From Tubulanus polymorphus (Eukaryota; Nemertea; Palaeonemertea; Tubulaniformes; Tubulanidae): a stretch of 64,000 nt of DNA. The translations under genes and the position numbers were made by a program. The notes below the pieces were generated by a model that saw only the letters and a list, made by a program, of their open reading frames with translations, did not search any database and was not told where the DNA came from. Below are positions 1 to 64,000 of the stretch, in pieces (the stretch's first letter is position 1; each line of letters starts with the position of its first letter). The DNA lies in contig NC_134033.1 in the NCBI RefSeq assembly GCF_964204645.1, forward strand, positions 13,332,155 to 13,396,154, read 5' to 3'.

Positions 1-2147
1 GTGTAGGGAGGGGGGTAAATTATATGTTGTACGTACACCGATATGTCTATTGTACGAGAAATTTCTGAGACCGCAAACTACCGATACGGCACAAAAGCCG
101 ATACCTCGAAAACTAATAATTACGTTACGATACTGCGCAATACTGATCTGATATCAATCTAAAATGTACCGTGAATCTTCGTAATACGTATGCAGGGGGA
201 GCTCTAAATGAATGCGCACTCGCGTACAGGGGATTTCATGCATGCATGATAAATGAATGGTCCCTTATGAAGATAAGTCCAAGCCATTTACTCGTTCCAG
301 TTTAGTTTCCTCAATGTATTCAAATTGTGGACTCTGACTCCCGTACCTCTGTATATTGTCGTCTAGATACTAGTTTGCGATATATCGGTCAGGGGTTTGT
401 CCAGAGGCTTTATCTTATACGCTGAAACGATAGAACGATAGAAGTTAATGATGCGGTGGCTGAAATCCAAAAAGGCCACAAAATTTTCCCTATTTATATG
501 GAAATTAGCGGAACGAAGAGAGACTTGTTTTCCTTGAAGTTAAAAGCTAAATTCTGTTTAGATATGTCACTACTATAATAGCTCAAACAGTGCGAACGAG
601 CGTCGGAAAACCTGAAATGCCAAGTAAAACACTTGCTAGGGATTTTGTTATCGGGAAATTTCTCGGAAACTCTTTCTGGCGTTGTTAGGGTCTGTATTTT
701 TCGTGTTTTCCCGACGTTCATTTCCTGAAAGCTCGGTGCAAATATTATTGAACAGAACTCGTTTGTTTCGTCGTTCTAGTGTAATGTATAGTTATATATA
801 TGGTTTAAAAAGATTTTTACGGCATTTATTTGTTTTATTCGGAAACGGTTAACTTTTTGACTACTACGATACGATTGACTCCGCTTGTCACGGGGCCGAT
901 TGCCTCGCGTAGTCGCGCGAAATTTTAAAAACATTTTCTACCGAAATTCATGCGTGACGCGAACCCGTCGACGCTCCGACTAAGCGGGGTCTACTGCAAA
1001 TGAATTTACGTCTTCAAAGTGCCAGCGGTCACAAGAGGTCACAAGAGGACATACGGTTTCATTAAACGCGAATATTTGCATTGATAACGAAATAAATCAT
1101 GGAAATTACAATGTAGATTAGACATTGTAAAAAATAGATATTTGTATTTCTAACTTGTGCTTATGAATATATTTCAATCGGTGTATTTTGAAAATAAGTG
1201 TTTTGCACAGTATAATGTAGACAAATACATGTAGACTAAATGACACATTTCTTGTCGGTTCAATGCGAGATTTAGTTGTGTAATAGATCTTTGAAATATG
1301 CTTCTCGAATTATGCATCTTGTAGATATATATATATATGATTTCCGGGAGGAAAATATGTTTAACATTTAGAATGTTTTATCAATCGCGGTTGATATGGA
1401 TATGGCTTTTAATTAAATAGGTTCTGTGTTAAAGTTATAAACATTTTTTGCGGATATCTCGAGATGCAAGTGTTCATTGAATATGAAAACCAGTTGTTGT
1501 CCAGTCGTGACGATCGTTAACTTCATTAACCCCGACCCTCTTACTTCAGTCGATGCGGTCGAACCTCGATAGTACGATCTTAATCGTCGTTTTAACCAAA
1601 TTTCGTATTATATACAAAAACCGACTAAGCTTTACTACTATTTTACTACCGTTAAAGAATGGCAGGGAATCCTTATAAATAATCGTTCGTAGTTTTCATT
1701 AGGAATCGTACTAACCAGGTTCGACCGAGTGGATGTAATTCTATATTAAATTGTTGATATTATTTATTTATTGTGTATGCTAGTATAAAAATACATGATT
1801 ATTAGTTTCTGTTTCGTATAGGATGTCATTATTTAAGCACATTATTGTAGTAGTGTTGGTCGAGAACTACGTTTGCTCTTCACTCAGACACTACGTTGTA
1901 TGTTATATGTTTCGGGGCCCTGTTGCACATTTTGCGGCCCGAGTTGTCTTTAAATCGTGAGACTGGTGTTAAGTAGCAAACTGGTCTTAAATCGAAGGCA
2001 GGTTTCGATTGGTCTCTACCAATTCCAGGACCCAGTTATACAATTCTGTGTTCAGATTTGACTCATCGGAAATGAACTGATTTTAACTCAGAGATGACTT
2101 CTATCGCGGCTGGGTCCTGAATATTGGTTTCAACGTGAAATGCTCTA
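1..2147. other. Gene-free stretch at the left edge
   Basis: No open frame here resembles a known protein and no splice-consistent exon was found. The stretch is AT-rich. Near 1918-2050 it contains words such as actggtcttaaatc that recur in the inverted-repeat element at about 27.02-27.16 kb, so at least part is repeat-derived. It could hold distal 3' sequence or regulatory DNA of an unseen neighbour, but nothing positive supports that. Confidence 0.5.
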
Positions 2148-2526
2148 CAGGGTCCCTACTACTCCTTGATTCCTAGAAAACTCCTCAACAAAAAATGCTT
2201 TTGAAGGTGTTTGAAGCTCCTTTTATTTGAGCAAAATGTTAGAAACTCCTAAAAAACTCGTTTAATTTTGAGAAATAGGCAACTATTTTTAGAAATAGTT
2301 CAGTAGACTGACTACCCCTAAATCGGTACAGATGGAACCAAGTTAAGGTAGTTTAAAGGATAAAAATATGTTAACAGAACCATAATATTAAGGGTTTACC
2401 GAGATAAACAGTACCGATTTAGGAGGAGTCTACTGTAATTGGGATACATGAAAGTAATGCGGACAATTCCTAGAAAATTTATTTCTTTAAAACTGATCCA
2501 GGAATGACTGATGTGTAGGGACCCTG
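2148..2526. mobile_element. Short inverted-repeat element with CAGGG termini (family 1)
   Basis: The element starts CAGGGTCCCTAC and ends with the exact reverse complement GTAGGGACCCTG. It is flanked by a 5-bp direct repeat CTCTA (2143-2147 and 2527-2531), as expected for a target-site duplication. It has no coding capacity. CAGGG-type ends are typical of hAT transposons; a 5-bp rather than 8-bp duplication would place it with the 5-bp-target hAT lineages, which is inference. A second full copy is at 17017-17357 and fragments lie in the glypican introns. Confidence 0.75.
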
Positions 2527-2531
2527 CTCTA

Positions 2532-4076
2532 CCTATTCCAAATAACGTAATATTGATGCAGCGGGTAGAAAGAATTGGTAATCTGTAATATCTATTCCTA
2601 AACATGAGCGGAATTGAAATCTGCCTCAACCAGCCGGTGGTGGTCAGGTCACACGTGTAAATCTTGTGTCGAAACACATACGGTATTTCGATTATACCTC
2701 AAACGAACAATCCATAGTTGAACATGAAAAACATTTACAATTTTTATCGATGCCCTGTATGCAAAATCTCTGACCTCGCGTACTTATTGTACCGTCATCT
2801 CTGCGCTAACAGCGTCGTTAGACGACGACGCGCTCTATAAGTAATGTTCGAATCATGAAATTTATATTTATTTAAACTGTACGTTTATTCGTAGATGAAT
2901 GAAATTATATTTCGATGTTGCTCATGTTGGACGGTCCCGATGCACCGGGTCGATTACTGTAGTCGTTAGTGTGCAGGAAGTCCTCGTTATCCTATACTTA
3001 AACTGTCGATGTTGTTGCGTATATTTTTTTCTCTCGCGCTTGGCATACATACTGGACCGGGCCAGTTAGTAAGGAAATTACTGTTTTTTGTTGAGGTAGT
3101 GTGATAAATTAATTTTATGACCCATTTTAACAGGGTAATGAAGTGAAAAAAAGATATCTCATAACAAAATGTAGAAAACAGTTAGTAGTTTTGTGGACCA
3201 CTCCTCTTTAGGTCAACAATTCTATGTATTTCATGAATCTCTAATGTATTTAATTGATGTGAAACTGTACTTATTGTTTATTAGTGCAGGACACTGATTT
3301 CTGAATCAAAGTAACAAGCGATTTTACTATCAAATTTTCCGAAATAAAAATTCAAATACATGTTTGAAGTAGTGCGTCATTTGGTTTTCGAATGTACAAT
3401 CAATGTGAAAAAGCTGTTTGGGTTACATTTCCTTTTTTGGGAAATAAAATTGAATATTTAAATACTCATTTAAAGCATAATGTACATTAAGGATATTTTA
3501 TTTCAATAAAGTTTATATGAAATGAATCATATCCGTCTGTGTGTGTAACACTGATTCGGGCATTTCCTGGGATACCCGGCGGTTATCAGGAGGCGACACG
3601 TTCTCACCTGTACAACAGTAAGGCATGAGAGACCTTCAGGTTGTTTATAACCTTGAGGTACCATCGTGACTATTTTTATCAGCGCAACCTTCTCAAGCGA
3701 TCGTTCTCCGACCTATTCACACTACATCGTTTGTAGCAGGTATACATTACTAACAGCGACGGTATTGCTACATTTTGGAAAACAATCGTTACAGCCTCGA
3801 AACGCGTTTACTTCAAACCAAGACGTTATGAAAAGTGCTGCATTACAGTCGTTTATAATGAAATTGAAGTAAATTCGCTGCAGCAATGCATTAGAACCCC
3901 TCAAAAATTGCTTCCATCGCGGCTGTTGGTCCGAGTTTGTCCACTTAGTAAATGAATGGAGTCGGCAAAATCATTTTGGTTTATTTTTTCTGAATAAGTC
4001 GAAGGTCCGAGTTGGCCATGTCCCAGTCAGGCGTCGTTTACAATACAAGACGCAAACTATGGTTAAATTGAGAATA
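2532..4076. other. Gene-free stretch downstream of eIF4E2
   Basis: No convincing exon was found. A candidate acceptor at 3566 (-) followed by 12 codons could serve as an alternative eIF4E2 terminal exon, with AATAAA (-) near 3500, but the exon at 4127-4187 is better supported. The remainder looks like plain intergenic DNA. Confidence 0.45.
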
Positions 4077-4082
4077 TTTATT
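4077..4082 (-). terminator. Poly(A) signal of eIF4E2
   Basis: AATAAA on the minus strand, 45 nt beyond the eIF4E2 stop codon (4127-4129). This is a normal spacing for a short 3' UTR. Confidence 0.6.
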
Positions 4083-4126
4083 TACAAAAAAGATAACGTA
4101 CAGACAGAAACGATCATATTTCACAT

Positions 4127-6768
4127 CTAATCAGCATCAGAGATTTCTTTCGATCCATCCCCATCTAACAGTGAGTAGTTGTAGTCCCTGCTGAAACCCT
4201 TGTCTCAACGCATAGGCTATCTCATGAATACATCCGTATTCCGAAAGCTGGAATTATCCCTAAAATACAAAATATCAAACAGTCAATTGCTGTTCATCCT
4301 CATCGCTCGGGACCCAGTTTAAGTGATTTACTTAGATATCAGATTATCAGGTTCTAAAAAATTTACTATACTTCTGCCTGCCGTAAAAAGATATTTGAAA
4401 GCATTCCCAAACCAGGCATCAACATCATTAGAGATCAAAGACAGTCAGCGCCTTAGGTTCTTAAAATAACAGGGACTACGCTGGTCAGTCTATTCCATGT
4501 ATCTGCCAATAAGGCATGGGATACAAGCATCTGAACAAAATATTTGGCCTTACTGGATTGACTTCAATGTTTTCAGCAGTTTGTCATATATTTCACTGAC
4601 CACATTATTATCCAAAACCTCATTACAATTGGACAACAGGTCATTGTATTTTCATAGGGAAGAAGTGAAAATGCAGTTAGTACAAGACTTAAGATTAAAT
4701 TTCTAAAAATTCAAAGGGAATAATATTATACTTAAATATGAAATCTAAACAATTTCACTGGGGACGGATGATTAACCGACTATTTGAATTAGAACAGATA
4801 CAGGCTACGTACTTGATACTGTCAGTGTGTGTTTTGTATTCCATGATTGTATTTGGTGGAAGATTCAGTACTCGTTTTAACGTGTCTCTGATCCGTGAAG
4901 TTGTCTGATGATCGTAAGCCGTTTTATTCCATAATGACAAAATATCCTCCTACAAAACATACAAATAGATTGCATCAATACGCATTCTGTAATATGTATG
5001 ACGATATAGTAGACTACGTTTACCCCGGAGTCCATCGCCTCGGTTTATCACATGCTCCTCCAGACAATATAATACCGGTATTTCAAATGTTCCGACTCAA
5101 GTTCATCGTGATAATGACCCATCCCTGCTCCGAATGCCCCGGAACTGTCCCTGGATGTGGGAGAAGATTTATTGCTTCCATCAGATCCCAGGTAAACAGA
5201 GTCTACTGTCGTATGAAATATCGCTTACGAATGAACAAAATTCAGTTAGAAATTTGTGTTCAGTTGTATCCCTTATATACCTGATATCTAATAGAAATAA
5301 CGGCGCCGCAGATCTCTTCGCCGACCATAAACTGTTCACCGAGCATGGCGAGGATCAAATTCTCCCAACAACGAGAAGCCAAACCCTTCTTCAAACGTAC
5401 GATCCATTTACCACCGGCTTTATTAGCGGAATCCTAAAAACCAAACCGATAAATAGCTTTATGATCGAACCCGCGTTTTTACTCCTAGCAACCATAGTCA
5501 GGCGCAGGAAAACTGTGTTAGCGTGCTTAGTGGCTAATCCGTCGTCATTAGCACTAACCACCATTAGCACTAACGGGTATTTTTCTGCGCCCATTATCAG
5601 AGTTCGACCTTACCTATCCTGTACAGGGATTTTCTAGGAACTTACAATTTACCGAAAAAAGCCCTAATTCTTTATCGCTGGAAAGGTTTACATTTTCCTA
5701 ATAATGGCTTACACAAAATTTCCTCAAAATATATTAAAACACGCTTACTTCCCACATCGGTCGGATTCCCTCTTTGAATAGATGATAATCACTGTGTCCT
5801 GATAGGTCACTCGGACGCACGATGTGGCAGTAATGATCCCAGAACTGCTCAACCTGAAAACAAGCAGTAAATCAGTGATAATCAATTACTAAATTACTTA
5901 ATCAAGGTTATCATCAAAATATGTCTCCAAGTTTCGGATTTCGTTAAAAAACTGGACAAACTGTAGGGATCTTATTCTGTATGGAAAAAAAACAGGGTAT
6001 ACAGGTGCTTTAAATTCATAGGCCCTAAATGGTTTTCTATCTGCGCCAATCAGCTGTAAGATTAATGAAGAACTTACTGAGGCAAATGTACAAACAACTT
6101 TCAGATTCTGATCATAACTTAAAGACTGTTTGCCGGGAGCTCTTCTCGAAAACCAAAAACTATAGTTGAACTGTAACGGATGTTCACCCGGTCCCGGTGT
6201 CGTAACCGGCTGTAAGTAACATCGAAATGATTATCTTAACATAATAACAGGTCTTTCAACTTGTAATGTACAATCTACGAAATCATTAAACATTTACCCG
6301 TATGGCTTCTTTTCTGTCACCTTCATCTTCACTGTCTTCAGCTTTCAATCTATAAAATATTATAACAAAGACAGTTCAAATACAACTTAGCTTAATTCAG
6401 TCAGTTCCAAAGAAACCACAAGTAATTGACGCTCTATGGGGACCTCACCTCAGCATCAACATCAATATGGTATATATCATACTGTCACAAATTGTTGCTG
6501 ACAATGTCAGTGGGTGGAAAGAAAATACAGCCAGGAGTTCCAACACACCCTCCCTCGAGACTATACCAATTCGACTTCCGTGGATAATGGAAAAGGGGCA
6601 TAACATCCACACTACTTGAGTCCATCATGTCAATGCTAGTTCGTTCCTATTTTCTTAATTTCCGATACCCCTTGGAGTATGGGGTCTACGATTCCTCCGC
6701 CTGCTTTTGAACAAGAACGTGATGTTGGGATCTACTAAGAATACTTACGCATCAAACTTGTTATTCAT
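4127..6768 (-). CDS. EIF4E2: eIF4E2 / 4EHP, cap-binding translational repressor
   Basis: Class II eIF4E that binds the mRNA 5' cap without recruiting eIF4G and so represses translation, usually with GIGYF or other partners. Coding exons (-): 6768-6749, 6349-6298, 6209-6078, 5853-5749, 5433-5281, 4949-4813 and 4187-4127, giving 660 nt or 219 residues (human about 245). The start MNNKFDA equals the vertebrate start. Family blocks seen in order: EHPLQFNYSFWFSRR, then SVEQFWDHY...HSDYHLFKEGIRPMWE, GGKWIVRLKKGLASRCWENL, LGEQFMVGEEICGAV, LSLWNKTAYDHQTTSRIRDT and TIMEYKTHTDSIK. The conserved residues WE, at the end of exon 4, and KW follow the cap-binding pattern. The last exon has tandem acceptors and a tail unlike the human one. 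All phases agree. The gene is divergent from the glypican gene, with 1.6 kb between start codons. Confidence 0.97.
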
Positions 6769-8405
6769 GTTTCCGACAAATAAACCTTTCCAAAATATTC
6801 CTACAAACAATGGTAAAATGTGAACAAATATGTGTAAATTGTTGAATTAAACCTCTGGTAAATAAAAATACAATTGAATTTGAATTGATCACTCAGTTTA
6901 TGATGAAAAAGCCGAGTTGAGCGATTACCGGAGGAGAAAATATCGATATATGATACATCAATGGAAAGTTTATAACCTAAACTTACCAAAAATAAGTTTA
7001 TTCAGTAATCCCTAGGATTAAATAACACACTCTATAGGAAAATAAAATAGGGATCTCGTTTTGTGTATAATAAAGAAAATTTGAATTTGATTCGTACTCA
7101 TTTATTCTGCAGAGTTCTCAGAACTGCCATGTCAGGTGTCAGCGCCGCGTCAGGTCTCAAATACACAACTCTTTTAAGCGAAACGTAACGGAACTTACGA
7201 ACCATGATCTTTTTATGATTTGAAAATTATGTTCATTTTGTTGGCATAGAGATTCTCTAATATTTATTCATTTTACAAAATGCAATCTTTTTTCTCTATT
7301 CAAATTAAATAAAAGAAGACTGATGACACTTCAATCAGAATTTTTCACTATTCGAAGCCGCCGGCGCATGCCAAGCTGTATATCTTTTTTTATCGTGGAT
7401 TCTTAAAAAGGAATAAGAGTCCATGGTTTCATTCCACAATTCGGGTTACTTAGGAAAGAGAATAGAAAGTGATCCAAACGAAACCTGGGTCGGGTAACAT
7501 TTAGAATCCAAGTGGCGGAAAAGTCACAATTACTTGGAAATATCGCGTACAATAAAAACGAAAAATCGGACATATATTTCGAAAGTCTTATGTAAAGCCG
7601 AATGCTCCACATTCCAAATCAGTCCACATTGCGTTGTTGGTTCAAAAGAAAACGAAAAATTAAACATCAACTCAGCCTTAAACGTGCATTCTAGAAAGAA
7701 TTGGATTTATAAGTCTAGTATAGTCGCAATCTTCAGTCCACGGCATACTGCCGTCCAAGCTAACTTTTCCGACCCAATTATAGCCTACCCAATACAATTA
7801 ATACATTTGCCAGCAGAACACAATACTAATCAATGAAGTGTGTTCAGTCTTAATACTTTGTGTTGGCACCAATGATACTTCGTGAGTTGACAGTTGTGCT
7901 CAATATTGATACAAACTATTACAATGATATCGCGTTCGATACTAGCTGATACAATAATAGCGGCTCGTAGTTGAAGTTATTATTGATCCAGGCATATTGG
8001 AGGATCCCTGCAGAGAGCAACTACTTTTACGTAAAAATCAAAAACCCTCGAACTACAACTAAATTACGCACTGAGGCCGTATAGAACACTTTGTATTTGC
8101 CGCCTACGAGTAGTTGATCTCATTGGTGGAAATTCGAGCAGCCACAGCGAATCGTATATCGGCGTAACATTTACCTCTGAAGGAAAGCAATTATCTACAA
8201 CACTGACAATGACGATGACTGACATGTAATGGAATACGTAGAATTCTAATGGCGTTCAGATGATCGTGATGATGTGAAAATGAATTCGATGAAAGATGTT
8301 TAGATTTCATTTCTGAGTTCCGTAAGATAGCTTGGTTCGTGCTAGTGAAATTACGCTAGGATAGTTAAGTGTCTGTGTTTAACTGGTTAGGCTAGATCAG
8401 AAAAG
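6769..8405. promoter_or_regulatory. Divergent intergenic region between eIF4E2 and glypican
   Basis: This 1.6-kb stretch separates the two divergent start codons, so it should contain both promoters and 5' UTRs. I see no clear TATA box or initiator and no coding exon. AATAAA-like motifs followed by AATTTGAATTTG occur near 6860 and 7070; the same phrase recurs near 14975, so it is probably repeat-related. Confidence 0.4.
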
Positions 8406-11400
8406 ATGCAGCCGTGGAAGACGATCAAACCTCGATGGATGATGCTGAATATCATCTTGATGATGGTCATGCTGGAATCTGGAGCTGTTTTAGGAGATAG
8501 CGATCATGGAAACGGAGGGCATTTTCAGAGTAAAAAGAACTTAACGAATACTGCCGGTGAACAGTGCTCTGATGATGTGAAGGTGTTATTTTCAGCTGTG
8601 AACATTGCCGGGATAGAAATGGATGAAATCCCTCATAAAAAAATCCATGGTAGGTACTGTAACTAACTGTGGTACTGTTGAATCTCTAATAAGGAGTGGC
8701 ATGGATTAACATGATATATTAGGACAGATTAACAATTATATAATTGTTTGTGTTAAGCTTTTTATACTGGGATAGGGCTATTAAATATCCTTGTTCAGGT
8801 TCCCGAGCAATATCCAAGCTCACTGCCTGCATTCTTAAGGCCGGCCCATAATTTTGCTGATGATGATTTTTTAAGGTTATTCAGAAACCTTAGATCCGCA
8901 CCCATCCCTGAAAACGTATTTTCACTATGAAACAGCTGCATATTAAACATGATCGAATTTTACGCGCGTTAACGCCTTGCGCCCTTGGATGTGAGCTAGG
9001 CCAATGTCAACTTCCTCTGGCCCTGATTCTGGATATTGATAAAACGGATCTGGTCCAGTTACCAGTGACTAGACTGCCGTCCGGTAACTGACTAAACCGC
9101 AGTCTAGTTAATTACTTAACTGAATTCCGGTTACTGACTAAACAGTTCACAATGACTAGATAATGCAGTCCAATATTCGGCACTGACTAAAACCACGGGC
9201 TAGTCTAGTAATACCCTAACTATAAGCCACAGTCTGACTAATTCGCAGTAACTAAACCAAAAGTCAGAATGACTAGAAACTGCAGTCCAGTTACCAGGTA
9301 TTGACTAAAACCACAAGCTAGTATAGAAATGTCTATCAAAGCGCAATGACTATAAGCAAAAATACATCCTCTTCATGTATTTTTGCTATAAGCCAAAGTC
9401 CGGTTTGACTCATCTTCTCTGTTTACTGACTATGCCAATTTGATTATTGATTAGCGTGGTATGTGTCCTGATTAAGACCAAGCGTGTACATTTAGTATTA
9501 TCGTTTTTGTTTTTCAGATAAAAGAATGAAAATATGCTATGATGGAAGAAAGCAAACCCAATTCAAAAGTTGTTGTACTCGAAAAATGGAACAAAAATAT
9601 AGTACAGCATCTGTAAACAAGATTCATAAGTCGATTCAGGAATCGAGCTCATACCTGAAGAATCTTATCGCGACAAATGCTGCCAAGTTTCAAGGTAGGA
9701 CTAGTTGATTGATATTTTTTAGGGTTTGGTGGTCACGTTCCGCAATAAGGTACCTATGCCACTACTTTGGCGCGTGAGAGTCCACCTGTTTCCCTAGTGG
9801 ACACTCAGTAAGATATTTCAGTTAATTGCGGATCAATTATTCCGATTATAGCAAATCTAATTTCAGATACCATACGCTGAGTGAGAAAGTCAATGTTAAC
9901 TCAATTCATTGTCTATTGAATTAGTCCCTAATGTTAAACTTAATACCAGTATGGTAGTAGATTAAATCGGGCCCTAGTGCATTATTGCGCCATCTAATGC
10001 ATGTTGCCAGAGTGTACCTTATTTAAAAGTGATAAATGAATTAATTTTCAGAATATAATAAATATTTTAAAAAAATTCATTTTTAGATGAGATCGTGAAT
10101 ATGGTCGATACAGCGCGGACGAACACCGACGCGTTGTTCGTTACGACGTACAAGATTCCGGTCGAGGATCGCAAACCATCGATCGACGCGTTATTCATGG
10201 ATTTACAGCAGTATCTGAAAATGCAAGACGTCAACGTCCATGACAGCGTTGCTCAATTCTTCGACAACCTATTTCCGCTTGTGTTTCACAACATCCTCAA
10301 CGATCCGACCGTCACTGACTTCAGTAAAGATTACCAAGAATGTCTGATGGAAATACGCCAACAGGTTTACCCGCATCCGTTCGGCGACGCGCCGCATAAA
10401 CTCAGCCACCTGTTGGCGAAATCGTTGTCTGCTGCGCGCATCTTTCTCAGCGGATTGCGCATCGCGTTGGATACCGTAAACAGCACTGACTACGCCGGTT
10501 TGGAGAAACAGTGCGGACATTCGCTGACCCGTATGCAATTATGTTCGAGCTGCGAGGGCCACGCTCGGCTTAAACCGTGTCACAGTTACTGCGTCGACGT
10601 GATGACCGATTGTCTGGCTAACATCGAACATATAGATTTGCCGTGGAAACGTTTTGTCGTAGCGTTGTCGCGGTTGTCGAGTCACCTGTCCGGAGCGCAC
10701 AGCTTGGAAACCGTACTTTTAAAAAACGTTCATTCGAAAGTCGACGAAGGAATAATGCACGCGATGGAACATAGTTACAAGTTCTACGAAAAGGTAAGAT
10801 AAAGATGGCGAGGATTTAATAGTGACGGCATTAAGTAATTTAGAAATCGTTTTGTCAACTATGAGTACGTATTTGACGAGGTTCCACCGCTGTTCAGATA
10901 GATTTTTTCCTCGATGCATTTCATAATTGGTAAACACTTCCAATAAGTGGCTACTCAATTATGCTCGAGATCCCCGGGGACCTCTAATTCAATTCATCAT
11001 TTTGCATGTTTTGTTGTGAGCCCTATCGATCAATAGGGTATGCGCTATTTTCAAGATGATGAGTAACGTCATCAGCCCAGTCAATGTCAGATGGTCGATC
11101 GGTAGCAGGGTTTCCAGTGGTCCTTCCAAGTCCTTCTTTTGGAAAAAGTTCAGACAAATATCATCATTGTCCTTCTCCGTGAATCCTTCCTTTCGATGAA
11201 ACAGTCCTTCCAAATTTCATTAATTGTATGTATTTTATCGTGGGCAATCTCGTCGCAAATTCAACAGTTTGAATGGGAAAAATTGAGCTGCTATAATTAT
11301 GTCTTTTCCTAAGTGAAGGCGTTGTGAAAATGCTTCCATGGTCCTTATTTTACTGGAAAGTACTTCTTTCTCAGTCTAAAAAGACCTTCCTTTCGGGTCT

Positions 11401-13864
11401 AAAATCGCTGAAAAAGTCCTTCTCAGTACTTCTTTTTTTCCCGGCCTTACCACTGGAAACCCTGAGTAGGTTCTCGCATTCTAATCTACACGTATTTCTC
11501 ATTTGAAAGGTCGTTCAACGATGCGGATACCCGAAAACATCACGCACACAGTTCCCAACTCGCGTTCTGCCGTCTGCCGATAATGCCGCAGCTCACAAGT
11601 CGTCTAGTGAAATAAGTCTCGCGCAGCGTATGAAAGCCGTACTCGTCAGTTTGAATTCATCTCAAGATTTCTATCGCAATATGGCGCAATCGTTATGCGA
11701 CCGTCAAGATATCAGCTCGAAGGAAACGCATAACTGTTTCAACGGTCCGGCGATTGACAGGTCTGTATACGTGATGATAATTTGTTCAGCCTAAAATCCA
11801 TGTATAATATTCTCATTGGCTTAAAAACAATCATAAAATTAAAAAGAGTACAGAGTAAACTGAAACAAGTTTGATTAAAAGCTTTGACCTGTGGATGATT
11901 TATATTGCACAAGTGACTGTAAATGTTGTGGTGCTGTTATGTTGTAAATGTTAGATCTGGTTCAAGAATGTATTTCAATCTACAATCGATGCATGTATCG
12001 TTCATTTATACAAACTTTGAATTATTTTCAGGGTATCTGTGCAGTAAGTAAATATTAGAAATGTCCCGTCGGGTCACTTTTGATGGCTCCTGTGTTCTTA
12101 TTCTCCGGTCTGACCGTTTAATTTTTTTCCAGCGAGGCGAAATCGGGGACGGATTCAAAATTACAAGCGCATCCGAAGAAATCTTCGAGAAAAGTAACAG
12201 ATGTTGGAATTGCCACAACATTGGAGAAATTAAAGATGCTTACTCGGGTATGAAACTTGTTTATTTGTTAATGAATGATTTACCAGTTCGGGTTCCCTAC
12301 AACTCCTCGATTCCTTAAAAAACCCTTCTAAATGATAGCTACTCGAAACTCCTTTCATTTGAGCAAAATGCCCGAAACTTTTTTTTAGAAATCCTTCAAT
12401 TTTGAGCAATTAGGCTTCTCCTAAATCAGTACAATTGGAACCAGGATTTCTTTTTTACCCAATTAGGGGGATATCAAATTAGAGTTTAGGTAGTATGTAG
12501 GATAAAAATTGTCTTTCAGGACTACCTGATTACTGAGATGATTTATTTAGTACCGGTTTTCACTTGTCCATTGATAATACACAAAATCCTGCAATGAAAT
12601 TGTCTTCATATTTCCTGCTATTTCATGACATATGTTGTGTTTTTCGTTCGAGACGGCGTATCGCATTCGAGCATTCGATCATTTCGATACTTACTATTTC
12701 TTTTCTGTTTTTCGGCAGCAAATCCGTCAATTCCAAGAAAAGGGCACGCAGGACGACGGAGTCGTTCGATACAATCCAGGCAGCGGCAGCAACATCGATC
12801 GCGGCTACACCAATAACTTCTACGAATACGACGACGAGGATGATGGCTACGGAACGTCGGGAAGTGGAAGTGGAGGTGGTAATTACTATTTACCATCTCC
12901 GAACAATCATCGTAAGATAAAGGACAAAAATAATAAGAACAACCGTTATGATAGTAAGCGCAGTAAGTATATCTGTTCAGACGCTGATTCCTTAGAAATT
13001 GAAAATTATTTCCGAGCGGAAAATGTCTTTGAAGGCGCCTGAAACTCCTTTCATTTGAACAAAATGTCAGAAACTCCTTTAAATCCTTCAATTTTGAGAA
13101 AAAGGCAATTAGATATTTAAAAGTTGTACATTAGACTTCGCCAGTCAGTATAGTTGGAACCAAGATCTTTTTGTTACCATATTACGCGGTTACCGAATTA
13201 GAAACCAAATTTTACAAGTGTCAAAGATGAATATATTGTGTTCAGCGATTAGTTGCCTTGATATAAAAACTTTAAGTTTCAGGGTGAAATTCTGGTTAAT
13301 AAATAGATTATTAACTAATCTAGTTAATAATATAAATAATACAGCGCCCTATGAGAGAATGATCTTTTCACAATGTAGCGTGTTATTTCGTCTTCAAAAT
13401 TGTTATTGGATATTAAACGCATCATTTCGAGATGTAACTTTTTCTCATTATGGACGAAAACTTGCCCTCGCTCATCATCGCATTGAGAAACCACAAACAT
13501 TGATTCTATTATCAGGACGTTGAAATCTCTTCTATTTATACCGGTGTACAGAGAGTGAAAGCAAAGTGCAATTGCGCTATATAAAATCTATAATTATTAT
13601 TATCATTATTATTATTATGATTGTATTCACTTTCTCACGCAGTACTCGATACGTTTCGTTTCAGAAATTTACCAAGATCCCGATATTTCGTTCGACGACG
13701 ACACGGGCGGCTACAACGAGAAGCAGCGCAATCGATACGAAATCGGTAAGAGCAGCGTGCAGGACCCGAGGGCCGACGGTGCCGTTTTCATCGCGTCGAC
13801 ATTTTTTACCGTTCTGTCGACCGTCGTCGGTTTCGCATTACGCAATATGATGATAATCGGATGA
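8406..13864 (+). CDS. GPC3/5-like: Glypican, GPC3/GPC5 (dally-like) class
   Basis: GPI-anchored heparan-sulfate proteoglycan core that modulates Wnt, Hedgehog, BMP and FGF signalling at the cell surface. Exons: 8406-8649, 9518-9694, 10087-10793, 11510-11760, 12032-12043, 12133-12247, 12719-12962 and 13665-13864 (1950 nt, 649 residues). Visible: N-terminal hydrophobic signal segment; CYDG...KSCCT cysteine motif; HDSVAQFFDNLFPLVF; ARIFLSGLRIALDTVNSTDY; LTRMQLCSSCEG...LKPCHSYCVDVMTDCLANI; and SLETVLL. These match the GPC3/5 subclass better than GPC4/6. Three Ser-Gly repeats (residues about 549-554) follow an acidic YDDEDDGY stretch, the classic heparan-sulfate attachment context; another Ser-Gly lies near 524. 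The C-terminus is hydrophobic, as for a GPI signal. Which vertebrate paralogue is closest cannot be decided without a tree. Confidence 0.95.
9047..9440. repeat. Degenerate tandem repeat in glypican intron 1
   Basis: Variants of tgactaaaaccac...gctagt, of cagtccagttac and of actataagcca recur roughly every 40-60 bases in an irregular array, with no long exact units. A perfect 13-bp hairpin, AGCAAAAATACAT and its complement (9354-9387), sits within it. Function unknown; it may be the decayed core of a foldback element. Confidence 0.5.
11106..11464. mobile_element. Short inverted-repeat element in glypican intron 3 (family 2)
   Basis: The termini CAGGGTTTCCAGTGGT and ACCACTGGAAACCCTG are perfect inverted repeats. 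The flanking bases GGTAG and AGTAG match at four of five positions and could be a slightly decayed 5-bp target duplication. There is no coding potential. The interior is rich in repeats of tccttc and acttct. The termini resemble hAT ends, but the interior differs from family 1. Confidence 0.7.
12032..12043 (+). other. 12-nt microexon of the glypican gene
   Basis: Twelve bases lie between an acceptor ending attattttcag and a donor gtaagta. They enter in phase 2 and leave in phase 2, adding four residues so that the spliced product reads RVSVHEAKSG. This aligns with RYSQKAARNG in GPC3, so skipping it would remove family-conserved spacing. Both neighbouring introns are short (271 and 89 nt). Confidence 0.75.
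12282..12560. repeat. Fragment of the family 1 CAGGG element
   Basis: Contains words shared with the element at 2148-2526: gggttccctac, actcctcgattcctt, tcatttgagcaaaatg, aaatcagtacaattggaacc and aggtagt. No matching right terminus was found, so it is a truncated copy in glypican intron 6. A shorter piece with the tcatttgaacaaaatgtcag word is at about 13020-13180 in the next intron. Confidence 0.6.
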
Positions 13865-13975
13865 AAAGCAACAACAACAAAAACACCCGGAGATTTTAAA
13901 CAATTATATATAAATATATATAATAGTTAATGCAGGTCATTTATCTATCTTGAAAGACAAATTTCCTCCCGTGAG

Positions 13976-13981
13976 AATAAA
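13976..13981 (+). terminator. Candidate poly(A) signal of glypican
   Basis: AATAAA lies 112 nt beyond the glypican stop. Glypican messages often have longer 3' UTRs, and a second candidate lies near 14973, so the true site is uncertain. Confidence 0.4.
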
Positions 13982-14057
13982 TTCTTCCCGCGCTGCTGTA
14001 CACGCACGCAGAGAGAGAGAAAGAGCTGCCAACCATCCAGTCATATTCATCTCGATC

Positions 14058-14328
14058 AAGCCTAGCTCAGGTCGACTTAAAACCAGACTTTAGATCGTCA
14101 GAGGAACGGCGGATTGCCGATTCGTTCGTCTACGGATCTTAACAACACTCCTCAGGTCGACTATGACTCAATCATCGCCTCATGGTTAGTCGACTCGCCA
14201 TTTTGTCATGCGACGCAATGCTCGCTACTTATTGGCTGTGACGTTAAGATCAGTTGTGAGATGTAGAACTTGTTCTATTCTTACGACCCGACGATCTGAT
14301 CGGATCTGAGTCGACCTGGGTTGGGCTT
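14058..14328. mobile_element. Inverted-repeat element with AAGCC termini
   Basis: The left end, AAGCCTAGCTCAGGTCGACT, and the reverse complement of the right end, AAGCCCAACCCAGGTCGACT, match at 17 of 20 positions. There are no coding frames. The terminal AGCCTAG resembles the ends of the PIF/Harbinger-like element at 55356-55710, but I could not define a clean target duplication. Confidence 0.6.
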
Positions 14329-17300
14329 AAGATTTTAATACATTGTAGCGTTGTTTTAAAAAATTTTCCGAGAAATTGTTTATTTTGCTGTAATTCCATT
14401 CATTTAATTTGAACCCGTTTCGTCAATATTCTCAATAACCCACGGCGTGTTTATTGATGCCCGTTCGGGATACACTAGCGTTTTATTTTCATTCCCGAAT
14501 TTCGACGATAAGAATGTCGTGTAATTCATCATGCTTTTGCGGCCGCTCTGAAATATGACTTTCTTTAAGCGAGTATTAAAGAATGAATTTGTGAAAATTA
14601 TCTACATTTCTTAAATACATCATGTTATCTAACGAGTAATTTTCCGACACTATTATTCATGCAATATTACTTAAGTATCCATACATTATATTAACATAAC
14701 TGTAAACCCACTTGGGGCATTGCCTCGGCCTAGCTATTTATTGCTTTCACACTTTTCCTGAAAAAAACAAACAAAATGATCTAAATTGGTCGTCGCTATG
14801 AAGTCTCTTAGTACGTACGTACATATTAATCGAATGAATTTTTTGATGCGTCTCTGCTGGGATGTTGAGCGTGGTTATTTCCATAATAGATCTGTTGAAC
14901 GTTAGTCGCATCAGTTCCGCGCGAGTGCGCCTGGTGTTCCCTGCTGTACCCTCGTTTGAATACCAAATGTGCTATAATAAAATCGAATTTGAATTTCACG
15001 CTTCGAGCGATTGAATAATCGATGTAAATATTTTACGCGTTTCTAAAAAGCGTCTCGTGTGTCGTGCGTTGATTCTATACTCGCGATGATGTGTATCGTC
15101 GTGGACCTCGCGAGGGCCGAAAAACGAATTGAAGTGATTAAGTCTGAAAGGTTGGCAGTTCGTATAAAACCGATGCGTATACTTAGATTTCACAGAGGAA
15201 ACTGCAAACGTATTATCTTTAGAACTAGTCATTTGAGAAAGATGTTGAAAAAAGATTCGGATTCGTTGAAAACAGCTTTCTTTATATTTTACATCGTCTA
15301 TTTTACTTGATCTAATAAACACGAATAATTATTTGCGCGGCACTGTACTCAAAATCTTCTCCCACATATGATAATAATAATAATAATAATATATTCGTTT
15401 GTGTAACTTGAAAAGTCAAAATTCCGAATTGATTTATATCGTTATAATATTGTAAAACATGATTTTGTAAACTGCTGGCCAGTAGTTGAGATTTTTATAT
15501 GATGAAGAATTGTTCTGTACAAACGAAGAAAGAAAAAATCAAAAACGTGCGATGTTTCTTCATGGAATTGATTTCGAGCTACGATGATTATTGTACACCA
15601 GTAGTTGACAAACGCGAAAACCAGTAATATATACAGTAAACTCCTGACTCGACGTCGATCGAGCTGGAAATTTGGTGAATTTTTACGAAGATTCTTTTTT
15701 TGAGAGTCCCTCGATGTCTCTGGTCAGTAACCGGTCACCTCTCGGCGAACTATTCACCGGTCAAATCTTATCGAGTAAGGGGGCGCAGTTGACTGTTTGT
15801 TTTTTCTAGAGGAATTACTTACTCTGACAATTATGTAAACTATTTGAAATTAAAAATTAACATAGGAATATCCTTATTGGCGTACTGAGTGACGGAATGA
15901 ACTGCAACTCTTTTGGCACACGGTATTGATAACAGTGAACCTTCACTTAGTTCGGCACATTTTTTACGGACTGAAATTATTAAACCTAATGCCTTTAGGA
16001 TTATCATGCTAATTATTATTATATGAAAAGATATGTTTTTACCGAATGCTATATTGCGCTAAAAGATTTGTTTGTCAAGATGTAACAAATGTTGATGAGT
16101 TTATTTCCGTGTGGAGCTTAGTTCGAACGAACGAACGAACGAACGGGGTGCGTAGAGAATGATGCGGGAAGCTTCTCGGCGAACTCAGAGTCAGGTTCCA
16201 GTACTTACTAACGTTAACGGTTACAATTCTAGGTAATTTTTGGAAATCTGGATATTTTGTAATTACATTAAGTGTCTGTACAGAAAATACGTGTGGCAGG
16301 TATCGAATTTGTAAACACAACCGCATTGCTTTATGATATTGTGTTTTAACTAATCGACGCACTATCTGTGTGGCGGCCATTTTGTTTTTAGTGATCACCA
16401 TCGACGATCGATTACATGAAGCTGAAGATGAACCCGTCTTAGGCGTTTATGAAAAAAACAGATTGACTTGCAGATTGTTGGTGCTAGTGTATTAAATAGG
16501 GCCACTTAAATGGTTGTAAAAATCCAAAGTTCTTCGTCGATTGCACAGCTGCGAGTTGTTGGCTGAGTACCTTAGTGGAAGGGTTTGATATTTAACATTT
16601 TATCATATATTTCGTTAACTAATTGTGTAGCGAATAGAACAAAAACGAATTAAGTTTATATGAATATAGAAAATCCGAAAGTGCGTATTAGGTTCCAGGA
16701 TTTAAACGTAAATCTGTTTTGATTATATCTTGTCGATGGATGTTTCGTGAGAGAATTTTGAAGTCTTGTACACGGACTATAATAAGGTCACATTAATTCA
16801 CAGTTATTACGGTAGGGAAATTAGATGTAGGCCGTAGCAAAGTGTACAAATGTATACAGTTTTAAGGTCACCGGTTTACTGATTTTATTAGTCAACAATA
16901 GGGCGCGGAATATTACAATGTGTGGAAATAAGGCATTTAATTCCTATCGTATTATTTCATATACACGTGTGACTTTTCATTGAGTACTTCCCAGTATTTT
17001 AGAGGCCGAATATCGACAGGGTCCCTACGACTCCTCGATTCATTAAAATCTATTCCTAAACTGAATCTTGAGAAATAGGAAATTAGAAATATTTGTCTAG
17101 TTCGTAGTTGTACAGTGAACTACACCTAAATTGGTACCAGTCAGTTCCAGAATTTGTGTTTACCCAATAAGTTCACCCATTTAAAAACCAAATTTAGGTA
17201 GTTTTAAGGATGAAAATTAGGTTTACCAAAATAAACAGTACCGATTTAGGCGAAGTCTGCAGTAATCGGGATATGAAAGTGATGCGGAAGCTTCCTCGAA

Positions 17301-19579
17301 ATTTTCTCCATAAAACCCCTTGAAATCTTATATCCAGAAATTACTGTAGGGACCCTGATCAAATTCCGATTGACTTTTTTGAAAATCGCTCCGATCAAAT
17401 AGGCTTCTCAATCTCTCCATCTTTGGAGACTGACAGATTGAAAATTGATTAGTTTGGCTACCAGTGAGAGGAACAGTAGCCGTGTTATTAACTACTGGTT
17501 TTGGAAGTTCCATAATTTTTGGCGCTTAAACTTGTAATTCGGATATAATAACCAAAATGTATGTTGTTGTTTTACATTTCGTTGAGGGCAATAAGAGGAA
17601 TTTTTTTTAATGTTTTTTTTTTTTAATAGTTTTACTGAATGAATATATTTCAAGAATAGGAACCGGAGTTTAACCTCAAATTTTAAGAAATCCTGGATCG
17701 GTAGAGATTGATTTTTTAATGAAAAGATAATTACGAGTTTTTGTGATTTTCGTCAAATTTTTAGAAATTTTTTCTACCAATGACTAATAAATCCCTAGGA
17801 GATAAGATACATAAAAAGTCTTGCCTTATCATTGTGGATGGCAACACGAACCAGAGCAGATTCCCATTGAGTGTGAAAACTTAAATATAATTCTAGTTGG
17901 AAACATTTCCGAATTGAATAATGCCATCCACTGAGGTGCCATCATCCAGAGATAATCATTATATGAACTGAAATGATCATCAAGAGTGAAGTAGATAATT
18001 TACAAATGTTTTAACAAGTGATTACACACACAATCACTGTTTACTGTAAAGTTTCTGGATAAGAGTGTGACACTGTGTATGTATATATATGATGCTGTCC
18101 TGATTTGAATTCCTAGGACGTAAAACCATTGGGATAAGATATTTTATTAATCAGTTCAACTTAATGTATTATATGAATATATATATATATACACACACAT
18201 TTTGTGTCCATTTTACCTATTTTTTTTAATAACTTGGTTTACGGGCACTGCCTCCGAAATTTGAAGTCAAATGAAAATAAATTCTTTTTTAATTCCTGCC
18301 CGTGGGACAAATTCAGTGAAAAAATCCGCCGAATGAGAATCCTGGTTTGAATGATGAAAAAAATTGAAAAACGCGAGGTTTTTATTTGATTGCAGTGTTA
18401 CAGAATTCGAACTTTCCAAGAATCATTTGTTTGGACATATGTATATTGCCCTATCGACAGTTCCCTCTTCCATCAAAAAGTGATTTTATCTCACTAAGGT
18501 ACTTTTTTATTTCCTCCTCAGAAATGATATTTGAATAGGTCAACCCCGTAAACCAAGCTATCAAAAACAGGCCTTAGAAACCACCGGTTTTATTCGCGTA
18601 CTTGTCTCATTTTTATATGAGCTTTGATTCAAAATGCAGAACATTGTGTAAGCTTAATTACGAACATTAATACTTTTATATGTATACGATGGAATAGCTT
18701 ATATTTATTTTCTTTGATGTAAGCTGATGTTGATTGTTAATTTTTATTTTTACGTAAATGCTTATGTGATATAAACCGATCGAGTATCAGGTAATAACTG
18801 ATATTTGATTTAAACATAACGCGTATACATACAATGCATATGTATATGGCTATGTGTTTCAGTATATATATATATACATCTTCTGTTGATTTTTGTATCT
18901 TTGTAGTCCTTCTGTGCGATCACTATTTTTCAGTAATATACCAGGAATGTCCCTGTTTGTGCTTAAAGGTTTATAGTAGATGTATATGTAAAGTATCTAA
19001 TGTATTTCTAATGCATATATCAAGAAAAAAGTATATAATGGGATTATCTGTGAAACAATAAATCAATACCTGATTATGTACTCTGTGAAATTGGTTGGTG
19101 TTTTGGTTATTGGTCATTCTGCAAGAATATTTGGCGTGTCCCAGAAAATAGAAATTTTGCCACCAGAAAAACTCTGGTTGACACCAGCCACACATATTGG
19201 CAGGTCAGAATATCGTTTGATGTTATTTATTAAACGAAGTGTCAACAATTTGATATCGGATTAAAATGCGGACTTTTTTGGACAGCACGACGCCCCTCAG
19301 CCACAGAGGTTCGGTAAAGATTGGGGGTGAAAAGTAGCTTAGATCATCCAGTTTTTTAAGCTACTTTCACCCCAAACTTCTAGAGCCCAGCTGCGCATTC
19401 AACACACGTTCGGTCATTTTGCACGATTAATCGAAAGATGGCAGAATTGTCGCCTTAAATCAATAAGACTTAATAGTTGGTAAATACCACGCAAGTCTAC
19501 AATACACAGCGCTATACGAGTGCGCTACACTGCGCGTTTATGTGACGGTCTAATACGAAGTAGAAGGTTTTGAAGAAAG
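14329..19579. other. Intergenic region, repeats only
   Basis: No recognised gene. Contents seen: an (AAT)n run near 15370-15392; a (GAAC)n run at 16124-16145; the family 1 element at 17017-17357; TA-rich runs near 18180 and 18865; and a hairpin at 19320-19375 with near-identical arms TTGGGGTGAAAGTAGCTTA. Several open frames of 60-110 codons exist, but none resembles a protein family. Confidence 0.5.
17017..17357. mobile_element. Second full copy of family 1 CAGGG element
   Basis: The termini CAGGGTCCCTAC and GTAGGGACCCTG are identical to those at 2148-2526. Internal words are also shared: aaacagtaccgatttagg, gggatatgaaagt and gatgcgga. Flanks ATCGA and ATCAA are a four-of-five match for a 5-bp target duplication. 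Non-coding. Confidence 0.75.
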
Positions 19580-19673
19580 ATGCGACCGTCTAAGGTTTTA
19601 AGATGGATGATGATATTGTTGAGCACAAGTGTGGGTTGCCTGATCGTAAAAATTTTGATGGAGGGCACCGAAG
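19580..19673 (+). CDS. Alternative first exon of the FAM151A-type gene (signal-anchor A)
   Basis: An ATG opens 31 codons encoding two basic residues (MRPSKVLR), then a hydrophobic stretch (WMMILLSTSVGCLIVKIL), then EGTE, followed by a good donor G|GTATGT in phase 1. The canonical first exon at 20635 has the same design (short basic start, one membrane segment, phase-1 donor). Either would join the acceptor at 25595 in frame, producing a glycine codon at the junction. I infer an alternative promoter or first exon; an unrelated short gene cannot be excluded. Confidence 0.55.
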
Positions 19674-19690
19674 GTATGTACAAAAATACA

Positions 19691-19762
19691 AGGTTCTACC
19701 GAGACTCGAACTCGGATCGCTGGATTCAGAGTCCAGAGTGCTAACCATTACACCATAGAACC
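19691..19762 (-). tRNA. tRNA-Gln: tRNA-Gln (anticodon CTG)
   Basis: A 72-nt tRNA on the minus strand. The acceptor stem GGTTCTA pairs with TAGAACC; the A-box region reads TGGTGTAATGGTTAGC; the anticodon loop ACTCTGAAT carries CTG; the T arm has GTTCGAGTC; the discriminator is T and no CCA is encoded. It differs from the human tRNA-Gln(CTG) gene at only a few positions. It lies 17 nt after the donor of the upstream alternative exon, inside the predicted first intron and antisense to it. Confidence 0.96.
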
Positions 19763-20634
19763 GCGCATGTCGACTGAGGTACTAACATAAAATATATAAC
19801 TGACGTTGAAGGCGTGACGTAGCGATTGACGTCATGCATGTATAAATTTGAAAGGGTTATATATAGCTGCTCACACACAAAGCTGTTATTAGATTTTTCA
19901 CCACGTAGTATTTCGTTAATCCATTCGAAAATCACAAAAGTATATGATTGATAATTAGAACGGTTTACGCCCCAAGAACTCATCCCAGTTAAAATTATTC
20001 GTAGCCAATATAAAGAACCCAAGTGATGAAACAATGAACTCTACATTTCGGGAAGATAGTTTCGGTTAGAATTTAGATTCGGTAAATCAAATGCTGTAAT
20101 ATGATTTTAGAACAAATTCCTTTAGATGGGGAGAATTGTCTTCCCAAAACGTCAAGAAAAACAGAATTCATACGTAGCCTACGGTTAATATTGTTTCATC
20201 ACTTTTGATTAAAAATATAACTCATCCTGAAATTTAGCCTTTTTCCTAAAAGTCTAAAATCTAAGGAATTCCGATTTGCCTTAAAGTTTTTTTCTACTGG
20301 TTCACGATCATTAAGTACTAGTAACCATTGAAAAGGACTCGTCCTAACCTTTTCCATCTTAAGAGAAAATTGAGGGAATTATCGGTACGATAGTTTTCCA
20401 ATGTTAGCAATCATGTATAACTACATTTTTTTAAGAAGCGAATATAAAATACCGACGAAAATGAACTATAAGTTCTCTTTGATCGGCGCGCGTACACTCA
20501 CACAATGAGCCGAGTGAAGCCGTACGCGGCCGCTCGCGTGTGGAGGAAAGCAGCCTGAACTCGCGGCGGCGAATGAGTCAGTATAAACGAGTTCTCCGCA
20601 TCATCAGACGGTTTACCGGTGCTGCTGCTTTACG

Positions 20635-23600
20635 ATGTTCGACAAACGTACGATCATCGCGCTGTCTGCTTCTATGAGTATACTCGGCATAGGAATAGGC
20701 GTCGGCGTTTATTTCGGCTTGACAATGGGCAAAAAACCAAAAGGTCAGTTCAAACAATACGCAGTTAGATAGATATGTTAAAAGCGGAACGTTTGTAAAC
20801 ATATACACGTGTGTATATACTAACTTAATTAATTCATAGAGCGCTTGGTTTAATAGGGCGTCTGCAAAATCATCCCCGTTCCTTGCTGTTTGAAGATCAA
20901 AATTGTTTTTTTTTTGTCTTAGCATGTTTCGCGAAACAAATGATTCTTGTAGTCGACGAAAAGCATTGAAACTGTTCACGATTTTCTTGTTCATCGTGAT
21001 CTCAACGCCTGAAATAGTTACCGGGCTTGATTATTCTGATTAGACCGGACGCCAGTAATTCTCTCCGAGAATAATAATTCTTAACCATGAGATATATAGG
21101 CCTATACATGATATTACTCGGTAATTGACTAATTGTAATTAAGGCTGCTCCGTTACAGAGCGATAAACAGGTGTGTTTAACAACTAGGGATCGTTATATA
21201 TCACGAACCCGCTCTCTGTATCCTGACAGCATTGATGGATCATTGATGGATCATTCTCACCATTGGAATCGAAAAACAGTAAATCATATTTTGATATTCG
21301 AGCTGAAGGGAATCCATTTCAAAGTTTATCGCGAATGAATTCATAAACGTCAAGGATTGGATTGAGTCACGTGAAATGTTCAGGTCCTATTCAAAAACAA
21401 GCGCTTTGTAGTAATAGGCCAGATCTAGGCTATATTTCATTATCCAAATCTAACGAAAGAGCTACAGAATCTAAATTTTCTTTTAAATTGATATTCTAAT
21501 AAAGCGCGGTCTTCCGGCGAAAACCTGGCCGTTGTGTTGCGGGCCGAAATCGAATTGTGTGTTACGCAATTACCGTTTACAAAAAGCCTGATGAAAAGTT
21601 CTAGGGTTTTATCGATCATCCCGTCATAATATTACTTCGCTCTAAAAGGAGTTTGAATTCTTTTCACGCGCGGGGGTCTCTAGGATTAGAGAAACAAATC
21701 GACTATTGTTAGAAGGCATTATGGGTCTGACTCCCCGCAGCTAAGAATTGTAGGCCTTTCTCATTACTTTGAATTGATTGTATTATTCGTGAAAGACCGA
21801 AATAGCGAGAAAAGAGAGGAAAAAACAGCTACCCCGGAGCCGTACGTGTTGTTCGTCGGTGAGTATTGACAGATGTCACGATTTACACGCTGACGGCCAC
21901 ATTCATCGACGGGTAGCCTAATCACTGCGAACAATCAGCGCTCCTCCTCACCGTCCTCACGCAAGCCCTCAATAGCAGGCGCTCAGTCCTCACCGTCCTC
22001 ACGCAGTCGAGCCCTCAATCCGGCGCTCCTCCTCACCGTCCACGTTACACGCAGTCGAATCCTCAATTCGATTGAATTTGAAAATCCGGATAGTTGTCAA
22101 GCCAATAATGCGGCACGGCGGGTGCGTCTTTGTAATTTTTGATTTTTTCCGATCTTGTTTCTATAAATATAGATTGTTTGAAGACTCGATCGTGAGAATC
22201 TACGTAAGGACGATGAGGACACATAAACACTCATCTCGCGGCTTCAATAATTAATCATTAATAAAATTAATAATATAAATGATATTTCTTTATTTCATAT
22301 TTCTAAATATGTTATCTTTGGGCGTAATCTTTTAATGCGTCCATGCTTTATATAAAACAAACAACATATTTCATATCTCATGTCATAGTACATTGACCCG
22401 TCTGATTGTATATATCCAGGTCTATCGTTTATAAAGGCATCGCTAATATATCTCTTTTATTCGGAGATTAACGATTGTATAGTTCTTATTCCCCGAGTCT
22501 GTTGTTATAGGAAATGTTCATGGATATAAACGAAGGTGACTCGTTAAAGGCAATCATTTAGAAAATCATGAAGTAGGCCTCAATATATAGTTTTTTTTTT
22601 GTTGAAGTCATGAAATATTTTCATAGATGCAGCCACAAGGCGCAGCATAAGTTGATGATGAACGGATGGTTGTTCATGGCTCACCACATCAAACGATCTG
22701 CCTCAAGCTGCGTCGCAGGCGGAAAAATACCGTAGAATTTACAATAAAAACATACTTGTCGTAAGCAGAGATCTTCCGTAAACTTCACTTTCCGCTGCTT
22801 CAACTGGATTAATTTAACTTCTTTTTAAATCGGAAGCGAGGTTTATCCGAGTGCGTCGTGTACTGTTTCCACTAATACAGCTGTGCTACGGTAATTAGTC
22901 AACGCGTGTTTCTTACACCGGGCCGGGCTTGATAACCGCCCCGTATATTTTGGTAACCCTAGCTCAATTTTTGGGTTGTTTTGCTCGACATCTCGCCAGA
23001 TTGACAGTTGCTAGTCACTCACGTCTGATCTTTGGTTGGTATATAATGCCAATCTACGTGCACTGGTATAATACCAACCAAATCAACCGATCAGACGTGA
23101 GTGAATATGGTCTAAAATGATGAAACATTTCACAGATTTTTCAGTTTTATATATTTTAATAGGCATCCAGCATTTGATTTTATTTTGTTGTATTCGTCGA
23201 GAAGGTTGTCATTGGTGAATTTTGTTTTTGAAATCATATATGCGCGAGTGTTAAACTAGAATCGAACGTTTCATTAAAGTCAATGTATAAACTCATATAA
23301 ACTCAAGTTTATACGTTACGTCCATAGTAAACATTGTTCGGAGTGGACGCTAACACTGACATCAAACCTCATTGGTTCGAGTCCCGACGATTCGATTCGT
23401 ATGATTATTTCATTTTAGTATAGAGACGACTTATTTTGGAAGGGATACATTTATTTAGAAGATAATGAGACTGGGACAGATGGATTTTACTAGTTTAACT
23501 GTAAGAAAATCGAATACGAACTGCGTTTAGTTCTCTTTGTATAAAATGGTGCATTGATTAGGAGGAACGCACCGGATACATTAGAAACGGTGGCTACCCC

Positions 23601-26600
23601 GTCGCGACGAAGCAGACAACTCGTTCCCTGTAGCGATTTGTATCGTTGTACGCCGCGGCTAAAACAGTTTAATTAGGCCAATTTTATCATCTCTTCGTCT
23701 TCAACCGAATGAGTAATACAGTAGTAACCTTATCTAATACACATAAAACCGCCGGGTCCATCACCGATTCAAACGTTTCGCCTTTCGATTTCGTTTATTT
23801 CAATTTTAGCGACAAAGAATTATTGCCTCTAACGATGTCGAATCGAAACGTGAAGTGCGCGTGGAAAGCACTCATCGACCCTCAATTCGAAAGACAGACG
23901 TCCTCCTCTTGAACTTGTCAACAGACTAATGATGACTGTTACAACGTATTCTTAGTACGCGGCTGGCAGAAGCTGTCTGATACCGAGGGACGATAAACCG
24001 ACCATAAATTCATAAAACCCTTGTAAATGCGGCGAGCGTTCACCTTTTAACCTCGACATCCCCCCCGGTCCGACCAGTGTGGGTGAAATAATAATGTGCA
24101 AACTGTACCGAGTTGAACCGTTTTTAGGCGTACTCTAAAAATCTGTGATTTCGGATTGACAACGATAAAAAACCTCATTAACTGCGGGTGCAATAAAACG
24201 GTTTCATCAAAAGGAGGAGCGCGCGCGTTGTAATTTCTGATACTCGATACACGAATTGAAATCGGATTTCTAAGATGTATGAGATTCGAAATTCGATCGA
24301 TAAAATTAATCGCCTAAATAAGACTTAGGCTTAAAAGAAATCGCTGTCTTGTTTCTCAAATCTGCTGAGCTAAAAAGTTGACCGACCGACCGCCTATCTA
24401 CCCTGTACATTACTTTTTTCAAAATCATGATCAGCTCACAATAACAGACGCGGCGGCTATAGAAATGAACTGATAACAAATTGTATCGCAGTTTAGAAAA
24501 TAACTCGGCCGATTAAGAGAAACAAGGTATCAATTTTTAGCCTAAGATTTGTAACGCGGATTTCGCGTACACAGGGCCAACAAGAGCAATCCCGGACGGA
24601 ACGGCGAGCAGTTTGTTGTTTGACGATACGAAAACGGCTCGGCCTCTCGATTTGATCATCAAAACACATCAATTCTCGTATTTAACTGTTTTTATCTTTA
24701 TCATGGTGGAATATAATTGCTGTGTAGAGCGTCTATAATACAGGCTGACTCAGTAAGGCTGTGTGATAAATGTTCCTACATCAAAAGCACCCGACCCAGA
24801 ACGTCTAACACTGAACATCCCTGCGCGGCAATAAATATCAATCCGTGCTCTCACAGAAGTTATTCATCTTTACCCGCTTACCGCAGTTAGATTTTCTCTT
24901 CTTGTTACCAGTTTTCGCTAGAAAACGATTTCTGTGAGAGCCGACTAAATTCAACGTATCTTTTAGCTATGTTGATAATCAGAGCGCGCGTGGTCGATTC
25001 TCGATCTCATTCACAACCTTCAAACGGCGCATTTTTTTTCGCCAGCACACACGCTCTTTACGTATAGGATTCCGATAAAATTCAACGCTAAAAAATCCAC
25101 CCAATTCTATCATATAGGCATCGTGTATAGTGCGAGCTGGCCAGAGCTAGAGAAATATAATGCATCAGGAACATAATTTCGAGAAAAGTTTAGTTCGGAC
25201 CGGCGGGTTTAAAAAGATTTTGAAATGTCTTTACGGAAAGAGGTCCCGTGATGGAGACACATTCTTTCCCATTGAGATGTATTGTATATATTCGATGATT
25301 CAGCGCATGGCGTATCATTATGGCTGCTTAATCAACCACCTCTCGAATGAGGGGCGGATCCGGGGTGCCTCTCGCCTCACGCGAGGCACCTACAAATCTG
25401 AAATGCCCTTCTTGAAGAAAGGCAGAAAGAAATTCAAAACTTTTTTCAAACTTTTGAAATATCCTATGAGCCAAAATTTCCAAAATCCTAAATCGAGTTT
25501 GGGGGTGTGCCCTATAGTCCCATTTTATCTTTGGTGAGGTAATCACAATAAGACTCATAGATTATCATTACATGTGCATTTTATTTTTCGAAAGGTGGCG
25601 AAAGAAGATTTACGTCGATGGAAAGTCCACTAATCTACTTCTCTAAAGATGACGCCCTCGACATCACGTGGTATCATCGCGCAAATCGGAAGATTCAATA
25701 CCAGGAAGCGCTGACTGGTAGTTACATGATGGTCAGCGCTGACGTCATCCTGGGCACGCACGCGCCCTCTGGCAAGACAAACATTCCCGTTATAGCTTAT
25801 GGAGGCGCTAACTCCAGCGATTTGTCGCTGGACGAATGGCTGGATGGAATATTAGTGAAAAAGAAAGGTAAAGAAAGGTTGATAATTGAATGATTGTTTG
25901 TTAGGGGTAGATCCAGGAGTTGGACCACTATTTGAGGGTAGCACAACTTTAAAAGGGCATAATCCTTGACAATCGAGGGGATTAAGTTTTAAAAATGCAC
26001 TGCTTTTTGAATTGCTAAACATTTAACCCATAAAACTTCTTATAAAAAAAAAATCATTGTCTTATGATAAGAGACCGACGAACACATAATAGCGCGGGGT
26101 CATCAGTGAGTTGTGCCGTAATTCGTGATGATATACCGTTGTCTAGGTGTAAAATTGAACATGGGCCACATCGACGCTATCGAACCGTCTTTGAAACTTT
26201 TGAGAAACAAGGAAGATTTGATCGACCAACCCGTGTGGATAAATGGTATCATACTGAAAGGACCAGGGTCTGCAACTACTCCTCTCGATAATATGGGGTG
26301 AGTATATAGAGCCTTTAGTAAATACCATTGAAGCGACGATCCTGTAAACTGATATGTTCTAAGCAGAGTTTTGGAAAGTCTTGGAAAGTTTTGGAAAATG
26401 GGAATTTTTACCATTCACTTGATAACAATCTTTAATATGAAAATACTTTGTCGATGGTATTGATAATTACCACTTATTTACTTTTAATGGGCCTATTCAT
26501 TGCCTGTTCTGGGTTGGCGATGTGTAACTTAGAGGTATGGATTATGTATGGAAAATGAAATTGGGAAGCCCATTAGAACCCTGTCTAAGACATCATTTTC

Positions 26601-29600
26601 TTATTACTGAGTATCGTTTGTCAAAATCTTTCTCAAGTCTTCTATTGCCTGGCTTTACAAAAACGAATGTTGCACAACACGATGAGCATTTTTACATCGA
26701 TATTGAATTCGGATAAATATTCTCATTTTCAGGTTTATCAAATTAGTGCATTCGACTTTCCCGTCGTGTACGTTCAGTGTTGGATGGTCAACTACGTGTT
26801 GTAATCACGGTGGTATCAATCGCACTCACGTAGAAGAGATGGCTATGGCTATCAAATACGTCCGACAACCGGTCTCGATCACAGTACCGGCAGCATTACT
26901 CAAACCGTCGTGGTCTGAACTCAAATGGTTCCTCGGTAAATCTGATCGGTAAGCACTTCGGCCTGCGTAAGGTAGATCAAAACCGCACGATGCCGGGTGA
27001 AAGCTACGCGCAAAGCTTGGCCCAGTTGCACAGTCGTGACTTAAGTCCAAAAGTGGTCTTAAATCTTAAAACTGGTCTCAAGTTGTTAGATAGGCTGCAG
27101 AACTAAGTTGTTCTTAGACTGGTCTTTAGTATAAGCCATGACTGTGCAACTGGCGCACCTTGAGTCATAGAATTCTCCACTGTGTATAAGGCCTGGGCCC
27201 AAACGAATGACTTAACAAAAAAATAGTAAACTCGTGGACGTATAAAACATAGTAAACCGTTCTGTGAAGTGGACGCCGGTCCGTTTGTTGAATGTTGTTT
27301 TGATAGTTATATAATTTCTGGTTTTCAAGGTTTACTCTGACAGTGACAACTCCAGCTGGTGACGATGATGACTGGCAGGACACGTCTCTCTACGATCTTC
27401 TGTACGTGCGAAACGACTACGACAAACGAACGATATTCTACGACCTGCCGGGACCGAAATTCTCGCAGTTTAAAAAACTCGTCAAAACCGCCGGCAGTAT
27501 TCTGCATTACTTCCCGCTGAGCACCAGAGACGGACTGGAAATCACGTGGGCTCATGCCGCCAATAGCAAAGCCGATATGAAGAAGGCTTTGTCAGGTAAT
27601 TGAAGACGTCCATCATGGACTCTATTTCGCACAGAGCAAAAACCGAAGATCGGTATTTATGCATCTTCTATATCAATAGGAACAAAGTCATCACGAATTA
27701 TTTTGTTTACGTGTTATGTACAGGCAATGATATGATGATTGAAGCTGATATACTAACCGATGCGAGAGGTACCGCGATTATGGCTCATCCTCCGCAGACT
27801 AGTAGCGATAATACGTTCGAAACATGGCTTACAGAAATCACGAAAACGACTAAAGGTACGTATCGGTTTTACTTTATTTTTTTCATACATTTTTCGCAGA
27901 AATGTTTGGCATTTATTGTAGCGTAGTTAATCAGTTTTGTATCACCTTTAATCTCATATTTGAAAAAGGAAGAAACCTATTATTGTAATTGAAAGAAATT
28001 GTGCTGAAATATTTTATGAGGTCGGTTTTTTCGTTATACGACTGCTGATTTCATCTATCGCTTTCTGTAAAGCGTCTAACGCTTCCTCATCGCCGTCGTC
28101 TTGGGCGAGTTCATACGCGCGATTGAACGATGCTAACGCCGACTCGAAATCACCGGTTTTAACTTGGCTTTGAGCGATCAGAACCGACGCGTTCGACGCC
28201 CAGACGTTGTCCTTCACTTCTGCGGCAGCGTCCAGCGAACGATTGCCGTAATCCAGGGCTTCTTTCGTTTTACCAATTTCTAGGTAACTCCTGCCGATCT
28301 CGTGATAGAGCCAAGAGCGTTCGGTGGGTGTGCGGGCTAGCGACAGCGTTTGGCTCCAGTAATGTACGGCTCGTTCGAAGTCTCCCAACCGCGCATATAC
28401 CCTGCCCAAATTATCTAAAGCGCGAGATTTGTCTTCGGATAACTGCTTCTCTTGAGATATTTTATAATCGACTTTATAGTGACGTAATGCCCTTTGGTGG
28501 TGGCCCATTTCCAAATAGGCATTTCCGAGAAAACAGTGGCAGTTCGCGACTATCTGGTCCAGATTAGGAAACGTTCTTTCATCCCAGTTGGTGACCGTGG
28601 TTAGACAGAGTTTCGCCCGTTTAAGAGCCTCGAGGTAATTTCCTTTGTTCTGCGCTGTTGTTATCTTCTCGAATTGTTTGTTTACGTATTGATTCAGCGA
28701 GGTTTTCGTCGAGTATTTCTTGCGTTGTGCCAAGCGTTCGTTTCGTCGAGCGTACATCGGTTTCTGTTGTCGCCACAAGTCGGCTCGTTGCGTCAAGTAG
28801 TTCAGACCGTCGCATACTAGTTCTTGTATTTCTCCGCGAGTTCCCTGCTGCGATTCGGTCTCGTCCAGTAGTTTCTCCAAATACACCTTGTCCGAATAGA
28901 GCTCTCCTAAAATAGAAAAAAAAGAATACCCTTCATAAACAGCAAGAAAGTCTGATTTACCAGGGGCGGATATCGGGTATGATTCTGGGAGGGATGCACC
29001 CAAAAAGGGCATATTATTAAAAGAGCTTCCCGAAAGAAAGCTCATCGAAAGAGCTTCCTGAAAAAATGTTGAGGGAGGTGCGTAAACCCCTGCGCCCTCC
29101 TTGGTTCCGCCCCTGTTTACGAATGTTTCGGTTTTGATGACGCACCGAGGAGTTGTTTGATCGTGCGCTCTTTTTTCACGCGTGACGGCGTCTTTTTCAG
29201 CGGTCTTCCGGTGCTTTGCCTCATCGGATGCCCGGCACTCCGACCGAACCTGGTCATACCCGGCCGATCCACAGTACGAGTGCTTTTCGTTCGCGCGTCG
29301 TCTTTAAAAAACGACAGATCTCCATCTTTCGTCAGTTTCACTTTATTGGGACTACCGCATGAATTCTCAATAGCCTCTCGTGCTTTCTATTGGTAAAATA
29401 AAAGATTATCTTTAAGAAATATGAGGCATTTTGTCGTAGAAAGTATACACGCCACCTGTAACGAACCTGTATGCCTAGTCTGAACTCATCTTGTTCCGGA
29501 CGAAGTTTATAGCCGCGATGGTAGAACACCAATGCGTGTTCGAAGTCGCCCATGTGGTACAATACCTCTGCCTTCTGATACAACCCTTTATCGAATCCTT

Positions 29601-31411
29601 TGTCTTCTCTTAAAGAGGCCTCGGCGTCTTCTAACGCTTGTTTCGTATCTCCCAAATTCAACCAACATCTCGATCTCGCCACTAAACAGTACCTGCCAAT
29701 CGTGATAATATCGTGAAAGCTCATTAGACAAACACGTAAAAACATTGAAGCCGAATCCCGCTGAAAACCCTCAATTCATATTACGTGCTTCCAAAATACG
29801 TGTACATAACTTTACAGTAATTTAGGGTATAGTATTTTACTGCTTTCATCTAACCTGTCCCCCGCTTCAATATCTAATGCGGTTGTGTAACTATCCGCAG
29901 CCTTCCTGTGATCGCCTTGTTTCGCTAGGATATCCGCTTCTGCTCGATAGCTTTCAAATGTACCAACCGGACCATTTTCGTCTTCTTCGCCGTAATTCAT
30001 CTGATTCTGGTTTTGATTTCACCCTCGCGATGGTGGGGTGTAGTTTGTGTTATGGACGTTTCTTCGTGTTGATGGTATGCGTTGCTATAGCATCCAAGGA
30101 ACTCGGTTGCTAAAGATCGGTTGTTGGTTGCTGTCGTGGTGGAAAAAGTGTTTGACTCACAACCGAGAGGGAGTGGGTTCGAATCCCATGTGAAAAATAA
30201 TAGAATTATGTCGTGACCGAATAATTCGGTCAGGAAATATTATGTCATCATCATGCCAGTTCGGCCCGTTTTAGTAAACGTAAGGCATAACTTATTATTT
30301 ATAGGAATGAAATTGGATTTCAAGGCCACGTCTGCCGTAGAACCTTGTTTACAGTTACTACAGAAGAAAAAACAGGAGATTGAACAACCAGTTTGGATAA
30401 ACGCCGACATTCTACAGGGTCCTAAAGGTATAAAACCACTGTATGACTGTACATACGGTCTCACTGTATATACGTACTCAGTTATTTTGAAGGTGATTAA
30501 CGGACCCACAATATCGATGACGTAGAAATTAAAGATATCATCAAAGAAACGGAACTTTTTCTCCGATGATAGTTAAAGTCTCGGATAGTTAGAACAATAG
30601 ATTTATATATCATCAATTATGGGTTCGTTTATCAAAAGCACTGTGATTATTTTGAAAGCATTTCTATTGGATGCATGTATTTTATGTTTGTTTGAATATT
30701 TTCTTTTCAGGTAAAGCCCCAGCGATAAATGCAGCGGAATTTTTGAATCTAGTCAAAACAGTCTTCCCAGAATGTACCATGTCGCTAGGTTGGACTACTG
30801 GGGGCGACTACAGTCCTTCCGGTAAATATAAACATAATCCCTATCAATAACAAACAACTGAACCTTTGTCTCGAATGAATTCCTATCGGGGTTTAGAAAT
30901 CTTGATCGCGATCTCCTGAAATGCTCAATAATTGAATACATCAATTCTTTATATAACATTGTATACGCTCATTAGGGGCATCACGAAAGGTTTTGGGAAG
31001 CCTTTGATTCAAAGATTAAAGCTCGCCGTCTATGTATACGAGTGAAGCGAATTGCTGTCAATTGATGTCAATTACTATGTCATTTCAGTTAATAAAACAG
31101 AAGAAGCGTACAGCCAGGCTATGGTCGCCGAAATGGCCGAAACTTGCAAGACCCTTCAGCAGCCTGTCACGTTTCCTGTACGCGCTATCCTGGTCAGGCG
31201 GTCGTGGAAATCATTGACGTGGTTGCTGAATCAGTCCAGAGGATTTTCGTTGACGATCTGGCACTCGGCAGCTGACCGCATCGACGTCGACGATTTAGTT
31301 TACATACGTAAAAACTCGCAAATAGATCGCGTTTATTACGATTTACCGGACGATCTGATGAAACAGCTGAAAACTAAATTGAACTACGAAAACTATAACG
31401 TACGCACTTGA
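20635..31411 (+). CDS. FAM151A-like: FAM151A/menorin-type protein with two FAM151 domains
   Basis: Type II or signal-anchored membrane protein of the FAM151/menorin (DUF2181) family, whose fold resembles glycerophosphodiester phosphodiesterases. Exons: 20635-20743, 25595-25867, 26147-26297, 26733-26948, 27330-27595, 27724-27855, 30305-30427, 30711-30821 and 31089-31411 (1704 nt, 567 residues; human FAM151A about 585). Residues 1-36 are a basic start plus one membrane segment ([15 protein letters not shown]). Domain 1 spans about 48-290, domain 2 about 305-565. Domain 2 keeps [36 protein letters not shown] and LGWTTG; domain 1 lacks several of these residues. Splice phases are consistent throughout, mostly phase 1. 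Intron 6 contains ODAD4 on the other strand. Substrate unknown; menorin acts in nematode dendrite patterning. Confidence 0.93.
21938..22068. repeat. Three-unit tandem repeat, about 43 bp per unit
   Basis: Three imperfect units start at 21938, 21978 and 22023. Each has GCGCTC, CTCACCGTCC, ACGCA and CCTCAAT in order. The repeat is pyrimidine-rich on this strand and unlike its AT-rich surroundings. It lies within the first intron of the FAM151A-type gene. Confidence 0.65.
23015..23104. repeat. Inverted repeat in FAM151A intron 1
   Basis: TCACTCACGTCTGATC at the left pairs exactly with GATCAGACGTGAGTGA at the right. A second inner pair, GGTTGGTAT and ATACCAACC, leaves a loop of about 26 nt. This is a 90-bp foldback, either a short element or a structured RNA; no target duplication is clear. 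Confidence 0.65.
24361..24546 (+). repeat. SINE-like dispersed repeat, copy A
   Basis: Starts TCTGCTGAGCT and ends AAGAGAAACAAGGTATC plus tttagcct. Internal landmarks are GCCTATCTACCCTGTACATT, AATCATGATCAGCT, AGAAATGAACTGATAACAAA and CGGCCGATTA. At least four other copies of this family lie in the window, all in the same orientation. No coding frame and no clear polymerase III boxes were seen, so the class is unknown. Confidence 0.75.
27018..27156. mobile_element. Small inverted-repeat element in FAM151A intron 4
   Basis: The left CCCAGTTGCACAGTC pairs with the right GACTGTGCAACTGG, and the interior contains repeats of actggtctta. A related stretch at 1918-2050 shares gttgcaca and actggtcttaaatc. 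Non-coding. Confidence 0.6.
27873..27878 (-). terminator. Candidate poly(A) signal of ODAD4
   Basis: AATAAA on the minus strand lies about 136 nt past the ODAD4 stop. It is only 18 nt inside the 5' end of the host intron, so the nested transcript would nearly reach the host exon at 27724-27855. Confidence 0.4.
28014..30000 (-). CDS. ODAD4: ODAD4/TTC25, outer dynein arm docking subunit, nested gene
   Basis: Tetratricopeptide protein that helps dock outer dynein arms onto ciliary doublet microtubules. Exons (-): 30000-29855, 29692-29467, 29386-29146 and 28906-28014 (1506 nt, 501 residues; human about 670, so the variable C-terminus is shorter). Family blocks: N-terminal TPRs ([51 protein letters not shown] and [16 protein letters not shown]); [18 protein letters not shown] then [37 protein letters not shown]; and four C-terminal TPRs (for example [19 protein letters not shown]). 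All phases agree. The gene lies wholly inside intron 6 of the FAM151A-type gene on the opposite strand and would be transcribed toward the host promoter. Confidence 0.95.
28961..29115. mobile_element. hAT-like mini-element inside ODAD4 intron 3
   Basis: Starts CAGGGGCGGATATCGG and ends with the complement of CAGGGGCGGAACCAA. The flanks GATTTAC and TTTACGAA share TTTAC, a likely 5-bp target duplication. CAGGGGCGGA ends are widespread in animal hAT elements. At 155 bp it fills most of the 239-bp intron. Related ends appear near 32256 and 57758. Confidence 0.65.
30115..30190 (+). repeat. tRNA-derived SINE fragment or tRNA pseudogene
   Basis: Contains a perfect polymerase III B-box word, GGTTCGAATCC, about 45 nt after a weak A-box-like TCGTGGTGG. 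The upstream bases do not fold into a full cloverleaf that I can recognise. It lies just upstream of ODAD4, within the FAM151A intron. Confidence 0.4.
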
Positions 31412-31580
31412 TGGAGATATTTGTAAACATAAGACACAGTCTGTTGAGCATCAGTGTAGCGACATCTACGCGCAAGGAAGTCTTCCGTTACAGTGCCCGA
31501 TCGAGTACAATACCTACATGTTGACATTCTATGCAAGTGCAATATTTATGGCTAGTTAATTGATACATTGTTTCTCATTT

Positions 31581-31744
31581 TCTGCTGAGCTAACCCGCCT
31601 AACCTGCACATTACCTTTTTAAAAAGTAATGCTTACCATTATAGACCCGGCAGATATAGAAATGAACTGATAACAAAGTTCATTGCCGTTTACAAAAGTG
31701 ACCCGGCCGATTAGGAGAAACAAGGTATCATTTTATTTTAGCCT
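31581..31744 (+). repeat. SINE-like dispersed repeat, copy B
   Basis: Same family as copy A: TCTGCTGAGCT, then AGATATAGAAATGAACTGAT, GGCCGATTAGGAGAAACAAG and TTTTAGCCT. About 20 nt are missing near the left end relative to copy A. It lies in the 3' flank of the FAM151A-type gene and may be part of its 3' UTR. Confidence 0.75.
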
Positions 31745-32062
31745 GTTGAGAGTTGTTGGACAAATTGTTTCGTGAGTCTCTCTTGTATGATTTACGTAAT
31801 CAAGAAAATGAAACATTTTAACACCGTATTTACAGTATTATGGGACCAGCTTTCATGCTCGCAACTCAATTTAGAAAACAGGACAATCTGCATTTCTGTA
31901 ATCATGCGGACTCATTTGATCGAAACCGAGTGATAATCCGTTATCATATTTATGTAAATAAACTATTTATATAATACTGCGTTGTAAATAGTAATGGTTT
32001 GTAATGAAAACTTGTGTAATGGTTTAAAACCATAGAATATAATGTAAGATATTCGATATGTG

Positions 32063-32068
32063 AATAAA
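32063..32068 (+). terminator. Candidate poly(A) signal of the FAM151A-type gene
   Basis: AATAAA about 650 nt after the stop; another AATAAA is near 31957. Either could be used, giving a 3' UTR that contains SINE-like copy B. Confidence 0.35.
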
Positions 32069-32346
32069 TAATAGACTAACTCACAATTTTAGTTATTGTT
32101 ATCGATTGGTTTCGTACAGGGCCGTATTTAACAGGGGACAACAAGGGGAAATTTTGGAGAAGTGCTCTATTTCCAACCCTAGGATTAAGCGCAAATTTAA
32201 TTTTAATTCACGGAAAGAATTCTAACTCTGAGGTGTTCATCTGGTTGGTGAGTCGGGGCGGATCCAGGGTCTGGATGTCCACTACAGAAATCTAGGGCTT
32301 TTTCCCGAGCTTCGTCACGACCTGTGAAAGATACCTTTCTCACGTT

Positions 32347-32540
32347 TCTGCATAGCTTACAAGTAGACTCGACCAGCCGCCTATCTACCCCGGCCCATGC
32401 ACTTCTTTTTCTAAAATCATGATCAAGCTAACAATAGCAAACCCAGCAGTTACAGAAATGAACTGATATCAAATTTCATTGCAGTTTACAAAATGGCCCG
32501 GCCGATTAGGAGAAACAGCGTTTCATTCTATTTCAGCCTA
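32347..32540 (+). repeat. SINE-like dispersed repeat, copy C
   Basis: Diverged copy of the same family: GCCGCCTATCTACCCCGGC, AATCATGATCAAGCT, ACAGAAATGAACTGATA and GGCCGATTAGGAGAAACAG. It lies 0.5 kb upstream of the GPCR start codon. Confidence 0.7.
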
Positions 32541-33048
32541 AACAATAATTTTTTAGTTCTTCTAGAATGGAACCGGTAAAACAAAATATTGCCAGATATT
32601 CCAGCTTAATTTTGATTTTCTTAAATGTTCAGTCCGCAAAGATAAAGATAGAATTTCTAAGTCACCTCTGAAGACAAAACGATGTTGCCCTTGTGTTATA
32701 AGTCATTTTTTGCCTAGTTTGACGTCAAACGATAATGAATGTGTTGTTATGTGACGCATCCGTTATTCTCCAGTGGAAATTGATTTAGGAAGTTGTATCG
32801 GGTGCTGTAGGCACGTGCGGAGGAACGCGAAACTTCACATCGTATCGTCTTGTCGTAGGATAAATATCGAACGTCGGATTTCTACAGTTTATCGGGTATA
32901 TCACCAGTTTTCAGTGTAGTGACGACGAAATATATCTCGATAACCGTTTTTTGGACTGGGTATTCGCGCAAGAACAAAGCTTGTCCGGAAGAATTGGAAT
33001 TTGTCAATGTTGATTTAGACGAATTTCATTTAATTCAGCTGCAGAACG

Positions 33049-34080
33049 ATGAGTAACTCAAGTAATGAATACGAGGTTCCATGGGCATTCGTATACTGGA
33101 ATTATCTACCGTTGTCGTTGAATGACGATTCCTGGCGCTGGTGGACATTTGTGGCCAGCCTTTCGGTTATAATTCCATTTGGAATCGTGGGTAATGTATC
33201 GGCGGTCATCATCATGACACTGACCAAAATGAAACGCCATCCGTACAGCGTCTACCTGTCATCGATGGCCATTGCAGATCTTTTAAACGTGTTCATGCGA
33301 CTGGTGTTTTTCGTGAATTTGATCGGAGCCCGTATCGGTTTGGGGTTGGTGATATCGACGGCTATCGGCCCGTGGACGTGCGCTCTGAATACGTATGTCT
33401 ATCACGCGATCACCTCGATGAGTAGCTGGTTGATGGTAGTGGTCTCGATCGATCGGTTCGTCGCGTTGACATTACCATTTCGATATATTCGACTTGGTAA
33501 AAAGATGATGGCCACAAAGGTAACGATCGGTACAGTGATGCTCACGTTGGTCACGTGGCTGTATATTCTTGTTCCCGGAGTCGCCAATCATTACATGGAA
33601 GCGAAAAGAATCTGCACTTGGCCGGTGACCACGAACAAAGCGCATGTTATATTTTCGGCGGTTGTTCTAAGTCACGGATCCTTGTTTGTCATCATCATTT
33701 TAAACACGGCTATCTGCATAACCCTTAGAAGAAAACCCGTATCTAGATTAATTGACAGGAATGTAAATCGTCGCGTAACCAGAGTATTTTTAATGATTTC
33801 ACTTGCGTATATAGTTTGTTCAACGCCGGCCGCCATCTTAGCGAAACTCTATGTTATAAATCCAGATCTGCCCTACTTAGTTACGATTTGGGAAATGTTT
33901 CTCATTGTGTGGGACATCAATTATTCGGTGAATGTAATTTTCTATCTTGCAAGATGGCGCGAAATTCGTAAAATGTTCTGTAAATGTTTTCATGGACATA
34001 GAAGTCGTCGTCAAATCCAGGATTCCGTGGTTAACAGAAGCACAATAAGCCGCAACACCATCATGATGTCATACATGTAA
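33049..34080 (+). CDS. Rhodopsin-class GPCR, probable peptide receptor, orphan
   Basis: Intronless 343-residue seven-transmembrane receptor. Two N-terminal glycosylation-type sites lie near the start (NSSNE). TM1 has IVGNVSAVII (the GN motif), TM2 SSMAIADLL, TM3 SWLMVVVSIDRF (DRF in place of DRY), TM6 MISLAYIVCSTPA and TM7 NYSVNVIFY, where NPxxY has lost its proline. A cysteine at the top of TM3 (GPWTCAL) and one in the second outer loop (RICTW) can form the usual disulfide. The tail is basic and serine-rich. The TM7 NYSVN pattern is typical of invertebrate neuropeptide receptors such as the FMRFamide type. The ligand cannot be named. An upstream intron in the 5' UTR is possible. Confidence 0.88.
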   Translation: MSNSSNEYEVPWAFVYWNYLPLSLNDDSWRWWTFVASLSVIIPFGIVGNVSAVIIMTLTKMKRHPYSVYLSSMAIADLLNVFMRLVFFVNLIGARIGLGLVISTAIGPWTCALNTYVYHAITSMSSWLMVVVSIDRFVALTLPFRYIRLGKKMMATKVTIGTVMLTLVTWLYILVPGVANHYMEAKRICTWPVTTNKAHVIFSAVVLSHGSLFVIIILNTAICITLRRKPVSRLIDRNVNRRVTRVFLMISLAYIVCSTPAAILAKLYVINPDLPYLVTIWEMFLIVWDINYSVNVIFYLARWREIRKMFCKCFHGHRSRRQIQDSVVNRSTISRNTIMMSYM

Positions 34081-35687
34081 TGTTCACCATGTTGATGAAA
34101 CACTGTATCCGTGTTGTGACGATACATGTCACAAATGTAAATTCATATAAGAAATTAATTATTCCAGCGAGACTGTAACTGCATGAACATTCCATGGCTT
34201 CGGGCCGACCATCTAAATTTCCATGAATTTTGACGTATATCAGTTTCTTCGATTGGTTGTCCATATTGTGAACTTGAGGCGATACTTTCTGTCGTAAGAA
34301 TTCCTATTTCAACCAAACATTTTCGGGATGTAAACGTTTTATACGTATTTGTCGGTAATTTTTGATGTATCTTTTGATTGATGTCGTTTTGTGGGTGCTG
34401 CCACGGGGTGCGGCCGCTTCTCGATTTAAATGGACTCGGAGTCCATCGCTTTAACGAAACGGATGCGTAGTTGTTGATGGTTGAGATTTTCGGGACACGA
34501 ACAACTGAATTGAAATCATGTTGATTTCGCGCGAGCCTGTCAGTGGCAGCATGAAAATCAGCGCCGGAATTTCGTTGGTATGAACTAATGCATCATTTAT
34601 TGTAGTCATTGCTATCACAGATTGATCCTGAACCTAGTAAAATAATAATGTAAAATACAGCCACGATACATCACCGCTTTCAGAAAATTAACATCGATGT
34701 TCAAAGTGCGTGGCAAAAAAACAGGGCACCATGGATATTTATTTCCACCCGGTAGGCGATGACTAATTTATCATCTCAACCGTCAAGTGCTGCCACTATA
34801 CACATCGTTGGCGGTAAATATGTGAACTAACTTATTATTCGCGTGCCACAGTAGGAATATTGAGCTGTTGAATTAGACTGGTTACCGGCCTAGTCTGTTG
34901 TTGAGTTAGTTCTCGTATTCGCCGCTAATGTGATACATAGCGGCAGCACTTTATGGCGAAACTCAGACATTCGGGCTGCGGCCACAACTAAAATTAACGA
35001 AATTTGTTTGAACTGTCATCTTTTAATAGAAAAGTGAATGTTTTTTATATATTTTGATAAAACAGGCCAAGACAGCCGCCATAAAGATGTTTTTTTACTG
35101 AATGTTATAGTGTGGAATGGACCGTAGCCAATAAAAGATAAATTACGTTTCTTGGTGTCGCTTGCTATTTGAACCTTACTATCAGCATTACTGGACCATG
35201 AAAATAATACAGACTGGTTTTACAAATGAATCCTTGTGGCACGCTGCGGCAGCATGGCGATGGCTCCACAATTTGTGAACATCGATGCAGACAAAACTCC
35301 ACATATAAAGACATAAATCGACTATGAGATACCATATCAATGAAACTTTCTATTTTCATGATTAAAACTTAGTTTACATAATTGAATTGTAGTCAAACCG
35401 GAATAAAGTAGCGGTCAGATTTTCACACGAAAGCGATGTATATGATTCGAGCGGTAATTTTCGCACGAGTTCTGCACGTGTTGTGGAGAACTGATATATG
35501 CATCATATCAGAGAATCTAGGAATCTGCTAATACTCAATATGGTCTCAGCGAGAAAATAAAATTGACCGAAACTTTTTTCCATTCATTCGTTTTCAGGAA
35601 AAGTTGATGACTTAGCTACATTGTATACATCCATCAAATAAACTAAATTTAACAGTGAAAAACAAAAACAAACATAGGAGGAGGTAC
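34081..35687. other. Intergenic region between GPCR and eIF2A 3' end
   Basis: The two genes converge here. No coding exon was recognised. The stretch contains the foldback element at 34785-34952. No strong poly(A) signal for the GPCR was identified. Confidence 0.5.
34785..34952. mobile_element. Foldback element with about 48-bp inverted arms
   Basis: The left arm AAGTGCTGCCACTATACACA continues to GTGAACTAACT. It pairs with a right arm whose complement reads AAAGTGCTGCCGCTATGTAT and continues to GAGAACTAACTC. The arms diverge at several positions. A single matching arm is found alone at about 40360-40445, so the family is dispersed. No target duplication was clear. Confidence 0.7.
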
Positions 35688-35693
35688 TTTATT
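35688..35693 (-). terminator. Poly(A) signal of eIF2A
   Basis: AATAAA on the minus strand, 63 nt past the eIF2A stop codon (35757-35759); the spacing is right for a short 3' UTR. Confidence 0.6.
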
Positions 35694-35756
35694 CAAGTAT
35701 AACCATAACCAGCAAAAGAAGCAAGCATCTGAAGCAACTCCCGAATCTTCAATTTC

Positions 35757-38700
35757 CTAATGCAATGTTATGGCTTCAAGCTCTTTACGTAATTTATCTT
35801 CAGTTTTTATCTTTTCTAATTGATTCAGTTCCAATGATTTTCCTTCGTTGAGTTGCTGTTTCAGTTTTTCAATAGCATCGATTTTCTGAAATAAACCACG
35901 TACAAGTCAAACCATCAGAAACGATGAAATGACAAAAATTTCGTCCTAGTTTTGAGATGGTTGTGAACTTGCGTACCTTCTTCAAATTTCTGATTTTCTT
36001 GTCCTTTTCTGCATCGCCAGTAGTTAGTGTATCACTAGTTGACGAGCTGGCAGGAGTGTGAGATGTTTGCACAGGCTGAAATAATAAGAGTATAACACCA
36101 GTTTGTTAATCCTTCTCAAAAAGAAAATTGTAAAATACCAATATCAAGGGCGAAGATATTATTCTGCAATCCCCAAACCTGAAACGCAATAATGCGAAAA
36201 AAGACATTCCATACTTCATCAACATTTTTCCTATTTATAATCATTAATTGTATTCAGAATTTCACCCGAGTCATTCTTAGTTGACTAGGAACTACACACA
36301 TTTTATCAGCTCACTTTTTAAAAATGTGATTGTCCCTGACTGGAGGGGTTGGCCCCAGACTACATAACCAAGTGTTAAATAAAGTTACCAGTTCTTAAAT
36401 AAAATTAAACCAGTTCTTAAATAAAATTACCAGTTCTTGCTCCTGTTTGGCTTTCCTTGCTTCACGTTTCTTCTTATTCTTAAGAGCAGCTTTTGATAAA
36501 TTCTCATTTTGTTTCGAGTTTGAAGGCGGTTCATTTTCGTGAAGTTTCAACGTAGACGGCGTGCCACGAGCTCCTGGTGGCCGGTAAACCTGAACCTTGG
36601 CTGAAAAATGAGAAATTCCCATCAATAAATTGACAGTCATCAAATATATTTTGCTGTCATTCGAAGGCTAAAATTGAATCATCGTCATCAACGTTCAAAA
36701 TATTTCTGACAAACTTACGTTCATTCACTGTTGTATCAGCATTTTCTTGTGGCTTGTAACGTATAAGTGGAGCTTGGTAGGTTCCGGCTGATACTGGTTG
36801 CCAGACCGCTTCCCATAGTTCTTGTGAATGTTGGCACTTTTCGTCATAGACCAGACTACCAGTATAATGCCAAATCTTAAAGCTGTAACGACAGATAAAA
36901 TCACAGTTAGTACTTTGTCAGTTGTAAGAACAGCCTATGGTATAGTGGGAGTAGTTTGAATATCTAAAAAATTTTGATACTTTGTTGCTCATTTCTGCTG
37001 AGCTTAAAAGTTGATCGATTAGGAGAAACAAGGCATCATCTTTTTAGGTGGATTGAAAGGAGTTATTTTCACATACTTGTTGTCCACACGCAATCGTGGA
37101 GCCGTGGTCGCAGTGAGGATATATTCACCATTTGGACACCACTCAAACGATGTTGTATCAGCCGCCTTTATTTTACTTATCAGTTTATGTTTTTTCACAT
37201 CCCAGAACTCGATATGACCGGATAGATTCCCAAAACCAGCCAAACATAGCAGTATCAATAAATTAAGGTAAAACTGATACTAGATTTCTGTCAGAGCACT
37301 TTTTTTCTAAACTTTGGATACCTTGATTATACAATAAAGCCCTACAGTTTCAGGTAGGATGCTTCTTACTGCTTAATCAATTTCTTAAAAGGATATCAGA
37401 TCCGAATGGATTGAAGTGCACAAAGTTCCGGGGTCCAGTACCAAAATCAAATACTGGTTCACATTTCATGTTGTACAAAGTAGCTTTTGCCGGCATGACT
37501 ATCAAAATAGGTTAAGGATAACAATATCTCCTGTAGGAAAATGACTATTTTACTGTTCAGCATGTAAAATAAAGAATTATGATGGCAATTCTAATGGAGA
37601 ATGCTAAGCATTTTAGATGTGTTTCCTAAATATTCCAAATAATTCTACATATAACATGGATGGTAAAGTATGTCCAAAATTACATCGTGAATATGAAAAA
37701 GGATACAACCATATACGACACAAAAATGTGGAGACTTTGGATTCCACTCCAGATGGTAAACTGGTCCGTTTTTACCTGACAAAATACGAAATGAGCTCCA
37801 TTTGTAAGGGTATCAAGAGAAATATTGTACTTTCATGTACTTCCTAAATATCCAAGAATCCTATCAGACCGCTGTAATATAGCTCCTCACCTAGTGGTAC
37901 AAGGCTACTGTCTCCGTTCGTTGGGATGAAATGCAACCCCTGATCACCGTAATAAGAGTCAGCACTTGATTCTACACTAGTTAAAACAAGCACAGCAGTT
38001 CCTGACAATAAAAAATATGCATTCTTAAAAACCTGGAAACAAGTAACTTCATTTTCTAATTTTCAAGACATCTGATACTGCATTGTTTATTCGAAATGAA
38101 TGCATTACGGTTTGGTACCTTGGAAGTTCCAGTGCATAGTTACACTTTCAGCCTTGAAGAAACTTTTGTTGGCAATTATTGAGTTCGTACCAGTAAATTC
38201 GGGATATTTATACAATCTTACGAAACTAGGCTGACCCTAGAAATGAAACGTCATATAGATGAATAAGCATAACTCAAAATGTTGATGACAATCATAATTG
38301 TATGATTTACCTTACTACCAGGTACATATGTTGCTATGTAATAAGGTGGGCCAGTTTTGGTTATGCAACTGTCACTCAATTTTTCCAGTCTTAATTTTGT
38401 CTTGAATGTGTCTGAAAGAACATGTTTTTAGTAAATACATCCAACCGATAATAACACATTTCTTCAATTAGTCATTTTACATCGATTACGATACATTAAG
38501 GATATTCTTACCGAAATTTCCATCAGCATAAAAGTGAACTTCATTAGTTACAGTTCTAGAGCATATTCCTTCATCGTCCGACCATTGAGGGCACCTTATC
38601 AAATCAATTACGATTCATTTACGACGAAAAACACCGGTTTCAGAAGGTATATAACAACATCACGATTGGTAGAACACTATATCCGTGTTGACGCGATGAG

Positions 38701-39998
38701 GAGAGAATCCCACAATGATAATAAAAAGTCCGAAAATGAAACTTCGAGATAGTAGTTTATTTCAACGTTTCGACTATATCCTAATAGTCATCTTCAGGAA
38801 TAAAGCGTAATAATGAAAAATCATTATTCCTGAAGATGACTATTAGGATATAGTCGAAACGTTGAAATAAACTACTATCTCGAAGTTTCATTTTCGGACT
38901 TTTTATTATCATTGCGGGATTCTCTCCTTATATAACAACATCTATTCCTGATGCAGTTTTTTGACTGTGAAATTGAATGAAAATTACAAAACTTTCTTCC
39001 ATAATTCTCACTTACTGGTACTTACCAATTGTTAGCATTTTTCTGAATAAATCCCTTTACTAAAGAGCCGGTTTTAACATCCCAGATGTTCAAGTTATTC
39101 GGACCTAATTGGCCTTGAGGCGTTCCAGCTACAACTGAATATCAAATAAATAATGTTATAAATTTTAATTCTTGGTCACAATGGTGTATTGAACATTTGC
39201 GTAATTGAAGGAATCAAAAGAATGCAATCAAATTCATACAAACATTATCACCAAAGCATTGGCGCACTGACCATAGTATGATTCCCACGTGGCTAGATAC
39301 GTCGATTTTGGGGAAAATTCTAGAAAAATCGTTTTCGGTTTTTGAAGTTGACATACTATAGCGTTGGATCTTAAATCGACCACAATTACACTGCAATAGA
39401 ATAGGTATCAAACATTTAACTGACCAATAAACGTTTCATAAATAAAAATGCAAATGCAAATCAACACTTACAATTTTCCATTTATATAAGCAAAAAGGTT
39501 ACCATCGCTAGAAAATGCCATACACCGGCAGTTTTTATTTGTATCCCTAAAAATCAACATAATGCAAATCTCTGTTATTTATTCCCCAGTGAACCATATG
39601 GCCAGGCTAACATATCATTTGGACAAAAAATGATTCCAAAATCATGTAAGGCACATGTATATATTTTAGCCCGCTTGTATCCAAGAAAAAGGTGTTTTCA
39701 GTTACCTGAAATCCTCTTTTCGTTTGTTGGTAGGAGGGCCATAATGCATCCATATCCCATCTGATCCTCTCACTAAAAATGAAAGTTTTTAATAGAATAC
39801 GATTTGAGTGACTAAAGTCGTGAAACTTAATTATCTTTTTGTGTCTGCACCACGCGTGCAAATTAAACAATATTGGCAGTGATGGGTCGTTCGACTCAAT
39901 ACTTCAGATTAATTGTACAAAAGTGTCAATAAAGAGGGTCAAACTAATTTTATGGGACAATTACATGTGACACACGGCGGTACTATGGGCGCTGACAT
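35757..39998 (-). CDS. EIF2A: Eukaryotic translation initiation factor 2A
   Basis: Cytosolic WD-repeat protein linked to GTP-independent Met-tRNA delivery and non-AUG or stress translation. Sixteen coding exons (-): 39998-39965, 39772-39706, 39546-39472, 39390-39272, 39134-39026, 38594-38512, 38411-38311, 38236-38119, 38001-37891, 37775-37707, 37498-37397, 37251-37077, 36882-36719, 36600-36431, 36075-35977 and 35885-35757 (1725 nt, 574 residues; human 585). Landmarks: VTLRGSDGIW, CRCMAFSSDGNLFAY, IFLEFSPKSTYLATWE, NLNIWDVKTGSL, WCPQWSDDE, SFVRLYKYPEF, NGPVYHLEWNPKS, FMPAKATLYNMKCEPVFDFG, LAGFGNLSGHIEFWDV, FEWCPNGEYILTATTAPRLR, a lysine-rich AALKNKKKREARKAKQEQ and a C-terminal helix ELNQLEKIKTEDKL. 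Two adjacent introns carry U12-type signals. Phases agree at every junction. Confidence 0.97.
36993..37047 (+). repeat. SINE-like repeat, copy D, internally deleted, in an eIF2A intron
   Basis: TTCTGCTGAGCTTAAAAGTT is joined directly to GATTAGGAGAAACAAGG, so about 130 nt of the family interior is missing. It sits in the 194-bp intron between exons ending 37077 and starting 36882, 29 nt from the 5' splice site. Confidence 0.65.
37252..37396 (-). other. U12-type AT-AC intron in eIF2A
   Basis: A 145-nt intron starting ATATCCTTTT and ending TTGATAC, with TACCTTAAT as branch site whose second A is 11 nt before the 3' end. These match the minor-spliceosome AT-AC consensus (ATATCCTT; TCCTTAAC; terminal AC). 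No GT-AG pair fits the position. Splicing restores FNPFGSV-LCLAGFGNL, aligning with human eIF2A, with phase kept. Confidence 0.88.
37499..37706 (-). other. U12-type GT-AG intron in eIF2A
   Basis: A 208-nt intron starting GTATCCTTTTTC and ending GATAG, with branch site ATCCTTAAC whose As lie 13-14 nt before the 3' end. Both are close to the minor-spliceosome consensus (GTATCCTTT; TTCCTTAAC). Joining gives VVYG-FMPAKAT, the human eIF2A reading, in phase. It is separated from the AT-AC intron by one 102-nt exon. Confidence 0.88.
38699..38928. repeat. Long near-perfect inverted repeat, about 104-bp arms
   Basis: The left arm (38699-38802) begins AGGAGAGAATCCCACAATGA; the right arm (38825-38928) is its reverse complement with one noticed mismatch and a loop of about 22 nt. 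Each arm carries ctgaagatgactat...atagtcgaaacg, a small stem-loop followed by GAAAC, then a run reading aataaactactatc. Such phrases are known from the ends of Penelope-like and similar retroelements. It lies within a 431-nt eIF2A intron. Confidence 0.8.
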
Positions 39999-40949
39999 CT
40001 TGAATCGACGTACATTGAATTGAATTGGTGTTGAGTAAAACACGTAATTGAGTTATCAATAAGCTGATAACACTAGGTGCTCGTACAGTTTTCCCATCTG
40101 TTACCACGGGGACTATCAAAAGTGTTTGGTTATAAGTTTTCATCCCAAACGGACCCATGCCCATGGATGGATGTTGTGGAATGATAAGCTCATCAATTTG
40201 AATATCCCGATCAGCCGAATTGTCTTGAGTGAAAATTTAACTTGAACTGCAAAATGTGGGCCATCTTCAAAGGAAGGCTTAACAAATCTGTTTTGCAGTT
40301 TTTCACGAATAACGGACGAAGCCCGGCCCATCCATGTGTCAAACATTTACCGTATCCGTGAAGTGCTGCCGCTACATATATCATTAGCGGTGAATATGTG
40401 AACTAACTCGATTCGCATCATTCCAACTGTGGCATGCGAATAGGCTAATATATTTTTTCACTATCTGCATCGTTGCAAAAAAAAACTTTAGATTACGGAA
40501 GCCTTTCGGACAATTTTATTTTCTGTATCCTGGGATTTTTACTGCATTGATTTGAAAGAATCGGGTTGGCCGAGATGCATTCACAAAAATCCAAACTTCT
40601 GTTGGACTCCCAGGTTCAGCAGGTGGTGACCAGGCCCTTTCTTCACCCAGTCCTGGAAGTGGTTGTATCCAAAAAGTGATCTACATCACTCTTTAACCCT
40701 ATTGCTACATCAGATACTAAAGATGAAGATTCTCGGTGAAGCCCTGTCCTATCCTGATAAAGAATGCCATTGGCAACAACTTAGCAATTCGCTGGTGAAC
40801 ATTGAAGAAACTCATGCTAAATCCAGTCGGTCTATAAAATATTGATTCAACAAAATATTAAAAAGGACTCCAGAAATTTATTTCTCATGACAGCCCAGGA
40901 ATTCTTTCATATAGATATATATTATTTGTATGTATTTTTTATGACACTG

Positions 40950-41046
40950 GGCCCTTTTTCATCAGTTGTGGAATTTAAATTATCTCATAAAGTCTTAAAA
41001 CAGGCTCAGAGTAATCTGTATTAATCCACAACTGAGAAAATCAGCC
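40950..41046. mobile_element. Small inverted-repeat element with GGGC termini
   Basis: Left GGGCCCTTTTTCATCAGTTG and the complement of the right end, GGGCTGATTTTCTCAGTTG, are imperfect inverted repeats, both followed by TGGA. Length 97 bp, AT-rich, non-coding. Confidence 0.55.
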
Positions 41047-41611
41047 CAAAGCAACATGAAACATGACAAGTGTGAAATATGAATACCACATTATAATTTA
41101 AGCAGCTTTTCTGGTTTCAAATGCTTTAAACTTTTTTTCAAGGTCTAAATTTTTAACAAATGTGACGATCATCCAAACCAAAATTGCATTAGATCTCATA
41201 ACCATAGAGATAGCGGTAATTGTTACAGCGCGCATCTACAATATAGTGATACCTCGTTCTAATGAGCCAAATGAGAAAATCTAATTTTTCATACAACACG
41301 TACATAAAAGAATGAACAATCAGTTACGTTTTGTCCCCTGAAGCACGGTTAAACGACGCTCCAAGTTATTGACATTTGAGATGAAAAACTACACTTGAGG
41401 AAGATGATGATCACTGGATTAAGAAAAACACATAAAACATCTTGAAATGCACCATAAAATATTATTCACGACACACGAAGAACTGAATGAAGATGAAAAT
41501 GGAAGAATTTCTAAAATTCACGTCGCGATCAATCTATTTTTCCATGAAATCTATTTAATCCCGCCACGTACCAATAATATAAGTCTCTCAAAAGTAAATG
41601 TCGAGAGAAAT

Positions 41612-41617
41612 TTTATT
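41612..41617 (-). terminator. Candidate poly(A) signal of SERP
   Basis: AATAAA on the minus strand about 365 nt past the SERP stop; the nearest good match downstream. Confidence 0.4.
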
Positions 41618-41981
41618 CAATAACTAATTTAATTGTGACGGTTGTGTTAAGAGAAGACAGCCAAATCGAACATCCCTGAATTAAGTACATCGCATAATCA
41701 TCATATCCTTTCGAAAACAGTCAGTTACTGTGTTCGGTGGTAAGCTTCCCGGCGAGTCACCATTATAGTTTCGACGAACAATTTAAGTCTAAGAATCGTT
41801 TTTTTTTTCAAGAAAAATAAGAGTTCACGCTTAAACACTATCACATTTCACACGGTTTTAATAAGTATACAATCCTGTTGAGAATGATTACTGATATGAT
41901 CCATTATCCCATAGCCAAATATCCTTAAAGCTAGCAGTTGTCGACGTATGTCTCTGGTAGTTTTACAACAGCGAGTTCTGT

Positions 41982-43510
<1,529 letters not shown>

Positions 43511-45329
43511 TTTAATTAGATAATTTGGTTGGTTTTTGCTGAAATTTAGTGTCAAGTTTCGTCGTGTCGCTTCACGTAGTAAAAGGACGCTTCACACGCG
43601 GAAGTGAATTATCACAGCGCTTAAACAAATAGGTCGTACGGTGTAACTGTTATTCATTCAAAATGCGGATAACGACAGTGACTTTCTAAATAAGTTTACA
43701 TACTAAATTATATTTCGGGAGTTTATCAGATTACGAATTTCGTTTTCAAATCGGTTTTCCTGAGAGACTAAATCATGTATTACTACGCGATTTGATGACG
43801 TGTTGGATTGAGCTGCATCGCTTCTACACGTTCAATCCAACGTTAAATCATTTTATTCATCATAAATTTGCTGACATGAAAAAAATTCAATAACAAGAGA
43901 AACAAATTTTATAATCAAATCTAAGAACTGTACGGCGCCCGATACACATCGCTGGATCGCTGGATGTACCGTTTAAGTTTCAAGTCTTGGGTTTTAATTA
44001 AATTGTACGAATTCTTTACCACCTGTTTCACGTTATCTTCGCTGTTTTTTCTAAACGAATGTCCAGATAACAGTGCAACTCGTTTTCATATTACAACTCT
44101 AGCATCAGTCGATGAGTTTCGATTCAATCGATTCTGAATCATATTGGCCTCAGCCGGGTTGGAACAGGTTTCGCACAACGGTTCATGTGGCACCTCTTTT
44201 AGAAAAACTTTCTCGTCCTTGATCTCAACGAGCTAAGATTCCATATAGACCTCAGCGAGTATTTTTTTCTATCTACATTTTGTATTGTCAACGGGGATTG
44301 TGCACACGTGTTAAATTGGGTTTCGAGGAACACCTGTACTGCGCAAGTCTGATATCGTATCTGTTATTTATTAGTATAGACGTCATACATACCTTCACCA
44401 CAAGTGTGTGATTGAACAGCTGTTATTTCAATGATAGGAAATTATAATTTTGCTCTGCGACTCAGAAAATAAGATCGTATTGTTTTTGACCTTACTGCCA
44501 TTTTGCCCGCAGAGAAATAAATGAATGAGGTTTTATTGTGTGTCGTGGTGTCCAGTTTCTTGAGCGATTTAGCAGTTTAGCAGATATCTAAAATAATTTA
44601 CAATTTGCCGCCATGAGTATTTCATCCAGAGTCCCTGGCTAAGAGAATTTTTGATGACTGCAGTTAATCATTATATCTGGACATAGCAATCTACGGTCAA
44701 TTCTAGGCGATTTTAAAACGGCTACTCCTCGAGCAACAAAAGCAATAGACAGATTTGAAGATAGACAAATAGATATTCATTCCATTATGCAATATAGAAA
44801 TTATATTCTGAAAACCAGATAAATCAGCTTGATGACGAGTTTATTACAATTGAATTCAGACCGCGGAATACGATTTAGAACGGACCTAGGACTAGATTGA
44901 AAAGCTTCCAAAATTTAGAACGGACCTGGTCTTTTGGGTCGGTACTAAATTGGAACGGGAGACCGTTCTAAATAACGTAGTGTGAACTATTATCAGCTTT
45001 CCTTTGTGAATCCAATGATGTTATCTGACGCAGTAAACCAATCTCCATCAAATAATAAATAATCAAGTAAAAGGTAATTCATAGTGTTAAATGATATTTT
45101 ATTCAAAGCGAAAATGCATGTTTTAAGTTGATTCAACAATTTCTTAACAAATGGGGAATCAATCATTACGATATTTGATTGAATCAGTAAACCATTCATG
45201 AACGAATCACTGACTATCATCGTGACCAATCTATCAGACTTTCAGCTAGTGTTTTAATCTGGATTGAAAATGGATCCGAGCCAGTGACTGGACTAGGGGC
45301 ATCATAGATGACTAACATAACTTAAAAGC

Positions 45330-45475
45330 CCTTTCAGTACATCTACACTGCAGTGTATAGATCGATGATGATGGACTTTTGTAACCGGTACTCCGCATCG
45401 TGGTGTATCGATGTAATAAGTAATTCGTTTTTATCTCTTTTGAAAGATGGCAGCACCGGTGTAGATGCGCTCGGT
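45330..45475. repeat. Diverged piggyBac-type element copy
   Basis: Shares ccctttcagta, tctacactgcagtgta and aaagatggcagcacc with the elements at 52883 and 53614, in partly rearranged order. Probably a decayed relative. Confidence 0.45.
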
Positions 45476-47348
45476 ATATTCGACTTGTAGGGACGAATTA
45501 AAAAAAAATTTCAAATCACCTCTAGCACTTTTGGGTATCAATAAGTCAGCACTGGAAGGTTTAAAAGCCGCTGAGTGATCACCAGCAATCTGAGGTCAAT
45601 AGGAAATTAATAATTATTGAGTGTCGAGGAACTATGCACGATCAATCGATCAATTGAACAGATATTGGTGCAAATTGATATCGATTGACCGAGTGCAGTA
45701 CTGAAAGTAATAAGCGATGTTCCACTAAACACTTCGATCATTAACACGTACATATAGCTTGTTTGATAAGTTTGTTAAATATGGTCGATTACGTTTCCAA
45801 TATTCCTTTTCATAATTACTTTTATACCGTTGTAGAATTTCTATCTTTAGCACGAATGAGTACACGTACGCCTATAAAAGAAGATGATTCCTCTTTGTGA
45901 CGGTCTTGAAATTTTTGATTTGCAGTAAATTACACAATTAAATACTTCATATATTTTAACCCAGTCCCCTTTATGTGTGTACTACACGGACGTACTTCTT
46001 GCACAATGCCTTATCTACATTTCATTCCGGAATCATTGGTAACAATTTTCCAGAAAAAATAAAATATCTCTCTCCTCAAAAAGATTTGGTAAGACCTACG
46101 AGCAATTATCTGTTGCTCGTAGGTAAGACAGAACTTTGATTGAATACGTTGTTGTACTGTTAACAGTCAATAACTGAGATCACAAACAATAGTGAGTTGT
46201 GACTCTAGAATCGAAAAAACCGTTTTTATTTTCATTCTTAAATTTTCCGATAATTTTTATAGAATCCATATGTTATTTATAGAAGCGTAGAAAAATGCTG
46301 ATCGCATATTAGCTATGACAGGCTGCCTGGAACCACACGGCTCAGAATTATCCATCGCTCTGGCTTCAAAAGTGTCCAGGATTTCATCAAAATGTACTAG
46401 ACACCAGACATCTTCAAAGCTTTATACTACTACATCATTGAATGTCTGAGGGGTTGGTTCAGGGCTACTGATTGATACCTGTATTAAGATCAATGGTAGC
46501 GATCACAAACGGACGTACGTCAACTAAGAGTCTTTGATCTAAATTGCTAAAGATTCGATAAATCTGATTACATCTTGGTCGACTCGAGTTTAGCGTATGC
46601 GTCCAAATGGCGTACTGACCGAATGTGCCGAGGATAAAAAAACAATAGCTGAAATAACTTGATTAGATAGGGTTTGATCAATTCTATTGTTAATTCGTGG
46701 CAAAAAACTTGTTCAAGTAAAAAGTCCCTTTTCATTTTTCAGGGAATTTATATAGCAAGCAGAGGCCGTTTGAAATTTACATTTACATGGCTAATATCAT
46801 TTACAATTTCATGTGAGAGCTATGTACAATTTACCAAACAGTATTCCTACTCATGGGTCAAGGAATATAACACTATACATTATCTTCTAAGTAACACTGG
46901 AATGGCAGCATCTTTAGTCAGCAGACGAACTGCATAGTTTACTATAGAATGTCTAATGTTCACAATGATGGTGTAGCGTACACATCTCGTTTTTCCGAAG
47001 AAGCACCATTCAAGTGGAAACATTTATGAAACTGTTTAAAAACACAAAACACATAATGGACAGGTATGGCCGGTAAGAATAACAAAATATATTATGAACA
47101 TAATCGTATTCAGACTTCAAATTCACAGATCATTTCACGTGTGCATTTTCAGAGAGCTCATCGATCAAACGAGGTGTAAGAATATGTTCATTATTCGGCA
47201 TACCATTAATTAAAACTTAATGGCCATGCAACTATCTGGAAGTTACCGCCCCACTCACCAAACACCCCGGAATCTACATGTAAAATGCAAATAATCCGAG
47301 TACGAAGCAGATATTGAGGAGTAATAAAGTATGTTTTGGAGGAGTAAT

Positions 47349-47487
47349 ACAGTGGAACCTCGTTATAACGTCCTCAGTTTGACGATTTATCCGTTTTTAC
47401 AAACCTAGAATTTCGTCCCGATTTCGTTCAGTTATAACTCGGCATATTTTCTGGTCCTTCGAAGTTCGTCGTAAGGAGGTTCCGCTG
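47349..47487. mobile_element. pogo/Tigger-like mini-element (Tc1-mariner group)
   Basis: The termini CAGTGGAACCTCGTTATAACG and complement CAGCGGAACCTCCTTACGACG are flanked by TA on each side. This end sequence and TA target are typical of pogo/Tigger transposons. Length 139 bp, non-coding. Confidence 0.75.
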
Positions 47488-47911
47488 TAAATTATTGTTT
47501 GATTCCTAAGAGAACTCTCTCTATAGAAACCATAGTTGGATGAATTAGAGAAGCCCAAACTAATCAAAATGTGTCATACGACGCAGAGAGCAGTCAACAA
47601 CTTCCATAAATCAAATATCAATTCAATTTCATATATAACAAACATTAAAACAGATTATCATCATTTATAAGTAACAGAACCAATAATAAATTGGACTTTT
47701 TTTCATTATAAGTGTCCAGATTCAGAATTCTAATTGAATGCAGGCACTAGTAAACCGTTTTTTCCATATATTTCAGCATTTTCAAACATTTTATATATAT
47801 GTACGTATAGGATGATAAACAACATATCATTGAAGTTGAACAGGTAAAAAACAATGAATCGACATCACAGCGCAATTCACGAGATATCATTAATTATCGT
47901 ATTTTTTACTG

Positions 47912-50900
47912 TTACGTCGCTGATGGCGGTTGTTGCTGTGACTGCGACTGTTGCGCTTGTTGTTGCTGTTGAGCGGGTCGAGGTGTCTTTAACTGCGTCA
48001 GAGTATCACTAGATGCGTTCGTTTTAAGTATATTGTTCTCGTATTCCAGTTGAGCATTCTGTTCTAATAGTTCTTTGATCTGCTCTTTAAGTACCTCCAC
48101 CTCTTCTCTGACTGCGAACATCAAATGACTTTTCACCAAATCCTAAAGTGAACAAAAGATCTGTTATATACTGGTATACATCAGCGAAATATAATTGCGT
48201 TGAATTTTTATCTAGTTCCAAGGTCAATATCCAACCTATTCGTCCTATAATCAATTTTCGAGGATGTTTTCCTGTGAGACGAGAAAAGTATGGCACAAAA
48301 TATATCTGACTATGGGAACATGACATATCAAATGGTTACACCATTTTCATTGTACTGAATGAATGAAACTCAGGTATATTAAGAAAAGAAGACCGGTAAT
48401 TAGATTGCAGAACTTTACACAGTACCATGACCTTGAATTTTTCAAATGTTCTTATCGCATGCTATACACATAGACATATACATGTATGGATGAGCGATTG
48501 TGCCCGATGAGATGAGCACAAATTGGAAATAAACATGTGACATTTTTACCATATAGTCGTTCTGTTTTAACAGCGTATAGCTTCAGGAGGATATCATATT
48601 TGTACAGCTGTCATCATAATGACTCCCTTCAGATATCCATTATGGTCCACGACCTCCAAGATTTCCTCAAGGCAAGACAAGAGGAAATCTCTTCCTAATG
48701 TTCTACCGCTAAATGGGCATCATCAAGAAGTAACTAAACTCCTGTTTCTGTACGTAAATAACTATGATATCTTTAATATGAGCAACAAATGCACCGGCAA
48801 TTTGAAAATAAGAACTCCATTTACTTTTTGATGATACCGTAGAACTCGCTTAATTCCGATGACTAGGGATCGCCCAGATTTCTTTGAATTAAGTAAAATC
48901 TGAATTATGTACAGTTAACATGGTTCCAGGTCAAACCGACCAACTATTTCATTCGAAATTAAGTGAAATCCGAATTAAGCGAGTTCTACTGTAGAAAATT
49001 ATAGGCACATTTTTTTAAGACTTCAGATATTTCACAGTTAACTGCAGCCGATTTCGTCGGCCGACGAAATCGCCCAGTGTGTCCGGGTCTGTTGGCGATC
49101 AAATCGGTCATAAAATCGGCGGCGATTTCGTCCAGTGTGTCCGCGGCTTTGCTGCTGAGCTTATAAGTTGACCCAGCCGGCCGCCTATCTACCCTGTACA
49201 TTACTTTAAAAAATTATAATCAAGCTTACCATAACAGACCCGGCCGCTATAGAAATGAACTGATTACAAAATGACGTCGCAAATTATGAGAAACAAGCTA
49301 TCATTATTTAGTCTCATCTAAACTTTTTAACGATTTAGTAGAAAGATTGCACTGATTAACCGTGGCATGTACAGGACTATCATATATAGATGTAAATACT
49401 AGTAAGGATGCTTTGACTTGTCACGAACACCCTGTGGTTTATGTCTCAATTCTCCAGGCTCGTATTTACATAACGTTACTTTCTAATCATACTCCGACAA
49501 ATTCCAACATGAGCATTATTAATGTTTACTTGCATTCAATTGAAATTAATTCTGGGTTGGCCGCTGTTGATGAGGCTCCGGGGAATATTAACACGAAAAA
49601 ATCATATTTGTCATCATTATACGGTGGACCTTGTGGGAGACTAATCCATGCCCGGCATATTTTAAAAGCAAACTAATCAAACATTTTAAGGGCAATGAAT
49701 TAAACTCAAAGCATTTTTTACAGACTCGCTGAAGAGTAATTTCTAGAAAATACTTATTTTCTAAGTGGCAATATGGTAATTCCATTTTCTGGATGAATCT
49801 AGAGGCAGATCTCAGTTTAATTTTGATTTTGATGGGACAACAGGTCAGAAGTTGAAAATGGGGCATATGTACTCTACAGGGTCCGATCTAAAGGATAAAA
49901 GCCACTTGCCCGCGGGCCAAGCATATCTAAAATTTCACTTACCCTCTCAAAAATCTACTTGCCCGACACACAGGAAATCCGACTGGCGGCACAATCATCT
50001 GTTTTATCGTTTTGGAACATAAAAATGCACTGGCCAAGTGGACTAATGATAATGATAACCTCCTTGCCCTAATGAGGCTTATCCCGGGCAATCGGACAAG
50101 TGTTTAGATCGGCCCGGCATAGATATCACCCTAGAATCATTTCAAACTAGATGATACAAATAACACTAGCTAGGCTATAGAAATTAAGTTAATCCTTTTA
50201 ATCCAAATCTAAAAGAGACATGAACAGAAAGGGTTAAGTAAATATGTAGGTAGGTATTACTCACCATGGCTTGTTCAATTTTATTGTCAATAGCAACAGT
50301 ACTTGAACCACTGAAAAATATGAACGTACAGAAATATGAAACTTACACGGAGCCAAATGTGTTTAGCTTAACTAAAATCAATAGCAAATATCACGCAAAA
50401 AAATGAGCAACTCTTTTTCGTTTTCATTTTGACAGTAAATCTATTTTAGATTTTTCCACACATTAACTCGACAGTTAAACATCGAATAAAGTACACATCG
50501 CTGCGCAATAGATCAAAAAAAAAACTGTACGAACTGACAGTAATTACTAATTAAATACCGGTACATGTAAAACAACAAATACATCGAATCTAATTCAGAT
50601 CAATGAATATATACCAGTGTTTATAACGCCACGTTTTTCATCGGAGTGGCCACAAATTCTGCTCATTCCCTTCAAGTGATTACACAAAATTGAGTGAATC
50701 AGAGAAATTTCTAGGTTTAAAACGTTACAATTCATTCATTTTTCATCGAATCGCGTATTGATAAAGAAACACGTGGTCAATAGCCTTATCCGAAATTTCT
50801 GAGTTTTCCAAGTATTTGGTAAAATGTTATATATATTTTTTTGTTTTCTGTTACAGGGCCGCCATTTTCCGCCCATTTACAAATTCCCTGAGTTTTCCAT

Positions 50901-53900
50901 CACAAAATTCCAAATCCAAGGAAGCATTATCCGAATTCCCTGAGTTTTCTAGGTTTTTGGTAAAATTTGTCAAAGTTTTTTGTGATCGCCAGAGTTTTCC
51001 AGGTTTTCCAGGTCAGTGGCCACGCTGTTCTCAGTCGCAGCGCTTGAAGTGTACATAAGATCGATGATAAGGCGACGCTGACCGACACGAATGATGCGCG
51101 AATGATGCGGGAAGTACATCGATGAAAAAACTAATAACATCATGATTAACGTCTTCAACGCTAATGACCCGTCCATTAATAACAACGGCTCTTATATCGC
51201 AAACGAGTCGAGGACTACAATTGTCGATGAGGAATACCTGCTCGGTAACCGGACTGTAAACTAGTCACATACCGACGGACCTCATAACGGAAATGATGCC
51301 GATTCCTCATTAGACCCGAAGTTATTGATCGTCATTTCTCATCGACTTACGACTAAATAGAACCTAAATCTCGAACGGGCGAAGGCAGTGATTGATATTT
51401 TCGAAACGCGACCACATTCCAGAAATTGGTAACGAGCCGAATAAGACTTTCAAAGGATTCGGCTGGTGTGTGTAATATGGTACAGGAAGGTCGCTCTGTA
51501 TGTGGTGCGTTAACTAGATGGAAAAGGTTAGCACGCATCGGGGAAACCTAGTACATTAGCATAATTACACAAATCAACCGCGATCGTACAATTCAAAGCC
51601 ATTTGAAGATCGCAAGACTTAATTCAAAACGCGTAATTCACACACAATTCAAACTGAGGGTAATTGGACGCCATGTAAGCTCGGGAACTGATGAAATAAT
51701 TGACTGTGCAACAATTTCAATGAAGGAAGCGAGGATTCAGCGATAATTCGCCAGGTGTCGCTAGTGGCACTGGGTTACCGCGCTTCAATTTCCTTCCACA
51801 TTTCAATCAAACTCGAATCAACTTTTCTCATAAGCAATCTCATACGCCGAGTAAGAAAGGTAATCCTATAACCAATGAAACTCGCCGCTATCATAGAGCC
51901 AGTCAATTGATCGCTCATCACCAAAATACCTGCAATCAAGTGTCCACATCAGATCACACTCAACGCGCGGCCGCAGTCATTGATGGTTCAGCCTGATTTC
52001 ATTTCATCGACATGAACGATCATCATATAATCAATGTCGTCATACGATTTTGGAATTTAGCCCGCCAATATTTCGAGAATTCAATCTCCGACAAATGCCT
52101 TACGTTGCATGAAACCTGAGCATGTTTCAAGACGCTACTCTCTTCGAATCGGATGTCATACATTTGTAAATTTTCTGTCGAGTCAGTAGTAATAGTAGGC
52201 TATTAGTAATAGTGGGTACTAAAAAGCTTACAAAAAACCGACGACTTTGAATTGCTCTGAAGTGAAATATCGCGAATATGGATCAAAACCTCGCGTTACA
52301 ATCAATATATAGGAACATCGGTTAAAAAACACTCATACTCACATATACAGACAATGAATCATGTATTGACATGTTTTTTTTAAGTACTGCCTGCACACAT
52401 TTCGTGGAAATAAACGGTGTTTATACAGATAGAAATCTAACAGTATGCAATATGTACGAAACATGCAACTCCTCGGGCCACTTGGATGAAGTGCAAGCAC
52501 CTGAGGTGATATATTTAGTGCTGGCATAACCGAATATTTTTCCTAAACCGAACTAAAAACAAAGGAGCTCTAACCGCTACCGCGTGTGCAGTTAACTGCA
52601 ATACAGGATATGAATTGATAGCAATAAGGACGATTATAAATACGCGTATTTCAGGGATAAGGGCATCTATATCTAGGCGCGTTGGAAGCAATTTTCGATT
52701 GGCGCGGCCAATTGCCAATTTTTCCATAGGTTCTAATATTGCAACGGCGAATTTACTCCAATTTCATCAAAAATATAGTACAGAAAAAAAAAAAAAAACA
52801 TCATTCAGCAAATTATTGCCACGGCTTTCGCCAATGCAGTCGCTACGGTTACAACGCCACTGATTTCGAGGAGATCCCTTAACCCTTTCAGTGCTGGCTA
52901 ATTAATACCCTTTAGTGCTGAAGATAATTTGAAAATTCTGAAAAATTCCACCCTAGTGTGTTGAATAACGGGAATAGCACTATAGTGCGTCTACACCGCG
53001 GCGCGGTATATCGATAGTTACTAATATTTCACTATGTTTGACAGGTGCTGCCATCTTTCAAGAGAGATAATTAGTAATTACTAATTAAATCAATACACCG
53101 CAGTGCGGTGTACTAGCAAAATCCATCACTGATTCGTACACTACACTGCGGTGTAGACGCACTGAAAGGGTTAAATTTGACTTCATGTTTTAGAAATAAA
53201 GCTTCATAAGAAAACTCAATGAATGTAAATCGATCTTACGACGACGTCTAGCGAAGCAACAGTCACGTACTAACACTAGGCCTACATATTTAATGAAATT
53301 TCCTTTAATGAAAAAAAAAACCTTATCTATAAGAATAGTTGAAACGTCTGAGACATGAATTATACAGTTGCTACATTAGTCATAGCTATTCTCTCAACTC
53401 GCTACACGAGAAATACTGTGTGTTATACAAGAATTGATACGAAGATTCAGAAAAAAATTTGTAACCTGTGCCCACCCCCTCAGTACATCCGGCATATTCG
53501 CGTGGGATGCACATCTTCAATACTGAATTGATGGAAATATCTGCGAAGATTTCTCCCAGAAGAAAACTGCAAAAAGTGCCAATTCAGGACGAGAACAGCT
53601 TGAAGCGGGTTAACCCTTTCAGTGCTGACTAATTAATACCCTATAGTGCTGGAGATAATTTGAAAATTCTAAAAAATTCCGCCCTAGCGTGTTGAACAAC
53701 GGGAATACCACTATAGTGCGTCTACACTGCGGTGCGGTGTATCGTTAGTAACTAGTATTTCACTATGTTTGACACGTGCTGCCATTTTTCAAGAGGGATA
53801 ATTACTAATTACATCAATACACCGCAGTGCGGTGTACTAGCAAAATCTATCACTGATGTATACACCGCAGTGCAGTGAAGACGCACTGAGAGGGTTAAAA

Positions 53901-56900
53901 TATGACGACGTTTCAATATGGGGAAAACGAAAAATTCCACTTCACAATGGAAACACTAGAGCATCGCTGAAAAACGAACTTTTATATCGCATAGGATTCC
54001 AATCCAACTACCGCGATGGTCTGATCATTTTCAGCGTTGGATATTTACTGTAATAGATAATTTCTCGAAGCAATTTTTTCAACCGACAGCAAAAAGCAAT
54101 AGTGCGACAACGACGGCAGCTGCATCTCGTATGGAATGCATTTATGGCCATTCATAATGTATCGTATCATATTTCCGGAGAAAGGACTTATGACCATCAA
54201 TACCTGACAGCGTTTATTAACGCGAGCACGTTTTTAATATGATGACTATATTCGTTAATTGCTGCAGCGGTCCTACAAATACCCAGGGGAAATATTAACC
54301 ATATTATACGCATATATACCTTTAAGTGTTCCTTTTCATGCGTGATTATTATGTTTAGTAATCACGAACAATAGTTGAAGCAATTACTGGTGAGAATATT
54401 TTTAATATTTATGTCTAATGTTACATAATTGTTGCGCGCTACTTCACGCTCATTATACAACCGGAGTACAATTTCATTATATATACACCCAGCCATTTGT
54501 CATAGAACAAAAAATTAGCTTTATATTACGTAAAGACTTAAAATGGTTTATGGCAAGTTTATAAACAGCAACAAACAATATTACCTAAGATAAAAAACAG
54601 TCTGAAGACCGTCACTGAACTCCTACCGAATTCTCCATCGAGAATCAGTTCAGATTCGGTAAAATAGATTTTAACATTTAAAACTTCATTTCCTGAAAAA
54701 GGTAATTTGCGCGATGTTCCTAAAAGCTTATGGCTCGCGCTCGAGTCAATACGTAAATGCACAATCAACTGCTTTCATCCGAATTGCTTGTTAGACAAAG
54801 TGTTTTTATTGATATATTGATCTTCGCCGATACTCTCTCTCTTCTTTTCTTTTACGAATCGAGTAAAATAAGATAACTTCAATAGGGACATGATGTTGCA
54901 ACTTCTTAAATGAACTACAAACAAGTGTAAGTCCTTTTATAAGTTGTCCCCAAGCAAGATTTGCTGGACCTGTATAGTGTAAAAGTCGCGAGTGGACTAA
55001 AAAGGCACTAAAAGAAAATGTGATGGATCCTCCCCTGACTACAGAGCATTGTATCGTATCCTGTTGTATTGATATCTGCACAGGTAGAAATTAGTATCAG
55101 CTATAAACAGGCCAAAAGTGACATCTTGAACAGGTTTATTTTTTTCAACAAGATCAGCCACACATTATTTCCACTGACACAGCTGAGCCACCATGAGCAC
55201 ATAAAATGGAGGCTTCAGTTTGAAATCTATATCACCATGTTCTTCTCACACGCTAGACATTTTCCCCAAACGTGCCTTCATTTCTTTGAAAAAATATTTT
55301 CTAGTTAATTTTATGGGCAGCTCCTACACGCACCAGTAGATCCGATGTAGATTTAAGCCTAGCGCACATCGACACTGCGATTCGAGACTAGTTGCCAGGC
55401 AGTTTTCGGCGCATGAGAGGAACTGGCTGGATACGATCAGTTGCTTGAATGTGTCGATGTGAGCGAGCTTACGATTGGTAAGCGTCGATCTATCTCCAGT
55501 TCCAGCCAGTTGCCCATGTTCTACTTTTGAGCAACTGGTTGTACTCAATCGCAGTCATATCCGTCGATGTGCGCGCTCTGGATTTCGACGACCGACACGC
55601 GCCATGCAGTTGCTGCAACTGACCGGTTGTAACTAGATTTCGATGTGCGCGGGATAATCGTTCGGTAGCAAGTAGTTGTCTCCAATCGCAGTGTCGATGT
55701 GCGCTAGGCTTTAGACTCTAGCACATGGGTGGATTCAGAGAGTTCAAATGTGCCATCCAAAAAATCAGGAAAAATGTTTTTTTGCAAAAGAGGCATTTTT
55801 TTCCAAGAAATAGGGAGAATAGGCCAGAACAGCCCATTCATTGTCCCAGAATTTTTGAAGATTTTCTGGGACCAAGATCTTGTGTGTTTTGCGCCTACGT
55901 TGGTCACATGGCCAAATCCACCATTTCTCAATCGTGTACCCATTCAGATTTTCAGGTCCACTCTTTCAAAATATCCAAGAACCGGCGTTGCAGAAGAAAT
56001 ATAACTGAAAACTCATTTTTTGACGATTGCTATCGTCGTGAAAAGTAAATAAAGACGAAACCCGACTGATTTACATTTAGGTGGAGTGAAATGTCAATTA
56101 TCCCTATGGGAAAAATATTCAAGATATGTTTCGTTAGAAGAACTTGAGATGATCAGACACTTCTGAACTGGATCAAGAGATGCCACGGAGAATCTAAATC
56201 ACACACTCTTTTAGACCTCTCTGACAGAACGCTCTACGCCGCCGTGAACAACCCTCTTCAGTCAACATTTATGTCAGTCAAGGATCCGACGTTTTAAATG
56301 AGATAGCAAGACATTTATTATTCTCAACAAATTGATATGAATTTCTTCCTATGAAAAGTTTTTGTTTCATTATTTTGTTCGAACCGTAATCGATGGCGTC
56401 ATACACGTGTGAGGCTCATTAATTATAGCATCTGTTTTAAACACTGCCTAATAATTAATAATCGCTAATAAAAATTCTAGCCGGAAAATATGCAATACAT
56501 GCATCACCTGATATCTATAAAAGGTCAACAAATTCCTGCAATGCGTCATGTGCACTATTGAAAAAATATCTATGTGACTGAAGTGATGAGATGACAGCCA
56601 GGAGTGAGTCATCCTCTCCCGGCATGGATTCGAACCTGATGGCATCGCTACACTCAGCCATGGCACGGACCCTGCCACAGTAAGAATGGGTGCGCAGCTT
56701 TGCCGCGCAAAAACTTGTGGCACCAATCAGATTGCTCGTTGTATAATCGCTGAGGTAAATTTGATGGATAAACTATAAATGATAAACTATTACATATGAA
56801 TAACCAGCGCTAAAATAAAACAGGATGTCGGATTCGCTAATAATGACATCAAGCTGCACACTCGGTCTAGAATGGCAGGGTCTCAGTGCCGTGGTGAATC

Positions 56901-58929
56901 TATATGCCATCAGGTTCGAATCCCAGCAAGAAGCTAACTTTCGAGCCTCGGCGCAGTTAAAAACTGAATAAGATAAACTTATATAAGTTTAACTTAGATA
57001 AACTTAAAAAAATATAGTTCTCACCATGACAGACAACTGATTTTCAAACCTAGCGGAATAATTTGCCGAGCCAAAAAATGATACAATTTTACCGGAGAAA
57101 GAAACGTGTTTTGCGCAATACAGGACGAGATAGCTCAGCCTTATGAACAATCAACTCTCTGCACGCTTAATTCAGGTCAACATTTTTAATGAAAAATTCC
57201 AATTTAAACTCGAATATCTACGTCAGAAACGTCAGAAACCGGAGATACTATTTTTCGTCATATAAATTGATACTGGGGGTAATAATATGGGATCAGATTG
57301 TTGTTGCTACGCGACTGCAGGAAACTAAAATATAGGGCGTACACCTGTTGAAACAATGGTTGTCGCCTTTTCTAATGTGTTATACGCGCTATTTAGATCA
57401 ATAAATTTAACAATATCAACAATTATATTTTTATTTCAAAAGATATAATGATTATTCAATCGGTAGCAGTTGAAATAACGAGGGCTAAGTTGTAAACGAG
57501 AATGGTTGGGAGGGAGAGGAGAGATGTAGTCACGGGGAACGAACTCCTGACTTCCCTTCGAGGTTGCCCTTTTCAACAGAGATTTTTAAAACCTATTTAT
57601 TTGACACTCATCCTCTTAGAAATTGAATCTTTTTTGGGTTTATTTCTACAAAAATTTCTAATACCAAGGGAGGGACCCCGCTAATGACCATTGATGGCAG
57701 CTCTATCTGAAAAATGCCCTTCTTTTCTTCTAGACCCCGGCCTCCTGAATGTCCTAGATCTGCCCCTGCTGTATGCTATTGCCGATAAGAAATTTTGTCA
57801 CCTCAAAACAGTTATATTTCGAACTATTGGTTGAAAGTGAAATCAAATAACAATGCAGAGAACAGCTGCAGAATTCAAATTACAAAGTAAATATCAATTT
57901 ACATCAATCGTCACTCGACCTAACTAAACTTATAGTAAAACATGAATATGCATTTTCAGACATAAGACCACAATGAGGTCGAGTAGCTTCAAAATGTATA
58001 GGACAGGACCCCAAAAATGGTACCTAGAGTGAAAAGGGTCCCCCATAAAAGTTGCCATTGTTCAGCAAATTGATGATGAACTAAGGGATTCCCTGTACTT
58101 TTTTGTTTGGAGTAAGAGTACAAAACACGGTGGGGGATTCCCTTCAATATACTGGCACACCTGTACTGGGATACCCCTCCTTTCTAAAGGTTTGATTATT
58201 TTTAAAAAGTTAGGTTGGGTACGTGGGCCGAAAAGCACTTCAATGCGTAGCTAAGATGCTGGCCTATGAGCCATAAGCAGGATTTCCCCTGAATTTACGC
58301 ACTTATATATGAACTAAACGCTCGAATTTCTTGTTTTTACCACAGGATATATAGATGATGATTTCGAAATAGTGGAGCCGAGCTCTTTATTGTACAGTTA
58401 TTTGTTCGATGGGATAAAAACATAAGAATGATGATTCACACGCATTCTTCAGGTCCGCCGCATTAACATACCTTTGTAGTTTTAACAAGGTGAAGTTACA
58501 CGCTGCTAACAGCACTGCCGGATCAAGAGACATTAGTAAATCCTGTAGGTTTATAGTCATCGTTGACTGTACGGGCACGGCTGCAGATGGAAGCTTTATA
58601 ATCGACGACTGAGGACTCGGTCCCATCGACGTTGTCACCGTTTTCGACACAGTTTGATTATTTTTCGTAATCGGCGAGGTCACCGCTGCCGGATTAGAGG
58701 TAAGATTAGCACCAATAGTTTGATGGTTTAAAGTCGCGGAAGTCGTAGCGACTTGAGGAGACGCGGGGGGATGTTGTTCGGATACCATTTTGGTCGCGGC
58801 GCTATTGACCACTAATCTGTGGTTGTCGTCGTTGGAAGGAGAACTATCGGATGTTTTCTGGTCGCCATTCATCTGTTGCACGGCCGCCGTTGATGGAGTC
58901 TGTTTTAAATCGGATAATGATTGGTACAT
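47912..58929 (-). CDS. TSC22D: TSC22-domain transcription regulator (bunched-like)
   Basis: Leucine-zipper regulator of the TSC22/GILZ/bunched family (growth and stress control). Exons (-): 58929-58472, 50310-50265 and 48142-47912 (735 nt, 244 residues). Residues 1-152 are serine/threonine-rich and of low complexity. The middle exon gives [15 protein letters not shown] and the last [20 protein letters not shown] then [20 protein letters not shown], i.e. the TSC box and zipper, followed by a glutamine-rich end (AQQQQQAQQ...). The first donor (AAAG|GTATGT, phase 2) joins the middle exon as LKLQS-GSSTV, matching family spacing. The ATG at 58929 is the first in frame after a possible acceptor, so a longer N-terminus is possible. 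Intron 1 is 8.2 kb and full of repeats. Confidence 0.93.
48837..48991. mobile_element. pogo/Tigger-like mini-element, second family
   Basis: The left end CCGTAGAACTCGCTTAATTC and the complement of the right end CAGTAGAACTCGCTTAATTC differ at one base. Both sides are flanked by TA. Length 155 bp, non-coding, in TSC22 intron 2. Confidence 0.78.
49151..49320 (+). repeat. SINE-like dispersed repeat, copy E
   Basis: TGCTGAGCTTATAAGTTGAC, then GCCGCCTATCTACCCTGTAC, CTATAGAAATGAACTGAT and AATTATGAGAAACAAGCTAT. Just to its left, about 49060-49145, a GC-rich word (cgatttcgtc...cagtgtgtccg) occurs twice in tandem. Confidence 0.72.
50780..51025. repeat. Repeat built from a gagttttcca motif
   Basis: Variants of tgagttttccaagtatttggtaaaat recur about five times in a row, in TSC22 intron 1. 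Such arrays are common inside non-autonomous DNA transposons; no reliable termini were found. Confidence 0.5.
52883..53170. mobile_element. piggyBac-like mini-element, copy 1
   Basis: The termini CCCTTTCAGTGC and GCACTGAAAGGG are exact inverted repeats flanked on both sides by TTAA, the piggyBac target site. The interior has a second set of palindromes (acaccgcagtgcggtgt). Non-coding, 288 bp, in TSC22 intron 1. Confidence 0.85.
53614..53894. mobile_element. piggyBac-like mini-element, copy 2
   Basis: A second copy in the same orientation, 443 bp to the right of copy 1. It shares the termini (one change at the right end), the TTAA flanks and most internal sequence. Length 281 bp. Confidence 0.85.
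55356..55710. mobile_element. PIF/Harbinger-like mini-element
   Basis: Perfect 27-bp terminal inverted repeats begin AGCCTAGCGCACATCGACAC. The element is flanked by TTA on both sides (55353-55355 and 55711-55713), the 3-bp target duplication of PIF/Harbinger transposons. Internal cgatgtgcgc and cagttgc words repeat. Length 355 bp, non-coding. Perfect ends suggest recent movement. Confidence 0.85.
56600..56940. repeat. Inverted pair of tRNA-derived SINE fragments
   Basis: The minus strand of about 56618-56700 and the plus strand of about 56870-56935 share tggcagggtc...atgccatcaggttcgaatcc, which includes a perfect polymerase III B box. The two copies point away from each other. In TSC22 intron 1. 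Confidence 0.55.
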
Positions 58930-61689
58930 CGAGGAGATCTCATTAAAAACACGCTTCAATTCATAATATAATCATCCACGCGGTACAAAAAACAGAATCC
59001 GTTTTTATCCGTTAACAACAAGTCCTGACATGAAAAAATTTGTTTTGATAATTGTCCGCTTTTCGGCACAGCTATCTTTCAACCCTGATCGACTTCGACC
59101 TAAAACAGTTAATTCGTAATGAAATAATATCAAATCCAGGAAATTCATTTAATACTCCGCATCCGATATGAATAGGAAACTTTCTACGTAAACAGCTGCG
59201 CGAAACTATTTCCAAATACATAGAACGGGTCAATAACTAAATCTGCAGACAACTCTTTACCGCTATTAACAGGTCAATGGCCGCCTGTGGTAGCTGACAC
59301 AATTTCCCCTCGTATAAATAGGTAAGGTAGCGCGATGCAATCGTTATAATAACAGCTACATCAAATTACATAACGAACAATCATTTCTTCTTCTGAGAAA
59401 AAAATCAAACGTAGAACAAAAAAAAAAAATGTTGGCCAAACGGCCTAAAAATGTTTTTAGGTCGCGATAAAATGGATCCTGAGAAAAAAGTAAATTCGAT
59501 GAACTATGAATTTGAATAAGACAACGCGAACAATTTTGAGCTTTTTCGCGAATAAAAATTTACATACAATGTATGTCAAAATGTTAATGTAATCTCCTAA
59601 CTTTCAATTTAGTTAAAATGAGATATTTTTTCCCGTCAATATTGGATTTTTAAAATATTTTCTTCCTTTTCTCTCCTACTTTTTGTATGAAATAAAGTCT
59701 TCATCATTATTACTTGCATTGCATATGATTAAATTCTTTTGACTTCAATTTCTACTTTCCAATCAACATTTGCAAATGGCCGCCTTTACAGATAATAAAC
59801 AAATCGACTGATCACTTTGTTAATTTACACTAAAACTCAAGCCAAACATGTTCACAACAACTTGATATGAAATGCAAATAAACCATTTCAATAAACGCTT
59901 CGACTGGTTTTATAAACAGAATTAGAATTCAACGCGTCCACATTTTACCGAAAAATGTCCATCATATCTCTTCATGTAGACCGTAAATATGTGGGTTATA
60001 TCTACTTGACATGATTCCCAGTGTTATCCAATACCCAACACTAAACAACTCTTGATTTCATTTTTACGCATTATGGGGCACATGTTATTAATCAAAAATA
60101 ATACTTTAATAGATAATTTTTAAGATACTCTTTCATTATAGAACATTTTATCTCTAGATGAATTATTGCGGGATTTCTGATATATTTAACCTTTTCATTC
60201 ACGAACTTTACACAGATATCAAATGTATCTTTTCGACTTATATAATGACCATAAATTTCGATAGCCATCCTTTCTGAAAAAACCTTAAATATTCTGAAAT
60301 TTAAACCATTTTCCAATCATTGAGAAGCAAAATTCGCAAAAAAGGGAACAACATTAGTCAGTCATCAATATACGACAGTAAAAATACGTGATTGAGTGCA
60401 ATCTCCTTGACTCATATACATATATATATATATCCATAGAAATAATTCAAACTGATATGAGTAACAGTAATAATAATCCTTAATGCCAGGTTCAACTGAG
60501 TGTATTTAAATCTGAATACATAATATAAAGTTTCTACTAACTCAAATTTCTACTTTTTCAATCCGAACGTTCGAATTTTAATCATTAATTGAATGATAGA
60601 AATTTTCTATAAAAATGTTCTCTTTAATTCGAGATATCTCCATTTACGTCTACGGCAGTCAAATGACAAGTCGTCGTCATCGTGCGCGGCGTGCATCGAG
60701 TAAAAAAAAAACCGAGAGATGAGAGAAAATGTGAACTGACAACTCAATAAATGTCACGCAATCGGATCCATTTTACCGAGGCTTTCATGGAGTAACACCT
60801 GGGGTACGCAAAGTGGTTTGACGAGAAATTCGACGAGCGTCGCCGCGAAAAAGTCAAAGGCCGTCGAGATTTATCCTCCATCATTCTAGTTTTAATAACT
60901 GCCGAAATAATTCATAAGAATTCTTGACCATGCCTCGGACATGGCCAACTCGGACTAGACTGAAATCATTTCTCAGTTTTTCCTAACATTTTTTTGACTA
61001 ACTCTGACTAGAAATAAATCATTTTCTGTCTTCCTAACGTATTTCCTTATCCTTAATTCAGACTTCGCTTACCTCAGACAGATTTCGCCGGTTTGTCAGA
61101 ATTAGGCGAGATCTACCGTAACATTAAGCAATTGTAAAGATCGCCCGGCGGCGGGGTAAAGGTATGTCGCCGCACGTAATAACTCCTCAATCTGTAACCA
61201 ATCAGAAACTACTGCAAATACATCGGCAATAGAAGCAATGGATGCAATACCGTCTTAAGAAGCTGCCAATGATTGGATTCCGATGGCCAATACGGCAATA
61301 TAGTATAACCATTCAATTCGACACGCGAATCTCCTTGTTACCAACATTATTATTTCCTGACATGGAAATTGTTGAATCGCATACGTGAGCTGATGATCTA
61401 CGACGACATGAATCACAATCTCTACGTCGTCGTCGTTGTACGTCCATCTGATTTCAGCACATTCTTCTCAATTCAACAACTTACCATTAAACAAGAAAAC
61501 TCAACTCGAAAGTTAAACGACGCCTTGAAAATTGACACATATATCGCTTTATATTGTCGACAATGAATAATATAATAATGATATATTATGAATTATCTAA
61601 TATTAAAGATTTTTTGAATTTGAGTATATCCATAATTGTATTGAATTGCACATCTTCGGGAAGAAGTTATTCGGCCAACTAAAATTAGG

Positions 61690-61870
61690 CCTAATAAAAC
61701 AAGAGTTATGAAATATGTCTAATTACAAAATAAATGCCAAAATTCAGTTTTAGTTGTAATTTTGAAACGCCGATATTGATGACATAGACTCACTCAGAAC
61801 CCCTTAAATAACGCAAAGTAGTTATAAACATTATTGTAAAGGTTTTTACCGCGTCAAAAAATCCTGCCTC
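61690..61870 (+). repeat. Dispersed repeat, left copy
   Basis: Shares with 63430-63625 the words gccaaaattca, gatattgatgac or tatattgatgacgta, cagaacccc/cgttTAAATAACGCA, attgtaa(a/c)ggtttttac and gcgtcaaaaaa. The copies have the same orientation, are diverged, and are non-coding. Confidence 0.6.
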
Positions 61871-63429
61871 AAGAAAAAATGGATAAAAATTCCTCTTTTA
61901 AAATGTAGGTTTACTATACGTCAGTCTATATAGAGCGAAGCAAGACCTTTAAAAAGTGAAGTTATGTTGAATATTTATAAAACATCCGTTGGAGTAAAGA
62001 ATACACATCTTCCGCTTGTTTCGCTCTACAATTCTACTGTGAAAGCTGTGATAACAATCTAAACTTCTGCCTCAATTTTTCAAACACATTCAACCCGAAT
62101 TCCATCTGATTTAAATACAGTTTTCCAAACAAACGAATTCTAATCAAAATATCGAGGTTACCTATCCATCGAAACGGAAGCATATTTACAGTAAAATTCG
62201 GTTAACTCCATATCGGAATCGTCTAAAATAGTCGGTGAGTAATTCTAACATTTTAAAGCTCGCGAATGATATTTCAACTGAAAGTTTTAGCGCGGAAAAA
62301 ATTCGAAAGCTTCATATCGGATGCAGAGTATAGATCAGATTACTTAACAAACTACCTGAGTCCAACACGATCAAACTCTCTTCGACCCAAATCCGGATAG
62401 ACTTAATCCAGACAATATTCGCGGCCCATTTGTTCATTAATATACCAGAAAATGACTTTGAATCCGGATTTCCCGTAAACCGGATGAACTTTGTCGGCCC
62501 AGAATGCTCCGAATTAAGCGGACTTACTAACTTAACTTATAGAGAAAAAATACCTAATATTTCAACGCCAACAAATCCCACTTTTTCATGGATAGATTTA
62601 GGGCGATTGATTTAAAGAAACAATTTTTTATCTTTACGCGAAAAAGAATGACCGGACAATTCCCGTATCGTAATGAGAAATCTATAAACACCGAACAGAG
62701 AACAACGTGGAGGGAATAGAACTAAATCCAGAATGATAATCCGGTACACACAGCCACGCGCGCGCGAGTTTATCCTGATTAATCCTACACGAGAGTTAGT
62801 GCCGGTAACAACACTGCTTTATACTGAAACGGCTAACAGCACCGTACACAGTATTATACCGCACTACACTACTGCCCTCTCAATTTCATTCCCGGAACTC
62901 GGCGTAGAATTCATAAATATTGATCCTCCGTCAGTCTCCCCGCTAGGAAAAATACTCAACTATTTTACACCCGATATATATTTCTTAATTAGGTATGGAG
63001 CAGACGTAACAACGAGAAACGCTTACTCCGAGGGGATGCTTACAATACGCATTGTGTTATGCTTAAAAAAGGAAGTGAACGCGTTGTTTCCTTTCGTGTA
63101 CGGTTACCCGACCGAAATTCAAGTGTGTACCGATCAGATTCTTTTGATTCCGTATCGTGCTGCCGTCTGTGTGTTTTCGTAAACACCCATCAGGTGGCGT
63201 TCCGGTCGAAGATAAGGGGTTCGAGTAAACTAGGACGCCTTGAAAAACATGTCGATATTAGTTAATTATCTACAACAAATGACATGACATAGATAACATA
63301 AAACAGATCATCGATAAAGTTCTTTTGGATATCAATACCGATAATTGAATTGAATCGACCGGCAACCAGTCCAGCCCTGATATATCGATGATGTAAATCT
63401 TCTCAAAAAAGTTATCAAAAATTTGTCAA

Positions 63430-63625
63430 ACAGAAAATAAGTCACGAAATATATCTAACGCCAATAATCGCCAAAATTCACAATTGTAATCGTTATTTTG
63501 ACATGCCTATATTGATGACGTAGTGCATATCAACTCACACAGAACCCGTTTAAATAACGCATAGTCGATATCAATGTATATAAACATCATTGTAACGGTT
63601 TTTACAGCGTCAAAAAACCCAACAT
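63430..63625 (+). repeat. Dispersed repeat, right copy
   Basis: Partner of the repeat at 61690-61870, with the same order of shared words and several small insertions. Confidence 0.6.
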
Positions 63626-63739
63626 TCACCGAAATGCAAAAATTTGATCAAGCCATCGTACTAAGAATATCAGTAATCAATGCATCATTATACTAACTTG
63701 AACGAGTTGATTAAATATGAGAGGTTGTTTGTAACTTAC

Positions 63740-64000
63740 ACAGTCGCCTCTACAACATCATACGAGCTATAACTGAAAATAGCATCATTCGACCGATCGT
63801 CCGAATCAGTGAACCGCGAGTCTTCATTCGTGAAACAATCCTGGTAACTCGTCGGGTCGTAGCCGATCGGCGTCAACGGCGACGACGACAACCTTTTAGT
63901 GCCCAGTTGATCGGTGAGCAGCTGTTCTAACTCGGAAGAATCGGACCCGATCGAAAAACTACGAATTCGTAAGCATTGGCGTTTTTTCGTCACCAACGTC
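63740..64000 (-). CDS. Partial coding exon, possible long-isoform first exon of TSC22
   Basis: The minus strand is open from the window edge to 63740. It encodes a serine/aspartate-rich segment (LRIRSFSIGSDSSELEQLL; SSSPLTPIGYDPTSYQDCF; DSRFTDSDDRSNDAIFSYSS; YDVVEAT) and ends at a good donor GT|GTAAGT in phase 2. Phase 2 fits the TSC22 exon at 50310 directly ([11 protein letters not shown]) but not the acceptor side of the 58.9-kb exon. TSC22 genes typically have alternative long first exons, so this is a reasonable but unproven assignment. No family motif is recognised. Confidence 0.5.

Follow-up and report, generated by a model that had tools for sequence, protein, structure and literature searches.

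Genes with two minor (U12-type) introns number about 50 each in human and mouse, the best known being those of the voltage-gated sodium and calcium channels. Published human counts likewise give about 50 genes with two minor introns, together with three genes that carry three (PMC6717393, PMC3584512), and the clustering of U12 introns within single genes proved significant in 21 of the 21 genomes tested (PMC7367187). Minor introns of the A-type, with AT-AC termini, require CENATAC (de Wolf et al., 2021, PMC8280824); when HeLa cells were depleted of it, 92% of the A-type minor introns were affected, as against 24% of those of the G-type. In the U2/U12 twintrons, exemplified by Drosophila prospero, minor sites could shape the choice of exons in a single transcript.

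The eIF2A gene analysed here, which codes for a ribosome-associated protein, lies in a 64-kb stretch of DNA from Tubulanus polymorphus, referred to below as the window. Like the two-minor-intron genes of human and mouse, it appears to hold two U12 introns in an otherwise U2-intron gene; here the two are direct neighbours round a 102-nt exon and differ in subtype. An earlier note on this DNA had described adjacent pairs of U12 introns as rarer than U12 introns themselves, which is a fair statement, although the human gene count and the clustering in all 21 genomes mean that such a pair is not exceptional. The downstream intron of the pair (intron B) resembles the CENATAC-requiring introns in its AT-AC ends and in its U12 donor and branch site, and a CENATAC start exon is present in the same genome, the dependence of intron B on this factor being a prediction; unlike those introns, it shares its exon with a G-type neighbour (intron A). 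The likeness to the prospero twintron lies in minor sites that could shape exon choice, but the introns described here are consecutive rather than nested, and no competing U2 intron that was tried restores the protein. EIF2A did not turn up as a minor-intron gene in the main texts searched, and searching by phrase for an exon with a minor intron on each side returned nothing relevant, although such cases may already have been described.

Results

The eIF2A gene and its neighbourhood

The gene model comprises exons 2 to 16 (15 exons separated by 14 introns) on the minus strand at positions 35757–39772 of the window; the first exon was not located. Joined together, these exons form a frame of 562 codons that is open up to a single terminal stop. 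The assembled protein aligns over its whole length (residues 1–560) with human eIF2A (PDB entry 8dys_A, E = 1.8e-187) and also matches the Schizosaccharomyces pombe protein (3wj9_A, E = 2.3e-83). It contains the Pfam eIF2A domain (PF08662, E = 8.8e-75), which together with this similarity identifies the gene as eIF2A. Exons matching the domain were found three times in the genome, two of them within the present gene and the third on contig C4; no second eIF2A copy was found among these three matches, and that on C4 may belong to eIF3b. Scans of the bacterial/archaeal and viral collections yielded no relatives of the gene.

Intron 5 of the gene contains a near-perfect palindrome (window 38696–38931), with two 108-nt arms that are 98% complementary and 20 nt apart; it has the look of a small non-autonomous transposon. 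The gene immediately upstream of eIF2A, likewise on the minus strand, is SERP1/RAMP4 (window 41982–43510; Pfam RAMP4, E = 7.2e-30); SERP1 and EIF2A are neighbours in vertebrates too, in divergent order. Elsewhere in the window, at least three stretches encoding Menorin domains occupy positions 25561–30525 of the plus strand, with an exon of a TPR protein at 28014–29303 on the strand opposite to them.

Exon 11 and its flanking introns

The minus strand was read from 38100 to 36900 and the junctions were rebuilt by script. The earlier note had placed a 102-nt exon between two U12 introns of different subtypes, with both junctions restoring conserved eIF2A protein in phase, and its particulars (coordinates, termini, branch sites and phase) all held to the base. 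Exon 10 (37707–37775, minus strand, as are all features of this region) ends in ...GTC GTA TAT GGT T and is followed by intron A (37499–37706), a 208-nt U12-type GT-AG intron that starts GTATCCTTTTT. Its 5' end is GTATCCTTTTTC, with the U12 5' splice site GTATCCTTT at 37698–37706; its last bases are TCCTTAACCTATTTTGATAG, closing with AG, and its U12 branch site, TCCTTAAC, occupies 37511–37518, with the branch A at 37512, 13 nt ahead of the last intron base. Exon 11 (37397–37498) has 102 nt and codes for (F)MPAKATLYNMKCEPVFDFGTGPRNFVHFNPFGS(V). Intron B (37252–37396), of 145 nt and of U12-type AT-AC, has ATATCCTTTT as its 5' end, the U12 5' splice site ATATCCTTT at 37388–37396 and the last bases ACCTTAATTTATTGATAC, closing with AC; the U12 branch site ACCTTAAT lies at 37262–37269 and its branch A, at 37263, is 11 nt ahead of the intron end. 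Exon 12 (37077–37251) then opens with TG CTA TGT TTG GCT GGT.

Both introns are in phase 1, splitting a codon after its first base, and the alignment with human eIF2A runs without a gap across both junctions (CVVYG-FMPAKATLYNMKCEPVFDFGTGPRNFVHFNPFGS-VLCLAGFGN). A genome search found the 455-bp stretch as a single copy in the 268-Mb assembly, and an introner or repeat origin was accordingly rejected.

Assignment to the U12 class

The scoring of both introns with U12 matrices, which the earlier note had proposed, bore out its assignment; the matrices were approximate and written by ourselves from the published consensus, and are distinct from those of SpliceRack or intronIC. On this approximate scale, the donor of intron A, GTATCCTTTT, which agrees with RTATCCTT, reached the maximum of 16.7 bits, and that of intron B (ATATCCTTTT...AC), which combines agreement with RTATCCTT with AT-AC ends, scored 14.8. 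The branch sites, expected to lie near TTCCTTAAC in sequence and some 10–15 nt from the 3' end, were TATCCTTAACC in intron A (13 nt; 13.0 approximate bits of a maximum of 15.7) and TTACCTTAATT in intron B (11 nt; 10.7 approximate bits), the latter being two positions off the consensus. By the same approximate matrices, the remaining 12 eIF2A introns gave donor scores of at most -3.0 and branch-site scores of at most 2.2, and to judge from these sites they look U2-type.

Across both strands of the window, RTATCCTTT occurs three times, and apart from introns A and B there is no complete U12-like intron of 300 nt or less. No further U12 introns were found in eIF2A, the lone ATATCCTT in intron 6 being without a U12 branch site. 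This motif lies at 38505 (minus strand), 6 nt inside the U2 donor (GTAAGAATATCCTT) of that intron; it is probably there by chance and is possibly a decoy or a trace of a change of class. A modest U2-like acceptor, TCATTTTCCTACAG, is found inside intron A at 37531 (minus strand), 32 nt short of the true intron end, and its use would shift the frame.

Minor-spliceosome genes and other U12-like introns in the genome

Rfam matches above the cut-off were obtained in the genome for U4atac, U12, U11 and U6atac, the last in three copies. Two of the U6atac genes share an identical core and lie on different chromosomes (locus L003, 1501–1619; locus L004, 1501–1617), and the third copy, at locus L005, is diverged. 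The genome copies of the minor snRNAs are able to pair with the sites of both introns. The donor of intron A can pair over 7 nt with U11 and over 8 nt with U6atac (one G-U pair in each case), and that of intron B over 8 nt with U11 (including one G-U pair) and over 7 nt with U6atac. The branch site of intron A forms seven Watson–Crick pairs with GTAAGGA of the U12 snRNA, leaving the A bulged, and that of intron B also forms seven pairs (one of them G-U) round a bulged A. The N-terminal exon of CENATAC, that is, the start of the gene only, was detected with a score of 38.8 bits, the cut-off being 25.3.

A genome-wide search with a U12 pattern in four length bands yielded 13 matches, intron A itself among them, compared with nine for a reversed-pattern control, and the U12 pattern alone therefore proves little. 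Seven further introns found by the pattern nevertheless splice to open frames and have matched termini. Four are GT-AG introns, in an MYCBP-like and an NLK-like gene (both named by eye), a cytidylyltransferase gene (identified by Pfam) and ORC3; three are AT-AC introns, in the gene for gamma-tubulin complex component 2, a SPAG17-like gene and a coiled-coil-like frame without a name. Counting introns A and B as well, the termini are matched in nine of nine U12-like introns, a small set that was selected by consensus pattern. At the AT-AC introns of loci L013, L015 and L022, an AG stands 0 to 2 bases past the AC, yet it is splicing at the AC that keeps the protein frame going.

Discussion

We consider it very probable, from the sequence of the locus, that the eIF2A gene described here is ordinary and functional, with adjacent G-type (GT-AG) and A-type (AT-AC) minor introns and a constitutive exon 11. 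We infer splicing at both junctions from the sequence elements together with the conserved protein that it restores. In the proposed course of events, the U11 and U12 snRNPs would recognize the donor and branch site of each intron and U4atac/U6atac/U5 would excise introns A and B separately, so that exon 11 would be joined constitutively. The claim of the earlier note that inclusion of the exon hangs on the minor spliceosome is upheld to this extent: given the U12 hallmarks of both introns and the minor snRNAs in the genome, inclusion very probably needs minor splicing twice.

The consequences of failure can be read from the frames. Retention of intron A brings in a stop 20 codons into the intron, and that of intron B a stop after six codons, while skipping of exon 11 keeps the frame and removes 34 residues. 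Weak minor splicing would be expected to yield mainly RNA in which A or B is retained together with its early stop; such RNA would presumably be degraded. The unequal response of the two subtypes to CENATAC depletion (PMC8280824) leads to the prediction that intron B, being of the A-type, would be the more sensitive of the two and the one to depend on CENATAC. The GT donor of A and the AC acceptor of B form a mismatch that would oppose exon skipping as a side effect; skipping would call for this disfavoured GT-to-AC joining, and retention with an early stop is therefore the likelier product of failure.

By default, the intron pair is regarded as a relic of ancient minor introns that has persisted passively. 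A regulated switch, in which lowered minor-spliceosome or CENATAC activity would hold eIF2A RNA unspliced and raised activity, for example under stress, would free eIF2A, seems improbable. Such a switch would fit with the early stop that follows if either intron is retained, and minor introns can serve as switches through the unstable U6atac (PMC3728624); moreover, A-type introns need CENATAC, and the authors who discovered this factor mention regulation by intron subtype as possible (PMC8280824). However, a single minor intron would be enough for this purpose, and nothing in the gene besides the two introns points to control. The proposal of the earlier note that U12 activity could act as a gate for a stress-related translation factor is also not supported by what is reported of the factor itself: in HeLa cells that had lost eIF2A, no effect on the initiation of translation could be detected, even with eIF2 inhibited (PMC12221301), and a study of yeast eIF2A reports likewise (PMC10945734). 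There is a slim chance that the pair acts as a lock and a valve, the GT/AC mismatch barring skipping and CENATAC, on which intron B alone would depend, thereby setting the amount of full-length eIF2A RNA by itself.

Alternative skipping of exon 11 to give an eIF2A isoform that is 34 propeller residues shorter appears very unlikely. The earlier note had pointed out that skipping would join the GT 5' site to the AC 3' site. The joint is indeed in frame, as an isoform would require, but GT-AC combinations are disfavoured, as are AT-AG ones (PMC3584512), and skipping is accordingly predicted to be rare. The matched termini throughout the small pattern-selected set of nine U12-like introns and the location of the lost residues within the conserved eIF2A domain also argue against this isoform.

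We see equally little likelihood that introns A and B merely resemble U12-type introns, their excision being the work of the major spliceosome at the same or nearby sites. Certain AT-AC introns are of the major type (PMC6717393), and intron A does contain the modest U2-like acceptor described above; against this stand the full U12 donors and branch sites, at the right distance, of both introns. Furthermore, when alternative GT-AG, GC-AG and AT-AC pairs near the junctions were tried, several kept the frame but altered or removed conserved residues, and only the splice sites given above yielded a gap-free peptide resembling human eIF2A. For intron B, each GT-AG choice tried harmed the conserved peptide, which was restored only by ATATCC...AC at the sites described, the AC end being needed for the match to the conserved protein. 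That chance matches were combined with a wrong gene model is hardly credible and was rejected, since U12-like pairs of up to 3 kb do arise randomly about 0.95 times per window in a first-order Markov simulation, but for U12-like introns no longer than 300 nt the same simulation expects only 0.08 per 64-kb window (both strands), a figure that refers to one pair, and the position of each junction follows independently from protein homology on either side.

The arrangement in this eIF2A gene is real, precise and uncommon, and is of a known kind; it extends the known clustering of minor introns by one gene. Should the pair indeed work as a lock and a valve, mixed pairs round one exon would be expected to have been kept by selection in other genes too. 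As a gene that very probably carries a G-type and an A-type intron round one exon, it offers an in-gene comparison of the two subtypes in the same RNA, cell and neighbourhood; exon 11 could thus test in vivo whether a CENATAC-type selectivity operates outside vertebrates, and whether intron termini truly forbid GT-to-AC joining.
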